DNA from: Cocleimonas flava
GTDB lineage: Bacteria > Pseudomonadota > Gammaproteobacteria > Thiotrichales > Thiotrichaceae
Direction of reading: 5' to 3'
DNA length: 64,000 nt
Assembly (NCBI RefSeq): GCF_004339015.1
Contig: NZ_SMFQ01000005.1
Span: forward strand, 310,001-374,000
Part shown: piece after piece, positions 1 to 64,000 of the stretch
Numbering within the stretch: the stretch's first letter is position 1
How the letters are laid out: every line of letters begins with the position of its first letter
Made by a program: the position numbers and the translations under genes
Notes under the pieces: model-generated
The model's database searches: none
Told to the model about the DNA's origin: nothing
Seen by the model: the letters and a program-made list of their open reading frames with translations, nothing else

Positions 1-187
1 CGACATAGAACTTACACAGTCTTTGTATGGTTTTACGGATTTTTTTCTGTTTCCCTTCCTGATCCTTAACAAAAACAACAATCAAAACAGCATGAATGAC
101 GGGAAAGAATGCGCCCACAGTAAATACAATATAACTAATGCCTGCAGCGATAATCCGCCAGTAATGGTTGAGAGATAGAATCTTCAA
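1..187 (-). CDS. Lysophospholipid acyltransferase-like protein (partial, N-terminal part)
   Basis: An open minus-strand frame runs off the left edge. It encodes about 62 residues beginning LKILSLNHYWRIIAAG, then a hydrophobic segment (about residues 14-40) and a basic stretch ending IRKTIQRLCKFYV. This resembles the N-terminal membrane segment of 1-acylglycerol-3-phosphate acyltransferase-like proteins found in aryl polyene clusters. The catalytic HX4D motif would lie outside the window. No ATG is available in frame downstream of an in-frame stop near 213. The likely start is TTG at 187, with no clear ribosome binding site, 43 bases after the chorismatase stop, so the gene is probably translated from the same mRNA. 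The family call rests on hydrophobic pattern and context. Confidence 0.5.
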   Translation of the reverse strand, partial: MKILSLNHYWRIIAAGISYIVFTVGAFFPVIHAVLIVVFVKDQEGKQKKIRKTIQRLCKFYV

Positions 188-230
188 GGATTTATCTGGG
201 AATAAATAGAAGGACGTTTAAAGTCAAACA

Positions 231-1181
231 CTAAGCGCAATAGCATTCAACTTCGACAAGCAAGTTAGAACGGCAAATATCGGCAATCGTGTAGATTTTC
301 GCCGCATCGGGAAAATCTTTATCTAATGATTTTTTTGATTCTTCCAGGCAAGATTTATTTCGCAGATACACTTTCATGGTTTGAATCGAATCAACTTCGT
401 AGCCGGTTTTTTCCAGCAAGTGGAAAATATTATCTTTTGTGATTTGTAGTTGGGCGGCTAAATCACCCTCATGCAACGTCTCATGTCCAATGATACTAGC
501 CGTACCAGAGATAAATAACAGATTGCCTTTAGGATGTTCGAGGCTGGTTGCACGTGCAAAAGACGGACTACTGATACCATATTGACGCGGATACTGATAA
601 GCGTTCTGCTGTTTATTATTGGTATGGTGAATGCCCTTGTAAACGCTGGATATTGCGTATATCGTCATGCCGCCAGTGACATTTCCAACGGCAGTAGCTG
701 CTGGGAAATCAGCATCGTTTATGCCCGCCTGTTTAAATGCTTTGAGGCGACCATTACAAAATAATTTATAGTTTTCGTTATCGCCCAACCCTTTATTGAT
801 CGCAGGCACATAGTTCCAGAAACGTAACAGATTACGTTGTTCGGTTTGATTAATAAATGCTAATAACTCTGCATAAACAGACTCGGTTGCTGCCTCTAAG
901 TCTTCACATTCTTCTGCTGTTAAGCTAATAGAGGTAAACAAAAAACCTCCAGATTCAGACCACTTGCATAAGCCAGATATTCCGCTTATTACAGGCTCAT
1001 CTTTAATCTTCCATAATTCATGAACAAAATCGCTGGCATCGGTTCTACCGAGACCTGAAGGTATGTGATTTTGATTTTGACTTTGACGAGTGATCGGGCA
1101 ATCGAAACCAATAACAGCCAAATTCTGGGATTCTGCATTGAGTTGTTCTGCCGATGCACTCGAATAAGAATTAATAAGCAT
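231..1181 (-). CDS. Chorismatase, XanB2/FkbO/Hyg5 family
   Basis: Predicted to cleave chorismate to a hydroxybenzoate plus pyruvate. XanB2 of Xanthomonas makes 3- and 4-hydroxybenzoate for xanthomonadin and ubiquinone. The 316 residues match the family's usual length. Family hallmarks visible are FWNYVPAIN (near 120), PRQYGISSPSFARA (near 195), SGTASIIGHETLHEGD (near 225) and the C-terminal ICRSNLLVEVE, whose glutamate matches the catalytic one of FkbO. It is divergent from a carrier protein and an aryl-AMP ligase and is followed by an acyltransferase, the set expected for aryl polyene starter supply. Whether the product is 3- or 4-hydroxybenzoate cannot be read by eye. The Cys-Tyr-Cys-Ala tail is unusual. 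Confidence 0.85.
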   Translation of the reverse strand: MLINSYSSASAEQLNAESQNLAVIGFDCPITRQSQNQNHIPSGLGRTDASDFVHELWKIKDEPVISGISGLCKWSESGGFLFTSISLTAEECEDLEAATESVYAELLAFINQTEQRNLLRFWNYVPAINKGLGDNENYKLFCNGRLKAFKQAGINDADFPAATAVGNVTGGMTIYAISSVYKGIHHTNNKQQNAYQYPRQYGISSPSFARATSLEHPKGNLLFISGTASIIGHETLHEGDLAAQLQITKDNIFHLLEKTGYEVDSIQTMKVYLRNKSCLEESKKSLDKDFPDAAKIYTIADICRSNLLVEVECYCA

Positions 1182-1380
1182 TTTCTGTATTCTCTAGCGA
1201 AGAATGTTCATATTCAGCCGAACGAGGACTAAAACATGAAAAAGGTTTTAAATGGAAATTAGCTGCCACTAACAAATAGCTTAATTAATAAGCAGTCGAA
1301 AATAATAATCAAAAAATCATAGTAAATATTTAAAACTCACACCCTAGCGAAACGTGAATTTAGATGATTTATCAATAGAA

Positions 1381-1396
1381 TATAGTTTAAACTATA
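1381..1396. promoter_or_regulatory. Perfect 16-bp palindrome in the divergent pigment-gene promoter region
   Basis: TATAGTTTAAACTATA is a perfect inverted repeat 40 bases upstream of the carrier-protein start, in the 254-base region between the divergent chorismatase and carrier-protein genes. Position and symmetry suit an operator or overlapping -10 elements. A strong GAGGT ribosome binding site follows at 1426-1430. The regulator is unknown, and an AT-rich palindrome can occur by chance. Confidence 0.35.
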
Positions 1397-1435
1397 CCCT
1401 CAAAAAAATAAAGATGACTGTGAGTGAGGTAAATA

Positions 1436-1702
1436 GTGAGCGTACAAACTGAAGCCGAAAATAAAATGGCAACATTGCTGGTTGAAGTTCTGAATCTTGA
1501 AGATATCAGCGCTGAAGAAATCGATCCAAACGATCAGTTATTTGGTGATGGTCTGGGCCTGGATTCTATCGATGCATTGGAAATTGCACTGGCAATTTCT
1601 CAAGATTTTGGCGTTCAAATGAAAGCAGAAGATGAAAGCACTCGTGAAGCATTTGCGACCTTGAAAAGCCTTACTGATTTTGTCGGGAAAAATAAAGCTT
1701 AA
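1436..1702 (+). CDS. Acyl carrier protein of an aryl polyene/xanthomonadin-type locus
   Basis: An 88-residue acyl carrier protein. The phosphopantetheine attachment site is the serine in GLGLDSIDALE (near residue 42), surrounded by the acidic helix typical of carrier proteins. The GTG start at 1436 is chosen because GAGGT lies 6 bases upstream. The gene is followed 30 bases later by an AMP-ligase, so the pair matches XanC and XanA2 of Xanthomonas, where 3-hydroxybenzoate is activated and loaded on a dedicated carrier. This is not the fatty-acid acpP, which normally sits between fabG and fabF. Pathway assignment is by context. Confidence 0.85.
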   Translation: MSVQTEAENKMATLLVEVLNLEDISAEEIDPNDQLFGDGLGLDSIDALEIALAISQDFGVQMKAEDESTREAFATLKSLTDFVGKNKA

Positions 1703-1732
1703 CTAGCAAATCAGACATAATAGCTTCATGTT

Positions 1733-3103
1733 ATGACTAGAAAAACATTCCCGCTAACGAACCGTAATCTACGTGATAATTTTGCCTATCTAACTCAAGA
1801 TAACAAAACCACTGGAGACACTAAGGGATTTGTTAGCGCGCAACGCTTTATCGATACTGTTGTCGCATTATCAAAACAATTACCCAGCGACAAACAACAC
1901 ATCATTAATTTATGCGGCAATCGCTATTTATTTACTGTGGTGCTTTGCGCAAGCGTTTTAAAAAACCAAGTCAATTTATTACCGTCTAACAGAAATATAG
2001 CCACACAAAAACGACTCTCAGAACGCTATAACAATACTTATGTTATTCATGATGGCTCAGAAACTGATCCTGATTTATTAGCGATTGATCTCGATAAAGA
2101 AGGTATTTCTGACATTCAAACAGTCAACGAAATACCTGAAATTGATGTTGATCAACTCGCTGCCATTAGCTTTACATCGGGCTCCACAGGGGATGCAAAA
2201 CCCAATGAGAAAATCTGGAGAACCTTTGTCGACAGCACCATAATTAACAGTCATTACATGTTGCCAAAATCAACTGAAACCATTCAACTTCTGGCAACAG
2301 TTCCCGCTCAACACATGTGGGGCCTTGAGACATCGGTGTTGATGGCGTTGTTTGCAAACATCTGCGTGGTCGATTCAAAACCCTTATTTCCACAAGATAT
2401 CCAGACCTTAATTGAGACGCTACCTGCACCTCGCATGATGGTTTCTACTCCCGTGCATTTACGTGCGGTAGTAGGCAGCAATCTGAAATTCCCAAAACTT
2501 GAAACTGTGCTATGTGCGACCTCACCGTTGACTCAGGAACTCGCGACTCAAGTTGAAGCGTTATTTAGTACACAAATGCGCGAGGTGTATGGTTGTAGCG
2601 AGATCGGCTCAATGGCTATCAGAGAAACAGCCCACACGGATATCTGGGATAAATTTGATGGAATTCATTTTGATCAACAAACATCAAATCAAATACTTGC
2701 GCATACCGAACATGTTAAAGAATCTGCAACATTAGGCGACTTTATAGAACTATTGAACGAGCAGCAATTTCGTCTAAAGGGTCGTACTGACGATATGATT
2801 GATATTGCTGGCAAGCGTGGCTCTTTAAATGAAATTAACAAAGTACTGCTTTCTTTTCCTGAACTGATTGATGGCATCGTTTTCTTTCCACCACAGGATC
2901 GCCCTATTCCGCGATTAGTAGCAATTGTTGCAATTAAAGATGGGATATCAAAGAAACAACTTGCTGACCATTTTCGTGAATATTTAGACCCTGCTTTTAT
3001 TCCTCGTCCCATTATTCAAGTTGAGAAACTACCGAGAGAAGAAAACGGCAAACTACCCAAACAAGCATTGCTTCGTTTTTATCAGGAACTTATTAAAAAC
3101 TAG
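1733..3103 (+). CDS. Aryl-AMP ligase / hydroxybenzoate:ACP ligase-like (XanA2-like)
   Basis: A member of the adenylate-forming (ANL) superfamily. The phosphate-binding loop is TSGSTGDAKP (near residues 148-158), the A5-like region is EVYGCSEIGS (near 280), and the C-terminal hinge and lysine region contains RLKGRTDDMIDIAGKR and ENGKLPKQ. At 456 residues it is shorter than fatty acyl-CoA ligases and fits the short AMP-ligases of aryl polyene clusters. It should activate the hydroxybenzoate made by the divergent chorismatase and pass it to the carrier protein encoded just upstream. Substrate is inferred from context. A hairpin terminator follows at once. Confidence 0.8.
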   Translation: MTRKTFPLTNRNLRDNFAYLTQDNKTTGDTKGFVSAQRFIDTVVALSKQLPSDKQHIINLCGNRYLFTVVLCASVLKNQVNLLPSNRNIATQKRLSERYNNTYVIHDGSETDPDLLAIDLDKEGISDIQTVNEIPEIDVDQLAAISFTSGSTGDAKPNEKIWRTFVDSTIINSHYMLPKSTETIQLLATVPAQHMWGLETSVLMALFANICVVDSKPLFPQDIQTLIETLPAPRMMVSTPVHLRAVVGSNLKFPKLETVLCATSPLTQELATQVEALFSTQMREVYGCSEIGSMAIRETAHTDIWDKFDGIHFDQQTSNQILAHTEHVKESATLGDFIELLNEQQFRLKGRTDDMIDIAGKRGSLNEINKVLLSFPELIDGIVFFPPQDRPIPRLVAIVAIKDGISKKQLADHFREYLDPAFIPRPIIQVEKLPREENGKLPKQALLRFYQELIKN

Positions 3104-3131
3104 AAAAGACACTTAGGAAGAGTGTCTTTTT
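3104..3131 (+). terminator. Rho-independent terminator after the AMP-ligase gene
   Basis: A perfect 10-bp stem, AAAAGACACT and AGTGTCTTTT, with a 7-base loop, begins immediately after the stop codon and is followed by a T-run. A copy of the C-rich dispersed repeat lies 13 bases further on. Confidence 0.85.
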
Positions 3132-3143
3132 AGAGCTCAAAGT

Positions 3144-3171
3144 CACCCCCCTACTTTAAGGCAGTTTTTTT
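3144..3171 (+). repeat. C-rich dispersed repeat, copy 1
   Basis: CACCCCCCTACTTT is followed by AAGGCAG and a T-tract. The core is shared with about 13 other copies in the window. This one lies downstream of a gene that already has a good hairpin terminator, so it is not needed for termination. Confidence 0.75.
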
Positions 3172-3274
3172 ATCGTTTACTCTGACTAATTATTTTGTTT
3201 CATTTTTGTTCTCTTTTTGAATAATATCTGTAATAATAAAGTCATCCCAATCAGAAACTCATTGTCGAACAGTC

Positions 3275-4948
3275 ATGCTTTCACATATCTATTTAAAAGA
3301 TTTTGCCATTATTGAAAAACTCGATTTAGAGCTAAAGTCAGGCATGACTGCGCTCACCGGTGAAACGGGCGCTGGTAAATCGATTCTGATTGATGCGATT
3401 GGACTTGTGTTAGGCGATCGTGCAGATAGTGGCGTTGTTCGTCATGGCGCTGATAAAGCCGAAATCACATTAAGTGTGGATATTGAAGACACTCCATCTG
3501 CCCTACTTTGGTTGCAAGAACAAGAACTAGCAAATGAAAACGATGAAGAGAATCAATGCATATTGCGCCGGGTTATTTCATCTAACGGTAAATCACGAGC
3601 CTGGATTAATGGATCGCCCTGCAATCTAACTCTATTAAGACAACTGGGTGAACAACTCGTCGATATACATGGTCAACATGAACATCAATCGTTGATGAAA
3701 AAAGATATGCAGCGAACCATGTTAGATGATTACGCCAGCAATGAATCTCTTAGAAAAAGCGTAAAGAAAAAATTTCAAGAGTGGAAATCTCTTAAAACTA
3801 AACTGGAAAACCTTCAAGGTGCAAATAGTGATCATCAGGCAAAACTGGATTTACTGCGTTTTCAAACTCAGGAGCTGGATGATTTACAACTCACAGAAAA
3901 TGAAGCACAACAGTTAGACGAAGAGCACTCTAAACTCTCCAATGCTGGTCAACTACTCGATGCAAGTTCGCAAAGCATTATGCAACTTTACGATGACGAC
4001 GATAAATCAATCTATTCGGCCATCAGTGGAGTAACCCATCAATTAGAGTCTTTAAATCAACTGGATAGCGCGTTATCTGAACCTTTAGAGATGCTACAAA
4101 ATGCGCAAATACAAATTCAGGAAGCCACTGACTTATTGCGTCGCTACAACGAAAGCGTTGGACTAGATCCAGAGCGTTTACATTGGGTAAATCAACGCCT
4201 ATCGACATTGCACGATTTAGCACGTAAACACCAAACTGTCCCCGAAGAGTTATTCGCTAAATGGCAAATTCTGCATGAAGAATTACAATCTTTAGACAGT
4301 GACGAATATGATCTTGATGCATTACAAGAAAAGCTCAATCTAGCTGAAACAGCTTATTTAGAAGCTGCTTCAAAATTAAGTGACAGCAGAAACAAGTCTG
4401 GCAAAAAACTAGCCAAGGGCGTCACTAGCGCTATGCAAGAATTAGGCATGGAAGGTGGCATATTTGCCATTGCTATTGAAAAAACCGAAAGTTTCAATGC
4501 ACATGGTAATGATCATGTTGAATTTCAAGTGAGCGGTAATCCAGGCCAACCTCTAAAATCTCTTATTAAAGTAGCTTCTGGAGGAGAACTGTCTAGAATT
4601 TCATTGGCTATTCAAATGATAGCAGCTCAGCGAATTACGCTTCCTGCACTCATATTTGATGAGGTAGATAGTGGTATTGGGGGTGGTATTGCAGAGGTTG
4701 TTGGACAACAACTCAGAAATCTGGGCCACAACAGACAAGTATTATGTGTTACTCACTTACCTCAAGTAGCCTCGCAGGCGCACAACCACTATCAAGTCAC
4801 CAAGATAAAAGGCAATGACAAAACATCCACAGGGATGTTGGTTTTGAATGGCGAGCAACGCGTTAAGGAAGTTGCGCGCATGATGGGTGGAATAGAAATT
4901 ACCGAATCCACACTCAATCTGGCAAAAGAGATGTTAACCACTGCATAA
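3275..4948 (+). CDS. recN: DNA repair protein RecN
   Basis: An SMC-like ATPase used in double-strand break repair. The 557-residue protein has the family's normal length. It shows Walker A GETGAGKSILIDAI (near residue 30), long coiled-coil arms (about 150-370), the ABC signature region VASGGELSRISLAIQ (near 432), Walker B ALIFDEVDSGIGG (near 455) and the H-loop CVTHLPQVASQAH. It is a single gene with its own upstream region. Its last 35 bases overlap the convergent gene. No SOS box was confirmed by eye, although LexA control is common in other bacteria. Confidence 0.97.
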   Translation: MLSHIYLKDFAIIEKLDLELKSGMTALTGETGAGKSILIDAIGLVLGDRADSGVVRHGADKAEITLSVDIEDTPSALLWLQEQELANENDEENQCILRRVISSNGKSRAWINGSPCNLTLLRQLGEQLVDIHGQHEHQSLMKKDMQRTMLDDYASNESLRKSVKKKFQEWKSLKTKLENLQGANSDHQAKLDLLRFQTQELDDLQLTENEAQQLDEEHSKLSNAGQLLDASSQSIMQLYDDDDKSIYSAISGVTHQLESLNQLDSALSEPLEMLQNAQIQIQEATDLLRRYNESVGLDPERLHWVNQRLSTLHDLARKHQTVPEELFAKWQILHEELQSLDSDEYDLDALQEKLNLAETAYLEAASKLSDSRNKSGKKLAKGVTSAMQELGMEGGIFAIAIEKTESFNAHGNDHVEFQVSGNPGQPLKSLIKVASGGELSRISLAIQMIAAQRITLPALIFDEVDSGIGGGIAEVVGQQLRNLGHNRQVLCVTHLPQVASQAHNHYQVTKIKGNDKTSTGMLVLNGEQRVKEVARMMGGIEITESTLNLAKEMLTTA

Positions 4949-6542
4949 CACCACCTTTTTCTTTTTCTGCCGATGATGTCTTGGTAGCTTTAGTCGTGTT
5001 TTCAGGAAGCACGATCTTCTTAGGTTTGTTCTTTTGCTGGTTAGTATCAGTCGCTATTTTTGCTACTTGCTTATCTTCAGCTTGTTTGTCAGCAGCATCT
5101 TCATCTATTTTATCTAAACTGCCATTTGCCACTGCATTTTCTATCGAGTTTTCTATTACCTCATCTATTTCCTGTGCAACAGTATCTGTATCTTCATTTT
5201 TCTCGGGAGGTAACGATGAAAGATCACCATCAAAAAGAACCACTACTTCAGGCTCATCAGGCAGTTCATCTTTCGCTGCTAGCTTAGGTGTTTTATCTTT
5301 AACCCCATCATTTTTATCTAAATAATCAAGTATTCCATCACCGTCGCTGTCTTTTGTTCCACCCTCTTCTTTGGTTAAGCGACTGTCTCCATCATCATTG
5401 CCATCCAGGTAGTTTGGCACACCATCTTGATCGGTATCATCGTTGATCGCAGTCCCATCGTTATTGATATCTTCAAACTTTGTCAAAATGCCATCATTGT
5501 CATCATCTTCGTCTAAAGCATCAATAATGCCGTCTCGGTCCGAGTCTTGTGGTGAATTTATATCCATTCCGACTTCTATCGCATCAGAAACTTTGTCTCC
5601 ATCTGTATCACGTTTCATGATATCAGTACCCAAAATCAGCTCTTGAGAATCTAATAGCCCATCATTATCAGTATCGGTATAACGATTCACTTCTACTTTC
5701 TGTTTCTGTATTTTTTTAGGAAGAACAACGACTTTTGATTTTTCCTTAGTACCAGTGCTTTCACTCAAAGTTTTTTTGTTATTTGGCACTACTTCGGAAG
5801 CTTCAGTTTTTGGTGACGCTGCAACGAGTTCCTTATTATTTTTCTCAGAGCTTTCACTTAATGCTTTGGACGTTGATTCTACAATTGTTTTATTAGTTGG
5901 CTTTGAGGTACCGGCAGGCTTTGTAGCATTAGAAACCACTGCATTTTGTTTTTTATAGTTCGGGTCTAGATAATCAGCAATACCATCATTATTATAATCT
6001 GGAAGTTTAAGGTTATCGTTAATCCCATCTCCATTTTTGTCCACAGCCCCTGGACGTGATGCATCAAAGGCATCGTCAATACCATCGAGATTTTTATCTT
6101 GATTTAAGAAGCCTGCCTCAACACCATCAGCTAGGCCATCGTTGTCTGAGTCAGGGTCTAAATAATCGACAATACCATCTTTATCAGTATCGTTTTTGCT
6201 CTCAAGAAATGTCGGCAAACCATCGTTGTCATCGTCATAATCTAAGGCATCTATGCGATTATCATTATCACTGTCGAGTGGCTTGTTTACATTATCACCG
6301 ACTTCGATACCATCATTAATACCATCACCATCTGTATCTGCAAGATATGCTTCAGTACCCAGTTTTTCTTCCTGTAGATCGGTTAGTCCATCACCATCAC
6401 TATCTTTATCGATATTGGCAGCACTCAATACTTGAGGAGCAGCAATCGAGAGCAGAGCAAATAACGTTATTTTATTTAAATATGGCAGTAAGTATCTTTT
6501 CTTGAAGAAAAAACAATGCAATTGTGCGAATGATAATTTCAC
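4914..6542 (-). CDS. Exported thrombospondin type 3 repeat protein (calcium-binding, acidic)
   Basis: A 542-residue protein with a probable signal peptide, whose hydrophobic core LFALLSIAAPQVLSA ends near residue 41. It has two blocks of calcium-binding D-x-D-x-D-G repeats (for example DSDGDGLTD, DTDGDGIND, DSDNDGLAD), at about 42-195 and 285-425. A Ser/Thr/Lys-rich linker separates them, and an acidic tail ends in VMQWLTSLLPD. Such repeats bind calcium in extracellular proteins, often in OmpA-like or adhesive proteins, but no OmpA, anchor or sorting domain is visible. The 3' end overlaps recN by 35 bases tail to tail. The specific function is unknown. Confidence 0.8.
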   Translation of the reverse strand: MKLSFAQLHCFFFKKRYLLPYLNKITLFALLSIAAPQVLSAANIDKDSDGDGLTDLQEEKLGTEAYLADTDGDGINDGIEVGDNVNKPLDSDNDNRIDALDYDDDNDGLPTFLESKNDTDKDGIVDYLDPDSDNDGLADGVEAGFLNQDKNLDGIDDAFDASRPGAVDKNGDGINDNLKLPDYNNDGIADYLDPNYKKQNAVVSNATKPAGTSKPTNKTIVESTSKALSESSEKNNKELVAASPKTEASEVVPNNKKTLSESTGTKEKSKVVVLPKKIQKQKVEVNRYTDTDNDGLLDSQELILGTDIMKRDTDGDKVSDAIEVGMDINSPQDSDRDGIIDALDEDDDNDGILTKFEDINNDGTAINDDTDQDGVPNYLDGNDDGDSRLTKEEGGTKDSDGDGILDYLDKNDGVKDKTPKLAAKDELPDEPEVVVLFDGDLSSLPPEKNEDTDTVAQEIDEVIENSIENAVANGSLDKIDEDAADKQAEDKQVAKIATDTNQQKNKPKKIVLPENTTKATKTSSAEKEKGGVMQWLTSLLPD

Positions 6543-6789
6543 AGATATCCCCTAGCAACTCATGCTTATAGCCGAGCTAAATTATTATAATTATGAGGAT
6601 AATGTTACATGGAACACCGGGAGATTCAAACTATTTCGGAGCAACGGCAGCTCTATTATTTGCCAAAAAAAAGCTGATAACAAATAGATAAAGAGGTCCT
6701 AACTTTGAGTGACATTTTGTGATCTACTGTTTAAAAATGTAAACGAAACTAATGCAGAGCTGAAATGTAGTTAAACATTCTAAAATAGA
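6543..6789. other. Non-coding stretch upstream of the thrombospondin-repeat gene
   Basis: AT-rich region between the start of the thrombospondin-repeat gene and the end of dgt, both on the minus strand. It should hold the promoter of the former. I see no repeat copy and no strong terminator hairpin. One tiny plus-strand frame (6602-6691, 29 codons) is present but has no independent support. Confidence 0.5.
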
Positions 6790-7938
6790 TTAAAAAACAT
6801 TGCCGTCTACACCAAACAGACGGGCATACTCTTTAGTGGCATATCGATCAGTCATTCCTGCAACATAATCAGCAATGACACGCGCCTGACCTGATAATCC
6901 TTCGTCTACTAGTGCATTCCGCGCTAGTTTCAAATGCCCCGGGGGAAGCAGTCTCAAGTCATGCATAAAAATATCAAAAAGTGCTTCTATTACCTGATGC
7001 GCTTTTCGAGTCATCCGATAAACCTTATGGTGAAAATACAGGTTCTCGCGTAAGTATTTTTTTAGCTCCTGATTATGCACCCTCATTTCATCACTAAAAC
7101 TAATGAGTTGCTCAGAATGCTTTCTAACATCTTCTATAGATTCCGGATTTACTTCAGCTATCTTTGCTCTACTGGTTTCAACAAGATCGACAACCTGCTC
7201 ACCGATCATGCGTCGAATGGTTTCGTGAACTCTTCGATTCCCCTTTAATTCTGGGTATTTCCACATGACTTTGTCATATTGAGTACTGAATAGCTGCATT
7301 TGTCTCATCTGCTCAATATTGATTAACCCGGAGCGAATACCATCATCTATATCATGATTATTATAGGCAATTTGATCAGCAATATTGGTTAACTGAGCTT
7401 CTAAGGAAGGCTGCTCCTTCTTAAGAAAGCGTTCACCAACATCACCTAAATTAGCGGCATTCTTTAATGAGCAATGCTTTAAAACCCCTTCGCGTGTTTC
7501 ATAGCAAAGATTTAATCCATTAAAATCAGCGTAATTCTTTTCCAGTTCATCAATGATACGCAAAGACTGTAGGTTATGTTCAAATCCACCGTAATCCTTC
7601 ATACAGGCATTCAGCGCATCTTGGCCAGCATGTCCAAAAGGAGTGTGACCGATATCATGAGCTAATGAAATAGCTTCTGTCAGGTCTTCATCCAAACTTA
7701 ATGTACGAGCAATAGAACGAGCAATTTGAGCGACTTCTAATGAGTGCGTCAACCTTGTCCGATACAAGTCACCTTCGTGATTAACGAACACCTGAGTTTT
7801 ATACTCAAGTCTTCTGAACCCTGTCGAATGAATGATTCGATCGCGATCTCGTTGAAATTCAGAACGATAAGTTGGAGCAGGTTCGGAAAATTTCCTGCCT
7901 TTACTAAATTCTGGACTGGCTGCGTAAGGAGCTTTCAT
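6790..7938 (-). CDS. dgt: dGTP triphosphohydrolase-like HD-domain protein
   Basis: Hydrolyses dGTP or other dNTPs to the nucleoside and triphosphate, limiting dNTP pools. The HD metal site is visible as THSLEVAQIARSIAR followed by LAHDIGHTPFGHAG (residues about 63-105), and the N-terminal RTEFxRDRDRIIHS-type motif appears as YRSEFQRDRDRIIHS. At 382 residues it is shorter than the E. coli enzyme and fits the dGTPase-like type 2 family. It lies 15 bases downstream of aroB, so it is probably the last gene of an aroK-aroB-dgt unit. In-vivo substrate preference is not readable. Confidence 0.92.
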   Translation of the reverse strand: MKAPYAASPEFSKGRKFSEPAPTYRSEFQRDRDRIIHSTGFRRLEYKTQVFVNHEGDLYRTRLTHSLEVAQIARSIARTLSLDEDLTEAISLAHDIGHTPFGHAGQDALNACMKDYGGFEHNLQSLRIIDELEKNYADFNGLNLCYETREGVLKHCSLKNAANLGDVGERFLKKEQPSLEAQLTNIADQIAYNNHDIDDGIRSGLINIEQMRQMQLFSTQYDKVMWKYPELKGNRRVHETIRRMIGEQVVDLVETSRAKIAEVNPESIEDVRKHSEQLISFSDEMRVHNQELKKYLRENLYFHHKVYRMTRKAHQVIEALFDIFMHDLRLLPPGHLKLARNALVDEGLSGQARVIADYVAGMTDRYATKEYARLFGVDGNVF

Positions 7939-7953
7939 TAATACCTTTTAGGT

Positions 7954-9024
7954 CTATGCGCCAAGCACGCGTAACAAAGCCTGCTTATCAAAATCACTGG
8001 ATATAATACTTTCACCTAGCGATTTCATTAAGACTAAGTGCAATACACCATCCTGTACTTTTTTATCAATAGACATTAGCTCACTGAAACGCTCAGGTGA
8101 TATCTCGGCAGGAGGGGCTATAGGCAAATTTGCTTTTTTAAGCAGAGTTTTCATGCTTGTAATATCGCTTTCTGAAAGCCACCCATGTTCTTTTGAAAGT
8201 TCAGCTGCCATTACCATGCCAGCAGAAATTGCCTCACCATGAAGCCAATTACCATAACCCATACCTGTTTCAATGGCATGACCAAAAGTATGCCCAAGAT
8301 TCAGTAGCGCTCTTTGACCTGTTTCTTTTTCATCTGCAGCTACGATTTTTGCTTTGTGTTCACAGGATTTAAAAATGGCATAAGCTAATGCCTCCTGATC
8401 TCGACTTAAGAGCTTTTCCATATTTTGATCTAGCCAATCAATAAAGTCTAAATCGTTGATGTAGCCATATTTAATAATTTCTGCAATCCCGGCACTTAGC
8501 TCTCTATCGTCCAAGGTATTTAAGGTATCTGTATCTATGATGACGCATTGGGGCTGATGAAAAGCGCCAATCATGTTCTTACCCAGAGGATGATTCACCC
8601 CTGTTTTACCACCTACAGATGAGTCGACCATCGATAATAAGGTAGTAGGAACTTGAATGAAGTTAATTCCACGCTGATAGGTTGCGGCGGCAAAACCAGA
8701 AATATCTCCTACCACCCCCCCACCTAGGGCCACTAATGTGGTTTTACGATCACAACGTGCCTGCAGCATTTCCGTATGAATTTGCCCAAGAGTTTCCGTT
8801 GTTTTATATTTTTCTCCATCAGGCAGAGTAATATCTGTTGTTGCAAAACCTTCTGTCATATTGTGGATTTTATCCAGATACAACGGAGCTACCGTTGTAT
8901 TAGAAACTATGGCGATAGACTGCCCTTTTATATAGGGCATGATTAATTCTGGTTTGTTTAATAAACCTGATCCAATAAAAATGGGATAACTACGATCTCC
9001 AAGATCAACATTTAATGTTTTCAT
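7954..9024 (-). CDS. aroB: 3-dehydroquinate synthase
   Basis: Converts DAHP to 3-dehydroquinate, the second step of the shikimate pathway, in the cytoplasm using NAD and a divalent metal. The 356-residue protein has the expected length. Family motifs seen are [23 protein letters not shown] (near residue 100), [20 protein letters not shown] and the metal-binding [12 protein letters not shown] (near 245). It overlaps the aroK stop by 4 bases, a translational-coupling arrangement, and is followed by dgt. Chorismate made by this pathway is also the substrate of the chorismatase at the left of the window. Confidence 0.97.
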
Positions 9025-9542
9025 TTTCTGATATGACTCTCTATCGCTTGCTCAACACGTTTTACTATTACAGCTGCTTTTTGCTTTCCTGTCATTATAA
9101 CGGTATCTGCAACTTCTTTATAGAAAGGCTCTCGATCATTTAATAAGTTTCTTAAAGTAGTAAGGGGACTTTTGGTCTGCATTAATGGACGAGATTTATC
9201 GAAACGAATTCTCGAATATAAAAGCTCTGCCGTAGTGCATAGATAAACAACATGACCGTGCTCTTTCATATTTTTCCGGTTTTCTTCTCGCAATATGCTT
9301 CCACCGCCCGTAGCCAAAACTATATTCTCTAGTTGGCATAATTCTTTTATTATTTGCTCTTCCCTATCTCTAAACCCTTGTTCTCCTTCAATCTCGAAAA
9401 TGGTCGCTATGTCTACGCCCGTTCTTTCTTCTATTACTCTATCTGTATCAAGAAATTCTTTATTTAACTGTTTCGCTAAATACCTACCTATGGTCGACTT
9501 CCCTGCTCCCATTAACCCTACTAAAATTATATTTTTATCCAT
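9021..9542 (-). CDS. aroK: Shikimate kinase
   Basis: Phosphorylates shikimate to shikimate 3-phosphate using ATP. The 173-residue protein has Walker [13 protein letters not shown] (near residue 9), the shikimate-binding DTD motif in [13 protein letters not shown], and [14 protein letters not shown] (near 78). It is coupled to aroB by a 4-base overlap. It sits in the conserved pilMNOPQ-aroK-aroB order, but a strong terminator behind pilQ suggests that aroK has its own promoter in the 119-base gap. Confidence 0.97.
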
Positions 9543-9605
9543 GGAATGTTTTATGCCAGTTGCTTAAACAGGAATCAAGTGATAACTCTTTTCTGCACCC
9601 AAAAA

Positions 9606-9632
9606 AAACGCCTGGTTAACCAGGCGTTTTAA
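9606..9632 (-). terminator. Rho-independent terminator of the pilMNOPQ operon
   Basis: A perfect palindrome, AACGCCTGG / CCAGGCGTT around TTAA, lies 30 bases past the pilQ stop. On the minus strand it is followed by a run of eight T. It separates pilQ from aroK. Confidence 0.85.
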
Positions 9633-9661
9633 TTTTATTTAATGATTTAAAAAACAATCAA

Positions 9662-11962
9662 TTACTTCATGATTTTTGGTGTAACAAAGATAAGCAACTC
9701 ACGTTTTTCATCATTATCAGTATCAGTTCTGAATAGACGACCTAACACTGGCACATCACCTAGCACCGGTACTTTATCAACTTTCGATGACTTCACCTCT
9801 TCATGAACACCACCTAATACGACGGTCTGACCATTTCCTACAAGTACCTGAGTGTTTATCTCTCTAGTATTGATACTAGGAACATCTGCGTATATTTCGC
9901 CGACTGTATCCTGGTTTACCTTTAGGTCCATAATGACATGTTCATCAGGAGTGATTTGCGGTGTCACTTCCAAACTTAGTACTGCCTTCTTAAATGCAAC
10001 CGTAGCCGCACCACTCGAACTTGCCTCGGTATATGGAATTTCAACACCTTGTTCGATTAATGCCTTCTTCTTATCAGCGGTAACAACACGTGGAGTTGAT
10101 ATTACTTCACCTTTATTCTCAGCCTGAAGCGCTGATAACTCTAAATCTAGTAAGTAATCTCCGCTTAATAATGAAAATGCAATTTGTCCTGCTGCTGCTG
10201 TAACTGGCATATTCACATTCAATCTATCGCTCAGACCAGGAACAGCTACTGATGAGCCTCCTCCTACAAGATCGTTAACCATCGAACTAGTACTTTCCGA
10301 ACTACCTGATGTACTTAGGTTTTTACCGAATGCTGTAGCACCGAATCTTGCTCCTAATTCTTTACTGAACTCATCAGTAGCAATCACTATTCTTGACTCA
10401 ACCGAAACTTGTTGAACTGGTACATCTAAGCTTTTAATAAGATTCTTAATATCAGCAACACGAGACGCTGTTTCTCTTACAATAATTGTATTGGTTCTTT
10501 CATCACCAGATGCATAACCTCGAGCTGAAATCGCTGAGTGCTCTGTACCAGTATCACTTTGAATCATAGCGAGCATATCTGCAGCTTTTGCATAATTCAC
10601 AGGAATGTATTCTGTAATTAATGGCTCAAGTGCCTGTTTGCGTTTATGCGCCTGTAATTCACGTTGCTCTTTAGCTTCTAACTCAGTTGCTTGTGCAACC
10701 CAGATTACATTTCCATTACTTCGCATTGCCAAGCCCTTAGACTCCAACACGATATCTAACGCCTGATCCCATGGAACATCTTTCAGTCTAAGTGTGATAT
10801 TACCTTTTACGCTATCACTAACAACGATATTCTTATCCGTAAAGTCAGCTAATAACTGTAGAACTGAACGTACTTCAATATCCTGGAAATTTAATGAAAG
10901 CTTTTTCCCCTTATAGTGCTTCTTCTTTTGCACTAATGGGTTAGTTTTAGCTTTAGGCTTAACTTTCTTCAGATTAACAATGTAGTTTGCGCCATTTTTT
11001 GATGTATCAAATTCAAATGCTGAATTCGCCATTATCTTGACTTGGACATCTCGACCACTTCTGATTATATCTATATAAGATGCAGGTGTTGCAAAATCCA
11101 AAACATCGATCCGCTTCTTCGCTTGCTTCGCTGCAGTATTTTTAATCGTTAAAACAACGGTATTACCAAACTTACGAGATTCTACAACGGTAGCTGCACT
11201 TGGAAGCTTAATTAGCGCACGTCCACCTGCATTTTCTGTTCTATGAAAATCTATCTGACCTAAAACATGATTAGCTCTATGTTGAGGAGATCTATGTGTT
11301 ACAGCACGCTGTGTTGGTTTATATTTTGCCTGAGTCGTTTTAGGACGCGCGACATAGTTACTTGCAACAGCTTGTTGTTTCACGCTCTTAGCTTTCACAA
11401 CCGGACCTGGTCTTTTATTTAGATCCGCCGGCTTGTATGCCGCGAGCCTTTTAGCTTCTGCTGCTTTTCTTGCCTGGTTTCTTTGAACAGCTGCTCGTTT
11501 TTGCTCTGCTGCTCTCTTTTGAGCAGCGACCTGACGCGCTTTGGCTTGAGCTTGTGCATTATTCGGGGCTGCCTGTTGATCATCGAACGTCAGAACAACA
11601 TCATTACCTTGTAAACTAGTGGTGTATTTTGTGAGTTTGTTTAAAGAAACCATAACTCTTAACTTATCGCCTGCTCCAGCCAGCTTGACTCCTTTCACAG
11701 ACTTCGAGTTAACTTGATGGCTTCTCTTACCCATTCCTCTTTCAGCATTCTCAAAGTCTAAAACTATGCCTGCTGGCTGCTTCATTAAAAAGCTTTTTGG
11801 TATTCCTACTTTACTGTCAAAATGCAGACGTAAACTCGATTTACCAGATGATTGAATTGCAGAATCCACACTTTGCAAACGAGCTGTAGCGTAACTACTA
11901 CCAGTTGCAAGTAACAGTGCCGGCAAGCTCAAGCCCAATAAGGTACGTGTAATAATTTTCAT
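9662..11962 (-). CDS. pilQ: Type IV pilus secretin PilQ
   Basis: Outer-membrane secretin through which type IV pili extend. The 766 residues comprise a signal peptide (LLGLSLPALLLATGSSYA), two AMIN-type peptidoglycan-binding regions (about 30-130 and 235-335), a Lys/Ala/Gln-rich linker (140-235), an STN/N0 domain (LNFQDIEVRSVLQLLADFT, near 355), N-domain repeats, and the C-terminal secretin barrel with VLGGVHEE and VPVLGDVPVLGRLFR. It is the last gene of pilMNOPQ and is followed by a strong terminator. A pilus machine is also the usual route for DNA uptake. Confidence 0.96.
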   Translation of the reverse strand: MKIITRTLLGLSLPALLLATGSSYATARLQSVDSAIQSSGKSSLRLHFDSKVGIPKSFLMKQPAGIVLDFENAERGMGKRSHQVNSKSVKGVKLAGAGDKLRVMVSLNKLTKYTTSLQGNDVVLTFDDQQAAPNNAQAQAKARQVAAQKRAAEQKRAAVQRNQARKAAEAKRLAAYKPADLNKRPGPVVKAKSVKQQAVASNYVARPKTTQAKYKPTQRAVTHRSPQHRANHVLGQIDFHRTENAGGRALIKLPSAATVVESRKFGNTVVLTIKNTAAKQAKKRIDVLDFATPASYIDIIRSGRDVQVKIMANSAFEFDTSKNGANYIVNLKKVKPKAKTNPLVQKKKHYKGKKLSLNFQDIEVRSVLQLLADFTDKNIVVSDSVKGNITLRLKDVPWDQALDIVLESKGLAMRSNGNVIWVAQATELEAKEQRELQAHKRKQALEPLITEYIPVNYAKAADMLAMIQSDTGTEHSAISARGYASGDERTNTIIVRETASRVADIKNLIKSLDVPVQQVSVESRIVIATDEFSKELGARFGATAFGKNLSTSGSSESTSSMVNDLVGGGSSVAVPGLSDRLNVNMPVTAAAGQIAFSLLSGDYLLDLELSALQAENKGEVISTPRVVTADKKKALIEQGVEIPYTEASSSGAATVAFKKAVLSLEVTPQITPDEHVIMDLKVNQDTVGEIYADVPSINTREINTQVLVGNGQTVVLGGVHEEVKSSKVDKVPVLGDVPVLGRLFRTDTDNDEKRELLIFVTPKIMK

Positions 11963-12021
11963 GTTAAATAACCCACTCGTTTAATTTTATTTTTATTTTT
12001 CAGTTCCAATTGATCTTCAAG

Positions 12022-12582
12022 TTATTCTTGATTAAGAGCAATGGATATATCTCTTTCCTTATAACCGCCTAAACCGTTCGATACGGTCTCAACCATGTCC
12101 ATTTTCACTTCTGAAATATTCATGATTTTTCCATAATTTTGGCCAAGATAATTTCCCGCTTTAACAGTTTGCACTGCTCCTTCAGGAATTTTCACTAAAG
12201 CCCATAAGGTATTATCTTTTTTTACTGTGCCAACCATTCTCAAACTATCCAGTGGAAAACCTTCCAGGAATTCTGGTACGCGAGTAGTATCAATATTAAT
12301 ACCATTATCAATAATTTCTTCCCTTACTGTATTTGGCGCTAGCATCGCAGCATCAAAGGGATCTTTTTCATGTTCTGGATAGATATACCTTAAATAAGGC
12401 TTAACCTCTGGGATCGGTACAATTGGTGCAGCCGGCTTACCACGCTGCTCTGCAAAGTACGTATCCAAATCAGCTTTACTGACATTACACCCAGTTAGCA
12501 TAAGAGAAGATACACACAAAGGTAAGATTATCGCTGCCTTTTTGAAATGATAATTCTTTGATTTATTTAGCTTATTAATCAT
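12022..12582 (-). CDS. pilP: Type IV pilus lipoprotein PilP
   Basis: Inner-membrane lipoprotein that links the PilN-PilO platform to the PilQ secretin. A frame is open back to 12618, but the ATG at 12582, preceded by TAGGA and located just after the pilO stop, is the better start. It gives 186 residues with a lipoprotein signal peptide and the lipobox LTGC. The C-terminal half (FPLDSLRMVGTVKKDN, VKAGNYLGQNYGKI) matches the PilP beta-domain that binds PilQ. It lies between pilO and pilQ in the canonical order. Confidence 0.93.
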   Translation of the reverse strand: MINKLNKSKNYHFKKAAIILPLCVSSLMLTGCNVSKADLDTYFAEQRGKPAAPIVPIPEVKPYLRYIYPEHEKDPFDAAMLAPNTVREEIIDNGINIDTTRVPEFLEGFPLDSLRMVGTVKKDNTLWALVKIPEGAVQTVKAGNYLGQNYGKIMNISEVKMDMVETVSNGLGGYKERDISIALNQE

Positions 12583-12586
12583 TATC

Positions 12587-13237
12587 CTAGCCCTCAGTCC
12601 CTTCCACTTCTTCTTCACTTAAGTAACGATACGTTTTAATCGTCGCTTTTAGAGAAAGGCGTGAAATTGTCGGTTTATTCTTATTCTTTTTTGCGGCGTC
12701 TTTTTCTTTCTTTTCTTCAGCTTGTTGCAATTGGATATTATTAATCGTAACAATTCTAGGTAAGGCTGAAAGATCGCTCACAAAACCAGCTAATTCTGCG
12801 TAAGTACCTTTTGCTTCGATTTTTATCGGCTTTTCAGCAAAAAACTCTTTATGTATTTCATCTTCAGGTTTAAACAGTTCAATTTCTAAACCATTACTTA
12901 AGCCTTTTTCAGAGATATCGAGTATTAAACCTGGGATTTCAGTATCACTTGGCAACTGATCTTTTAGTGCTCCAAATGAAATCTGCATCTCTTCTAATTG
13001 TGCCTTATATGCTGGCAATTGATTAGCGCGAGCCTGCTTCTTTTCATAAACTTTACGCTTATCTTGCTCTTGAGACTGCACTGTTTTAAGAGTGGCCAGC
13101 TGATCAACAATAACTAATTTATAACCGATGAATAAAGCCAAACTAAATACGATAACAACCGCACCAATCTTTATCGGCAATGAAACGTTAGCCGGATCGC
13201 TTAATAGATTATTAATTTCTTGAGTATCAATTGCCAT
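12587..13237 (-). CDS. pilO: Type IV pilus inner-membrane platform protein PilO
   Basis: A 216-residue bitopic protein with one membrane span (VVIVFSLALFIGYKLVIV, about residues 27-45), a periplasmic coiled coil (50-100) and a ferredoxin-like fold. It dimerises with PilN to form the alignment subcomplex. The motif QLPSDTEIPGLILDISEKGLSNGLE, shortened here to QLPSDTEIPGLILDI, is typical. Its start overlaps the pilN stop by 11 bases. A Lys/Glu-rich insert near 175-190 is slightly unusual. Confidence 0.94.
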   Translation of the reverse strand: MAIDTQEINNLLSDPANVSLPIKIGAVVIVFSLALFIGYKLVIVDQLATLKTVQSQEQDKRKVYEKKQARANQLPAYKAQLEEMQISFGALKDQLPSDTEIPGLILDISEKGLSNGLEIELFKPEDEIHKEFFAEKPIKIEAKGTYAELAGFVSDLSALPRIVTINNIQLQQAEEKKEKDAAKKNKNKPTISRLSLKATIKTYRYLSEEEVEGTEG

Positions 13238-13805
13238 TTTCGCTCTCCTTATCCCCAGCCTGCGTGAGTAATTGATTTACATTTAGCTTGAAAGATCTTA
13301 AACGACTCTTATCATCTTTAGGATCGACCTTAATCGTATTCAAATCTGAAGAACTCAACCAAGGTGAAGCATTCAATCTATTCATATAACTAGATACTCG
13401 AGCACTAGACTCCGCTTTACCCTCTAGTTTGATTTTGTTTTCTTCTTGAACGAGATGAGTTAAGTAGAGCCCTTTAGGTAAAGCATTAACCATTTCGTCG
13501 AACAGATGCACAATACCAGGTCGTGTTGACTGTAATTTTTCAATGACAGCAATACGATCTAACAATGCTTTTTTATTCGCATCCAGGGTTTTGATTTCCT
13601 CTAAAGTCTTATCAAGTCTTTTAATTTCTGCCTGTATATAAGCATTTCTACTTTCTTGATAAGAAATTCTACCTTCCATATAGGTATATCCAGCACCGAC
13701 TGCAAGTACACCGACTGCAACCGCGCCCACGATGGACATAACGAATTGCTGCTGGCTTTTCTTCCTCGCAGCCTCACGCCATGGTAATAAATTTATTCCA
13801 GCCAT
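13227..13805 (-). CDS. pilN: Type IV pilus inner-membrane platform protein PilN
   Basis: A 192-residue bitopic protein. It begins with the conserved cytoplasmic tail INLLPWREAARKKSQQQF, which binds PilM, followed by one membrane span (about 22-42), a coiled coil and a periplasmic domain containing LPKGLYLTHL. It pairs with PilO. Its start codon abuts the pilM stop, so the two genes are probably translationally coupled. Confidence 0.95.
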   Translation of the reverse strand: MAGINLLPWREAARKKSQQQFVMSIVGAVAVGVLAVGAGYTYMEGRISYQESRNAYIQAEIKRLDKTLEEIKTLDANKKALLDRIAVIEKLQSTRPGIVHLFDEMVNALPKGLYLTHLVQEENKIKLEGKAESSARVSSYMNRLNASPWLSSSDLNTIKVDPKDDKSRLRSFKLNVNQLLTQAGDKESENGN

Positions 13806-14857
13806 TATTCAAACCCCCTTAAAGCTAATCCCGCAGGAACTAACATCGCAGGAATGTCACTGGTGAAACGTGCTGGATTTACTTTTGAATGCAACACGAC
13901 ATTTGCAAATGGATTTGCTAAAGCAGTAGGTATTCCTATTAGCTCTTGAATTTGCTCATCGATACCAGGAATACTTGCACAGCCTCCTGATAAAAGAACT
14001 TTGTCTACTTTCTCATTTTGAGTAGAGGCGTAATAGAACTGAAGAAATCGTTGTACCTGTCTCACCATGTTTTCTCTGAATGGATCAAGTACTTCAGAAA
14101 CATAACCTTCAGGTAAATTTCCGTTTTTCTTGGCTAGACCAGATTCAGCGTAAGAAAGACCATAGCGTTGAGATATTTCTTCTGTAAGTTGTCTACCACC
14201 GAAAACTTGCTCTCTAGAGAAAACAACTTTACCTTGTTCAAATACATTGATACCCGTCATAGATGCACCGAAGTCAACTGCTGCGACAACATCATGCTTA
14301 TCTAGCTCGTTGATCATTGTTTTAAACAATAACTCAACTGCGTTGGATTCAAGGTCGACTATTTCTACATGCAGACCTGCCATTTCGGCAGCTGCCAGCC
14401 TAACTTCAACATTTTCTGTTCGTGTTCCGGCAATCAAAACATCCATCATTTCTGATGAAGTTTCTGATGGACCCAGAACTTCAAAATCGAAATTAACCTC
14501 ATCCATGGGATAAGGAATGTACTGTTCGGCTTCTAAGGAAATTTGAGCTTCTAATTCACCCGCTGGAATGGATGCTGGGATAGTGATAATTTTATTGATA
14601 GCCATCGAAGAAGGAATACCTAAAGCACATCGTCTGCTTTTGGTACGGCTGTTTTTCACAGCTTGCTTGATAGCTTCGCCTACTTTCTCGGCTTCGTTGA
14701 TATCTCTTTCACTTGTTACACCATCAGGTAAGCCCGATACAGCGTAACTATCCACACGATAATCAGACCCTTTTCGAGAGAGCTCTAACAGCTTTACAGC
14801 TGATGAACTTATATCAATGCCTAAGAGATTGCCGCTTTTCTTTGAGAAGGAAAACAC
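13805..14857 (-). CDS. pilM: Type IV pilus assembly ATPase-fold protein PilM
   Basis: A 350-residue actin-like cytoplasmic protein that binds the PilN N-terminal tail. It shows GIDISSSAVKLLEL (residues 13-26), AVDFGASMTGINVF (near 195) and LLSGGCASIPGIDE (near 290), the three nucleotide-binding segments of the FtsA/actin fold. It is the first gene of pilMNOPQ, divergent from the PBP1a gene across a 248-base intergenic region, as in Pseudomonas and many relatives. Confidence 0.96.
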   Translation of the reverse strand: MFSFSKKSGNLLGIDISSSAVKLLELSRKGSDYRVDSYAVSGLPDGVTSERDINEAEKVGEAIKQAVKNSRTKSRRCALGIPSSMAINKIITIPASIPAGELEAQISLEAEQYIPYPMDEVNFDFEVLGPSETSSEMMDVLIAGTRTENVEVRLAAAEMAGLHVEIVDLESNAVELLFKTMINELDKHDVVAAVDFGASMTGINVFEQGKVVFSREQVFGGRQLTEEISQRYGLSYAESGLAKKNGNLPEGYVSEVLDPFRENMVRQVQRFLQFYYASTQNEKVDKVLLSGGCASIPGIDEQIQELIGIPTALANPFANVVLHSKVNPARFTSDIPAMLVPAGLALRGFE

Positions 14858-15105
14858 AGATTAGATCCTTTTATTGTTATTATTTATAGAAACCCTTGAG
14901 GGGTATTTCTTATTAGTTCTGTGACAATACTAGCGTCGATTAATAAAATAGTCTACCCTCTTACCCCTCTATGGCACATACTTTGGACGGACGGTAGAAT
15001 GTTATAATTTTTAATTATAAGGAACTACTGCTTAGTAATACCTATCAAGCATATTAAAAATTAATATATAACAAACACCTAGAAAAACAAATTTTATCAA
15101 TTCAA
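14858..15105. promoter_or_regulatory. Divergent promoter region, pilM / PBP1a gene
   Basis: 248 AT-rich non-coding bases separate the oppositely directed pilM and PBP1a genes, so both promoters should lie here. CCCTTGAGGGG at 14892-14902 can form a short stem. No copy of the dispersed repeat is present and I could not fix individual promoter boxes. Confidence 0.6.
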
Positions 15106-17748
15106 ATGCCTCTATTTAAAATACTCATTCGTTACATCATTGCTCCTATTTTCTTTGTCAGCATATTAGGAATTGTAGGTATCACTGCGATCTATTTTTA
15201 TTATTCATCGCAAATACCATCAGTAAGTGAATTAAAAAACACCCAGCTCAACTTACCGCTAAGGGTATACAGTAGTGATGATCAACTTATCGCTGAGTTT
15301 GGAGAGCATCGTAGACGTCCGGTTAAATATAACCAGGTTCCAGATAATTTAAAAAACGCTTTTATTTCAATTGAAGACTCTCGCTTCTACCAACATAAAG
15401 GTGTGGACTTTAAAGGTATTGCCCGTGCGATTGTATCTGCCGTAAAAAGTGGTCGCGTTAGCCAAGGGGCTAGTACTATTACCATGCAAGTCGCTAGAAA
15501 CTTCTTTTTAACCAATGAAAGAACGGTTGATAGAAAATTACGTGAAGCACTTCTTGCCTTAAAAATAGAAGATGAGCTTACCAAACAAGAAATTTTAGAA
15601 CTGTACCTGAATAAAATATTTTTAGGAAAACGTTCATATGGCGTTGGATCAGCCGCTGAAATTTATTATGGTAAAAAAGTAGAAGATCTTACGCTGGCTC
15701 AAAGTGCGATGATTGCAGGATTGCCTAAAGCACCCTCAAAATACAACCCTGTAAGAAACCCCAAAAGAGCCAAAGTCAGAAGAGATTACATTCTTAAGCG
15801 TATGCTTGAGCTTGGCTATATTGGTGACACTGATTATCAAACCGCTTTAGCAGAAGAAATCACCGCAGAAATTCATAATGTAGAAAATGAAACCTATGCC
15901 CCTTACATGGCAGAGATGGCAAGAACGGATGCGATCAGACGCTATGGTGAAGAAAACATCTATAAGCTGGGCTTAAAGATTTACACGACCCTTGATAGCG
16001 CAGAGCAAGACAACGCCATTCAAACACTTCGTAACAATCTTTTGAGTTATACCAAGCGACATGGTTATAGAGGTGCTGAAGACAAAGTAGAACTGGAGTC
16101 TTTAAAAACCACGAAAGAAAAACAGGAAAAACTAAAAACATATAAAGTATTTGCCGAACTCTATCCTGCTCTGGTTATCAGCAGTAACGCGAAAGAAGCT
16201 GTATTAGAGGTTTATAAAGAAAGTAAGCCGGTAAAAATCACCCTAAAGCAAATGTCCTGGGCAAGAAAATACATCAATGAAAATAAAAGAGGGAAGAAAC
16301 CCAAGGCTGTAGATTCTGTCATAGTTGCAGGCGATGTTATTAGAGTCATGAAAGATGACAAAGGTATCTGGAATCTTTCTCAAGTACCAAAAGTAACCGG
16401 CGCACTTGTTGCAATGAACCCAAAAAATGGCGCTATTGAAGCCATAGCAGGCGGTTTTGATTTTACTTACAGTAAATTCAACCGGGCAATTCAGGCAAAA
16501 CGTCAACCAGGCTCCAGCTTTAAACCGTTTATATACGCGGCAGCGCTGGAAAAGGGATATTCTCCTGCAACAACTGTCGAAGATGAGCCTCTTGATTTAG
16601 CAAACAGCACGTGGGACCCACAAAACTACGGCCATGAATTTGGTGGACCTACCCGATTGCGTGTTGCATTAGCCAAATCAAAGAATCTGGTTTCTATCAG
16701 ACTTTTACAACAAATAGGCCTTGGATACGCGATTGAATATGCAAAACGTTTTGGCTTTAAGAAACGAGCCTTACCAGAAGACTTAACACTGGCGTTAGGA
16801 ACAGGATCTGCGACTCCGTTAGAAATGGCGACGGCATACTCAAGTTTTGCCAATGGCGGATTTAAAGTAGAAAGTCACTTCATCCGCAAAATCGTGGATC
16901 GCACCAACACCACTATATACGAAGCAAACCCATATACAGCGTGTGAGGATTGCTCTACAAACAACCCTAATTCTTCCAAGATCAATCCTGCGAAACGAAT
17001 TATGAAACCGACGGTGCATTATCAGATAACCAGTATGCTTCAGAGTGTAGCCCAATCAGGCACTGGTTCTCGGACAAATAGACTCAAGCGAAGAGACTTA
17101 GCAGGTAAGACTGGCACAACCGATGACCAGAAAGATGCCTGGTTCTGTGGATTTTCACCCACCAAAGTAACCACTGTCTGGGTTGGGTTTGATCGCATTG
17201 CTCCACTCGGAAGAAAAGAGACTGCTGCAGGCGCTGCATTACCGATCTGGATAGATTTCATGGGCACTGCGCTTAAAGGAGAAAAGGACGTTGGCTGGAA
17301 AGTCCCAAGAGGACTGATCAACGTTCAACTGGATGCTGAAACCGGCATGCCACCTAATGAATATACAATGGAAACGATCAATGAGGCATTAACTCCTGAG
17401 CAGATTCCAACTGAAGAAGAAATCTTAGCCTATATGGCAGCTCATCGTGAAGACATGCTTGAGCAACGTGAAATGCAAGTTCTGGAAAACATGGAAAACT
17501 TAGATGAAGTGACCAGAGCTAGACACATGGAACGCATTAGAAGAGAAGCCGCACAAAGACAGGAAAACCAAAGAAGACGCGAACAAGCCCGTCAAAGAGA
17601 AATAGATAGATTACGCAGCTTAGGCATTGAGCCACCAGCATCTTTAACGCAACAACAGCCTCAAGCCAATATGAATGATCAACAGCCCATAGATAGAACA
17701 CAAAGGGCAAATAGAGAAGGCGTAGAAATGCCAGAACAGTTATTCTAG
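15106..17748 (+). CDS. mrcA: Penicillin-binding protein 1A (class A, bifunctional)
   Basis: Polymerises and crosslinks peptidoglycan on the periplasmic face of the inner membrane. The 880-residue protein has an N-terminal membrane anchor (about 8-30) and a GT51 transglycosylase domain with EDSRFYQHKGVDFKGIARA and QGASTITMQVARN. It also has an OB-like insert and a transpeptidase domain with the active serine in QPGSSFKPF (near residue 468), the SKN-type motif in AKSKNLVS, and KTGTTDDQKDAWF (near 668). The C-terminal 100 residues are Arg/Gln-rich and probably disordered. The arrangement divergent from pilM is conserved in gammaproteobacteria. Confidence 0.97.
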   Translation: MPLFKILIRYIIAPIFFVSILGIVGITAIYFYYSSQIPSVSELKNTQLNLPLRVYSSDDQLIAEFGEHRRRPVKYNQVPDNLKNAFISIEDSRFYQHKGVDFKGIARAIVSAVKSGRVSQGASTITMQVARNFFLTNERTVDRKLREALLALKIEDELTKQEILELYLNKIFLGKRSYGVGSAAEIYYGKKVEDLTLAQSAMIAGLPKAPSKYNPVRNPKRAKVRRDYILKRMLELGYIGDTDYQTALAEEITAEIHNVENETYAPYMAEMARTDAIRRYGEENIYKLGLKIYTTLDSAEQDNAIQTLRNNLLSYTKRHGYRGAEDKVELESLKTTKEKQEKLKTYKVFAELYPALVISSNAKEAVLEVYKESKPVKITLKQMSWARKYINENKRGKKPKAVDSVIVAGDVIRVMKDDKGIWNLSQVPKVTGALVAMNPKNGAIEAIAGGFDFTYSKFNRAIQAKRQPGSSFKPFIYAAALEKGYSPATTVEDEPLDLANSTWDPQNYGHEFGGPTRLRVALAKSKNLVSIRLLQQIGLGYAIEYAKRFGFKKRALPEDLTLALGTGSATPLEMATAYSSFANGGFKVESHFIRKIVDRTNTTIYEANPYTACEDCSTNNPNSSKINPAKRIMKPTVHYQITSMLQSVAQSGTGSRTNRLKRRDLAGKTGTTDDQKDAWFCGFSPTKVTTVWVGFDRIAPLGRKETAAGAALPIWIDFMGTALKGEKDVGWKVPRGLINVQLDAETGMPPNEYTMETINEALTPEQIPTEEEILAYMAAHREDMLEQREMQVLENMENLDEVTRARHMERIRREAAQRQENQRRREQARQREIDRLRSLGIEPPASLTQQQPQANMNDQQPIDRTQRANREGVEMPEQLF

Positions 17749-17771
17749 CGTTTCAATAGACATTTAATTTA

Positions 17772-17797
17772 CACCCCCCTACTTTGGGGCGTTTTTT
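17772..17797 (+). repeat. C-rich dispersed repeat, copy 2 (possible terminator of the PBP1a gene)
   Basis: CACCCCCCTACTTT is followed by GGGGCG and a T-tract. In this copy CCCC and GGGG could pair across CTACTTT ahead of the T-run, so it could terminate the PBP1a transcript. It lies 23 bases past the stop. Confidence 0.75.
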
Positions 17798-17803
17798 CAT
17801 AAC

Positions 17804-17838
17804 AAATTAAACCCAGGCTTTATGTCTGGGTTTAATTT
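17804..17838. terminator. Bidirectional terminator between the PBP1a gene and lspA
   Basis: A perfect 13-bp stem, AAATTAAACCCAG / CTGGGTTTAATTT with a 9-base loop, sits between the convergent PBP1a and lspA genes. The flanks are A/T-rich on both sides. Confidence 0.75.
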
Positions 17839-17847
17839 ATCTTAAGA

Positions 17848-18411
17848 TTATTCTTCTTCAGAATAAAAGAAACTACCAATAACAAGAATAACTGCACCGA
17901 TATTTATTGCGATATCAGCGACGTTAAACGTAGCAAAATGAGAAAAACCATCAGCCCACTTAGAAAGAAAAAACACCTCCCAATCAGCATAGACATCGAT
18001 AAAATCGATAACGCGACCATGCAACACACGATCAATCAGGTTATTCCCAACGGCTCCACCCAAAACAAGTGAGAGCCCAATGGCCGTCCATTTCTGATCT
18101 TCCTTTAACTTCTTTAGCCAGACCAGAATAACAATACTGACAACGATGGTTAGCCCTACAAAAAACCAGCGCTGCCAGCCGCCCTGATCACCAAGAAAGC
18201 TAAACGCAGCGCCATAATTATAAGCAAGTGTGAAGTTTAAATGAGGTATAACAGGGTAGCTCGCACCACCTAGCTCAAGACTGCTTTCAGCAGTCCATTT
18301 CGTTATCTGATCAATAAAAATAACAACAAAGCTAACCCATAACCACTTCAATGAGGTATTGGACAGAATAGAGCTTTCTTCAGTTAAGTCCGCAGCCTTT
18401 TTATTAGGCAT
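17848..18411 (-). CDS. lspA: Lipoprotein signal peptidase (signal peptidase II)
   Basis: Inner-membrane aspartyl protease that cleaves prolipoprotein signal peptides. The four membrane spans are visible. The two catalytic aspartates lie in [12 protein letters not shown] and [11 protein letters not shown], and NYGAAFSFL is also conserved. The ATG at 18411, overlapping the ileS stop by 8 bases, gives 187 residues and is preferred to the longer open frame back to 18441. The ileS-lspA pair is conserved. The N-terminal 20 residues before the first span are longer than usual. Confidence 0.95.
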
Positions 18412-21271
18412 ATGAACGAGCCTCACCGTCACCAGCGACATTTTCTACACAACGTCCACAAAGTTCAGGGTGCTCAGGATCTACACCAACATCTGCTCTG
18501 TGATGCCAACAACGAACGCACTTTTCAAGCGTCGAAGCATTCACTGAAAGCCATACACCATCAACATTGTCACCTTCGGCAGCAACACTATTTTCAGGTT
18601 GTTGTGCAGTCTCTTCAACTTTCGCATCTGAAGTTATCAAGACAAAACGTAACTCATCTTTTAGTTTGCTTAAAGCCGCATAGGTATCACCGGATGCATA
18701 CACTGTTACTTCCGCATTTAAAGAAGAACCAATCGAGCCATCTTTACGTAGCTGCTCTAGTTGTTTACTGACAGCGACACGTACAGCAAAAACTTTATCC
18801 CATTCTTGCTCTGTTAATGCTTCGTTACTTCCTAGTTCAAAGAGTTCTTCGTACCATTGAGTTAACAAAACATAGTCTACTGGCTTCTTACCTTGCATAG
18901 CTTCATCTTGATACATCGAATCCCAGATTTCTTCCGAAGTAAAACTGAGGATTGGGTACATCCAGCGAACCAGAGCTTGTAAAATATGATAAGAGGCAGT
19001 CTGCGCAGAGCGACGTGCCAATGAATTAGCAGGCATGGTGTACTGCCTATCTTTAGTTATATCTAAATACAAACTTCCCATTTCAACCGAACAGAACTTA
19101 AGAATTTCCTGATAGACCAAATGGAATTGCATCTTCTCGTAAGCATCAACAATAATAGCCTGTGACTTATGCGCCTTCGCCATTGCCCAGCGATCCAGCG
19201 CCAACATGTCCTCAGGTGCTACAGTGTCTGTCGCAGGGTTGAAATCATTGGTATTCGACAAAAGATATCTCGCGGTATTACGTATACGGCGATAAGCATC
19301 TGCAGAACGTTTCAGGATTTCATCAGACACCGTAATTTCACGAGAATAATCAGATGATGATACCCAAAGACGCAAAATATCTGCCCCAAGGTTTTTCATC
19401 ACTTTATCCGGGTAGATAACATTACCTACCGACTTAGACATTTTCTTGCCTTCGGCATCCGTCACAAAGCCATGTGTCAGAACATTTTTATACGGAGGTC
19501 TGCCACGCATTGCCACAGATGTTAATAATGACGAATGGAACCAACCACGATGCTGATCCGACCCTTCCAAATACATATCTGCAGGAGAATTTCTTAAACG
19601 GTCATCTCTGTCGAGCACAGAAAAATGAGTTGTTCCAGAATCAAACCAAACATCTAGGGTATCAGTGGTTTTGTCGTAGTCACTGGCGTCACTGCCGATA
19701 AGCTCTTCAGATGAAGTTTTATGCCAATACTCAATGCCTTCTTTCTCCATACCTAGAGCCACTTTTTCCATGATCTCAAGTGTATTCGGATGCAGTTCCT
19801 GGGTATCTTTATGCACAAACAAAGTAATTGGCACACCCCAGAAACGCTGGCGTGATATACACCAATCTGGACGGCCTTCAATCATTTTATAGATTCGGCT
19901 CTTACCCCAATCAGGAATCCATTTCACTTCATCGATACCCTTTAAGGCATCTTGACGTAAATTCTGTTTCTCCATGCTGATAAACCACTGTGGTGTTGCA
20001 CGGAAAATAATAGGGGTTTTATGTCTCCAACAATGTGGGTAACTATGACGAATTTTTTCTTTGTGCAATAAACTGCCGTTCTCTTCAATCTTCTCAAGAA
20101 CCGTTTTATTTCCAGTGTATACAAATTGACCACCAACTAACTCAGTATCCGCCAGGAAGTGACCGTCATTACCCAATGGATTGATGATTTCAAGGTTATA
20201 TTTTTTAGCAACCACATAGTCATCCGCACCATGAGCGGCGGCAGTATGTACAGCACCAGTACCACCTTCAGCAGTAACATGCTCACCCAAAATAACAGGA
20301 AGTTCTCTGTCGTAGAAAGGATGCTTGAGAATTAAGCCTTCAAGATCAGCACCTTTGCATCGACCCAGAATACCTTTGTTTTCGAGCTCGTAGCGGGCTA
20401 AAGCAGCTTCATACAAGGTTTCTTCTAATACAAGATTACCTTTATCTGTAGCAACAAGAATATATTCAAAATCAGCATTCAACGTAACCGCCATACTCGC
20501 TGGCAGCGTCCATGGCGTTGTGGTCCAGATTACGACATTGATATCCGTTGTGCCTGGAGCACCAAACTTTTCTGCGAAAGCGGCTTGATCAACAGCCTGA
20601 TATTTAACATCAATTGAATCAGAGGTCTTATCCTCATATTCAACTTCCGCTTCAGCCAGCGAAGAACCACAATCCAGACACCAGTTAACCGGCTTCTGTC
20701 CTTTTTCTAAATGGCCCTTGTCGATGATCATCGCCAATGAGCGAACGATATCGGCTTCCGTCTGGAAATTCATCGTCAGATAAGGCTTGTCCCAGTCACC
20801 TAAGACTCCCATACGAACAAAGTCAGCTTTCTGACCTTCTATCTGCTTGGTTGCGTATTCACGGCATAGCTTTCTAAATTCTGTTGCATCGACCTTTTGA
20901 CCAACTTTGCCAACCTTTTTCTCAACCTGAGCTTCAATCGGAAGTCCATGACAATCCCAGCCCGGCACATAAGGTGCATCGAAGCCAGCCAAGGTCTTGC
21001 TTTTCAAGATCATGTCTTTAAGGATTTTATTGACGGCGTGACCAATATGCAGATCACCATTCGCATACGGAGGACCATCATGCAAAATATAGGTAGGTCT
21101 TCCCTCAGCGTGTTTACGAAGCTGCGAATATAGATCTGACTCAATCCATCCTTTCAACATCGCAGGTTCACGATTTGCCAGATTACCCTTCATAGGGAAA
21201 TTCGTTTTCGGTAGATTTAGTGTCTTTTTATAATCGATCGAATTATTTGTGTCGTTTGAATTGTCGCTCAC
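18404..21271 (-). CDS. ileS: Isoleucyl-tRNA synthetase
   Basis: Charges tRNA-Ile with isoleucine and edits valine. The 955-residue class I synthetase shows the HIGH motif in [16 protein letters not shown] (near residue 65), the editing-domain region [11 protein letters not shown], the KMSKS motif in [11 protein letters not shown] (near 615), and a C-terminal zinc finger with CVRCWHH and CGRCVENV. It overlaps lspA by 8 bases. The usual upstream neighbour ribF is absent, and a PhyH-like gene is present instead. Confidence 0.98.
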
Positions 21272-21347
21272 GTTACTTCCTGAGGTTAAGAAACTTTAAA
21301 GCACGTAAGAATAGCAATAAATGGGGCGAAAACCGATAGTTTAAATG

Positions 21348-22355
21348 TTATTTTTCATCTGTTTCGATTATGTGCCAAGGAGACCTGTGACCGCGCGCTG
21401 CAGCGGCATCATCCATTTTTTTCCGATACAAACCCAAGAAGTAATATTGTATTTGATTCGCAAATTTACCACCGATACCGGGAAAAGGTATAAATGGGTT
21501 GGTTCGACTATCTCCCCAAAGTGCTAAACGCGTACTTTTTTCGCTGTTTCCACGGCGGTGAATACCAAACACATTGACGATAACCAGCGTGTTCTTTTTT
21601 ACCGTAAATGGCTTCGGTTCGGGCAAGCCGAGCTCCTTTAAATCTTCTTCTAAATATCTCGTAGAACCCTTGGCGTGATAGCCATTCTTATCGTTACTGG
21701 CGACCAAACTCATTTGGTATTGCCACTTAATTCGTTTCCAGCTTAATTTATGAGACTCAGGAACAAACGTGAAAGGCCCTGTCTCAGGCGTCACATCATC
21801 AATGAACAACCAGCATTTCATAGAAGGATGAAAGGTATCGTTATGAAAGGTTTTCTGTGGGTCTTCATTTCCAGAACAGAACTGATTTTTTACCTCTTCC
21901 AGATAATAAAAAGGTTTTCTTAAATGCCCAGAGGCGAATTGAGTCAACCGATTGAGTTTCTGATTATCGACAACCTGCGCCAAAACCTGTCTATTTTCTA
22001 AAACGTCGGGAGACAATACTGCTCTGTGGGTTAAGGTATTACCCTGACGCGCCTCTCTGATTTCTCCATCGAATGATCTTGCAGCTTCTTCTAAACGTTG
22101 AAATTCTTCGTCACTTAAAAAGTCTTCTTTAACGATATAACCCTTTTCAAAATATGACTTTCTGTCTTCTGCAGAAATCATGGGAGACAACAACAGCATT
22201 CTGCCACGCATCACCACATGAGAGAGAATCAAGCGAAATACATGAAGACCTAAACGATTCAAAATGGGCGATCCGATTATTGGGTTTCCCTTAAAAGATT
22301 TGGCTGTGGTGAATATTTCGAAAAACCAAATTGGTATGTTTAATGCATTTTTCAT
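21348..22355 (-). CDS. Phytanoyl-CoA dioxygenase (PhyH) family protein
   Basis: A probable Fe(II)/2-oxoglutarate-dependent oxygenase of 335 residues. The metal triad is visible as HND in KTFHNDTFHPSMKCW (near residue 172) and the distal His in NVFGIHRRGNSEKSTRLALW (near 285), whose Arg would bind 2-oxoglutarate. The acidic loop TPETGPFTFVPESHKLS is also typical. The first 60 residues, rich in hydrophobic and basic residues, precede the usual domain start. The substrate cannot be predicted. It lies 76 bases upstream of ileS on the same strand. The inverted pair of dispersed repeats lies 100 bases upstream of its start. Confidence 0.8.
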   Translation of the reverse strand: MKNALNIPIWFFEIFTTAKSFKGNPIIGSPILNRLGLHVFRLILSHVVMRGRMLLLSPMISAEDRKSYFEKGYIVKEDFLSDEEFQRLEEAARSFDGEIREARQGNTLTHRAVLSPDVLENRQVLAQVVDNQKLNRLTQFASGHLRKPFYYLEEVKNQFCSGNEDPQKTFHNDTFHPSMKCWLFIDDVTPETGPFTFVPESHKLSWKRIKWQYQMSLVASNDKNGYHAKGSTRYLEEDLKELGLPEPKPFTVKKNTLVIVNVFGIHRRGNSEKSTRLALWGDSRTNPFIPFPGIGGKFANQIQYYFLGLYRKKMDDAAAARGHRSPWHIIETDEK

Positions 22356-22458
22356 GTAAACCTTAGAACCTATAACAGCAGATACAACTACCCATGACCT
22401 CTTGTAGTTGAAAGTCTCATTTTAAGGACAAGCAGTCAAATTAACCACTCTTTAAATA

Positions 22459-22529
22459 CACCCCCCTACTTACAGGCGTTTTTTTTAATGAAGGTGTTTC
22501 CAAAAAAACTGCCTGTAAGTAGGGGGGTG
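22459..22529. repeat. Inverted pair of C-rich dispersed repeats (copies 3 and 4)
   Basis: The left arm 22459-22486 reads CACCCCCCTACTTACAGGCG plus a T-tract. The right arm 22502-22529 is the same element on the opposite strand, with CAG for CG before the T-tract. A 15-base spacer separates them. The transcript could fold into a long hairpin. The pair lies between two divergent genes, where no terminator is needed. Confidence 0.8.
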
Positions 22530-22604
22530 CCTAAATCACCAGAAGGAACTGTAATTTCATCTAAAAACACTCACAGTTTTAATCATTAAACCTTGATAGT
22601 TTAT

Positions 22605-22618
22605 TTATCTTAAGATAA
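22605..22618. promoter_or_regulatory. 14-bp palindrome upstream of the MotA/TolQ/ExbB-like gene
   Basis: TTATCTTAAGATAA is a perfect inverted repeat 77 bases upstream of the GTG start of the first gene of the envelope-machine cluster. A possible -10 (TATAAA, near 22674) lies between it and the gene. It may be an operator, but an AT-rich palindrome of this size could be chance. Confidence 0.25.
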
Positions 22619-22694
22619 TAGAACTCTTCTTCTGTGTTCCTGTCTAACACTGTGATAAATTGTCGTTTAATCATATAAAATTGGAGCACCACGC

Positions 22695-23708
22695 GTGACC
22701 GTAGAAAATTCAAATAACACGCTAAATCAATACCCTGTAGAACAACCTTTTAAATCACCACTGACACTCACCGCTATTCTGGTATTGATACCAGCGCTAG
22801 CGTTGTACTGGTTTTTGGGCGATACACAAAGTATGCCGCGTGCATTTAAAATATTCTTTGGCAATTGGATATCTCCGATTATTTTGTGGTTCTTTTGCGC
22901 CAGCTTTCTACATCTCTGGCTCAAGAAAGCAAAACTAAAAAAAGAAAACGACCAAAGCGTGCTACTTGCAAACACATTCATCTCTAGTATCAACGAAGAT
23001 CAAACTATCATTGATAATGATGCACACAGCCTGCATTTGAAAACACTGAAAATCAGTGAGCAAAACAATATCCCAGCCAACAACTTAATGAATACACGTT
23101 TATCGTTATTCCTTAATCACAACGACGAGAGTGTTGACGACACTTTTGCCATTAAAGAACGGGAGTATATGAAGGGATCTTTCTCTCTCTCTCGCTTTAT
23201 GGTGTGGGCAATTCCGATCATGGGTTTCATCGGCACAGTCTGGGGAATCAGTAACGGTATTTCACACTTCTCAGATGCCATGACCAGCACCAATTCTGTG
23301 ACAGATGTATCAGCAATGCTGAAAGAGAACTTGCCATTGGTAACCAGCTCTTTAGCGACAGCCTTTGATACGACGTTACTGGCACTACTCTTGAGCATTC
23401 CATTAATGATGTTGATGCTAACGCTGGAAAAAACGGAAGAAGCGTACCTCATTGAACTTGATGAACGCTGGTATCACGACATTAAACCCTTGCTAGCAGA
23501 TGTTAATGGCAACACTGCTGCAAGCACGGGAACTACAACTACCGTAAGTTCTACTGCACAAGCTAGCAACGACAGCAACAATAAAGTTGCCGGAGAAATC
23601 AAACTACTGAGTACACAAATTAAAGCGCTGCAGGAAACCATGGAAGACTTATACGAAACCATCTTTACCTCTAAAATTTCAGCCAGTCAAAAAGATGAAA
23701 CCAAGTAA
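22695..23708 (+). CDS. MotA/TolQ/ExbB-family proton-channel protein
   Basis: A 337-residue membrane protein with four predicted spans: about residues 22-41, 57-76, 167-188 and 217-240. The last two carry the family's channel signature, IMGFIGTVWGISNGI and TSSLATAFDTTLLALLLS. Thr181 and Thr222 occupy the positions of the channel threonines of ExbB. A cytoplasmic loop of about 90 residues lies between spans 2 and 3, and a C-terminal coiled coil ends the protein. The GTG start has GGAG 9 bases upstream. It is followed by two ExbD-like genes, so it should be the stator of an ion-driven machine. It does not sit with tolAB, tonB or flagellar genes. Confidence 0.8.
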   Translation: MTVENSNNTLNQYPVEQPFKSPLTLTAILVLIPALALYWFLGDTQSMPRAFKIFFGNWISPIILWFFCASFLHLWLKKAKLKKENDQSVLLANTFISSINEDQTIIDNDAHSLHLKTLKISEQNNIPANNLMNTRLSLFLNHNDESVDDTFAIKEREYMKGSFSLSRFMVWAIPIMGFIGTVWGISNGISHFSDAMTSTNSVTDVSAMLKENLPLVTSSLATAFDTTLLALLLSIPLMMLMLTLEKTEEAYLIELDERWYHDIKPLLADVNGNTAASTGTTTTVSSTAQASNDSNNKVAGEIKLLSTQIKALQETMEDLYETIFTSKISASQKDETK

Positions 23709-23772
23709 CTACTTAGCAGCCATGTATAGCATGAAAAATTTAAGAAACTCTAATGAGATGCTGTAAATAACA

Positions 23773-24387
23773 ATGGCAATGTCTCGCGCTACACGTCTTG
23801 CACGCTACCCTAAAGAAGAAAAACTGGAAGTTAGTTTATTTCCGTTTTTGAGCATATTCCTGTGCGTGATGGGGGTTCTATCATTTATCAATGTACTCAA
23901 TAGCTTTAGTGCGCCACAAAAAATCGAACTTACCGCACAATTAGAACAAGGCTATAAAGTTGCCTATCAAATATTTAGCTTACCCGATGGCATCATTAGC
24001 GTCCCGCCGGTTAAGTATCTCGACAAATTAAGAGATGCAGTAGAAGGGATTGATCAAGTCGCGATAACCGATATTTTACAGCGCAGGCAAAATGCTATGT
24101 TCCGTTTGGAAAACCACAATGGACCGGTGATGAGATTAGCAACCGAACCTGATGTAGACGATATTCTGCAAGCGATGCAAGATATAAGAACGCTGAACGA
24201 GATCGCTTTAAAAGCAAATTATCTCTACGAAGAATTTTTATTATTTGGCATCTACCCTAATGGTAGCCAAGCCTATCAAAAAATTCGCGATGTAATGAGC
24301 TTCACCCAGGATGCGGCATCAATCAGTATTGGTTTGGAACCTCTGGATGCGAACTGGACTCTTAACCTTAACAAGAACACTAACTAA
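23773..24387 (+). CDS. ExbD/TolR-like single-span protein, Asp replaced by Ser
   Basis: 204 residues: a short basic cytoplasmic tail, one span (about 22-43) and a periplasmic domain. The sequence before and in the span, EVSLFPFLSIFLCVMGVL, aligns with the ExbD signature NVTPFIDVMLVLLIIF. However, the proton-carrying aspartate position is serine (Ser27). It lies 64 bases after the channel gene and 21 bases before a second ExbD-like gene that keeps an aspartate. Together they may form a heteromeric rotor. The assignment rests on topology, the PF motif and gene order and is moderately sure. Confidence 0.6.
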   Translation: MAMSRATRLARYPKEEKLEVSLFPFLSIFLCVMGVLSFINVLNSFSAPQKIELTAQLEQGYKVAYQIFSLPDGIISVPPVKYLDKLRDAVEGIDQVAITDILQRRQNAMFRLENHNGPVMRLATEPDVDDILQAMQDIRTLNEIALKANYLYEEFLLFGIYPNGSQAYQKIRDVMSFTQDAASISIGLEPLDANWTLNLNKNTN

Positions 24388-24408
24388 CCTTATAAAAGTC
24401 TTTGAAAC

Positions 24409-25038
24409 ATGCGAAACCTGATCAGCCTAGATTCACTTACAGATATCGTATCCAATTCGGTGGGTATTCTGATTATATTCGCGGTGATCAACCTCATTCA
24501 CGACAACAACAAAACCTTTCAATTAGAGATTCCTTTAGAGCACAACACTCAGCTTAGTCCAGTATTCTTTATCGCCAAAGACGACCGTATTCTCGCTTTA
24601 GATACTGATACCATTTTTTCCAATGCAACCTTACAAGCCACCAGCGGAGCTGCGGGTAGCAAACGACTATTCTCATTGGATTTTCATGGATTATTAGGGA
24701 AAATAGACGACGAAAATGGCATCTCGTTTTACGCCAGAGACACACAAGACTGGCCCAGATTTAATCAATTACAAAAACGTAGCTCAGAACTCAGAGAGAC
24801 GATGAATAACATCGACGGACAAAAACAGTTTGCCTATTTCTTTGTTTACGACAGCAGTGAAGACGGCAATATATCAGGGAGTGGCTTCGAAGCTTTTAGA
24901 GAAGCAAGAGAGTTCCTCAAAGGTAAAAGTGTGAAATCAGGCTGGCAACCTGTCAACAGCGAAGCACCTGCGAATATTTGTGACAAACGTTATAGAGGTG
25001 GTTGCCAATACCTACCCTCTTACCTGGGAGATGGCTAA
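24409..25038 (+). CDS. Second ExbD-like single-span protein
   Basis: 209 residues beginning MRNLISLDSLTDIVSNSVG, with one N-terminal span (about 12-30) and a periplasmic remainder. Asp12 at the membrane entrance is in the position expected for the ion-carrying aspartate of ExbD/MotB-type proteins. The periplasmic part has two cysteines close to the C-terminus (DKRYRGGCQYLP and the preceding ICDKR), possibly a disulfide. No peptidoglycan-binding OmpA motif is visible. Its stop is followed within two bases by the TPR gene's likely start, so the genes are tightly coupled. Confidence 0.6.
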   Translation: MRNLISLDSLTDIVSNSVGILIIFAVINLIHDNNKTFQLEIPLEHNTQLSPVFFIAKDDRILALDTDTIFSNATLQATSGAAGSKRLFSLDFHGLLGKIDDENGISFYARDTQDWPRFNQLQKRSSELRETMNNIDGQKQFAYFFVYDSSEDGNISGSGFEAFREAREFLKGKSVKSGWQPVNSEAPANICDKRYRGGCQYLPSYLGDG

Positions 25039-25039
25039 G

Positions 25040-26644
25040 ATGAAACAGCGTCATTTTTCACAATTAAAAAAGAGCTGGGGATTAGCCGAAGATACTTCTT
25101 TAGAAGACCTGCTGAGCTACGCACAAAATAAATTAAAAAATGATCCGGAAAACCCAGAGCTGTTATTTAACATAGCAGAGCTGATGCGTCACACAGAGCA
25201 TACCGAAGAAGCAAAAACGTATTATCAAGAAAGCATAAAAAGTACCGATAAACGTACATCACAGCGTGGTGAAGCACTAGAAAGCCGCATCGAAAAAAAG
25301 CGCGATCACACCAGAGCGAAATTCATTTTTCTGACATTTGCTCCACTTTTCGCCCTTATCATTGGTGGCACATTATTCTGGAAGCAGCTTAACAAACCAG
25401 AAGTATTACCTGCTGACAGCAATCCGGAAAAGTTTGCGTTCACAGAATGGCTAGCCAAACAGCAAATGGTTGAAATTATGACTACGTTGCAACAGGAAAA
25501 CCCTGAATTAACCTTTGATTTCAACCGCTCCGCTGGGTCGCAAACGCCAATGGAATTCATGCAGTCTTTGATGCAACCAGATGCATTAGAGAAATTACGT
25601 CGAGATCGAGAAAGAGCCGCAAACCAACAAAACAATACTGGTCCTGGACGACCCGCTTTTCAATGCAGCAAAGAACCTGCGGTGAGTTGTGCAGCTAAAG
25701 ATATTCCTAGTGCACCTGGAGAAAGGCGCGAAGAAGTCGTTCAATTAATGGAAGCCTATAATACCATTCTCGATTCAGAGCTGGATTGCGAAAAAATTGA
25801 AAAATCCATCGACACCATTGGTCAACAACTCCAGTGGAGAAAATCGGAAAGACGTATTAAAGCGAATCTTGAAGATTTAGCGGTAGAATGTTTCTACAAA
25901 CAAAAGAACGTAGAAAAAACCATCGAACATTCGCGCAAATTACAATGTACGGGTGATGAAGGTTATATCAACAGCGTCTATTGGTTTTTAACCGCAATTA
26001 CTCATCATGCTGGTGATAAAGCGAGCTCCTTATCCTCTTATCAATGCTTTCAGGAAGCAACTGATTACGTAGGAAAACAGGATTTCAGCGCTGCTTATGT
26101 GGCATCGAGACACCGTGAATCTGGTGCATTAGCGTGGTTATATTTTGATGACCTTGAAACGGCAACGGCGGAGTTAGAAAGAGGCCGCACTATTCTAAAG
26201 AACGCGCCCAAACAAACGGCAGCTACCCGTGAAGTAATAGCCGAGATTGATCTGGATTTACTTGAAACCTATGTCACCGCTAATATTGACCTCGACTCCT
26301 TTAATGACTTAATGGAAGAAATCAATTCCAGCGGCTTATTGACGGATGGTTACAAACAAATCAAAGATACGCTGGCATCTATTTATTACATGCAAAACAA
26401 GGACAATGAAAACGCCATCATCGCCCTAAACAACCTATCGAGTCGATTCAAGCTGATGCCTGAATTTATCTGTGGCTGGGATTGGAGCGGTTTTAGAAGA
26501 GGCCTTGAGGATTCGATTGCTGATAATGATATTCGTGATCGCGCCAGAAATTTGGTGGATGCCGCAAATTGTTATGTAAAACAAAGCATGCCTGAACGCA
26601 TTCAGGTGATTAACGATGTGTCCGGTTGGTTAAAAAGACAATGA
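25040..26644 (+). CDS. Membrane-anchored TPR-like protein with cysteine-rich periplasmic domain
   Basis: Not assigned to a named family. The ATG at 25040 has GGGAG at 25026-25030 at good spacing and gives 534 residues. A longer frame starting at 24980 would lie inside the previous gene. The cytoplasmic N-terminus (about 1-75) looks like TPR helices (NPELLFNIAELMRHTEHTEEAKTYY, here cut to NPELLFNIAELMRHTE). One span follows (about 95-115: FIFLTFAPLFALIIGGTLFW). The large remainder, with about eight cysteines and further helical repeats, should be periplasmic. Gene order links it to the channel genes as a candidate effector or scaffold. Confidence 0.55.
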   Translation: MKQRHFSQLKKSWGLAEDTSLEDLLSYAQNKLKNDPENPELLFNIAELMRHTEHTEEAKTYYQESIKSTDKRTSQRGEALESRIEKKRDHTRAKFIFLTFAPLFALIIGGTLFWKQLNKPEVLPADSNPEKFAFTEWLAKQQMVEIMTTLQQENPELTFDFNRSAGSQTPMEFMQSLMQPDALEKLRRDRERAANQQNNTGPGRPAFQCSKEPAVSCAAKDIPSAPGERREEVVQLMEAYNTILDSELDCEKIEKSIDTIGQQLQWRKSERRIKANLEDLAVECFYKQKNVEKTIEHSRKLQCTGDEGYINSVYWFLTAITHHAGDKASSLSSYQCFQEATDYVGKQDFSAAYVASRHRESGALAWLYFDDLETATAELERGRTILKNAPKQTAATREVIAEIDLDLLETYVTANIDLDSFNDLMEEINSSGLLTDGYKQIKDTLASIYYMQNKDNENAIIALNNLSSRFKLMPEFICGWDWSGFRRGLEDSIADNDIRDRARNLVDAANCYVKQSMPERIQVINDVSGWLKRQ

Positions 26645-26684
26645 TTTTAGTCAGACGAAACATTCAAAATAAGTATAATCTTAT

Positions 26685-26714
26685 AAAAAAAAGCCGTATA
26701 AGTGGGGGGGTGAC
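26685..26714 (-). repeat. C-rich dispersed repeat, copy 5
   Basis: On the minus strand this reads GTCACCCCCCCACTTATACG, then GC and a run of eight T. It sits in the 113-base gap between two plus-strand genes of the envelope-machine cluster, antisense to both. It may mark a later insertion into the operon. Confidence 0.75.
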
Positions 26715-26757
26715 TTTAAATAGTTACATTTCGACCTATCAGCAGGAGCGAATATAA

Positions 26758-28587
26758 ATGCTCAATAGAATTCTATTAACGTTAATAAAAGCGCAGTCTG
26801 ACACTCCATTACAGGCAATGAGTACAGATGCTTTTGAAAACCCGGCAACGTATAAAGGATGGATTTACCCATTCCGCTACCTGCTGGCATTACGTTATCT
26901 AAAAATAAAACAACAGGTGTTAAAAAGCTTTCGCTCACAAAAGATTTATCCGATTCACAATAACGAATTCAAAATAGCCCTACTAGATCATTTATCTGGC
27001 AAGATCAAAAAAACAGCAACTGATAGTTCATCAAAAAACCCACTATCAGCAATAGGTTTTAAATCAAAAGTCATTTACCCATTAGCGTTGATTGGTTTAG
27101 TAATCGGCGCGATTGGACTAAATCAATGGCACCAACATAGAAAAATAGAAAGCATATTTGCCAATCACCTGCCCTACTTTTCAGATTTGCTACATAGAAA
27201 ACTGATACTGAAACACAATGATCAGAATAAGGCATTGGCCGAAGTTGAAGCATCTATAAAACAAACTGAAGAAAAAATACTTAATGATCTCCCTGAAAGA
27301 GATGGCATTAGAGCAATAGTTGAAAAACAATTAACCAGACTTAAAGACCCGGCAAGTACTAGCGAGGAAGTCATGCTCGGTTTTAAAGACGTAAACACAG
27401 TTTTTGATAAACATAACTTACCTTTTTATTTATCCCCTAAATCGTTCTCCATGCCCTGTTCGTCACTGATTGATGCACCTGTAGAACAGATGATGATGCT
27501 TAAGGAGCTCGAATCATTAATGAGCAATAACAACCCCGAGTTGTGTCGTACCACGATGATGACGGCATATAAGGTTGATGATAGAAAGCAGCTTTTTTAT
27601 GATACTGATAACGACACTGTCGAACTCCCTTTATTCCGTGTTAGACGAATTGATAAAGTACCCGCTGTAGATAGCGCACTCGGACTAACCTTTAAAGATC
27701 GTGGTATCGGTTCTATCATTTTATTAGAACGTATCGCGAATTTTGCCAAAGAATCTGTTTTACCTGCGCTAACCTTTCAGGGAAGAAATTATATCATTCC
27801 ATACTGGATGCAAGGCTACTACGAGATAGAAGAAGCGGTAACCAAAGCATATAAAAAAGATCTTGCGGAAATTTATCCTGACGTAAAAGATCAGAGAAAA
27901 ATCAAGACAGCGGTTAAAAGTCTGATCAATGATAAATTTCGAATGTCCAATGCAAAGATGCAACAAACACTGCAAAGAGAAAACAGCAATAGCGAAAAAA
28001 GTATCTTTGGCAATGGCTTTGACGCCATCAGTGTCATGCTTGGAAAAAGTGCTGGAACAGAAAAAAACAAGAAGTCGAAAACCACTAATGAAGAATTTGA
28101 GCCTGAGATTCTCGATAAATTAGATGAGGTACTTTTACCGAGCATCGAATACCACGAAGCCTATCACCAGATTGATAAAAAAACCTGGGCTGCTCCTACC
28201 TGGTTGAGGGATACGTTTAAAGATAAACTCAATGAAAATGCCATAGATCATACCCTTGAAGAACTTGGCGCGTATTTAGCTCAGCTAGCCAACACTGATC
28301 AGGGACAACAAATCTGGTTAAGCAAATTATTAATATTCTCGCTCAACCCGATGACTAAGGGACAGGCAGAGTATTATGCATCAAGTTTAATCTTCACCAC
28401 TATAGAGTCCTTGTACCTTGGAGATGAAGTAAAACCTAACTACATTGCAACAGTTGACGAAAAAACAGCAATTTTCAAAGTACTCTCGTCTAAAAGTAAC
28501 AGTGAAATAAAAGCATTAGCCAAAGCCGCTTATGAAGAGTTATTTAAAAGGCCTGTTCCTTCACTGAGAAAACAAGCGTTTAAATAA
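26758..28587 (+). CDS. Membrane-anchored protein with HExxH zinc-protease-like motif
   Basis: No named family recognised. The 609 residues comprise a cytoplasmic N-terminus (about 1-100), one span (about 106-122: YPLALIGLVIGAIGL) and a long periplasmic part with coiled-coil propensity near 150-200. HEAYH at residues 466-470 matches the zincin HExxH motif. Glu501 and Glu502 in TLEELGAYL could supply the third ligand, about 30 residues downstream as in gluzincins. Repeat copy 5 separates it from the TPR gene and may mark a transcriptional boundary. The protease activity is an inference from the motif and could be wrong. Confidence 0.5.
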   Translation: MLNRILLTLIKAQSDTPLQAMSTDAFENPATYKGWIYPFRYLLALRYLKIKQQVLKSFRSQKIYPIHNNEFKIALLDHLSGKIKKTATDSSSKNPLSAIGFKSKVIYPLALIGLVIGAIGLNQWHQHRKIESIFANHLPYFSDLLHRKLILKHNDQNKALAEVEASIKQTEEKILNDLPERDGIRAIVEKQLTRLKDPASTSEEVMLGFKDVNTVFDKHNLPFYLSPKSFSMPCSSLIDAPVEQMMMLKELESLMSNNNPELCRTTMMTAYKVDDRKQLFYDTDNDTVELPLFRVRRIDKVPAVDSALGLTFKDRGIGSIILLERIANFAKESVLPALTFQGRNYIIPYWMQGYYEIEEAVTKAYKKDLAEIYPDVKDQRKIKTAVKSLINDKFRMSNAKMQQTLQRENSNSEKSIFGNGFDAISVMLGKSAGTEKNKKSKTTNEEFEPEILDKLDEVLLPSIEYHEAYHQIDKKTWAAPTWLRDTFKDKLNENAIDHTLEELGAYLAQLANTDQGQQIWLSKLLIFSLNPMTKGQAEYYASSLIFTTIESLYLGDEVKPNYIATVDEKTAIFKVLSSKSNSEIKALAKAAYEELFKRPVPSLRKQAFK

Positions 28588-28688
28588 CCATTTAGTATTA
28601 GCTATAAATTAACTCACATGATTTTGTATGGTAAGTTAGCCGCAGTTAAATTTTCTGTTATTCCTGATTACAATCACCCAGCAAAATT

Positions 28689-29324
28689 ATGAAGTATTTA
28701 ATTACCTTCCTCATTATTCAATTACTTTCATTTAGTAATGCTTCGGCGGATGACATTGATACAATCAACCTTACTCCAGAAATAGCTTTCTTTGACGTTA
28801 ATCATAATGGAAACATTATCAAAATAAAGCGTAGTCCGATTCACAGTGAAAACATCAAGACAAAGCCTTGCCCTCCTTTTTGTATAAACCCGATGAGACT
28901 TGCGCCTAATGTTGAAACATTCGCCGAACTAGAACTCCTCTCTTTTTTAAATAATGAGGTAAAAAACGAGTCAGGTTTTTTAGTTGATTCCAGAATGATG
29001 GAAAATTTTGAAAAAGAAACAATTCCTGGCTCTATCAACATTCCATTTATTTTATTTAATGGCAGTAAATCTAATGAAGTATTAACATTACTGGGAGTTA
29101 CAGAAGAGAACTCCACTAAAGATTTTTCTCAGGCAAAAGCCATGTGCTTCTTTTGTGATGATGCTTTATGTGATGAATCCAATAGAGCGATTTCAGCCTT
29201 ATTAGACCTCGGTTATCCCGCAAATAAACTTAAATATTATCGAGGGGGTATTGAGGCATGGAAAGCACTTAACTTGACGACAATAACTCCTGAAAGTAAA
29301 ACCACCACTACCCAAGCTAACTAG
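28689..29324 (+). CDS. Exported rhodanese-domain protein
   Basis: 211 residues with a signal peptide (MKYLITFLIIQLLSFSNASA) and a rhodanese-like domain: LVDSRMMENFEKETIPGSIN (near residue 97), the cysteine-rich loop MCFFCDDALCDES (near 152) and YYRGGIEAWKAL (near 183). Such domains transfer sulfur through an active-site cysteine. Here several cysteines lie in the loop, plus a CPPFC motif near residue 58, so a periplasmic redox or metal role is also possible. It ends one base before the next gene's start, so the two are co-translated. This suggests that it works with the neighbouring envelope genes. Confidence 0.75.
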   Translation: MKYLITFLIIQLLSFSNASADDIDTINLTPEIAFFDVNHNGNIIKIKRSPIHSENIKTKPCPPFCINPMRLAPNVETFAELELLSFLNNEVKNESGFLVDSRMMENFEKETIPGSINIPFILFNGSKSNEVLTLLGVTEENSTKDFSQAKAMCFFCDDALCDESNRAISALLDLGYPANKLKYYRGGIEAWKALNLTTITPESKTTTTQAN

Positions 29325-29325
29325 A

Positions 29326-30585
29326 ATGACTGAAAGCCGCTATAAAATTGAATATGTTCAACCTGAACCTGTTAAAAAGAAAAACTTCAGGTTTCTGGGG
29401 GTTTTGGGATATCTGTGGGTAGCTTTATTGGCCTCTGTTTTTACCTATGGTTTTGTGTACAAACATATCTCCACCAGTGATGTTATTGCTTATTTTCAAA
29501 ACTTCAAATCAGAGGTTGTGAATACTAATATCGTCAGTTTGACAGAGCAGACTAGTCCAAATGAAATCAATATCACTGCTTCTGAAAACGCCCCTGCGTC
29601 AGAACTTGAATCTGCAAATAGCGCTACAAATAACTCAACAACTGTCAGTAACGATTTAAATACCGAAGATACAAAGAGCTCTCAAAAACTAGTCAGTGAA
29701 ATTATTGAAGAAATTCAGGATACGGCAGACAATACAGATAACGAACTACCTGAAGATGTTGTATTTGAATCTGAAACAGTTGAACCAATAAGCAGCCAGA
29801 CCCAGCGTCAAAGCACTGAGTCAATAATCAATGAACTCAGTAAAGTGCAAAATAACCAGGAAACACTCAGCGAAACTGCAAATAACCCAGAGTCATCGGA
29901 TTCCGTTAATAACGCTATCGCTGCTATTGAAAACGAAATAAAAAACACAGAAACAGCCACTCAAGAAGTGATTTCAACGCCTCAAGTTATTACAAAAGAA
30001 GTCGTAGCTCTAAAAATAGACAGCAAAACGACCAGAGAAGAAAGCAGTGAAATTCAACAGTCAACTAAGGAAAATGAGACTGAAAACAGCACTATTGCAA
30101 AATCACAAGAAGTCCAGATAGATGCCATTACCGCGGCTATAAAAGAACAGAAAAAAGAGCAAGAAGTAAAAAAAGCAAAAATAGAAGAAACAATTGCCGA
30201 CGTAATTATTGAAAAGAAGAGCGTCAAAGACTCCTTATCAGCTTTAGTCAAAAGTACTACTACACCCAATAAGACTGACCAGGCTTATTTAAATGCAGCA
30301 AACAACTATGAGCAAAATAAAATAGCCAGCAAAGACTTTCTGCAAAGCGTTAAAGCTCAAGATAGCAAACCAGCTAATGAAGAAGAAACAAATAGCAACA
30401 AAGAACCTGAAAAAGCTAATACTTCAGCCGTAGATGCCATTATTGCTGCCATGAACGCAGATAAAGCAGCAAAAGAAAAACCTGTTCTCAGCTCTCAGGA
30501 AAAAACACAATCTGAAGTTAATGAATTACTCAAGAACAACGAAAAGATACAGAGCGCAAGCCAGCTAAATCTTCAGGCTAATTAA
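29326..30585 (+). CDS. Single-span protein with long Glu/Lys/Thr-rich low-complexity tail (TolA-like architecture)
   Basis: 419 residues with a basic cytoplasmic tail, one span (about 23-45: FLGVLGYLWVALLASVFTYG) and about 370 residues of low-complexity, charged, partly helical sequence with repeated motifs (AIIAAMNADK, AITAAIKEQK). There is no sequence match to TolA or TonB that I can see. The layout, an N-in anchor plus a periplasm-spanning rod, is the same, and the gene lies in a cluster with an ExbB/TolQ-like channel. The C-terminus lacks a TonB fold. It faces ccmI tail to tail, 10 bases away. Confidence 0.5.
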   Translation: MTESRYKIEYVQPEPVKKKNFRFLGVLGYLWVALLASVFTYGFVYKHISTSDVIAYFQNFKSEVVNTNIVSLTEQTSPNEINITASENAPASELESANSATNNSTTVSNDLNTEDTKSSQKLVSEIIEEIQDTADNTDNELPEDVVFESETVEPISSQTQRQSTESIINELSKVQNNQETLSETANNPESSDSVNNAIAAIENEIKNTETATQEVISTPQVITKEVVALKIDSKTTREESSEIQQSTKENETENSTIAKSQEVQIDAITAAIKEQKKEQEVKKAKIEETIADVIIEKKSVKDSLSALVKSTTTPNKTDQAYLNAANNYEQNKIASKDFLQSVKAQDSKPANEEETNSNKEPEKANTSAVDAIIAAMNADKAAKEKPVLSSQEKTQSEVNELLKNNEKIQSASQLNLQAN

Positions 30586-30595
30586 ACCATTACGT

Positions 30596-31903
30596 TTATT
30601 TAACCAAGACCTCGTTAATCTCAATAGAAATATTTTCTCCATTCTTGATAGAGCGCTTCTCGGCATATAAATCGCCATTTTGAGAAATAGGCTGGCCTGT
30701 TTTTGACACTCTGGCACCAACGATTACTTTATCAAACGAAGACATTTTCAAACTAGGCATCATCGCCATTTCATCATTCAAAACAACCTCTAAAGGTAAG
30801 TCCTTAACTTGTTTACGCACAGCAGCTAAAGGCATAGGCGGACCACTCATGGCTTTAGCGTAAATAAACACCAAATCATCAGGAGCTGCCTTAGACTTGA
30901 GATCTTCAGAGAGCGAAACCATCACCTTTATTTCTGCCTCAGGCTTAACAGTATCAGATTTCGCTGTCTCATCTATTGCCTCATTTGCTGCTTCAGTTGC
31001 AGAAGGAGTTACAGGTTGTGCTTGAGTATTTTGCATTTCTGCGGGTAACTTACTGCGCGCTTCTGAAATTAATCCTTCAAGTTGTGAAACCTGCTGTGGA
31101 ACATTCTGAATTAAAGGCAATACTCTATTCCAAATAGAGATCGCACCTTGATAATCACCGCTTTGTCGAGCAGCCATACCTGAAAGCCATAAAGCCGTAA
31201 CATTTTCTGGTTCTAATTTAAGCGCTTCATTGATCAATGCACCTGGTCTTCCCAGTAAACTACCTTGTTGCGCCATAGATAAGGAATCAGCAAGCGACAA
31301 CATGACATTAGCAGAGTCCGGAATCAGCTTGTTGGCTCGTTCAAAAGACTTTGCTGCTTCAGGGTATTTCTCAAGAACCATATAGGAGCGACCTAACATA
31401 TACCAGCCTTCGGCATTATCTGGATTGTTATCCATCTTCTGCTGAAGACCCGCTACCATCGCTTCGATATCAGGAGTTCCGTCTGGCTTTTTAGGAACAG
31501 CTTTGTTTCTTTCAATTTTAGCCGCCTCTATCGCATCCACATTTTTGGTAAAAACCATATTTCCAGTCTTGTAGTAGATAGGAAAGGAGATCACTGGGAT
31601 TAACAATAGAATAAGCGCCATACCGAATTTGGATGATGCTTTTTGATTGTTGTTAGTTTTTATAACGCCGCTTACATTTAAGTCCGAATAGAGAGATTGC
31701 TCTAACTCGTCTCTTGATGACTGATAGCTTTCTTCATCTATCTCACTATTTTCAAAACGGGTTTCTAAATCAGCTAATTGCTCTTGAGCAATTAAAATAT
31801 TTTGTTGACTACTTTCGTCCTGATCAATATTGCGCTTACGCAATGCAGGAAAAATAAAAGCGATAGCGATTAACACTAAAATCGCACAGATTATCCAGAA
31901 CAT
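30596..31903 (-). CDS. ccmI: Cytochrome c maturation TPR protein CcmI
   Basis: A 435-residue apocytochrome c chaperone of the System I maturation pathway. It has an N-terminal span (FWIICAILVLIAIAFIFPAL), a cytoplasmic heptad segment, a second span (about 97-115), and a periplasmic TPR domain with GWYMLGRSYMVLEKYPEAAKS shortened here to GWYMLGRSYMVLEKYPEA. The C-terminal domain (VMVSLSEDL...APDDLVFIYAKA type) is typical of gammaproteobacterial CcmI. It is the last gene of ccmABCDEFGHI. Confidence 0.93.
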   Translation of the reverse strand: MFWIICAILVLIAIAFIFPALRKRNIDQDESSQQNILIAQEQLADLETRFENSEIDEESYQSSRDELEQSLYSDLNVSGVIKTNNNQKASSKFGMALILLLIPVISFPIYYKTGNMVFTKNVDAIEAAKIERNKAVPKKPDGTPDIEAMVAGLQQKMDNNPDNAEGWYMLGRSYMVLEKYPEAAKSFERANKLIPDSANVMLSLADSLSMAQQGSLLGRPGALINEALKLEPENVTALWLSGMAARQSGDYQGAISIWNRVLPLIQNVPQQVSQLEGLISEARSKLPAEMQNTQAQPVTPSATEAANEAIDETAKSDTVKPEAEIKVMVSLSEDLKSKAAPDDLVFIYAKAMSGPPMPLAAVRKQVKDLPLEVVLNDEMAMMPSLKMSSFDKVIVGARVSKTGQPISQNGDLYAEKRSIKNGENISIEINEVLVK

Positions 31904-31929
31904 TAAACTTTATTACCTTGGTTGTGTGG

Positions 31930-32412
31930 TTAGTTTGACTTAGTTTTAAGTCGCTTAGAATCCAATGCTGCACGAACTGATTCACGCTGTGCTTCAGTTA
32001 ATGGTTCAGATTTCTCATGACCTTGTTTACGTATGAGTTTTAATAATAGAAACAAACTTAGAATTAAAAACACTGGCGGACCTATCCAAAGTAATAATGT
32101 TTTACTTTTAAAAGGAGGTTTGTATAAAACAAAATCACCATAACGAGCTGTCATATAATTAACCACATCTTCGCGGGTTTTACCTTGTTTGATCATCTCA
32201 TAGGTTTTATCTCTCATATCCTTAGCAAGTTCCGCATTTGATTCTGCTAGATTCTGATTCTGACATTTAACACAACGTAACTCCGCAATAAGGTTTAGAT
32301 AGAGTTGCTCTTGAGCTTTATTTTCAAATTGATGAAATTCAATCTGAACAGCAAATGCTGAGAAACCTATAAACAAAAAAGAAAAAGCTAATGAATTGAA
32401 AAAGTGCCTCAT
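31930..32412 (-). CDS. ccmH: Cytochrome c maturation thiol oxidoreductase CcmH (CcmL type)
   Basis: 160 residues with a signal peptide, the LRCVKCQNQN redox motif (LRCxxC, near residue 46) and a C-terminal membrane anchor (TLLLWIGPPVFLILSLFLLL). It reduces apocytochrome c haem-binding cysteines. It overlaps ccmG by 4 bases. It is the short form, the TPR part being encoded separately as ccmI. Confidence 0.95.
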   Translation of the reverse strand: MRHFFNSLAFSFLFIGFSAFAVQIEFHQFENKAQEQLYLNLIAELRCVKCQNQNLAESNAELAKDMRDKTYEMIKQGKTREDVVNYMTARYGDFVLYKPPFKSKTLLLWIGPPVFLILSLFLLLKLIRKQGHEKSEPLTEAQRESVRAALDSKRLKTKSN

Positions 32413-32960
32413 CCTGCTTCCTTCCTTAATTTATCAATTAATGGAATTATTATGTCGTCCACAGCTTCTGGATAAATTGGACCGGTAAATTTATAACGAA
32501 CAATTCCTTTTTTATCCATAACGAATGTCTCTGGAACCCCTACAACCCCCCAATCAATGCCTGCCTTGCCTTCGGCATCAACGGCAACCGCGGTATACGG
32601 ATTACCCAGCGTAGCAAGCCACTTCACAGCTTCATCACCGTAATCTTCAGTCCCGTAATCCTTATAGTTCATGCCTATGGTTGGGACTTTTTCTTTCGCG
32701 ATCAAGCTTGTCAAAACCTTATGCTCTGCCCTGCATGGAGCACACCATGATGCCCAGATATTCAATATCCAAACTTCTCCTTCCATATCTTTTGCTGATA
32801 CAGTTTCATCAGGCTTGTAAAGTTTAGGTAATTTAAAATCAGGCGCTGGCTGCCCTATAAATGGTGAAGGAATTAACTTAGGGTCATTATTTAAACCAAA
32901 AAGCAATAAACCCACTAATGCAAAAAACGCAATCAGTGGAATGAAAAACTTCTTATTCAT
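32409..32960 (-). CDS. ccmG: Thiol:disulfide interchange protein CcmG/DsbE
   Basis: A 183-residue periplasmic thioredoxin anchored by an N-terminal span (FIPLIAFFALVGLLLFGL). The active site is WASWCAPCRAEH (near residue 75), and the family GVPETFVMDKKG loop has the cis-proline region. It supplies reductant from DsbD to CcmH and apocytochrome. It overlaps both ccmF and ccmH by 4 bases. Confidence 0.96.
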   Translation of the reverse strand: MNKKFFIPLIAFFALVGLLLFGLNNDPKLIPSPFIGQPAPDFKLPKLYKPDETVSAKDMEGEVWILNIWASWCAPCRAEHKVLTSLIAKEKVPTIGMNYKDYGTEDYGDEAVKWLATLGNPYTAVAVDAEGKAGIDWGVVGVPETFVMDKKGIVRYKFTGPIYPEAVDDIIIPLIDKLRKEAG

Positions 32961-34954
32961 GCAGTAACACCTGTCGTTTTAGAAGATGCTGTCGATAACG
33001 CAGAACCTTCCATATCAGCATCATATTCGTCGACTATTTTTACTTTTCTTACACGGCGGTAACGCTTATCGAAAGCCGCTAACAATCCACCAATACCCAT
33101 CAAAACGCCCCCCATCCAAATCCATCTAACAAAGGGTTTATGATATATACGGAAGCTCCATGCGTTGTTACCTAAAGGTTCTCCCAATGCGACAAATAAA
33201 TCGCGCGTAAACCCTGCATCGATTCCTGCTTCTGTCATTGGCATTTGATCTCGCCCGTAGTCTCGTTTCTCCGGGTTAACATGAGTAACGAGCTTGCCGT
33301 CTTTCATCACATCCATACTCGCTCTATTAGCGCGGTAATTATCTACCTGAACCGATTCGACACCATTAAATATAAATTGGTAACCAGCGAGCTCATAACT
33401 TTGTCCTACTTCAAGACGCACATCTTTTTCAGTATCATAAATTGACACTAGCGTAACGCCAATAACAGTCATCGCCATACCAATGTGCGCAATCACTGAA
33501 CCCCAGCTAGATAAAGGTAGTTTAAATGGCGAACGCCCTAAACCAATGACCCACATAATCGCCGCTAGAGAAATCCAACTTCCTACAAACAAACCAAGCG
33601 AAGTTTTGAAATTAAAGTCAGACACCGTAACCAATGGCAAAACAAAAGCTGCCACTAGGCTTATAAGCAAAGGAACCATTACTTTTTTAAGAATGCGAAC
33701 AGGGTCATCTTTCTTCCAGCGAAGGTAAAAACCCGTACCCATTACAAGGAACAATATAATAGAGAGTGGGACCATGACGCTGTTAAAGTATGGGGGTCCT
33801 ACAGAGATTTTCCCTGATCCTAAAGCATCAATAATTAACGGATATAATGTTCCTAGTAGCACGGTTGCAGTCATTACAACAAGGATCACATTGTTAACCA
33901 ACAACCCCGCTTCACGCGAGATAACAGAGAAGGTTCCCATTGATTTCAGTTTGTGCGCGCGGAATGCGAAAAGTAGTAAAGAAGATCCAATAACCACCAA
34001 CAAGAAAATCAATATAAACAAGCCACGCTCTGGGTCACTTGCGAACGAATGAACAGATGTGAGGACTCCTGAACGGACCAGGAAAGTACCTAATAAACTT
34101 AATGAAAAGCCCATGATACAAAGTAGAACTGTCCACGCTTTGAAACTTGCTCTTTTCTCAGTTACAGCCAATGAGTGAATCAAGGCTGTCGCAATAATCC
34201 ATGGCATTAAAGAAGCGTTTTCTACCGGATCCCAAAACCACCAGCCGCCCCAGCCGAGTTCGTAATACGCCCACCAACTACCTAATGTGATACCAAAAGT
34301 TAAAAACATCCATGCGATGTTTGTCCATGGTCTTGCCCAGCGAGCCCATGCTGCATCCAGTTTCCCACCAATCATTGCCGCCATAGCAAAGGAAAATGCT
34401 ACGGAAAGCCCAACATAACCCATGTAAAGCATAGGCGGATGAATCGCCAATCCAATATCCTGAAGTAATGGATTTAGCTGTCGTCCTTCTGCCGGAATTT
34501 GTAATAAACGTTCGAAAGGGTTTGAAGTAATGATCACAAATAGCATGAAACCTACGCCTATTAAGCCCATTACACTTAACACACGAGACAGCATGATCGC
34601 AGGGATGCCTTTACTAAAGTAAGCAACTGCTGCGCCCCAAGCAGAAAGCACTAATGCCCAAAGTAATAACGAACCTTCGTGTGCTCCCCATAACGCCGAT
34701 ACCCTGAATATCGTCGGCATTTGCGAATTTGAATTGGTAGCAACGTACTTTACTGAAAAATCATTCGTCAAAAAGGCATAAAGCAGACAGAAGAATGATA
34801 TCAACATAAAAAACAATTGAGCGAATGCCGCTGGTTTTGCTAACGCCACCCATTGTGACTTGCCTGTTAAAGACCCCCACATGGGGAATATGCCTTGAAC
34901 TACAGCAACAGACAGCGCCAATATAAGTGCAAAGTGTCCAATTTCAGGAATCAT
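32957..34954 (-). CDS. ccmF: Haem lyase subunit CcmF
   Basis: A 665-residue polytopic membrane protein that ligates haem to apocytochrome c. The WWD haem-handling domain is seen as GWGGWWFWDPVENASLMPW (near residue 237). Conserved histidines occur in LWGAHEGSLLLW (near 88) and in the later loops, for example AVTEKRASFKAWT and RSGVLTSVHSFASDP. It starts one base from the ccmE stop and overlaps ccmG by 4 bases. Confidence 0.97.
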   Translation of the reverse strand: MIPEIGHFALILALSVAVVQGIFPMWGSLTGKSQWVALAKPAAFAQLFFMLISFFCLLYAFLTNDFSVKYVATNSNSQMPTIFRVSALWGAHEGSLLLWALVLSAWGAAVAYFSKGIPAIMLSRVLSVMGLIGVGFMLFVIITSNPFERLLQIPAEGRQLNPLLQDIGLAIHPPMLYMGYVGLSVAFSFAMAAMIGGKLDAAWARWARPWTNIAWMFLTFGITLGSWWAYYELGWGGWWFWDPVENASLMPWIIATALIHSLAVTEKRASFKAWTVLLCIMGFSLSLLGTFLVRSGVLTSVHSFASDPERGLFILIFLLVVIGSSLLLFAFRAHKLKSMGTFSVISREAGLLVNNVILVVMTATVLLGTLYPLIIDALGSGKISVGPPYFNSVMVPLSIILFLVMGTGFYLRWKKDDPVRILKKVMVPLLISLVAAFVLPLVTVSDFNFKTSLGLFVGSWISLAAIMWVIGLGRSPFKLPLSSWGSVIAHIGMAMTVIGVTLVSIYDTEKDVRLEVGQSYELAGYQFIFNGVESVQVDNYRANRASMDVMKDGKLVTHVNPEKRDYGRDQMPMTEAGIDAGFTRDLFVALGEPLGNNAWSFRIYHKPFVRWIWMGGVLMGIGGLLAAFDKRYRRVRKVKIVDEYDADMEGSALSTASSKTTGVTA

Positions 34955-35406
34955 TACTTGGTTCCTTCTGATGCATTAACGGTATGCTCTTTTTCTAAGG
35001 TATCTTTAAGTTCCTGAGGCATATATTCAGAGTCATGTTTGGCGAGTACTTCATCCGCATAGAACAAACCATCTTCACCCATCTTGCCCCTGGATACCTG
35101 GCTTTTACCTTCTTTAAACAAGTCAGGGAGTATTTTGTTGGTTACAACGGTAATCTCATGATCACGGTTATCCCTTACGATAAAGCGTGCTTCTAACTTA
35201 GAGTCACTTCTTTCTAAACTACCTTCTTTTACCAAGCCTCCCAAACGAAAAACCTGACCGGTTGGTACAACGCCATTTAATACTTCTTCCGGGCTATGCA
35301 GGTAAGCCAGATTACCTTTCATAGCTTTACTGATTAATGCAGAAGCGGCACCAACACTGATCAAAGCCAGCAGTACAAATGCAAGTCGTTTATGTCTTGG
35401 TTTCAT
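34954..35406 (-). CDS. ccmE: Haem chaperone CcmE
   Basis: 150 residues with an N-terminal membrane anchor (LAFVLLALISVGAASALI) and a periplasmic OB-fold. The haem-binding histidine is in EVLAKHDSEYMPQEL (near residue 128), the CcmE signature HDxxYMP. It carries haem from CcmC to CcmF. It lies 8 bases after ccmD. Confidence 0.97.
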   Translation of the reverse strand: MKPRHKRLAFVLLALISVGAASALISKAMKGNLAYLHSPEEVLNGVVPTGQVFRLGGLVKEGSLERSDSKLEARFIVRDNRDHEITVVTNKILPDLFKEGKSQVSRGKMGEDGLFYADEVLAKHDSEYMPQELKDTLEKEHTVNASEGTK

Positions 35407-35414
35407 ATCAATCT

Positions 35415-35594
35415 CTAATTCTTTTGGTTATTTGTTCGTCTTTCTTCTAGACGTTTAGTTCGTTTTATTTGGGCAATTACTGCACGTCTTCTGTACATTA
35501 GTGTCATTGGTTCTAGCACCATCAAAAGTGCCGCAACACCCATGGCGCTCCAGATGTAAGCACCAAATCCACCCATGTGAAAAAACTCATTCAT
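35415..35594 (-). CDS. ccmD: Haem exporter small protein CcmD
   Basis: A 59-residue gene between ccmC and ccmE. It starts MNEFFHMGGFGAYIWSAMGV, has one membrane span (about 12-32), and a basic cytoplasmic tail with RRRAVIAQIKRTKRLEERR. GAGGAG lies 8 bases upstream of the ATG. CcmD interacts with the CcmABC ABC transporter and CcmE and is needed for release of holo-CcmE. The position, length, topology and charged tail all fit the family. Confidence 0.93.
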   Translation of the reverse strand: MNEFFHMGGFGAYIWSAMGVAALLMVLEPMTLMYRRRAVIAQIKRTKRLEERRTNNQKN

Positions 35595-35646
35595 TTACAA
35601 CTCCTCGCAGCGCTTTGATCTAACAGCTTCCTAAAGCAGTACATTT

Positions 35647-36390
35647 TTAACCGTTAAATTCTTTAAGCTTTGACACCCAAGACGTTTTTCGTTCCCGCTC
35701 AAGTATAATTATTCTTACTCTCATCAAAATAGTCGCGAAACTATACATCCAAAAACCAAACGTCGTTACGAACATCGCGATCAAAATATTCGACTCAACT
35801 CGCTCCAATGAAGATTCTTGATGCAGTGATGCGCACTCATTAGGGTCTGGACAATTCACCGCATAATAAATAATAGGAACCAATGCTAAACCAACCAAAG
35901 CCAGAAGAGCAGATGCCTTATCTGATCGGCGAACATCATCAATAGCAGACTGTAATGCGATATAGCCGATGTAAACAAATAACAGTATCAAAAAGCTGGT
36001 TAATTTAGGATCCCAATCCCACCATGTCCCCCAACTTGTTTTGCCCCAGATGGCGCCGGTAGCTAATGCGATAACGGTCATAACTGTCCCAGTTATTGCA
36101 GTAGCGGAGGCCATCATAAAAGATAAACGCGTATTGAAGACTAAACCAATCATCGCCCACGCCACCATAACCGCATACAGCCACATAGCCATCCACGCAG
36201 AGGCAACGTGCACATAAATAATCCGGTAATATTGTTTCTGGTCGCTCAGCACATCTGCTGTTTTAAAAAAGCCCCAGTACAAGCCAAGCGTTATAAAAAG
36301 GATTGCCGCAATCCAGAATATAGGAATTAACTTACCCGCCAGAGGGTAAAAATTCATAGGTGCAGAATATTTAAACCAGTTTATTTTCAT
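35647..36390 (-). CDS. ccmC: Haem-handling membrane protein CcmC
   Basis: A 247-residue protein with six membrane spans and the WWD motif GTWWDWDPKLTSFLILLFVY (near residue 126). It loads haem on to CcmE. Conserved histidines flank the motif (YVHVASAWMAMW and SLHQESSLER). It is separated from ccmB by 275 non-coding bases, which is unusual because these genes are normally almost contiguous. Confidence 0.96.
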   Translation of the reverse strand: MKINWFKYSAPMNFYPLAGKLIPIFWIAAILFITLGLYWGFFKTADVLSDQKQYYRIIYVHVASAWMAMWLYAVMVAWAMIGLVFNTRLSFMMASATAITGTVMTVIALATGAIWGKTSWGTWWDWDPKLTSFLILLFVYIGYIALQSAIDDVRRSDKASALLALVGLALVPIIYYAVNCPDPNECASLHQESSLERVESNILIAMFVTTFGFWMYSFATILMRVRIIILERERKTSWVSKLKEFNG

Positions 36391-36490
36391 ATTAAATCGT
36401 AACTTCTACCTTGATACATTTCATGTAGTTACACACAAATTTATTAAACACCCATATACTCATTACATCATAGCTGTAGTTGGCTATATA

Positions 36491-36516
36491 CACCCCCCAC
36501 CTTTTAGCCTGTTTTT
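36491..36516 (+). repeat. C-rich dispersed repeat, copy 6
   Basis: CACCCCCCACCTTTTAGCCT followed by GTTTTT, a somewhat diverged copy with ACCTTT in place of TACTTT. It lies antisense to the ccm operon. Confidence 0.65.
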
Positions 36517-36573
36517 GACTAGGGTCAATGAAACTAACAAGCAGTTGGATTTGATAATCTACTTAGCAATCTA

Positions 36574-36648
36574 GCAGTACTATCTTTTCCAGTACTATCT
36601 TTTCCAGTACTATCTTTTCCAGTACTATCTCTAGCAATAGTATCCTGT
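36574..36648. repeat. 15-bp tandem repeat, five units
   Basis: CCAGTACTATCTTTT is repeated in register. Units 1-3 are near identical (36574-36618), unit 4 ends CTCTA, and unit 5 (GCAATAGTATCCTGT) is degenerate. It sits 18 bases past the ccmB stop, between ccmB and ccmC. It has no coding function that I can see, and copy number may vary between strains. Confidence 0.85.
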
Positions 36649-36665
36649 GCAATAATATGACTAGA

Positions 36666-37337
36666 TCACTCTATTGATATCTTTATTGCTGCTGCTGTAG
36701 CCCATGGCGAGAAAATAATCGCCAGTAACATAAAAGCAGATAGTAATAAAACATAGGGTTGGATACTTAAACCTTCAACCATACTAGTTGAAATAGCACC
36801 AGCACCATATACCAATACAGGTATATATAAAGGCAATACCAGTAACGAGACCAACACACCGCCACCGCGCAAACCTAACGTAAGCGCAGCTGCAATTGCT
36901 CCCAGCATGCTTAATACTGGTGTACCTAATAATAAAACAAGCATCATCACTTTTATGGATTCAAAGGGCAAATGGTAAAACAAGCCTACTAACGGTGAAA
37001 TAAGTACCAGAGGAAGACCAGTCAAAAGCCAATGAGCAATAATTTTTGCCAATACAACAATCGGCAATGAAACCGGGGCTAGAGTCATTTGCTCTAATGT
37101 CCCATCTTCGTAATCATCAGAAAACAATCTATCAAGCGCTAATGTCGATGCTAAAAGAGCAGCAACCCACACCACGCCTGGCGCAATCTGCTTTAACAGC
37201 TGATCTTCGGTACTGATTCCTAATGGGAATAAACTTATCACTACTATGAAAAAAAACAGCACAGTGAAAATTTCGCTGCGACGACGCATTGCCAACAGTA
37301 AATCACGCTTTAAGATGAGCAAGAAAGCGCTAAACAT
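36666..37337 (-). CDS. ccmB: Haem exporter permease CcmB
   Basis: A 223-residue protein with six membrane spans. Family-typical segments include LKRDLLLAMRRRSEIF, PGVVWVAALLASTLALDRLF, DDYEDGTLEQMTLAPVSL and LGLRGGGVLVSLLVLPLYIPVL. With CcmA it forms the ABC module that releases haem-loaded CcmE. It overlaps ccmA by 8 bases. Confidence 0.96.
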   Translation of the reverse strand: MFSAFLLILKRDLLLAMRRRSEIFTVLFFFIVVISLFPLGISTEDQLLKQIAPGVVWVAALLASTLALDRLFSDDYEDGTLEQMTLAPVSLPIVVLAKIIAHWLLTGLPLVLISPLVGLFYHLPFESIKVMMLVLLLGTPVLSMLGAIAAALTLGLRGGGVLVSLLVLPLYIPVLVYGAGAISTSMVEGLSIQPYVLLLSAFMLLAIIFSPWATAAAIKISIE

Positions 37338-37968
37338 AGTCAGCTCTGCTCCTATTCAAAGACACTCTCACTAGCTCACCTGAAGTCAGTGGCACTTCCT
37401 GATGCGTAGTTAATATTACCACCCCCCCACTTTCAACGTGTTTTCCTATAATACTTTGTAACTGTTCAACCGCCGCAGTGTCTAATGCGACAAAAGGCTC
37501 ATCTAAAATCCATAATTTTGCATTACTCAGCAAAAGCTTTGCTAGCGCTACTCTGCGCTTTTGCCCCTGAGAAAGCGTTCTTACAGGAAAATCTTCAAAG
37601 GCGAACAAGCCAATAGTATCAAGCGCTTCTATTAACTGATCTTTAGACGCACTAATCCCAGCCATTCGACAGTTGAGTTTCAAATTTTCATAAGCAGTTA
37701 AATCTGCTTTAATGCCATTCTGATGACCTAGATAAAGCAAGTCCTTACGATACGCCTCATCTTGCTTTTTAATAGCAATACCATCCCACAATATCTCGCC
37801 TTCATCTGCCAGATACAAACCGCAAAGCGTTCTTAACAAGGTGGTTTTACCACTACCATTAGCACCCTCTAAGTACATCAATTGCTTAGCTTTTAAAGTA
37901 AACGACAGGTTGCAGAACAACTCTCGATCACCTCGGGTGCAGGTTAATTTTTTAACTTCAAGCGTCAT
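37330..37968 (-). CDS. ccmA: Haem exporter ATPase CcmA
   Basis: A 212-residue ABC ATPase. Walker A is LEGANGSGKTTLLRTL (near residue 34), the signature is RTLSQGQKRRVALAKLL (near 130), Walker B is LWILDEPFVALD and the H-loop is VVILTTHQE. It is the first gene of the ccm operon, preceded by 132 bases before the divergent gene at 38101. The codons for Ser-Gly-Gly-Val upstream of the H-loop (GGG GGG GTG) form a match to the dispersed repeat core. Confidence 0.96.
   Translation of the reverse strand: MTLEVKKLTCTRGDRELFCNLSFTLKAKQLMYLEGANGSGKTTLLRTLCGLYLADEGEILWDGIAIKKQDEAYRKDLLYLGHQNGIKADLTAYENLKLNCRMAGISASKDQLIEALDTIGLFAFEDFPVRTLSQGQKRRVALAKLLLSNAKLWILDEPFVALDTAAVEQLQSIIGKHVESGGVVILTTHQEVPLTSGELVRVSLNRSRADYV
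37419..37444 (+). repeat. C-rich repeat match inside ccmA (copy 7, ambiguous)
   Basis: CCACCCCCCCACTTT is followed by CAACGTGTTTT, antisense within ccmA. The 14-base core matches, but GGC is missing and the encoded Gly-Gly-Val-Val is conserved in CcmA proteins. It may therefore be coincidence or a codon choice favoured by the motif. Confidence 0.4.
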
Positions 37969-38100
37969 AGCGGGGGAGTTTAGTGAAATTAGGAGTCGTG
38001 GTCGAGTTGCTTTGTGTTGATCTTGTCAGAAACTGCATTATACCTGTATTATGCATGCTAATTCTTTACGAACTCTCTTTCCTAGATAAAAATCAAACTT

Positions 38101-38778
38101 ATGAGTATTAACGAATCCTCACTTCAACAGCCAGAGAGGAAAAATGGCGGCTGTCTCAAAACTATTGGCATCATGCTTGTCACCATCATCATCTCTATCG
38201 TAGCTACGATTTTTGTGATCAACTATTTAACCCAAAAGAAGCTAGAACCCGTAGAACTAAGCAAAAAAGAAGAATCTACATTAAATCAAAAACTCAAGCA
38301 ATTTGGCTTACCAACGCTTCCTTCGGATACTACCCAAGACAGCGCTGATGATTTAACACCAGAACCTTATTCTGAAGACCCGAGCAAACGAGAGATTTTC
38401 TTTACGGAAAAAGAACTCAACGCCATGCTGGCAAAGAATACAGATCTGGCTGAAAAAATAGCTATCGACCTAGCCGACAACCTTGCCAGCGCTAAAATGC
38501 TTATCCCATTAGACCCTGATTTTCCTTTTTTGGGCGGAAAAACACTAAAATTAAAGGCTGGCGCTGAACTTGCTTACGCTAATGGACGACCAATTGTCAT
38601 CTTAAAAGGCGTAAGTGTTTGGGGAGTCCCCGTACCTAACGCCTGGTTAGGAAATTTAAAGAATGTTGACCTCGTCAAAGAATTTGGTGGCGATGAAGGT
38701 TTCTGGAAGTCTTTTGCAGATGGCGTTGAAAATATATCGGTTGCCGAGGGTCAATTAAAAATAAAGTTAAAGGAATAA
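38101..38778 (+). CDS. Conserved single-span membrane protein of unknown function
   Basis: 225 residues with a short cytoplasmic tail, one span (about 23-43: IGIMLVTIIISIVATIFVI), a linker, then a conserved periplasmic domain: IFFTEKELNAMLAKNTDLA (near 99), PLDPDFPFLGGKTLKLKAG (near 138) and VSVWGVPVPNAWLGNLKN (near 175). I recall similar proteins in Pseudomonas-like genomes with unreliable names, so I assign no function. It is divergent from ccmA and 30 bases upstream of the TerC gene, so it is probably co-transcribed with it. Confidence 0.7.
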   Translation: MSINESSLQQPERKNGGCLKTIGIMLVTIIISIVATIFVINYLTQKKLEPVELSKKEESTLNQKLKQFGLPTLPSDTTQDSADDLTPEPYSEDPSKREIFFTEKELNAMLAKNTDLAEKIAIDLADNLASAKMLIPLDPDFPFLGGKTLKLKAGAELAYANGRPIVILKGVSVWGVPVPNAWLGNLKNVDLVKEFGGDEGFWKSFADGVENISVAEGQLKIKLKE

Positions 38779-38808
38779 AAACCTTTACACAAAATACGGA
38801 GATTTAAA

Positions 38809-39597
38809 ATGGAAGGGCTTTTCACACTAGAAAACTTATTTACGCTAGGCATGCTTGTCATGCTCCAAGCTGTTCTGGGTTTCGACAACCTTTTGTATAT
38901 TTCACTAGAGTCACAACGAGTAGAAAAATCTAAACAGTCAAAAGTACGTAAATGGGGTATCGGACTCGCCGTTTTACTACGTATTGTCCTACTGTTTGCG
39001 TTATTAAAAGTCCTCAGCCTATTTACTAATGAATTATTTTCTTTGGATATCAAAGGGGTTATTCAAGGAACATTCAATCTCAAAAGCATTGTCGTTTTGA
39101 TAGGTGGCGTATTCTTAATCTACACCGCGCTTAAAGAAATTACTCACATGATGATGCTTGAAGAAGATGCCAATAAAGAACGTAAGCCTGCATCTGTAGC
39201 AATGGTTCTGTTTTCAATTGTTATTATGAATGCAATTTTCTCTTTCGATTCTATATTGAGCGCTATGGCACTCACAAAAAACTTCGTCATCATGGCAACT
39301 GCTATTGTAATCGGTGGAATTATGATGATTGTACTCGCTGATAAAGTAACCGAATTTTTGAAGAAGAACAGAATGTACGAAGTTGTAGGTTTATTCATAC
39401 TGTTTTTAGTCGGAGCAATGTTGCTATCAGAAGGGGCACACGATGCCCACCTTAAGCTATTTGATACCGAAATCACACCAATGAGTAAAGCGACTTTCTA
39501 TCTCATAATTTTTGTTATGGTGATTGTAGAAATCGTACAATCTCGTTATCAGAAGCGCCTGCTTTCCCTAAAAGTAGATCCATCCAAGCATTCCTGA
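38809..39597 (+). CDS. TerC-family integral membrane protein
   Basis: A 262-residue polytopic membrane protein of the TerC/YgjT/YkoY family. The duplicated acidic membrane motif is seen as QAVLGFDNLLYISL (near residue 20) and NAIFSFDSILSAMAL (near 143), as in TerC proteins linked to tellurite resistance and manganese export. A GGAG-type ribosome binding site lies upstream. It is followed by a clear hairpin. Substrate is uncertain, and Mn(II) export is the best-supported role in related proteins. Confidence 0.85.
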   Translation: MEGLFTLENLFTLGMLVMLQAVLGFDNLLYISLESQRVEKSKQSKVRKWGIGLAVLLRIVLLFALLKVLSLFTNELFSLDIKGVIQGTFNLKSIVVLIGGVFLIYTALKEITHMMMLEEDANKERKPASVAMVLFSIVIMNAIFSFDSILSAMALTKNFVIMATAIVIGGIMMIVLADKVTEFLKKNRMYEVVGLFILFLVGAMLLSEGAHDAHLKLFDTEITPMSKATFYLIIFVMVIVEIVQSRYQKRLLSLKVDPSKHS

Positions 39598-39607
39598 GCG
39601 TAACTAC

Positions 39608-39649
39608 ACAAAAATGCTTAATTTAAGATTAATAATTAGGCATTTTTGT
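39608..39649 (+). terminator. Terminator after the TerC-family gene
   Basis: A 16-bp stem, ACAAAAATGCTTAATT / AATTAGGCATTTTTGT, with one wobble pair and a 10-base loop, starting 11 bases past the stop and ending in a T-rich run. Confidence 0.75.
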
Positions 39650-39759
39650 TGTAGTATGGTTGAAACAGTTGCACCGATGAATGCTGACTACACAAACCCA
39701 AGAATTTCATAATACGTCAAAAGCATTCCTCTGAGGCTAAAAACACAAGGGAAGTGAGT

Positions 39760-41208
39760 ATGAAGAAGAGCGCTATCCAGAGCTTGGCTTGTCTGGCTAT
39801 TATTTTTATGGTTTTCAATGCGAGCGCCGTTGGTTTACAGGAATACCTACAAAATACAGAAGCAACCACCGAAGCAGTAACGCAATCTCCATCTCTCGCC
39901 TCTGTCAATGAAGCAACCACTCAACTAACTCACATCATCGAACTCGTTGTCGCGGGCATAGTTGCTGCAGCGCTGATCATTTCAGTATTAGTACTCTTTT
40001 TGGGCAGATGGTTAGCCAAAAAAGAAAAGAAAATCATCAAAGAAATAAGAATTGAAGCAGAACAGGACAAGGAAAATATCACCTCCGCTGCCACAACCAT
40101 CAGAGAACAAGAAAAAGAATCAACCAAACTAGTTCATGAAATACGGTCTCAAGCCACAGAAATAAGTACACAGCGCGAAGAAAATCTGCAATACACCCAA
40201 AGTATTGCTTCAACGTCTGAGAAAGTTAAAGCTCAGGAAAAAGAACTTCTTGAAGTTACCGATCATGTGAGTAATCGCATGGACGATATTCAATCGTACT
40301 GGGATGACCAACTGAAAAGCACCGTAGAGATCATTGGACAAGTGCAGGAAAGGTTGGATAAGAACCTGATTACTGTCGATAATGATTTAGGTAAGATCCA
40401 TCACCAGAAGAAACTTTCTCAAGAATTATTGCAGGACTTCCTAAACAAGCACAATGAACAAAGCACTGCTTTAGATAGTAATTCTGAAATCTCTGATCAG
40501 GTTAACTCTAATTTAAAACAGACCCTGAAAGAATCTCAAAAATTAATTGATACGCTTTTGAAATATCAAAAAGAAGCTGAGAAGTCGCTTAAAAATTACA
40601 ATGACAAATTAAACACTTTCGAAGAGCAAGCTTACGAGCAATTTGATACGAGCTTCCAGGTAGCCGATTTAGCTCGACAAGAGCTTAATGCGAATATAGA
40701 TGAAAGTCGTAAGCACGTAGAGACAATGAGAAGACATGAGCAGCAAAGCCATGGAATCAGCGCTCAAACCATGAAACATCTTGAAAGCCTCGATTATTCT
40801 AAAATTGTTAAAATCTCAAACACCTTAGATTCTACACAAAATATGTTTGATGATATCCACAACAAAGTGGAAGAAACGCGTTACATGCTAGACGAGCTCA
40901 AAGAAATCGAGAGCGACATTAAAAAGACGGCCAACAAAGTTGAACATGCGATTGCCATCAAAGAACAGCAGAGCCTACCACAAGATGTAGAGCTAGAAAG
41001 CTTAGAAAGCAAAGTCGATAGTGACATCAGTGAAGATGCTGGAGAATTTATATCTGAAGAGTTACTGTCTGTAGAAGCTCCTCAATCTCCGCTTAAAGAA
41101 ACCAAAGATAACACGACTATTGAAATAGCAAAGTACAAAATGGCTAGCGAAGATGATCAGCCGACTCCACTCTCTTTCTTTAGAAATATAAAACAACAAG
41201 AAAAATGA
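39760..41208 (+). CDS. Membrane-anchored long coiled-coil protein, function unknown
   Basis: About 482 residues from the ATG at 39760; a GTG two codons earlier is possible. A signal-like hydrophobic segment (SLACLAIIFMVFNASA) is followed by a periplasmic loop rich in Thr and Glu, a second span (about 62-85: IVAAALIISVLVLFLG), then more than 300 residues of cytoplasmic coiled coil with few prolines and heptad spacing. The tail is acidic. It resembles methyl-accepting or scaffold-like rods but has no HAMP or signalling motif that I can see. Its neighbours give no pathway. Confidence 0.6.
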   Translation: MKKSAIQSLACLAIIFMVFNASAVGLQEYLQNTEATTEAVTQSPSLASVNEATTQLTHIIELVVAGIVAAALIISVLVLFLGRWLAKKEKKIIKEIRIEAEQDKENITSAATTIREQEKESTKLVHEIRSQATEISTQREENLQYTQSIASTSEKVKAQEKELLEVTDHVSNRMDDIQSYWDDQLKSTVEIIGQVQERLDKNLITVDNDLGKIHHQKKLSQELLQDFLNKHNEQSTALDSNSEISDQVNSNLKQTLKESQKLIDTLLKYQKEAEKSLKNYNDKLNTFEEQAYEQFDTSFQVADLARQELNANIDESRKHVETMRRHEQQSHGISAQTMKHLESLDYSKIVKISNTLDSTQNMFDDIHNKVEETRYMLDELKEIESDIKKTANKVEHAIAIKEQQSLPQDVELESLESKVDSDISEDAGEFISEELLSVEAPQSPLKETKDNTTIEIAKYKMASEDDQPTPLSFFRNIKQQEK

Positions 41209-41466
41209 GCCATCCTTGGCTCCCAGCTGTTGTAATCCTTACGATATTGGTTGATCTCTGATCTTCCAATATTTAGAGCCATCCCTTAGCCCACAACTGG
41301 TATATCCTAATTCTTTTTTCAAATGGAGTGTATGAAAATAGTCACATCGCTGTAACTTGAAAGAAATATACCAGCCAATTTTTGAAACTAAAACACCTCA
41401 AATCACTAACGGTTAATCCAACACGATAGAGGAATGAACGGCAAGTTTAGTGGGATGGAAAGAAAA

Positions 41467-42399
41467 TCAGCCCGAAGACTTTAAATTATTCTCGTCAGCA
41501 TTTGCAAGACTTGATTCAGGCGCTGTTTCAGCACCCACTTCTATGTAACTCCCCTGCTCAAAAATAGCCTGAAGCAAACCGTGATTCAATCGATGTGCCG
41601 GGCTATTAGCAGTGATTTTACCTTGTATAATTCCACCTGAAAGCATCAGGTCTCCGACCATATCCAGCGCTCTATGGAAGATCAACTCATTTTCCATACG
41701 CAGCCCACCTTTATTGATCGCTTTATCTTTCACAATCACCACAGCAGTCTTAGTATTTGCACCAAGACATACAGGGTCTTTTTGAAAACGGGTTAGTTGC
41801 GCCAACAGACCATTTTTGAGCCGGCCAAAAGTCCTTGCAGAAGCAATTTCCTGCTTGAAGGTTTCTGGCGTTACTTCGCCACTCCAATGCAGTCGTCCAA
41901 AATTTGTCAACGAAATAGCAAGATCCAGATGTAAGGAATCTGCCGGTTCGATTCTGACATAGCGTTTATCTTCAGTGTATTCTACTTTTTCAGTAACCCG
42001 ATACACTTTCTGCTGAGCATGTTGTTGAGCAATACCCACTTCATCAATAGCTTCAGTGAAGGGCCTGGCACTGCCGTCCATAATGGGAATTTCCTTCCCC
42101 TCTACCTCGACGATGACATTGCTAATACCGCAGGCATAGAGCGCAGCCATTAGATGCTCTACAGTTCTAACCTGCTCGCCTGTTTCTGAAACCAGACAGG
42201 TACACAATGGTAGATTCTTTGTATTCTGCCAATGTGCGGGAATATCTATATCAGCCCCTTTCTTTTTGATAACACGGAAAATAATACCCGCATTCACTGG
42301 AGCTGGACGTAAAGTGATTTTATGACGCTTAGCCGTATGTAAGCCTGCGCCTTTGAAACTCAAAGGTGCAGCAATTGTAGCTTGAGAATAGCCAGTCAT
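41467..42399 (-). CDS. lpxC: LpxC-like UDP-3-O-acyl-N-acetylglucosamine deacetylase (divergent)
   Basis: Zinc deacetylase that commits UDP-acyl-GlcNAc to lipid A synthesis. 310 residues. Active-site motifs are present: RTVEHLMAAL (Glu/His, near residue 77), the zinc His and Asp in FHRALDMVGDL (near 238) and the general His in SPAHRLNHGLL (near 263). The E. coli RHK triplet is FHR here. It lies outside the mra/fts cluster where gammaproteobacterial lpxC usually sits, and 6 bases from an Atm1-type exporter. It may therefore be a second, diverged copy. The activity call is likely, the housekeeping status uncertain. Confidence 0.85.
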   Translation of the reverse strand: MTGYSQATIAAPLSFKGAGLHTAKRHKITLRPAPVNAGIIFRVIKKKGADIDIPAHWQNTKNLPLCTCLVSETGEQVRTVEHLMAALYACGISNVIVEVEGKEIPIMDGSARPFTEAIDEVGIAQQHAQQKVYRVTEKVEYTEDKRYVRIEPADSLHLDLAISLTNFGRLHWSGEVTPETFKQEIASARTFGRLKNGLLAQLTRFQKDPVCLGANTKTAVVIVKDKAINKGGLRMENELIFHRALDMVGDLMLSGGIIQGKITANSPAHRLNHGLLQAIFEQGSYIEVGAETAPESSLANADENNLKSSG

Positions 42400-42405
42400 T
42401 TTAAA

Positions 42406-44211
42406 TTACCCATTATTGTCACTATCTTCACCTTGAGTATCTCGTTGCAGATTCCACATTTCAGAATAACGGCCTTGTTGCTCTAGCAACACCAGATGTG
42501 AACCACGTTCGATAATTTTCCCTGCTTCCATAACCAGTATCATATCAGCATCTACAATAGTGGATAATCGATGGGCGATAATCAGCGTAGAAGTCTTTGA
42601 AGAAATTTTACCCAAGGTTTTCTGTATAGCCTGTTCTGTCGCCGAATCCAGAGACGAGGTTGCCTCATCAAAGATCAAAATAGGCGGTTTCTTAAGAATG
42701 GTTCTGGCAATCGCCACACGTTGTTTTTCTCCACCAGAAAGCTTAAGTCCTCTCTCCCCTACAACACTATCCCAGCCATCTGGTAATCCTTCTATAAAGT
42801 CGTAGATGTGCGCCATCTTTGCCGCATTCTCGACTTCTTCTCTGCTTGCATCTAGATTTCCATACTGGATATTGTAAAAAATACTTTCATTAAACAGCAC
42901 TGTATCCTGAGGCACGATACCAATGGTTTCGCGCAAACTGTCCTGTGTACATTCTTTTATATCCTGTCCATCTATCAGGATTCGACCTTGACTCACATCG
43001 TAAAAACGAAATAACAGTCTTACTAAAGTTGACTTACCTCCACCGCTAAAACCAACTACTGCAACGGTCTTACCCGCTGGAATAGTGAAATTCACACCAT
43101 GAAGAATTTCTCTTTTTTTATCATAAGCAAAAGACACATCTTCAAATTTGACTTCGCCTTTGCTTACATTGATATCAGTCGCGTTTTCGACATCTTGTAT
43201 TTCGGGCTTTTGCTTTAGTAACTTAAACACCAAATCCATATCGGCTAAGGTATATTTGATTTGTCGATAAATAATGCCCAAGGCATTTAAAGGAATAAAC
43301 AACTGCAACATAAAGGCATTGACCATTACCAGGTCACCAATGCTCATTGTACCTTCCACAACACCATTGGCAGCCAGGAACATAATAATCGTCACACCGA
43401 CAGCGATAATCGCGCCCTGACCAAAATTAAGCATCGACATGGTCGATTGGCTTTTTACCGCAACGTTTTCCCATTTCTCAAGGATTTCATCGTAACGGTT
43501 CTGCTCCAACCGTTCGTTATTAAAGTATTTAACCGTTTCATAATTAATAAGGCTATCAAAAGCATGCGTATTGGCTTGTGAATCCAGTCGATTCATATCA
43601 TGTCGATAATGCATTCGCCATTCTGTCACCATTAAGGTAAAAGCCACATAGAAAAGAACGGTACCAAAGGTTACCAAAGCAAATATGACTGCGTAGTTGG
43701 ATAAAAGAATAAAAGCGACAAGTGAAAACTCAACAAAGATGGGAATTGTACTGAACACTAAAAAGTTCATAAGCGTAGAAACAGAACGAGTTCCTCGCTC
43801 TAGATCTCTACTGATAGCACCTGTTTTACGCTGTAGATGAAAACGTAAGGATAATTTATGCAGGTGTTGCATGACGCGTTTCGATAATTCGCGCATCGCA
43901 TGATAGCGAACTCGGGCAAACACCGTATCACGAAGCTCATTGAACAATGAGGTCAGCAACCTGAAAACACCGTAAGCAATAAGTAAGGCAACCGGAAGTA
44001 CTAATACCTGAGTTTCTTTTCCGTCAAATTTATCAATAATATCTTTCAGTACCAGTGGCACAGAGACGGTAGAAACCTTAGAGATCACCAGGCATAGTAA
44101 CGCCAAAAGCGCTCTGCCCTTATAGGCACTGAGATAAGGTAAAAGATGACGTAAATTTTGAAGGTCACGGCGGTTGCCATGAATTTCGTTACCGGTAGGG
44201 GTGAAATGCAA
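42406..44211 (-). CDS. Atm1/HMT1-type ABC exporter (permease-ATPase fusion)
   Basis: A 601-residue half-transporter with six spans (about 35-330) and a C-terminal ATPase: Walker A VGFSGGGKSTLVRLLFRF (near 390), Q-loop IGIVPQDTVLFNESI, signature LKLSGGEKQRVAIARTILKK (near 492), Walker B ILIFDEATSSLD, and the H-loop IIAHRLSTI. The membrane motif NYETVKYFNNERLE is typical of the Atm1 subfamily, which exports glutathione-linked or metal compounds. The gene is immediately upstream of lpxC on the same strand. MsbA-type lipid export is the alternative suggested by that neighbour, but the motif favours Atm1. Confidence 0.9.
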   Translation of the reverse strand: MHFTPTGNEIHGNRRDLQNLRHLLPYLSAYKGRALLALLCLVISKVSTVSVPLVLKDIIDKFDGKETQVLVLPVALLIAYGVFRLLTSLFNELRDTVFARVRYHAMRELSKRVMQHLHKLSLRFHLQRKTGAISRDLERGTRSVSTLMNFLVFSTIPIFVEFSLVAFILLSNYAVIFALVTFGTVLFYVAFTLMVTEWRMHYRHDMNRLDSQANTHAFDSLINYETVKYFNNERLEQNRYDEILEKWENVAVKSQSTMSMLNFGQGAIIAVGVTIIMFLAANGVVEGTMSIGDLVMVNAFMLQLFIPLNALGIIYRQIKYTLADMDLVFKLLKQKPEIQDVENATDINVSKGEVKFEDVSFAYDKKREILHGVNFTIPAGKTVAVVGFSGGGKSTLVRLLFRFYDVSQGRILIDGQDIKECTQDSLRETIGIVPQDTVLFNESIFYNIQYGNLDASREEVENAAKMAHIYDFIEGLPDGWDSVVGERGLKLSGGEKQRVAIARTILKKPPILIFDEATSSLDSATEQAIQKTLGKISSKTSTLIIAHRLSTIVDADMILVMEAGKIIERGSHLVLLEQQGRYSEMWNLQRDTQGEDSDNNG

Positions 44212-44324
44212 AATCAGACCAGAAGTTTCAAAAGTAAAATTATGCCTTAAATCACATCAAACTAATATTTCTTTAGAAGATAGTTTGAGTAAACACGAGC
44301 AGCCTTAAACGCCTCAAATAAAAA

Positions 44325-44348
44325 AAGGGGTTCAAAAGAACCCCTTGA
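44325..44348 (-). terminator. Rho-independent terminator after ppk2
   Basis: A stem of AAGGGGTTC / GAACCCCTT with an AAAA loop, followed on the minus strand by seven T. It lies about 75 bases past the ppk2 stop, with a dispersed-repeat copy between the two. Confidence 0.8.
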
Positions 44349-44381
44349 CTTAAAACCGGTAGATTATGCAACAAACCTAAG

Positions 44382-44409
44382 CCACCCCCCTACTTTCAGG
44401 GGGTATTTA
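44382..44409 (+). repeat. C-rich dispersed repeat, copy 8
   Basis: CCACCCCCCTACTTTCAGGG then GGTATTTA, between the ppk2 stop and its hairpin terminator, antisense to ppk2. The CCCCC and GGGGG blocks could pair. Confidence 0.75.
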
Positions 44410-44423
44410 TTATGACAACTGAT

Positions 44424-45386
44424 CTATAGCACTGCATCTTCGGGGTACATTTTATCAACAGAACCAACAATCAATGGATCTGGCGCATAAACTACCGATG
44501 TATCTTTATTATCGTAATCTAAATTATGTAAGAAATGACGAATACACGAGAGACGGGCACGCTTTTTATCGTCTGATTTAACCACTATCCAAGGGGCATC
44601 TGCCGTATCCGTATTAAAGAACATCGATTTCTTGGCTTCGGTATACGCATCCCATTTATCCAGTGACTCAACATCTACAGGGCTTAATTTCCACTGTTTA
44701 ACCGGATCATGTTTGCGCGAATGGAAGCGTCTTAACTGCTCTTGACGAGTTACCGAGAACCAGTACTTAAACATGATGGTGTCCGAATTTACCAACATAC
44801 GCTCAAACATTGGACATTGACGCATAAACTCAAGGTGATCGTGGCGTGAGCAAAAATTCATCACTATCTCAACACCAGCACGGTTGTACCATGATCGGTC
44901 AAATAAAATCATCTCACCTTTGGTTGGCAGATGATTCACATAACGCTGAAAATACCATTCGCCTAACTCACGCTCAGTAGGTTTTTCCAAAGCAACCACT
45001 CGCGCAATACGAGGATTCAAATGCTCAGTAAAACGTTTAATCGTTCCACCTTTACCGGCGGCATCACGACCTTCAAAAATCGTAACAATCTTCTTATTCG
45101 CTTCTTTGAGCCACTTCTGAACCTTTAATAATTCAACTTGCAACAGACGCTTTTCTTTTTCGTAATCTTTGGTTTTCATCTTTTCCGAATACGGATAGTC
45201 GCCAGCAGCACAACTAATTTTCAACAAATCACCGCCTTTGGTAAATGTTTTGGAATTCATTACCTTATCGGAATCAGTCAACCCTACCAAAGCCTGGGTA
45301 GCTTGTTCCTTTGTCATTGGCTTATCTGCTGCTTTTACAGGAGCCTTCTGGCTTGGCTCTTTTACAGGCTTTTTTGCTGTTGTCAT
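44424..45386 (-). CDS. ppk2: Polyphosphate kinase 2
   Basis: Uses polyphosphate to phosphorylate nucleotides, usually GDP or ADP to the triphosphate. 320 residues with Walker A EGRDAAGKGGTIKRF (near residue 105), the lid-type segment and Walker B MILFDRSWYNRAGVE (near 158), and RRFHSRKHDPVKQWKLSP. The length and single domain fit class I PPK2. The N-terminal 40 residues are Lys/Pro/Ala-rich and probably disordered. It is divergent from rluB. Confidence 0.93.
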   Translation of the reverse strand: MTTAKKPVKEPSQKAPVKAADKPMTKEQATQALVGLTDSDKVMNSKTFTKGGDLLKISCAAGDYPYSEKMKTKDYEKEKRLLQVELLKVQKWLKEANKKIVTIFEGRDAAGKGGTIKRFTEHLNPRIARVVALEKPTERELGEWYFQRYVNHLPTKGEMILFDRSWYNRAGVEIVMNFCSRHDHLEFMRQCPMFERMLVNSDTIMFKYWFSVTRQEQLRRFHSRKHDPVKQWKLSPVDVESLDKWDAYTEAKKSMFFNTDTADAPWIVVKSDDKKRARLSCIRHFLHNLDYDNKDTSVVYAPDPLIVGSVDKMYPEDAVL

Positions 45387-45491
45387 ATACTCTCCTTAAT
45401 GCGACTAATGCTATTCTGCTTATTAATTGATTCTAACTGTTGATTCTAAGTGTATACCAGAGAATCCCTATTCTGTATGATCCATATCAAT

Positions 45492-46319
45492 ATGACTGAA
45501 AGAATACAAAAGATACTCTCACGTGCTGGCTACGGCTCACGCAGAGAAATAGAACGCTGGGTAAAAGCCGGTGAAGTAATGGTAAATGGCGTTAAGGCAG
45601 AGGTTGGTCAAGCGATTAGCGAAACCGATAAAGTCGTTTTGCGCGGACAAGTATTAAAGCTTTCCAGTAAGCTCAATGCCAAGCCTCAAGTATTGCTATA
45701 TCACAAGAAAAACGGTGAGATAAGTTCTCGTAAAGATCCAGAAGGCAGACCTACTGTTTTTGATAATTTGCCTCCGTTAAGTAGCGGTCGCTGGATTCAG
45801 GTAGGACGCCTCGACATCAATACCGATGGCTTATTGCTTTTTACCACCGATGGCGAGTTGGCGAATCGTTTAATGCACCCTTCGTATGAAATAGAACGTG
45901 AGTACGCGGCGCGCATTTTGGGCGAAGTGACTGATGAGCATATCGACAATTTACTCAAAGGTGTTGAACTAGAGGACGGCAAAGGCAAATTTAATACCAT
46001 CAAATTTGCCGGTGGCGAAGGCGTTAATAAGTGGTATCACGTGACTCTGAACGAAGGACGAAACCGTGAAGTTCGCCGTTTATGGGAATCTCAAGAACTT
46101 GTCGTTAGCCGACTAAGACGTATTCGTTACGGCAATGTAGAACTCCATAGATCGTTACGCCCGGGAGCTTTCGAAGAGATGGATGTAAAATCCATGCGCA
46201 GCCTTTACGAAAAAGTAAATATGGAACTGGATGAGGAAAATTTCCTCTCTAAAAGCGAATACAAAAGCAGAGCCGATAGAAATAAGGCATTTAAATACGG
46301 CAAAACTAAGAAAAGATAG
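45492..46319 (+). CDS. rluB: 23S rRNA pseudouridine synthase RluB
   Basis: Modifies U2605-type uridine in 23S rRNA. An S4 domain (RIQKILSRAGYGSRREIERW) is followed by the RsuA-family catalytic segment with the active aspartate in VGRLDINTDGLLLFT (near residue 105), and by NEGRNREVRRLWESQ. The ATG at 45492 is chosen because it begins with the conserved MTERIQK. The open frame extends 14 codons upstream to a GTG. 275 residues. It ends 16 bases before the perfect palindrome formed by two dispersed repeats. Confidence 0.93.
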   Translation: MTERIQKILSRAGYGSRREIERWVKAGEVMVNGVKAEVGQAISETDKVVLRGQVLKLSSKLNAKPQVLLYHKKNGEISSRKDPEGRPTVFDNLPPLSSGRWIQVGRLDINTDGLLLFTTDGELANRLMHPSYEIEREYAARILGEVTDEHIDNLLKGVELEDGKGKFNTIKFAGGEGVNKWYHVTLNEGRNREVRRLWESQELVVSRLRRIRYGNVELHRSLRPGAFEEMDVKSMRSLYEKVNMELDEENFLSKSEYKSRADRNKAFKYGKTKKR

Positions 46320-46335
46320 TACTTTATAAGCATTT

Positions 46336-46399
46336 AAGCCACCCCCCCACCTTTGGGGCACTTTTTTAAAAAAGTGCCCCAAAGGTGGGGGGGTGGCTT
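46336..46399. repeat. Perfect 64-bp palindrome made of two C-rich dispersed repeats (copies 9 and 10)
   Basis: Two identical 32-base arms meet with no spacer. Each reads GCCACCCCCCCACCTTTGGG, then GCAC and six T. The centre is TTTTTTAAAAAA. It lies between the convergent rluB and DUF2069 genes, overlapping the last base of the DUF2069 stop codon. It would form a very stable hairpin in either transcript and so act as a bidirectional terminator. Confidence 0.9.
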
Positions 46400-46764
46400 T
46401 ATTTATTGTGTAATAGCTTATCGCGTTTATCCATTACCCAGACATTCAACAAGCTGCCAAAAAATAGGCACAAGCTTAATCCCAGCATCCAGTAGCCGTA
46501 AGCTTTCTCATCGGCAGAATACATAAACCAAATACCAATCAAGATATAAATAAAAGAAACCAGCATTACAATAATGAAGGTATCTCGATTACCTCGCAGT
46601 ACCCCGCGCACAAAAAATAGCAAGGGGGCAACGAAAACAATTATTTCAATCGACCTAGGAAACTCTTGCACCGGCGACAACCAGCCGTTCCAAAGCACAA
46701 TCAGAATCACTAAACCCGTGATTCCGATACCGGCTAAAGCTCTGTAAAAAACGGTGATATCCAT
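46399..46764 (-). CDS. DUF2069 small membrane protein
   Basis: 121 residues with four predicted spans: about 8-26, 40-57, 63-82 and 90-110. The pattern, with FPRSIEIIVFVAPLLFFVRGVLRG, matches the DUF2069 family, which regularly follows wrbA and arsC in gammaproteobacteria, as here. Function is unknown. The stop codon is shared with the edge of the palindromic repeat pair. Confidence 0.85.
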   Translation of the reverse strand: MDITVFYRALAGIGITGLVILIVLWNGWLSPVQEFPRSIEIIVFVAPLLFFVRGVLRGNRDTFIIVMLVSFIYILIGIWFMYSADEKAYGYWMLGLSLCLFFGSLLNVWVMDKRDKLLHNK

Positions 46765-46805
46765 AATACTTATTCTGCTTTAGTCATGATTAAAGGGTTA
46801 AGCAT

Positions 46806-47411
<606 letters not shown>

Positions 47412-47459
47412 TTAATAATAGAGCTAGGTGTATATTTAAAAATTGAGATAAATATACGA

Positions 47460-47813
47460 TTACAAAATATCAATGATATTTTCTATAGGACGGCCAATCG
47501 CCGCCTTTCCATCCTTAATCACAATCGGACGCTCAATCAAAATCGGGTTATTTACCATCGCGTCTATCAATTGCTCTCTCGTTAGTCTTTCATCAGCGAG
47601 ATTATTATCTTTATAAGCCAGTTCGCCTTTACGCATCAACTCGCGAGGCTCAAGACCCAACATATCTAAAATCTCAGATATTGCATCACTATCCGGCGGC
47701 GTATCTAAATACTTAACGACATTTGCTTCAATGCCTTTATCGCTAAGTAGTTCCATTGCCGCACGAGATTTAGAACATCGTGGATTGTGATAAATTGTAG
47801 TTGAGTCTGTCAT
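47460..47813 (-). CDS. arsC: ArsC-family arsenate reductase (glutaredoxin type)
   Basis: 117 residues. The active-site cysteine is in HNPRCSKSRAAMELL (near residue 12), and RPIVIKDGKAAIGRP (near 96) carries the third conserved arginine. The length and motif fit the ArsC/YfgD branch that sits with wrbA and DUF2069 in many gammaproteobacteria and is not part of an ars resistance operon. Arsenate is therefore only one possible substrate. Confidence 0.92.
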   Translation of the reverse strand: MTDSTTIYHNPRCSKSRAAMELLSDKGIEANVVKYLDTPPDSDAISEILDMLGLEPRELMRKGELAYKDNNLADERLTREQLIDAMVNNPILIERPIVIKDGKAAIGRPIENIIDIL

Positions 47814-47976
47814 AGCATCCTTTTTAAAAATTTATTCAATAAGATTTCCGTGACTAGTGTATCCAAGCGAAACCTAAACACAAATTGTTTTTAGTCTGTT
47901 TGCACGCATTCCTTTTCTATATCTCTAAAATCGAAGTTCTTCTCCACAATAGAACATGAGCATACTTAAGAGCAAT

Positions 47977-48004
47977 AAAAAGTGCCTATAAGTAGGGGGG
48001 TGAC
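47977..48004 (-). repeat. C-rich dispersed repeat, copy 11
   Basis: On the minus strand it reads GTCACCCCCCTACTTATAGG, then CACTTTTT. It lies in the 254-base region between the divergent arsC and thioredoxin-like genes, 64 bases upstream of the latter, so it is not at a gene end. Confidence 0.75.
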
Positions 48005-48067
48005 TTTCTCTTTTATAATTAGCTTATTACTTGAATTCAAAAGAAAAATAAGTGAGGATTCTACACT

Positions 48068-48604
48068 ATGAAAAAACCAATAATATTATGGGCTGCACTC
48101 AGTATTCTTCCTTTCTTTTCCGGCCAGTCATTAGAAAAAGTCAAAGACTTCTCTTTTAATGATATCGAAGGTAAAAGTCATAATTTCAGTGATTATCAAG
48201 GCAAATGGGTACTGGTGAATTATTGGGCAACGTATTGCCCCCCTTGTCATGCTGAAATTCCAGACATTGAACGTTTCGCTCAAGATAACAAAGATGATTT
48301 TATCGTTCTAGGCATGGATGCTGGTGGCAGCCAGATTAATGAGATTCTTTCCTTTAAAGAACAACTCAAAATTAGCTACGATTTGATCCCAATGCAGCAA
48401 AGCACCATGCTCTCATTTGGTACCATAATTGGTATTCCAACAAGCTATATCGTTAACCCCAAAGGCGAAATCGTTGATAAGTATGTGGGGATCATCACTT
48501 ATGACGACCTTGATTTTCACATTAATCCGCCGATTTATAAAAGTGCGAGCGCGGACAAAAAGATAATTGAACAAAGTTTTGATTCAAGTACGCCAAATCA
48601 ATAA
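48068..48604 (+). CDS. TlpA/ResA-like exported thioredoxin
   Basis: 178 residues with a signal peptide or anchor (PIILWAALSILPFFSGQS) and a thioredoxin fold. The active site is NYWATYCPPCHAEIPDIE (CPPC, near residue 57) and the cis-proline loop is GIPTSYIVNPKGEIV (near 138). The C-terminal 25 residues are extra. It probably reduces or isomerises periplasmic disulfides. It is a single gene and ends at a strong bidirectional terminator. It occupies the place where rpoS would be expected next to nlpD. Confidence 0.85.
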   Translation: MKKPIILWAALSILPFFSGQSLEKVKDFSFNDIEGKSHNFSDYQGKWVLVNYWATYCPPCHAEIPDIERFAQDNKDDFIVLGMDAGGSQINEILSFKEQLKISYDLIPMQQSTMLSFGTIIGIPTSYIVNPKGEIVDKYVGIITYDDLDFHINPPIYKSASADKKIIEQSFDSSTPNQ

Positions 48605-48628
48605 AACCAAAACAATATGACTAATAAT

Positions 48629-48657
48629 AAAAAAGCCCTCAGAAGAGGGCTTTTTTA
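48629..48657. terminator. Bidirectional terminator between the thioredoxin and NlpD-like genes
   Basis: A stem of AAAAAGCCCTC / GAGGGCTTTTT with an AGAA loop, T-runs on both strands, between convergent genes. Confidence 0.9.
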
Positions 48658-48699
48658 TTATCTATAAACACTTATTAGCGTTTAGCTAAGCTTCCGTTA

Positions 48700-49530
48700 T
48701 TACTTCAAACGGATAGTTTGGCCCGGGCTAATATTGTAAGGAGGTTGTAAATTATTGATGCTGATAATATCTTTCCAGTACACACCTGTTTGACGCATGA
48801 TTTCAAATACCGTGTCACCCTTCTTAACTACGTAGCTGCTTCCACCTGAACTAGATGTACCTGCAGTATTTGCGTAAGTTGCAGTATTCGTTGTTGCTGC
48901 ACTACCACCAGAATACGTTGTTGGCGCGTATGGCTTATACGTTTTTTGCTGGTAGCTTCCTGTGTAAATACTCTTGTTACTAGCCGTTACGTTTGTATTC
49001 GCTGCTGGCGCTGTAGTTTGTCCGCCAGATGCAGAACTGTAATCGTAATACTGTGTATTAGAGTTAGTTCCGTAACCTGCATAGTTAGTGTTTTGCTGTG
49101 GCTGAGCCGCTGGCTGCTGTACTTTGTTACGCGCTGCTGCTTGCTCACGGTTCCACTTGTCGATGTAATACTGCTGGTTATGTGTTGAAGTCTGAGTTCT
49201 TGGCTGAGCAACTGGTGCAGCAGGCTTTGCAGGCTTATAGGTATAAGTTGCTGGCGCCTTAGGCTGTGTTGCCGTTGCACCGCATGGTGCACACGTAGCA
49301 GATGTATTAGCACGTTGCTGACCGCCACCACGTACTTGTCCGCCACCAGCTACCTGATTGGCACGTGTACGTTGTCCGTAACCGCGAGTTTCGCCGGATG
49401 TTGAGTATCCGCCACTGCTTGTAGCTCCTGTGTCATACCCAGCTTGAGATGCACCCCTGTAGCTACTACAACCTGATGCCATTACAGCAACTAGTGAAGC
49501 AACTGCAACTAGTTTGATTTTACTGTCCAT
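48700..49530 (-). CDS. LysM lipoprotein, NlpD-like but without the peptidase domain
   Basis: 276 residues. A lipoprotein signal peptide has the lipobox MASGC (Cys near residue 21). About 200 residues of Gly/Ser/Gln/Tyr/Thr-rich low-complexity sequence follow. One LysM domain (YVVKKGDTVFEIMRQTGVYW to SPGQTIRLK, about 232-276) ends exactly at the C-terminus. LysM binds peptidoglycan. It sits downstream of surE-pcm-yqaA where nlpD belongs. Canonical NlpD has LysM in the middle and a LytM/M23 domain behind it, and here that domain is absent. No frame continuing the peptidase is visible after the stop. Confidence 0.8.
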   Translation of the reverse strand: MDSKIKLVAVASLVAVMASGCSSYRGASQAGYDTGATSSGGYSTSGETRGYGQRTRANQVAGGGQVRGGGQQRANTSATCAPCGATATQPKAPATYTYKPAKPAAPVAQPRTQTSTHNQQYYIDKWNREQAAARNKVQQPAAQPQQNTNYAGYGTNSNTQYYDYSSASGGQTTAPAANTNVTASNKSIYTGSYQQKTYKPYAPTTYSGGSAATTNTATYANTAGTSSSGGSSYVVKKGDTVFEIMRQTGVYWKDIISINNLQPPYNISPGQTIRLK

Positions 49531-49549
49531 AATAAAATACCTTCGATTT

Positions 49550-50134
49550 CTATTTTAATTGATAGATTCCCACAACGATCGCTAACAGCCCTACTGTTAA
49601 CCAGCCCAGCCACTCGATGTATTTAACAATGAGTGGTTCCATGCGAGGTCCTGCTTTGGCAACTAACAACGCGACTAAAAAGAAGCGTGCCCCTCTTCCG
49701 ATTACAGATGCAATCACAAAAGGTAAAAATGCCATCGACAAAAGTCCTGCACTAATTGTGAAAAGTTTATAAGGTATTGGCGAGAAGCCAGCGACAAGAA
49801 TTGCCCAGATGCCCCAACGGTCGAACAAGGATTTAACCTGCTCGAACTTATGCCCATAACCCCAATTTTCTATGAGCGGTCCCAACCACTCATAAGCCCA
49901 TGTACCCAGTAAATAGCCAGCTATTCCACCGAGCACTGATGTAAATGTCGTCCATAATGCTAAACGCCACCATTCCGCAGGTTTTGAAAGCGTCATGGGG
50001 ATCAACATTATATCCGGAGGAGGTAACGGCAGTAACGCCGATTCTAAAAAGCTTACAACCCCCAAATAATTTTTCGCATATTTATGCTGCGAATATTCAA
50101 TTACTTTGTTATATATATTCGAAAACAGGTTCAT
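49550..50134 (-). CDS. YqaA/DedA-family membrane protein
   Basis: 194 residues with four or five membrane segments and the VTT/DedA-type sequences SFLESALLPLPPPDIMLIP (near residue 28) and AGFSPIPYKLFTISAGLL (near 115). The family is thought to flip or transport lipids such as undecaprenyl phosphate in relatives. It lies between pcm and the NlpD-like gene, a common order in gammaproteobacteria. Confidence 0.9.
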   Translation of the reverse strand: MNLFSNIYNKVIEYSQHKYAKNYLGVVSFLESALLPLPPPDIMLIPMTLSKPAEWWRLALWTTFTSVLGGIAGYLLGTWAYEWLGPLIENWGYGHKFEQVKSLFDRWGIWAILVAGFSPIPYKLFTISAGLLSMAFLPFVIASVIGRGARFFLVALLVAKAGPRMEPLIVKYIEWLGWLTVGLLAIVVGIYQLK

Positions 50135-50221
50135 TTTAAAGGATTTTTTTGGTTTTTTGTAATATTTCTTGAAATTAGCCTTAAAAACTGTGCTAACCGC
50201 CCGTTGTTAACCTGTAAACAG

Positions 50222-50854
50222 TTAACCACCTACCAATGGAACAAAGATCACCGACTCATGATTTTCGACGGAATAATTCGTTTCATTGTTACGGGTCACT
50301 ACCTGCAATTTTTGTTCACTATTTTGTGCCCCGACGGGAATTATCATGCGGCCCCCTATTTTCAACTGCTGAATTAATGCAGAAGGAATCTCATCTGGCG
50401 CTGCTGTAACCATAATCGCATCATAAGGCGCCGCTTCTTCCCATCCCCAACTTCCATCACCGAGGTGTGTACGGATATTTCGATAACCTAACTTGTATAG
50501 TAAGTCTCTTGCATTGCGATGAAGTTCAGTCACAACTTCAACTGTGTGTAAATTTTTTACTAAACCACCCAATACAGCGGCTTGATAACCCGAACCTGTC
50601 CCCACTTCTAACACATTCTCTAATGATTCAGATTGCATGATTAATTCTGTCATGCGCGCAACAATAAAAGGCTGTGAAATCGTTTGTCCATGGCCGATGG
50701 GAAATGACGCATCCTCGTATGAACGACTCGCCATCGCCTCATCCACAAATAAATGACGCGGTACAAGACGCATCACGCGCAATACATCAGAATTCACGAT
50801 GCCTTTATCTTGCAAGCGATCTATTAATCGGTCACGAGTACGTTGGGATGTCAT
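50222..50854 (-). CDS. pcm: Protein-L-isoaspartate O-methyltransferase
   Basis: Repairs isoaspartyl residues using SAM. 210 residues from the ATG at 50854, which gives the conserved start MTSQRTRDRLIDRL. The open frame reaches back to 50911, but those codons are made by the dispersed repeat and overlap surE. Motifs are FPIGHGQTISQPFIVARMTE (near 55), EVGTGSGYQAAVLGGLV (near 82) and APYDAIMVTAAPDEIP. It lies 17 bases after the surE stop, the conserved pair. Confidence 0.95.
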   Translation of the reverse strand: MTSQRTRDRLIDRLQDKGIVNSDVLRVMRLVPRHLFVDEAMASRSYEDASFPIGHGQTISQPFIVARMTELIMQSESLENVLEVGTGSGYQAAVLGGLVKNLHTVEVVTELHRNARDLLYKLGYRNIRTHLGDGSWGWEEAAPYDAIMVTAAPDEIPSALIQQLKIGGRMIIPVGAQNSEQKLQVVTRNNETNYSVENHESVIFVPLVGG

Positions 50855-50871
50855 ACCAACGCCCTGGATAT

Positions 50872-51654
50872 CTAGCTCATTGATTTTGTCACCCCCCCAC
50901 TTTGGAGCCATTTTTGCATATCATCTATAGCAGAATAACGTGTTAGATCTATATGTATAGGTGTTACAGAAACATAACCCTGCTGTACCGCGTAAAAATC
51001 TGTTCCATCACCCGCATCTGCTTCAGTACCGACAGGTCCTATCCAGAAAATTTCTCGACCACGCGGGTCTTTTTCTTTGACTACAGGCTCGGCTTTATGG
51101 CGCTTTCCAAGTCTTGTAGCTTTGAATCCTTTGATTTCATTCCACGGCAAGTCGGGAACATTAACATTGAGTATGCTCGCCGCATTATCTGAATCACTTA
51201 ATTTCAGCGCTGGCATATCCTTTAGCAATTGAAGCACCGCTTGTATCGCAGAATCGTAATGCAGTGCTTTGTAATTACCCATCGACACTGCTATGGATGG
51301 TAATCCTAAATTTCTTCCTTCCATTGCGGCTGCTACTGTTCCTGAATAAATAACATCATCTCCCATATTGGGGCCAGAATTTATTCCTGATATCACAATA
51401 TCAGGCTCTTTATCCGGGTATAGGCCCGTTAATGCCAAATGGACACAATCAGTAGGTGTACCGTTGATGCTATAAAAATTTTTGCCGCGCTCTGTAAGGC
51501 GAAGCGGTGATTCTAACGAGAGTGAATTACTTGCACCACTTCGGTCTCTGTCGGGTGCAATTGTCAGCACATCAGCAATTTCTGATAACTTATCACGCAA
51601 CAAATTTATCCCAGGCGCGATAAAGCCGTCATCATTACTTAATAGTATTTCCAT
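50872..51654 (-). CDS. surE: 5'/3'-nucleotidase SurE
   Basis: Survival protein that dephosphorylates nucleoside monophosphates. 260 residues from the ATG at 51654 (MEILLSNDDGF). The DD metal motif is LLSNDDGFIAPG (residues 4-15), with GTPTDCVHLAL and VVSGINxGxN-type VISGINSGPNMGDDVIYSG (near 85). The last nine residues, SGGVTKSMS, are encoded by a copy of the C-rich repeat and the bases after it and look like a late extension. Upstream it is divergent from the Smr gene. truD is not adjacent here. Confidence 0.95.
   Translation of the reverse strand: MEILLSNDDGFIAPGINLLRDKLSEIADVLTIAPDRDRSGASNSLSLESPLRLTERGKNFYSINGTPTDCVHLALTGLYPDKEPDIVISGINSGPNMGDDVIYSGTVAAAMEGRNLGLPSIAVSMGNYKALHYDSAIQAVLQLLKDMPALKLSDSDNAASILNVNVPDLPWNEIKGFKATRLGKRHKAEPVVKEKDPRGREIFWIGPVGTEADAGDGTDFYAVQQGYVSVTPIHIDLTRYSAIDDMQKWLQSGGVTKSMS
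50888..50915 (+). repeat. C-rich dispersed repeat, copy 12, inside the surE 3' end
   Basis: GTCACCCCCCCACTTTGGAG, then CCATTTTT, lies antisense within the last codons of surE. It encodes Gln-Ser-Gly-Gly-Val-Thr there and also supplies a spurious upstream start for pcm. It carries both the core and the T-tract, so it is a full-length copy in coding sequence. Confidence 0.75.
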
Positions 51655-51730
51655 AAAATTTCCATAAAACACTCATAAAATGATAATCTCAACTATTGAT
51701 ATTAACCATTTATAGTCATCACTACTCACC

Positions 51731-52360
51731 GTGTCTAATTTTGATAAGAAAACACTAAAAGACCTTAAAAAGCAGCTAGCTGAAAAGAACCGAGACGAAA
51801 AGGAGGCTACACAAAAGCGCCTTAAACAACAAGTAGAAGATCAATATGATCAAAATTTCTTTTCAGACGCAATGCAAGGCGTAACACCACTTAAAGATGA
51901 CAAAGCTTATCATGAAGTTGAAAGACCAAAAGCAAAAGTCCGCCCAGCGGATGAAGACTTCGAAGAACTTTTTATCCACGACCCTCTTTCAGACGAACTT
52001 GAAGTGGAAGATGTTCAAATGGAAGGCGTTTTAAGCTTCTGTAGAGAAGGCATACAGAATAACGTATTCAAAAAACTGCGCAGTGGAAATTACCGTATTT
52101 CTGATGAACTCGATTTACATGGATCTAGCATTAAACAAGCAAAAATGATCCTGGTTTATTATCTGCAAGAAGCCGTTCAGTTTGAAGGTTGCTGCATACG
52201 AATTGTACACGGCAAAGGTAATCGATCGGGCGATAAAAAACCTGTTTTAAAAACTCAGGTAAATCATTGGCTGAGTGAGCATGAGAGAGTACTCGCATTT
52301 CATTCCTGCAAACCTAAAGATGGTGGGACCGGCGCTGTTTACGTCTTGTTAAAACGATAA
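51731..52360 (+). CDS. Smr-domain protein (SmrA-type)
   Basis: 209 residues from a GTG start. A charged coiled N-terminus is followed by a C-terminal Smr domain: ELDLHGSSIKQAKMIL (near residue 128), IRIVHGKGNRSGDKKPVLK (near 155) and PKDGGTGAVYVLLKR at the end. Smr domains are nucleases linked to MutS2, ribosome rescue or DNA nicking. The stand-alone SmrA/YdaL form is likely here. It is divergent from surE across about 75 bases. Confidence 0.9.
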   Translation: MSNFDKKTLKDLKKQLAEKNRDEKEATQKRLKQQVEDQYDQNFFSDAMQGVTPLKDDKAYHEVERPKAKVRPADEDFEELFIHDPLSDELEVEDVQMEGVLSFCREGIQNNVFKKLRSGNYRISDELDLHGSSIKQAKMILVYYLQEAVQFEGCCIRIVHGKGNRSGDKKPVLKTQVNHWLSEHERVLAFHSCKPKDGGTGAVYVLLKR

Positions 52361-52392
52361 CAGTCAAAACAATCATGCTTAAATAACCTTAA

Positions 52393-52424
52393 GGTCCCCC
52401 CCCCCCTACTTTGGGGCCTTTTTT
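52393..52424 (+). repeat. C-rich dispersed repeat, copy 13 (expanded C-run)
   Basis: GGT, ten C, TACTTTGGGGCC and a T-tract. The C-run is longer than the usual six or seven, suggesting slippage. GGTCCCC and GGGGCC can partly pair, so it may terminate the smr transcript 33 bases past its stop. Confidence 0.75.
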
Positions 52425-52455
52425 TCATAACGAATAATCACCACAAAAAAGCAAT

Positions 52456-52483
52456 AAAAAAAGGACGCCGTAGCGTCCTTTTT
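52456..52483. terminator. Bidirectional terminator between the Smr and DoxX genes
   Basis: A stem of AAAAAGGACGC / GCGTCCTTTTT around CGTA, with A/T-runs on both sides, lies between the convergent smr and doxX genes. Confidence 0.85.
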
Positions 52484-52513
52484 CTATCAAATAATAAAAA
52501 TTATTTCAGATTA

Positions 52514-53173
52514 TCATTTAACTTCATCAGTCGTGTTATCCAAATCAAATGGATCTGCTTTGATGTTGTCATGCGGATGAGCCATATTTTTAGCTTGCTG
52601 TCCTGCAATAACTTTCTTATTCAGTCTGCGATATAAGAACCAGTCAACACTTAAGAAGCGTCCTGCTCCCATGAAGAACAAAGTGAGTAGCATCAAGAAG
52701 TAAACAACTGTCTTGCTGAAATCCGAACTGCTCATATCAGTATAACCATGAGTCATTAGCATTTCTTTCAACGTTGCTATAATGTCTTGACCATTGAGTG
52801 CCATGAGTGCAGTCAATACAATTAAGGCCAATAACGGAATTGATACCCAGCGAACAGCAAAACCAATCAGTAATAAGAATGCACCGATAATTTCCAACCA
52901 ACCAATTGAGCTAGTTAAAACACCTGACAAAGCATCACCAATAAATGGAACTTTAGCCAAACCGGCAGTCGTCGCCTGATGAATAGGGTTATCTGTATTG
53001 AACCAGGTTAACGGGTTATACCAAACAGTATCGTCTGCGGTAAACAAACCCAACTTTCTGCTACCCGATACCCATAGCAGTGGCGCCAAGAATAATCGAA
53101 GTAGTAATGGGGGTAAGAAATCTAAGCCTCGCAGCCATCCAAAGCTGAAAAAACCGAGTAAAAACTTAGTCAT
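52514..53173 (-). CDS. DoxX-family membrane protein
   Basis: 219 residues from the ATG at 53173, which has AAGGAGA at good spacing; a GTG three codons earlier would overlap that site. Four spans are visible, with the DoxX pattern LLRLFLAPLLWVSGSRKLGLF (cut: LLRLFLAPLLWVSGSRK, near 25) and GWLEIIGAFLLLIGFAVRW (near 88). An insert of about 45 residues lies between spans 1 and 2. The C-terminal tail is charged. DoxX proteins are linked to respiratory or redox functions. The specific role is unknown. Confidence 0.85.
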   Translation of the reverse strand: MTKFLLGFFSFGWLRGLDFLPPLLLRLFLAPLLWVSGSRKLGLFTADDTVWYNPLTWFNTDNPIHQATTAGLAKVPFIGDALSGVLTSSIGWLEIIGAFLLLIGFAVRWVSIPLLALIVLTALMALNGQDIIATLKEMLMTHGYTDMSSSDFSKTVVYFLMLLTLFFMGAGRFLSVDWFLYRRLNKKVIAGQQAKNMAHPHDNIKADPFDLDNTTDEVK

Positions 53174-53294
53174 AGAAGACACTCTCCTTATAAGGTAATA
53201 ATGTCTATTTGACTGTTTTCTACTCGGTATTGCAAGCTAAATCTCTGATGTTTTTCAAGCCAACACCTAGGAATTCAAGCAATAACACATTGAT

Positions 53295-53525
53295 TTATTT
53301 CCAGAAAGGCTTGTTAATTTCGCAATCAACATCGGCACGATTTAAACCTATATCTTCCAGCATTCTGTCATCAAGCTTTGCTAGATGTTTGCGTTGTTGA
53401 ATACGCTGATTCCAGATAGTAAGCGTCTTAAATAAATTCTTTGAAGGTTGAATTACAGCTTCTTCACAGCTGGGTAGACACTGCGATAGATGATTATTAT
53501 GATTTGCCTGTGTGTATACAGTCAT
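53295..53525 (-). CDS. DUF1127 small protein
   Basis: 76 residues. The C-terminal half, HLAKLDDRMLEDIGLNRADV followed by NKPFWK, is the DUF1127 domain. Such domains are linked to RNA binding and to phosphate and carbon control in alphaproteobacteria. The N-terminal half has two cysteines and no known domain. AAGGAGA lies 6 bases before the ATG. It lies 122 bases upstream of doxX on the same strand. Confidence 0.85.
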   Translation of the reverse strand: MTVYTQANHNNHLSQCLPSCEEAVIQPSKNLFKTLTIWNQRIQQRKHLAKLDDRMLEDIGLNRADVDCEINKPFWK

Positions 53526-53856
53526 GACATGTCTCCTTATATTTGTAATGCATTTTTAAGCAATCTTGTTTATAAATGGAGACCCTGCAAGCAAGGTCTC
53601 CTTAAGGAAACTCTGATTAACCTAGTTGAATTCTGTAAGAATCTAGGATATTCAGTGCTTCCTTTATGATTTACCCCCTACAGGTAAGACCATGAATGTA
53701 TTTAACGCTTCAGCGAAAAAACTATCCAATCGTTTAATCAAAACCCTGCTATCAGGATTTCAGATTGTGCATTTATCATTAGGTATTTTTAATCATTATT
53801 AGAATTGCTCATCATTAGAATTGTTCATCGCTCAAAATGATGACATCATCTTTCAC
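53526..53856. other. Intergenic region between the DUF1127 and LysR genes
   Basis: 331 bases with divergent promoters expected. It contains a hairpin, GGAGACC / GGTCTCC with a 10-base loop (53578-53601), about 55 bases upstream of the DUF1127 start. The hairpin lacks a T-run, so it is more likely a 5' leader structure than a terminator. A 36-codon frame at 53692-53802 has no support. A partial match to the C-rich repeat (TTACCCCCTACAGG) is too short to count. Confidence 0.5.
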
Positions 53857-54744
53857 ATGGAACTCTATCAACTCAGAACTTTTGTCACCGTTGCAGATAC
53901 TGGCAATCTCACACAGGCAGCCGAACGCCTGTTTACTAGTCAGCCTGCTGTCAGTGCGCATATAAAAGCGCTGGAAGAAGAGCTGGAAGTCAAACTCTTT
54001 GATCGAACTCCGAAAGGTATGCGACTTACAGAGAGCGGGACGTCGCTACGAGATAAAGCACAATTAGTGATTAATGCAGGCAACGAATTAAAGCTGGCAG
54101 CAAAAACACTTCAGGGAGAAATTACGGGGCAAGCCAAGGTCGGATTAAACACGGATGCCGAATATCTGCTTCTTGCAAAATGGCACAACGCGTTGATGTC
54201 TGAATACCCAAATCTTAAAATTCAGCTAACCCAAGGCACATCAATAGATCTGGTTCAAAAGGTGGGCAAAGGACAACTTGATGTCAGCTTTTTTTCGGGA
54301 GATATCCCTTACGACAAAGTCAGTTATGTTGAGCTATGTGATACGCACGCCGTAATAGCCGCCGCACCTAAGTGGAAAGACAAACTAAAACGTGCTGGAC
54401 GAGAAGAGCTGGCTCAGCTGCCGTGGATTTACCCCGAGCCTCTATGCATTTATCACAGATTTCTCAATCTTATTTTTTCTGATACTAAAGTACAGCCTGC
54501 ATGGGCAACGTCTAGTGCGACTGAAGATTCCACAATCGCATTATTACGCTCAGGGATTGGTCTAGCCTTTATTCGCAATGATGAAGCCGATGCTCTATTG
54601 AAAAAAGGTGAAATTGTTGTGTGGCCGGGCGAATCATTCACACTGCCATTGAGAATGGCCTATTTAGAATCTCGTAAAGAAGACCCCGTGATCAAAGCGC
54701 TACTAGAAATCATTGTTAAAAAATTCGAAAAACATAAGAAATAA
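53857..54744 (+). CDS. LysR-family transcriptional regulator
   Basis: 295 residues from the ATG at 53857 (MELYQLRTFVTVADTGNLTQ), which is the standard LysR start; the open frame begins 12 codons earlier at a TTG. The winged-helix motif is LTQAAERLFTSQPAVSAHIK (residues 18-37), followed by the substrate-binding domain. It lies 110 bases upstream of a beta-hydroxyacid dehydrogenase gene on the same strand and may control it. The effector is unknown. Confidence 0.93.
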   Translation: MELYQLRTFVTVADTGNLTQAAERLFTSQPAVSAHIKALEEELEVKLFDRTPKGMRLTESGTSLRDKAQLVINAGNELKLAAKTLQGEITGQAKVGLNTDAEYLLLAKWHNALMSEYPNLKIQLTQGTSIDLVQKVGKGQLDVSFFSGDIPYDKVSYVELCDTHAVIAAAPKWKDKLKRAGREELAQLPWIYPEPLCIYHRFLNLIFSDTKVQPAWATSSATEDSTIALLRSGIGLAFIRNDEADALLKKGEIVVWPGESFTLPLRMAYLESRKEDPVIKALLEIIVKKFEKHKK

Positions 54745-54794
54745 ATGATCTCGTTCATTAATTTCTAAAATCTACTTTTGAACCCACACAAACA

Positions 54795-54806
54795 GTTGAG
54801 TTCAAC
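54795..54806. promoter_or_regulatory. Candidate operator upstream of the dehydrogenase gene
   Basis: GTTGAGTTCAAC, an interrupted palindrome (GTTGA-GT-TCAAC), lies about 48 bases before the dehydrogenase start, directly after the LysR gene. Size and symmetry suit a LysR-type site, but binding is unproven. Confidence 0.3.
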
Positions 54807-54854
54807 TACAATTAAACAAGTTAAATTAGATCATTTCATTTTGAGGAGATAAAT

Positions 54855-55742
54855 ATGTCGAAGCAAAAAGTATCCTTTCTAGGTTTAGGAGCTATGGGTT
54901 ACCCAATGGCGGGATTTCTCGTTAAAAAGGGTTATGAGGTGACTGTTTTTAATCGTACTACAGCGAAAGCCGAAAAATGGGCTGATGAATACTCGTCTAA
55001 TGAAAACCCAGCAAAATTTGCTACCACACCAGAAGAAGCTGTTGCAGATGCCGATATCGTTTTCACTTGCCTGGGCAACGATAATGACGTCAGAGAAGTT
55101 TTCACCAAAATATTCGCTAGCGCTAAAACCGGAGCACTGTTAGTTGACCATACAACAACTTCCCCAAGCCTCGCTCAAGAATTATATGCTGAAGCCCAAA
55201 AACACAATATGGAATTCCTTGATGCACCCGTATCTGGCGGCCAGGCAGGTGCAGAACAAGGGATTCTTACAATTATGGTTGGTGGCGATCAAACAAGCTT
55301 TGATAACGCTTTAGATGCAATGAATAGTTATGCCAAAGCGACCACTCTGATCGGTTCTTCAGGTAAAGGGCAAGCCCTAAAAATGGTAAATCAGCTCTGC
55401 ATAACCGGTATTTTACAAGGATTAAGTGAAGCCTGGAGCATGGCTAAAGCGGTTGATATCGATGCTAAAATGATGGTTGATGTACTACAACATGGCGCAG
55501 CCGGTTCCTGGCAAATGGTGAATAGAACAGAGACAGCTATGAACAACGAATTCGATTTTGGTTTTGCTATTGACTGGATGCGTAAAGACTTAGCCATTTG
55601 CTTTGATGAAGCCGAAAAACTCGGCGTCGAATTACCCCTTGCAAAACAGGTGGATGAAAAATACGCAGAACTACAGGAACGAGGCTATTCTCGATCCGAC
55701 ACTTCTGTGCTTGTTAAGCAATTTGATAACGAAAAAAGATGA
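54855..55742 (+). CDS. Beta-hydroxyacid dehydrogenase (3-hydroxyisobutyrate / tartronate semialdehyde reductase family)
   Basis: A 295-residue NAD(P)-dependent oxidoreductase. The Rossmann motif is FLGLGAMGYPMAGFLVK (residues 9-25), the substrate motif DAPVSGGQAGAEQGILTIM (near 122), and the catalytic lysine is in GQALKMVNQLC (near 175). GAGGAG lies 7 bases before the ATG. Members act on 3-hydroxyisobutyrate, tartronate semialdehyde or succinate semialdehyde, and the substrate here is not readable. The next gene starts 9 bases after its stop. Confidence 0.92.
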   Translation: MSKQKVSFLGLGAMGYPMAGFLVKKGYEVTVFNRTTAKAEKWADEYSSNENPAKFATTPEEAVADADIVFTCLGNDNDVREVFTKIFASAKTGALLVDHTTTSPSLAQELYAEAQKHNMEFLDAPVSGGQAGAEQGILTIMVGGDQTSFDNALDAMNSYAKATTLIGSSGKGQALKMVNQLCITGILQGLSEAWSMAKAVDIDAKMMVDVLQHGAAGSWQMVNRTETAMNNEFDFGFAIDWMRKDLAICFDEAEKLGVELPLAKQVDEKYAELQERGYSRSDTSVLVKQFDNEKR

Positions 55743-55751
55743 CGAAAAGCG

Positions 55752-56111
55752 ATGAAAACTTATTCAGGTAACTGCCATTGCGGCAATGTGAGCTTTTCTT
55801 TTGAACATACAGAAGAGATCACAGCGGGTTTACGTTGCAACTGCTCCTTCTGCAAACGCAGGGGGGCAATAATGACAAATTTTGTCATTCCACCAGATGC
55901 ATTTCATATCGAGTTAAAAAACCCGGAGAATCTTGGACTATACGAGTTTGATGACAAAGTAGGTCATCATTTCTTCTGCAAAGAGTGCGGCATTTACCCA
56001 TTCCATCAAACAGTGAGAATGCCTGACCATTATCGTGCCAATCTGGGGTGTATTGATGAGATTGATACTGACAATATCGATGCCGCAGTATTTGATGGAA
56101 AAGACCTATAG
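55752..56111 (+). CDS. GFA (glutathione-dependent formaldehyde-activating)-domain protein
   Basis: A 119-residue zinc-binding beta-fold protein of the GFA/CENP-V family. Zinc cysteines are in GNCHCGNVSF (near residue 8), LRCNCSFCKRRG (near 28) and FFCKECGIYPFH (near 75). The name comes from a proposed formaldehyde-glutathione role in relatives, which is not secure for short members. It is co-transcribed with the dehydrogenase. The last 6 bases overlap the alkB gene tail to tail. Confidence 0.9.
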   Translation: MKTYSGNCHCGNVSFSFEHTEEITAGLRCNCSFCKRRGAIMTNFVIPPDAFHIELKNPENLGLYEFDDKVGHHFFCKECGIYPFHQTVRMPDHYRANLGCIDEIDTDNIDAAVFDGKDL

Positions 56112-56705
56112 CATCTGCCTGAAAGTGAGGTTAATTCTTGGCTCGTGAACTTTTGTCGTTTTGGGTAGAGAATGCAACCAGTGCTGCTGAGTCTCACCTT
56201 TCATCAGCAAAAGACTTCCTTCTTCAAGCTCAAGTGAAACAGTTTCTCTGCTTTGCTTGTGCTTGAAAGAAAACTTTCGTTTTGCACCTAAACTTAAAGA
56301 AGCAATTACCGAATTTTTACCCAATTCTTTTTCATTATCGCTATGCCAGGATAGTCCTTCAGCGCCAGTATGGTAGAGATTGAGCAGGCAGGAATTAAAA
56401 ACGGCATTACTGTGTTTTTCAACGATCTGCTTCAATTGTAATAACTCAGCAGTCCACACATGTGCTTGCTTGGTAGTATTTGAATAAGTATAGCTGTAAG
56501 GATTATCGCCATACCACGCGATTTTTCTATCAGTGATTATATGTTTACCATGAATAACCACTTCATCATTTTTCCAGGCGATATTTTGCAGTAAATCCAA
56601 GCGGATTTGTTTGGCGAAATCGTACTCTAAAATACCGCCATAATAATAAACATCCCCATCATAAGGCAGGATATTCAGATCAGCATCAAAACCAAATAAA
56701 TCCAT
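56106..56705 (-). CDS. alkB: AlkB-type DNA/RNA oxidative demethylase (ALKBH2/3-like)
   Basis: A 199-residue Fe(II)/2-oxoglutarate dioxygenase that removes 1-methyladenine and 3-methylcytosine. The metal triad is LSWHSDNEKELG (HxD, near residue 122) and the distal His in QQHWLHSLPKT (near 180). The 2-oxoglutarate arginines are in EPRINLTFR. The layout (FDADLNILPYDGDVYYYGG) is of the ALKBH2-like short branch, not the E. coli AlkB branch. It is 2 bases downstream of the Ada-like gene, so the two alkylation-repair genes form one operon. Confidence 0.9.
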   Translation of the reverse strand: MDLFGFDADLNILPYDGDVYYYGGILEYDFAKQIRLDLLQNIAWKNDEVVIHGKHIITDRKIAWYGDNPYSYTYSNTTKQAHVWTAELLQLKQIVEKHSNAVFNSCLLNLYHTGAEGLSWHSDNEKELGKNSVIASLSLGAKRKFSFKHKQSRETVSLELEEGSLLLMKGETQQHWLHSLPKTTKVHEPRINLTFRQML

Positions 56706-56707
56706 TC

Positions 56708-57604
56708 TTACGTCTTGTCGTTTTTGCTATTTGCAATCTGGGCAGCTTCCCATCCAAGCATGGCTGATTTTCTCTCCTGCCCCCACATGTAACCACCAGA
56801 TACCCCACTCGCTCTGATAACACGATGACAAGGAATCAAAAAAGCAACAGGATTACCCCCGATGGCAGTGCCCACTGCTCTGGATGCTTTAGGACGTTTA
56901 ATAATGTCGGCAATATTACCGTAGGTATTTAGTTGGCCTAAAGGAATTTTTAATAGCGCTTCCCATACATTTAACTGGAACTCGGACCCTTTAATATGCA
57001 GATTTATCATCCCGTCATTGAATGAGTCAGACCCGCTATTATAAGAATCGAACTTACCAAAATTGACAATGTGTGAATGGAGTTCTTTTTCGGCCTCTTT
57101 GAAAGTAGCTTGAGGAAATCGCTGGAGCAATTCCTCAAACGTCTTTCTTTTTTCCTCAGCAACAAACCCCATATAACAAATTCCTTTTTCTGTTGAAGCA
57201 ACCAACACCAACCCAAAAATACTTTGCACATATTGATAATAGATTGTGAGTGACTCGCCTCCCTTTTTGTATTCGCCGGGTGTCATACCTTCAATTTTTA
57301 TAAATAAATCATGCAATCGTCCTGTACCAGACAAGCCAGTTTTTTCTGACACTTCTAATAAAGTAGATTGGCTCTCTTTGAGAATCTGTTTGGCATAATT
57401 AATACTAGTGTACTGAAGAAATTGCTTAGGACTAATACCCGCCCAATCGGTAAATAAGCGCTGGAAGTGGAAAGGACTCAAGTGAACGTGTGCAGCGATT
57501 TCATCCAAACTAGGCTGTTGCTGAAAGTTTTCTTTGATAAATAAAATAGCAGCTTCGATGCGCTCGTAATCTCGACTATCTGTATTTTGTTGAATGTTAC
57601 TCAT
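56708..57604 (-). CDS. Ada-like AraC regulator / methylated-DNA-protein-cysteine methyltransferase fusion
   Basis: 298 residues. The N-terminal AraC-type helix-turn-helix (PSLDEIAAHVHLSPFHFQRL, near residue 34) is fused to an Ogt domain with the active cysteine in AFLIPCHRVIRASGVSGGY (near 262). The N-terminal zinc methyl-phosphotriester domain of E. coli Ada is missing. The protein therefore cannot use the classical Cys38 switch and may sense O6-methylguanine repair instead. It leads the operon with alkB. A repeat copy lies 100 bases upstream of its start. Confidence 0.9.
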   Translation of the reverse strand: MSNIQQNTDSRDYERIEAAILFIKENFQQQPSLDEIAAHVHLSPFHFQRLFTDWAGISPKQFLQYTSINYAKQILKESQSTLLEVSEKTGLSGTGRLHDLFIKIEGMTPGEYKKGGESLTIYYQYVQSIFGLVLVASTEKGICYMGFVAEEKRKTFEELLQRFPQATFKEAEKELHSHIVNFGKFDSYNSGSDSFNDGMINLHIKGSEFQLNVWEALLKIPLGQLNTYGNIADIIKRPKASRAVGTAIGGNPVAFLIPCHRVIRASGVSGGYMWGQERKSAMLGWEAAQIANSKNDKT

Positions 57605-57703
57605 GATGACTACAATCCTGTCTGATTAAGGACATCATAGGTTTTATAGCAAAGAAACAAAACCCGAAACTTGCTAATCCATCAGTGAATTTTAGAATGA
57701 ATA

Positions 57704-57730
57704 CACCCCCCTACTTTGAGCGGTTTTTTT
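57704..57730 (+). repeat. C-rich dispersed repeat, copy 14
   Basis: CACCCCCCTACTTTGAGCGG with a T-tract, in the 291-base region between the divergent Ada-like and kpsE genes, so not at a gene end. Confidence 0.75.
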
Positions 57731-57895
57731 AGATAGTTTTCCAGTTCTTGATTATTCCTATATACTCCACGATCTTATACACCTAGATTGTTAAAACATA
57801 TATTCTGAAAAATATGACCACTAACTTCATACTAGAATAACAGTCAAATCAGTATTCTACCTCACAGATCATTTGCTTCTATCGCCTAATCCTTT

Positions 57896-58999
57896 ATGAA
57901 AATTTTTAAATCACTTCTGTTCTGGTTATTTTTTGTTACCCCGATGACTTTGGGAACACTTTACTACCTCAAAATAGCAAGCCCTCAGTATGAAGCGAAT
58001 GCGCACTTCACCATTGAAAAACAAGGCCAGGGTCAATCAGATCCTTTAGGTGCTCTAACAGGACTTCCTGGAAGCGTATCATCGACAAGAGATGCTTTGA
58101 TCGTCAAAGACTTTATAGAATCCAGAGAAGTCATCGAACGTACCAAGCAATATTTTGACATTAATAAGCTCTATGCACGTGAAGATAAAGACTTCCTGTC
58201 CCGATTAGAACAAGACTCCAGCATAGAGGATATTGTTGAATACTGGCAAAAAAAGGTAAATGTAGAATTTGATACCACTTCTGGAATAGTGGATTTAAAG
58301 GTCACTGCATTTGAGCCTGAGTCTGCAGTAAAAGTGATCAAGGCTATTTTAACGGCCAGTGAGGATCTGGTTAATACCTTATCTGAAAAATCCCGTCAGG
58401 ATAGTTTAAAATTCGCACGACAAGAATTAAAGAAAGCTGAAACAAAACTAAAAAACGCGCGTACAGATGTCAGAACATTTCGTGAGAAAGAACAAGCACT
58501 TAGCCCAGAACAATCTGCGGAATCGAAACTCAAATTGGTAGAAGAATTAGAAGCCGAGCGTGCTCGTGCAGAAGCGGATTTACGCAGCCTCAGACTCGAA
58601 TTTCCTGACACATCCAGAAAGATCATCGAAGCCAAAAACAAAGTTTTCTCCCTGAAAAAACAGGTAAATATTGAACGCATCAGAAGTACAAGAATCACTG
58701 ATAGCAACGATGCAAAGACCATGAGCTCGATAATTTCAAAGCATGAAGAATTATTAACAGAACAAGGCTTCGCAGAAAAATCTTATGAGGCCGCTCTGTT
58801 AAATCTTGAACAATCTCGCATTGATGCTACACAACAACATCGTTATTTAATTGTTATTGTACAACCTAAACTACCTGAGGAGCCCTCGAAACCAAAAGCA
58901 CCGGATGATTTTATTATCCTCTTTTTGGCCTGCCTTTTGTTCTGGGGATTATCAGGATTAATCATATCCTCCATTAGAGATCATGCTGGGTGGATGTAA
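57896..58999 (+). CDS. kpsE: KpsE-like capsule polysaccharide export inner-membrane protein
   Basis: A 367-residue protein with an N-terminal span (LLFWLFFVTPMTLGTLYYLK), the Wzz-like periplasmic domain (SPQYEANAHFTIEKQGQGQ), a long coiled coil (about 160-300), a proline-rich PKLPEEPSKPKAPDD segment and a C-terminal span (FIILFLACLLFWGLSGLII). This is the KpsE/RkpR/BexC layout of ATP-driven group 2 capsule exporters. It is followed by kpsM and kpsT in that order. Confidence 0.9.
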   Translation: MKIFKSLLFWLFFVTPMTLGTLYYLKIASPQYEANAHFTIEKQGQGQSDPLGALTGLPGSVSSTRDALIVKDFIESREVIERTKQYFDINKLYAREDKDFLSRLEQDSSIEDIVEYWQKKVNVEFDTTSGIVDLKVTAFEPESAVKVIKAILTASEDLVNTLSEKSRQDSLKFARQELKKAETKLKNARTDVRTFREKEQALSPEQSAESKLKLVEELEAERARAEADLRSLRLEFPDTSRKIIEAKNKVFSLKKQVNIERIRSTRITDSNDAKTMSSIISKHEELLTEQGFAEKSYEAALLNLEQSRIDATQQHRYLIVIVQPKLPEEPSKPKAPDDFIILFLACLLFWGLSGLIISSIRDHAGWM

Positions 59000-59039
59000 T
59001 GAAAGACAAGATTACACACATTTTAATCTAAACATTGCT

Positions 59040-59819
59040 ATGGAATTTTTAAACGCATTAAACGTACAAGGTAGAGTAATTTCTGCACTCACTTTGCGTG
59101 AAACACGAGCTAGATACGGCAATAGCAAACTTGGTTTCTTTTGGGCGTTATTTGAGCCTTTTGCACATGTTGTCGTATTTATCGGTATTTTCTCAGCCCT
59201 TGATAGAGCAACTCCGTTAGGAGATAGCATGGGATTATTTATTCTTACCGGCATTATTCCCTGGTTACTCTATAGCAATATAGTTAGCAATGTCATGTCA
59301 GGTTTAAGCACAAACAAAGCATTGCTTGGATATCCGCAAGTGATGCCTATAGACATCACCATTTCTCGAGTAGCTCTAGAATTTTCGACATTATTTTTAG
59401 TAATGCTATTCTTTTTAGCTATCGCACACTATATGGGCATAAGAATAAGGATAGACAGTTTTCTAGAGATGATGAAACCAACAGGATTAATCATTCTCTT
59501 TGGTACTGGTATTGGTTTGATTAATGCAGCTATTATCCCTCACTACCCCTCTTACTCAAGTATATTCAATGCCTTTTCCCGACCTTTATACTTTATTTCA
59601 GGAATATTTTTTACAGCTAATTTTCTTTCACCAGAAGTATTCGATTTTGTAGATTTCAACCCACTGATTCATTTAATAGAGTGGTTCAGGTCAGGCTTCT
59701 ACCCTAGCTTTGAAAGTGATTTGTATGATCCAGAATATGCAGTTTTTATCTGTGTAGGAATATTCACCCTTGGCTTACTCGTCGAAAGATTAAGTAGTAA
59801 AAAGGCTCGACAAGTATGA
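59040..59819 (+). CDS. kpsM: Capsule polysaccharide ABC exporter permease KpsM
   Basis: 259 residues from the ATG at 59040 (the longer frame from 58983 overlaps kpsE and lacks family similarity). It has six spans and the ABC2-type polysaccharide-exporter pattern: TLRETRARYGNSKLGFFWA (near residue 18), GIIPWLLYSNIV, and FFTANFLSPEVFDFVDFNPL (near 200). It overlaps kpsT by 4 bases and pairs with it. Confidence 0.92.
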   Translation: MEFLNALNVQGRVISALTLRETRARYGNSKLGFFWALFEPFAHVVVFIGIFSALDRATPLGDSMGLFILTGIIPWLLYSNIVSNVMSGLSTNKALLGYPQVMPIDITISRVALEFSTLFLVMLFFLAIAHYMGIRIRIDSFLEMMKPTGLIILFGTGIGLINAAIIPHYPSYSSIFNAFSRPLYFISGIFFTANFLSPEVFDFVDFNPLIHLIEWFRSGFYPSFESDLYDPEYAVFICVGIFTLGLLVERLSSKKARQV

Positions 59820-60478
59820 TTGAGTTTCGAAATGTAAATAAAGCTTACGATATGGCTAATGGCCAGAATATCGTTCTTAAAAATGTTAACTTCAAGTTTC
59901 CTGAAAGAAAAAACATTGGTGTATTAGGGGTTAATGGGGCTGGTAAATCCACTCTCCTAAGATTAATTGCAGGAAGTGAATACCCAGATAGCGGTAGAAT
60001 AATTCGAAAAGGAAGATATTCATGGCCTTTGGGGTTTACAGGCTCATTTCACCCCTCTCTTACTGGTATTGAAAACCTGCGCTTCGCATGCAGAATCTAT
60101 AACGCAGATATAAAGTACGTCACTGAGTATGTGAAGGATTTTTCTGAGATTGGCGATTATATCCATGAACCGATTAAAACGTATTCATCGGGCATGCGTT
60201 CTCGCCTGGCATTTGCTTTGAGTATGGCAATAGACTTTGAAGTGTATTTGGTTGATGAAATCATGGGGGTTGGAGATCAGGGCTTCCAGCAAAAATGTAA
60301 AGAAGCTTTTGCCGCTAAAAGAGAAAACTCAAGCATCATTATGGTTTCGCATAGCATGGCAACCATCAAAGAATACAGCGATGTCGCACTTCTACTGACT
60401 GGCGATAATTTAGAAATTCATGACGATGTAGATCACGCTATTGAACTCTATAATGTTTTAACAACCGCTTCTACCTAA
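59816..60478 (+). CDS. kpsT: Capsule polysaccharide ABC exporter ATPase KpsT
   Basis: A 220-residue ABC ATPase with Walker A GVNGAGKSTLLRLIAG (near residue 40), signature KTYSSGMRSRLAFALSM (near 120), Walker B YLVDEIMGVGD (near 143) and IMVSHSMATIKEYSD. It has the short length and WPLGFTGSFHPSLTGIEN segment typical of the KpsT branch. It starts inside the kpsM stop and its own stop overlaps the convergent CPBP gene by 4 bases. Confidence 0.95.
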   Translation: MIEFRNVNKAYDMANGQNIVLKNVNFKFPERKNIGVLGVNGAGKSTLLRLIAGSEYPDSGRIIRKGRYSWPLGFTGSFHPSLTGIENLRFACRIYNADIKYVTEYVKDFSEIGDYIHEPIKTYSSGMRSRLAFALSMAIDFEVYLVDEIMGVGDQGFQQKCKEAFAAKRENSSIIMVSHSMATIKEYSDVALLLTGDNLEIHDDVDHAIELYNVLTTAST

Positions 60479-61332
60479 GGAAGCAACTGCTGAGGCAGTC
60501 CTTTAGTCTGCAACAACGCAGCTATATCCATACTCAGAGCAATCGACACATGTACTGCGACACCTCCCCAGATGGATCGTGTATGCAGCGCTAAAACACC
60601 CAAAAACAATCCAAAGAATATTGCACCACTCGCTTCCAACCAAGGTTTTGAGAGATGTATCATCATATAAGGCACAATCATCACGAAAATAGCGTTCACG
60701 CCAAACGTTGGGCGGCAGGCTTGTATGATAAAACCACGAAAGAAAAATTCTACACAGACAAACTGAAGTAAATACAAGATTTCCCATGCGACCAAATCAA
60801 ACCAGCTTCTATGAGCAAGCTTATAAAAAGGGTAATGATTAGTAAAATCATCCCGAAAGCTTACGATTACAACAAAGGAAAGGATCGGGGCTGCAAGCAA
60901 TACATACCATTTAATATCCCGTCTTAATCGTCCCACTCCAAGCCCATAATTCGTCAAGGGCTCTTTTAATAAATATTTAATCGTCACAACAGGTATCAAT
61001 ACAAAAGCAACTAAATGCCATATAGCCCACCACGCTTGTGTCACCAACGGAAAGAATGTTTGTCGACGCAACTCCAGCACTTTTGCTGCTGGATTATCTG
61101 AAAACTGATCAAACCATAAATTCAATGTCGCATAGAAAGCCGTATTAAATTTAAGGTAATGTAATAACAAAACACAAAACGCAACGACCACTAGAACGAT
61201 TGCAGGTCTTTTATCCCAGGCGACAGAATTAACAGGGGCAATCTTTTCAGTTGATCCTTTACCCCCCTCTTTTGAAAAGGATTGCTTATGAATAGACAGT
61301 AAAAGATTTAGGAAATTTTCAATTAACTTCAT
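60475..61332 (-). CDS. CPBP-family intramembrane metalloprotease-like protein
   Basis: A 285-residue polytopic protein with about eight spans. The CAAX-protease/bacteriocin-processing motifs are VCVEFFFRGFI (near residue 190; EFFFR where the usual motif is EExxxR), MMIHLSKPW (near 222) and AVHVSIALSMDI (near 262). The family cleaves within membranes or supports self-immunity; the target is unknown. The first glutamate of the usual EE pair is valine here, which may affect activity. It is convergent with kpsT. Confidence 0.8.
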   Translation of the reverse strand: MKLIENFLNLLLSIHKQSFSKEGGKGSTEKIAPVNSVAWDKRPAIVLVVVAFCVLLLHYLKFNTAFYATLNLWFDQFSDNPAAKVLELRRQTFFPLVTQAWWAIWHLVAFVLIPVVTIKYLLKEPLTNYGLGVGRLRRDIKWYVLLAAPILSFVVIVSFRDDFTNHYPFYKLAHRSWFDLVAWEILYLLQFVCVEFFFRGFIIQACRPTFGVNAIFVMIVPYMMIHLSKPWLEASGAIFFGLFLGVLALHTRSIWGGVAVHVSIALSMDIAALLQTKGLPQQLLP

Positions 61333-61451
61333 TTTGTCATTGTATCCGAAAATACCCGTATAAAATTAATCATAAGTATCAATTTTGTTATCTATTAGTA
61401 TTTAATGATATACTACAATACAAATTATATTTAACTTTCAAAGGGCACATT

Positions 61452-61793
61452 ATGGAAATCGAAGTAGAAGGCAAAACAATACAACTTAGCGAAGCAGGCT
61501 GGTTAGAAGACCTTAGCGAGTGGTCCGAAGCCATTGCAGAAAAGATTGCAACAGAAGTGGAAGGTATCGACGAGCTTACTCCCGAACACTGGGACATCAT
61601 TAACCTCACTCGTAAAGCATTTTACGATAACGGTCAGGTTGCTGAACCACGTAAATTTATGAAAATGATGAAAGAAGAGTTTGGTAAAGATCGCTCATCA
61701 AATAAGTATATCTTTAGCTTCTTCCCTAAAGGTGGATTGATTAAATCAGCCAATAAAGTAGCTGGGCTACCAAGACCTAAAGGTTGCAGTTGA
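61452..61793 (+). CDS. tusE: Sulfur relay protein TusE (DsrC family)
   Basis: A 113-residue protein that passes persulfide sulfur from TusBCD to MnmA for tRNA 2-thiouridine. The N-terminal IEVEGKTIQLSEAGWLEDLS and middle TPEHWDIINLTRKAFYDNG segments are typical, and the essential C-terminal cysteine is in GLPRPKGCS, one residue before the end. It is a single gene, followed by a strong hairpin. TusBCD are not in the window. Confidence 0.95.
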   Translation: MEIEVEGKTIQLSEAGWLEDLSEWSEAIAEKIATEVEGIDELTPEHWDIINLTRKAFYDNGQVAEPRKFMKMMKEEFGKDRSSNKYIFSFFPKGGLIKSANKVAGLPRPKGCS

Positions 61794-61837
61794 TTTTAAC
61801 TGTTATATTTAACCCTTAGAGTTAAAAAAAGATTCAA

Positions 61838-61870
61838 ATAGCCAGTCGTTGAAAAACCACTGGCTTTTTT
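61838..61870 (+). terminator. Rho-independent terminator after tusE
   Basis: A stem of AGCCAGT / ACTGGCT with a 13-base loop, followed by TTTTT, about 45 bases past the tusE stop. Confidence 0.8.
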
Positions 61871-61916
61871 AGTGGTGTTAATTTGCTATGATACTTTTAT
61901 TTTATAGAAGTTAAGC

Positions 61917-62267
61917 ATGTCAGCAGAAATAGAATCTCTAAAACTTAAATTACGCGAGTTTGCCGAAGAGCGTGACTGGGATCAATTCCACTCACCGAAG
62001 AATTTTTCTATGGCAATGATTGTAGAATGCGCCGAATTAGTTGAACATTTTCAATGGCTGACGGACGAACAAAGCAAAAATCTTTCTACCGAAACCCTGG
62101 ATGAAGTAAGTCTGGAAATGGCTGATATTTTTATTTATCTGATTCGACTGGCAGATAAATTAGATGTGGATCTTGTAAAAACAGCAAAACGAAAAATGAT
62201 TCTAAATGCTGAAAAGTACCCTATTGAAAAGTCTAAAGGCTTAGCAACTAAATATAACAAATTATAA
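61917..62267 (+). CDS. MazG-like nucleotide pyrophosphohydrolase
   Basis: A 116-residue all-alpha NTP pyrophosphatase of the RS21-C6/MazG-like type. The metal-binding EExxE-type motifs are ECAELVEHFQWL (near residue 37) and EVSLEMADIFIYLIRLAD (near 62), and the N-terminal ERDWDQFHSPKNFSMAM is typical of dCTPase-type members. It probably cleans up non-canonical dNTPs. It is monocistronic between the tusE terminator and a convergent kinase gene. Confidence 0.9.
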   Translation: MSAEIESLKLKLREFAEERDWDQFHSPKNFSMAMIVECAELVEHFQWLTDEQSKNLSTETLDEVSLEMADIFIYLIRLADKLDVDLVKTAKRKMILNAEKYPIEKSKGLATKYNKL

Positions 62268-62299
62268 AAATATTTCCTTCACTACATAGCCACAAAGTT

Positions 62300-63313
62300 T
62301 CAGGATACCTTATTATTCACCACCTTAGTCAACCCTTCTACAATAACTGCAGAGTTACGCAAGCGCCATTTACCTAGCAACTTAACCAAATTGGAATAGT
62401 TTGATCCTGATTTATGAAAATCGTAGACGGAAATCCATCGATGTAGCATCTGATAAAGAAACACAAAAAGAAAAAAGTCCCTTGCTTTTTGCTCTTTAGG
62501 ATACTTATACGCATCAAGAACGAGGTTAAATATTTCCCATAAATCTGGCGACTTACGCATATCCGCTTTGGTAAGCATGTTGAAGTAGTTTATGCATATA
62601 TAATTTAACATTTGAGCCATATCATCTGCAATTGGGGCCGAATTCGCTCCCCCAATATCAATACCAACCACATGGTTTTCATTAATTATTATATTACTGA
62701 GATTCAAATCCCCATGTAAATCCGCATGTAAAACTTTATAGTCATAAAAGCAATTCGCATAGCGGTTTAAAGCTTTAAACCCAGCTATGAATATCGGATT
62801 CTTTTTGCATAACTCTTCCGTGTGTAGTTTTTCACAGTGTGATTCGATATTAGTTGAGTAACGCAAGTTATCAACAATGCTGAGCTTTAGATTAGCATTC
62901 TCGTGATAATATCGAAGCCATTGGAAGCCGACTTTAATGTTATTTTGTATTGGGCCCTTTCTTAAACAATTTTCCCAGAGAATTTCTCTTAAATTCTTAC
63001 CTGAAATCCATTCCATCAGAAAACAGTTATCATCCTGAAAAAAACCATAAGGTTCAGGTACACGATATTTTCCGTTGTCTATGTTAATAGCCAAAGAGAA
63101 ACGCTCAATAGCAGCGAAATGGTGCCTGCTTCTTGGGCTTTGATCGTTACGATATACTTTTAAAGCGACGTCTTTTGGAAAATCTTTACTGGAAAATCTA
63201 TAGACAATTGCTTCAGTAGAATTAATTTCAGGGTGATTTATTTCCCAATCCTGTGCCTTGGTTTTTTCTCTAAGATAACTAATTATTTTATTTTTTAATG
63301 TTTCAGTTATCAT
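62300..63313 (-). CDS. Aminoglycoside-phosphotransferase (APH)-fold kinase-like protein
   Basis: 337 residues. The catalytic loop is LHADLHGDLNLSNIII (near residue 195) and the metal-binding aspartate follows in VVGIDIGGANSAPIADD, the order expected for APH/choline-kinase-like enzymes. An N-lobe lysine is in DVALKVYRND. Substrate unknown: sugar, antibiotic or lipid-linked acceptor are all possible. It lies 70 bases upstream of gmk on the same strand and has its own ATG. A lipopolysaccharide-kinase-like role is only a guess. Confidence 0.75.
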   Translation of the reverse strand: MITETLKNKIISYLREKTKAQDWEINHPEINSTEAIVYRFSSKDFPKDVALKVYRNDQSPRSRHHFAAIERFSLAINIDNGKYRVPEPYGFFQDDNCFLMEWISGKNLREILWENCLRKGPIQNNIKVGFQWLRYYHENANLKLSIVDNLRYSTNIESHCEKLHTEELCKKNPIFIAGFKALNRYANCFYDYKVLHADLHGDLNLSNIIINENHVVGIDIGGANSAPIADDMAQMLNYICINYFNMLTKADMRKSPDLWEIFNLVLDAYKYPKEQKARDFFLFVFLYQMLHRWISVYDFHKSGSNYSNLVKLLGKWRLRNSAVIVEGLTKVVNNKVS

Positions 63314-63382
63314 ATTTTAGTTACAGACAAATAATAACTCAGGATATCTTAATTAGGCTTCAACAAATAGAATTGATAAACT

Positions 63383-64000
63383 TTATTTATTAGCCAAGCC
63401 TTCAAGCAATGATTTATTTCTTAACTTCTGTCTTTCTAAAGTAGTTCGATTAGCAATAAATATACTCTTAAGTGTTTCTACTGATTCATCAAAATCATCA
63501 TTGATCACAACATAATCAAATTCCGAATAATGCTGTATGTCATCAACGGATTGCCCCAATCGTTTAGCAATCACATCGTCGCTATCTGTTCCTCTTCCTC
63601 GTAAACGCTTTTCTAGCTCTTCTTTGGATGGAGGTAAAATAAAAATAGACAAACAACCGGGCATTAAGTCTCTGACTTGTTGTGCTCCCTGCCAATCAAT
63701 TTCCAGAATGACATCAACACCTTTATTGAGAATTTCATCTACTGATTTTTTAGCCGTTCCGTAGTGATTACCAAACACATTTGCGTGCTCCAAGAAATCA
63801 CCATTATGTACACCATTGAGGAAGGTATCAGCATCGATAAAATGATAATGTTTGCCATCAATCTCGCCTTCACGGGCTTTACGAGTTGTATGAGAAACGG
63901 CCATTTCAGCACCTTCCAATGTTTCCAATAACTTAGTTATCAAACTGGTTTTCCCTGCTCCCGAAGGTGCAGAAATAATGTATAGTGTTCCCGTACTCAT
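63383..64000 (-). CDS. gmk: Guanylate kinase
   Basis: Phosphorylates GMP to GDP. The 205 residues are complete; the ATG is the last codon of the window. Walker A is ISAPSGAGKTSLITKLL (near residue 8), the GMP-binding segment is VSHTTRKAREGEIDGKHY (near 36), and LEIDWQGAQQVRD (near 96) and SIFILPPSKEELEKRLRGRG (near 116) follow. Upstream sequence, including any promoter, is outside the window. Confidence 0.96.
   Translation of the reverse strand: MSTGTLYIISAPSGAGKTSLITKLLETLEGAEMAVSHTTRKAREGEIDGKHYHFIDADTFLNGVHNGDFLEHANVFGNHYGTAKKSVDEILNKGVDVILEIDWQGAQQVRDLMPGCLSIFILPPSKEELEKRLRGRGTDSDDVIAKRLGQSVDDIQHYSEFDYVVINDDFDESVETLKSIFIANRTTLERQKLRNKSLLEGLANK

Follow-up and report, generated by a model that had tools for sequence, protein, structure and literature searches.

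Across the sampled Thiotrichaceae, the lipoprotein gene that follows surE, pcm and a VTT-domain gene ends at its LysM codons. This truncation is common to the family and not a quirk of the window genome, a breadth that the first-pass annotation of this DNA did not foresee. Sequence comparisons make it likely that NlpD was reduced to a wall-binding lipoprotein after a break of the nlpD–rpoS block, with amidase activation left to FtsEX–EnvC. NlpD is a main daughter-cell separation switch in well-studied Gammaproteobacteria, and nlpD–rpoS is a textbook gene pair. A family with a split pair that retains only the wall-binding half of NlpD represents a natural domain-deletion experiment. It raises two questions: does a LysM lipoprotein take part in division when it activates no amidase, and is EnvC alone enough as an activator? 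As the family includes well-known filament formers among the sulfur bacteria, these questions are testable against morphology. A literature search covering titles and abstract openings found no truncated NlpD or moved rpoS in Thiotrichaceae, which is no proof of absence from print.

The window, a 64,000-nucleotide stretch of the Cocleimonas flava genome, carries the locus on its reverse strand. Profile matches identified surE (50872–51672), encoding a 5'/3'-nucleotidase, and pcm (50222–50911), encoding an L-isoaspartyl methyltransferase, and Pfam assigned the next gene (49550–50134) to a YqaA-like VTT-domain membrane protein, which we take to be yqaA following the first-pass annotation and general knowledge. 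Together with a divergent smr, these genes lie upstream of the LysM lipoprotein gene (48700–49530, ORF list and Pfam), for which the previously reported start at 48605 took in the adjoining terminator. Its 276-aa product, read from an ATG start, has LysM as its sole Pfam domain, located at residues 233–275 (48706–48834, reverse strand; 45.9 bits). An ASG-C sequence with Cys21 presumably represents a lipobox, as judged by eye, and by the same criterion a lipobox-like Cys was present near the called N terminus in 32 listed family copies, at residue 20–76 depending on the called start. The linker contains a segment (49150–49293, reverse strand) with a CxxC motif (CAPC, residues 80–83) and one QQYYIDKWN motif beginning at residue 119.

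Starting less than 40 bases from the stop codon of the LysM gene, a bidirectional intrinsic terminator (48610–48668) was detected by hairpin folding. It features U-tracts in both orientations, folding energies of −22.9 and −25.1 kcal/mol and z values of about −7.8 in each orientation, with none of 200 shuffles equally good. Beyond it, a convergent gene on the forward strand (48068–48604) encodes a thioredoxin-like protein with a CPPC motif according to profile matches; of the 31 family pcm-site loci, 20 from six of the eight genera have such a gene next to the LysM gene. No rpoS was found among the ORFs at 43000–55000, and scans of the window for Rfam families (gathering thresholds) and tRNAs gave no matches. 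The locus thus agrees with the first-pass annotation, which had described a lipoprotein ending at LysM after surE-pcm-yqaA, a bidirectional terminator followed by a convergent thioredoxin-like gene and the lack of rpoS at its usual site.

To relate the window gene to its counterparts, we compared 31 pcm-site loci from the family. A LysM-terminal gene was present in 29, including one (L118) that shows the LysM side only; of the other two, L121 reaches the contig end before LysM and L150 (genome G016) lacks the gene. In none of the 31 did the frame with LysM also encode an M23 domain. Position and orientation of the LysM gene after pcm were conserved across all eight family genera. In a separate survey of named genomes, 80 pcm loci were collected, of which 66 with at least 2.5 kb of downstream sequence were counted and 14 with less than 2.5 kb were set aside. 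LysM and M23 shared one frame in 62 of the 66, with rpoS within ~3.5 kb in 36 of these 62. Three had neither domain, and the single LysM-only locus (L190, JALSLM010000153.1) belongs to a Thiotrichaceae metagenome-assembled genome (MAG) that matches a sampled family genome (G009). The set-aside loci comprised seven with LysM plus M23, two with LysM only and one with M23 only at cut contig ends, and four with neither. In the genomes of the three counted loci with neither domain (L199, L206 and L239), NlpD-model matches of 116–159 bits were located elsewhere, two of them spanning LysM and LytM and the third C-terminal only.

The NCBIfam NlpD model gave a similar division. All 36 family genomes scored at most 89.2 bits, compared to 99–212 bits for 16 of 21 other relatives from the class; of the remaining five, three scored 77–83 bits and two had no match. 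The best family matches corresponded to the C-terminal part of the model, and among the matches listed, which include all those of 48 bits or more, none from the family covered both LysM (model positions ~105–151) and LytM. Comparison of the locus in relatives, as proposed in the first-pass annotation, revealed a family-wide LysM-only state and placed the break between the LysM codons and rpoS.

Because the stop codon directly follows LysM, we considered whether a frameshift or bad join had shortened nlpD, leaving a pseudogene or assembly artefact. However, the window gene and 29 pcm-site copies from other assemblies all terminate with LysM or within a few residues of it, and this family-wide state refutes the idea. 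The nearby terminator also argues against it, as does the lack of an M23 remnant in any adjoining frame. Furthermore, Nei–Gojobori counts against one congener (G007) yielded a dN of 0.027 and a dS of 0.52 (dN/dS ~0.05), with a dN of 0 for the last 46 codons, which encode LysM. The gene is under purifying selection, a pseudogene was rejected on the basis of these counts, and we assign the artefact explanation a negligible probability. Separately, dS against the same congener (L112) was patchy across 46806–51672, with values of 0.11 for yqaA, 0.08 for arsC, 0.71 for pcm and 0.73 for surE, which suggests recombination in patches.

The first-pass annotation had proposed that rpoS was either moved or lost. 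The window genome contains a clear rpoS gene on contig C3 (G000:C3:383426-384262), while the window lies on C4; relocation thus holds and loss was rejected. The gene scored 405 bits against a cut-off of 378.7 and, with a second curated RpoS model, 423.9 against 394. According to labels assigned mostly by eye, its neighbors in one direction are nadB and an rpoE-rse cluster; in the other direction come a divergent M23 gene and then response-regulator and sensor genes. RpoS matches of at least 373 bits, higher than the ~290 bits that RpoD reached in this search, were obtained for 35 of the 36 family genomes, two of them (G017 and G028) just under the cut-off; the sole exception (G009) is 89% complete. 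In the three family genomes with pcm and rpoS on one contig (G022, G030 and G035), the two genes are more than 1 Mb apart.

The genes downstream of rpoS carried a trace of its former location. Homoserine dehydrogenase (hom) and/or threonine synthase (thrC) genes were detected just downstream of rpoS in all 13 loci of genera g2, g4, g5 and g7 and in 14 of 35 loci over all genera, several of which are cut by contig ends; g1, g3 and g8 have other genes there. Labels for DUF498, alanine transaminase, homoserine dehydrogenase and threonine synthase were checked on representatives. Among the named loci, nlpD is followed by alaC, hom and/or thrC in eight; rpoS lies in between in seven of them (L193, L196, L197, L203, L208, L214 and L245) and is absent from L235; two loci with an alaC-like frame further downstream (L191 and L198) were left out of the eight. 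In this gene-order listing, the greedy ORF caller gave no pcm call for 17 of the 80 loci, while the LysM and M23 counts are independent of the caller. Since the relocated rpoS retains ancestral downstream genes, the old block broke between the LysM codons of nlpD and rpoS, its right half leaving with rpoS and its left half staying with pcm.

On this basis, the window gene would be the surviving 5' half of nlpD. An ancestral block surE-pcm-yqaA-nlpD-rpoS-DUF498-alaC-hom-thrC, a composite of outgroup loci since no single locus spans the whole, was probably broken between the LysM-coding part and rpoS in a common ancestor of the family members sampled; the piece from rpoS onward would have moved elsewhere and the LytM-coding part would have been lost. 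Synteny documents the two end states, from which we infer the order and mechanism of events.

In a 46-row RpoS tree, from which six rows of other class members and the long-branched L197 and L268 had been dropped, the 28 family rows formed one side of a branch with support of 100/93. An earlier 54-row tree included a misread row (outcls_L088, branch 10) and needed two changes for the family, but holding the family together gave a higher likelihood and was not rejected (p-AU 0.70). RpoS itself looks inherited within the family. In a genome from another family of the class (G044; L142 and L184), rpoS is located on a different contig from pcm and NlpD is full length, an independent instance of a split nlpD–rpoS pair. 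Because this genome keeps full NlpD despite the distant rpoS, separation alone is not the cause of truncation, and the two are different events.

A genome-wide search for LytM/M23 domains, another check suggested in the first-pass annotation, identified seven M23 and 11 LysM places in the window genome, none in a common frame. The LytM half of NlpD is thus gone, as the annotation had stated for the locus. The M23 protein beside the relocated rpoS resembles the missing half in its M23 domain and its adjacency to rpoS. It differs in its divergent transcription, a Peptidase_M23_N domain and the presence of catalytic motifs (HSGMD and HLHW), and its best match was the Pgp3 model, below the cut-off of that model. 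We therefore rejected this gene as a transplanted NlpD half. Being Pgp3-like and divergent, it also does not amount to the full NlpD–rpoS pair elsewhere that the annotation had considered. A six-frame profile search led us to reject the idea that a piece of M23 survives behind the stop codon of the LysM gene or ahead of the relocated rpoS: at the pcm-site loci it returned only separate M23 ORFs (L126, L127 and L137) and a chance-level 5.8-bit match in L137, and at the rpoS loci the M23 matches were the Pgp3-like neighbors.

To assess whether the LysM gene descends from nlpD, we scored LysM domains with NlpD-derived profiles. The window LysM was the top match among the LysM places of its genome, with 46.5 bits versus 33.5 for the next with a profile from eight training sequences and 53.4 versus 42.2 bits with one from 69. 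Conversely, a family-LysM profile gave 34.1–42.9 bits for outside NlpDs (best 14 listed) but at most 30.7 for other LysMs of the window genome. Other family LysM copies scored 29–49 bits with the eight-sequence profile, the weakest falling below an unrelated LysM protein of the window genome (L012, 33.5 bits). The LysM tree was poorly resolved, with 5 of 101 inner branches starred; as a domain of ~44 residues does not suffice to resolve a tree, NlpD ancestry of the window gene is probable but unproven. The curated NCBIfam NlpD model matched the window protein with 32.2 bits against a cut-off of 311, at positions 44–149 of 365 only. That cut-off was passed by none of the 57 genomes, outgroup NlpDs included, so the score of this model alone is weak evidence.

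A different origin would be outright deletion of nlpD, its place behind yqaA being taken by a LysM-terminal lipoprotein from elsewhere in the genome that is unrelated to NlpD. Such proteins exist: the window genome encodes two further secreted proteins with a signal peptide and C-terminal LysM (L012 and L013), which score 42 and 40 bits with the 69-sequence profile and thereby leave room for paralogue replacement, and genus g3 as well as G016, where the gene is absent from the pcm site, have similar LysM copies elsewhere. The conserved position and orientation in eight of eight genera, the rank of the window LysM as the best NlpD-profile match of its genome and the preference of the family profile for outside NlpDs over any other own LysM all speak against replacement, and we consider it improbable.

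If the gene is a shortened nlpD, its product probably sits in the outer membrane as a lipoprotein and uses LysM to bind peptidoglycan, perhaps at the septum. According to PMC5533458, in Escherichia coli all NlpD constructs with LysM localize to midcell whether lipidated or not, septal localization requires LysM and is achieved by LysM alone, NlpD does not function without its degenerate LytM domain, and an rpoS promoter lies inside nlpD. By analogy with this domain dissection, the LysM-only protein should bind the septal wall and not activate an amidase; with LytM absent, septal amidase activation by the window protein is predicted to be absent.

Components of a second activation route were detected. 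The window genome encodes one Amidase_3 protein in an open frame of 414 aa and an FtsX above cut-off. Across the 36 family genomes, 34 contain at least one Amidase_3 and 26 exactly one, while FtsX was above cut-off in 33. As a candidate EnvC, the protein L005 (G000:C4:388872) matched the EnvC model (PRK11637) with 219.6 bits at positions 6–382 of 385. It resembles EnvC in this near-full-length match and in a degenerate LytM domain, in which the usual M23 catalytic patterns HxGxD and LHx were not found, and would be the remaining activator; its score lies below the curated NCBIfam cut-off of 270, its coiled coil was judged from sequence only and its gene is separate from that of the LysM lipoprotein. 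LytM matches in open frames of 345–471 aa, likewise candidate EnvCs, were present in 34 of the 36 family genomes. As the EnvC candidate, FtsX and one long Amidase_3 enzyme are all encoded, an FtsEX–EnvC–amidase route is available, and amidase activation is probably left to FtsEX–EnvC acting on this Amidase_3. The expectation in the first-pass annotation that amidase control must differ thus applies to the NlpD branch only.

Loss of the activator half could instead represent an adaptation to filamentous life, in which daughters stay attached because the septum is cut less strongly. PMC10532065 describes Thiothrix, Thiolinea and Thiofilum as filamentous and lists them with Leucothrix, Cocleimonas and two candidate genera as members of Thiotrichaceae, the only family of the order Thiotrichales in GTDB (2023); E. 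coli nlpD envC double mutants form chains (PMC5533458). Against this stand the EnvC–FtsX–amidase set in the window genome and a Thiomargarita MAG (L239) in which NlpD is absent at the pcm site but a full-length match persists elsewhere (G057:C208:11390-12121, 136.5 bits, positions 98–364, 274-aa frame). We regard the adaptive scenario as unlikely, and the Thiomargarita match also weakens the notion that filamentous sulfur bacteria have generally lost NlpD. For the multicellular Neisseriaceae, the main text of PMC9395523 does not mention nlpD.

The low-complexity linker of the retained half carries genus-specific modules, either CxxC with QQWYID-type repeats or His-rich repeats. CxxC was found in all 11 g1 copies, all three g8 copies (one cut) and two of three g7 copies, and one to five QQWYID-type motifs per linker occur in copies from these genera. 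The motif HxHxGxxHxHxLPxxGxxHxH appears once or twice per pcm-site copy in g2, g4, g5 and g6 (11 copies in all), while three short g3 copies contain neither motif kind. No Pfam family for the His motif was found in the linkers scanned. A model built from the linkers detected the motif in 27 of 36 family genomes and in none of the 21 other relatives from the class; in a class-wide draw of 143 genomes, two had it, and these belong to the family. LysM-only lipoprotein copies with His repeats are also located away from pcm (G020:C38, G025:C87, G031:C96, G013:C49 (L188) and G016:C95). Six other ORFs of the window genome (L312, L315 and L317–L320; G000:C3:176322-176639, C2:655025-655333, C4:76448-76528, C3:132534-132611, C3:131018-131098 and C4:243817-243894) contain the motif, most with a likely signal peptide; in four of them, it lies within ~50 residues of the N terminus behind that peptide. 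Metal binding by the motif is a guess. A more speculative and rather doubtful extension is that the truncated NlpD was repurposed as a wall-bound outer-membrane lipoprotein with metal- or redox-active linker modules, the His module being a portable exported tag on many unrelated secreted proteins.

Among known systems, the window gene is closest to NlpD, a murein hydrolase activator with LysM and a degenerate LytM domain. It shares the surE-pcm-yqaA locus, following pcm with yqaA in between, as well as the lipoprotein signal, a low-complexity linker and an NlpD-like LysM. It differs in lacking the degenerate C-terminal LytM/M23 domain and a downstream rpoS, in scoring below the curated model cut-off and in the family-specific motifs of its linker. 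ActS, also an amidase activator, was the best NCBIfam match of the window LysM stretch (40.8 bits), but this match is far under the cut-off of 375 and restricted to residues 221–276. Overall, the window gene exemplifies a real NlpD truncation that is common to the family and historically coupled to a broken nlpD–rpoS linkage; it represents a novel form of an established protein and not a new system.
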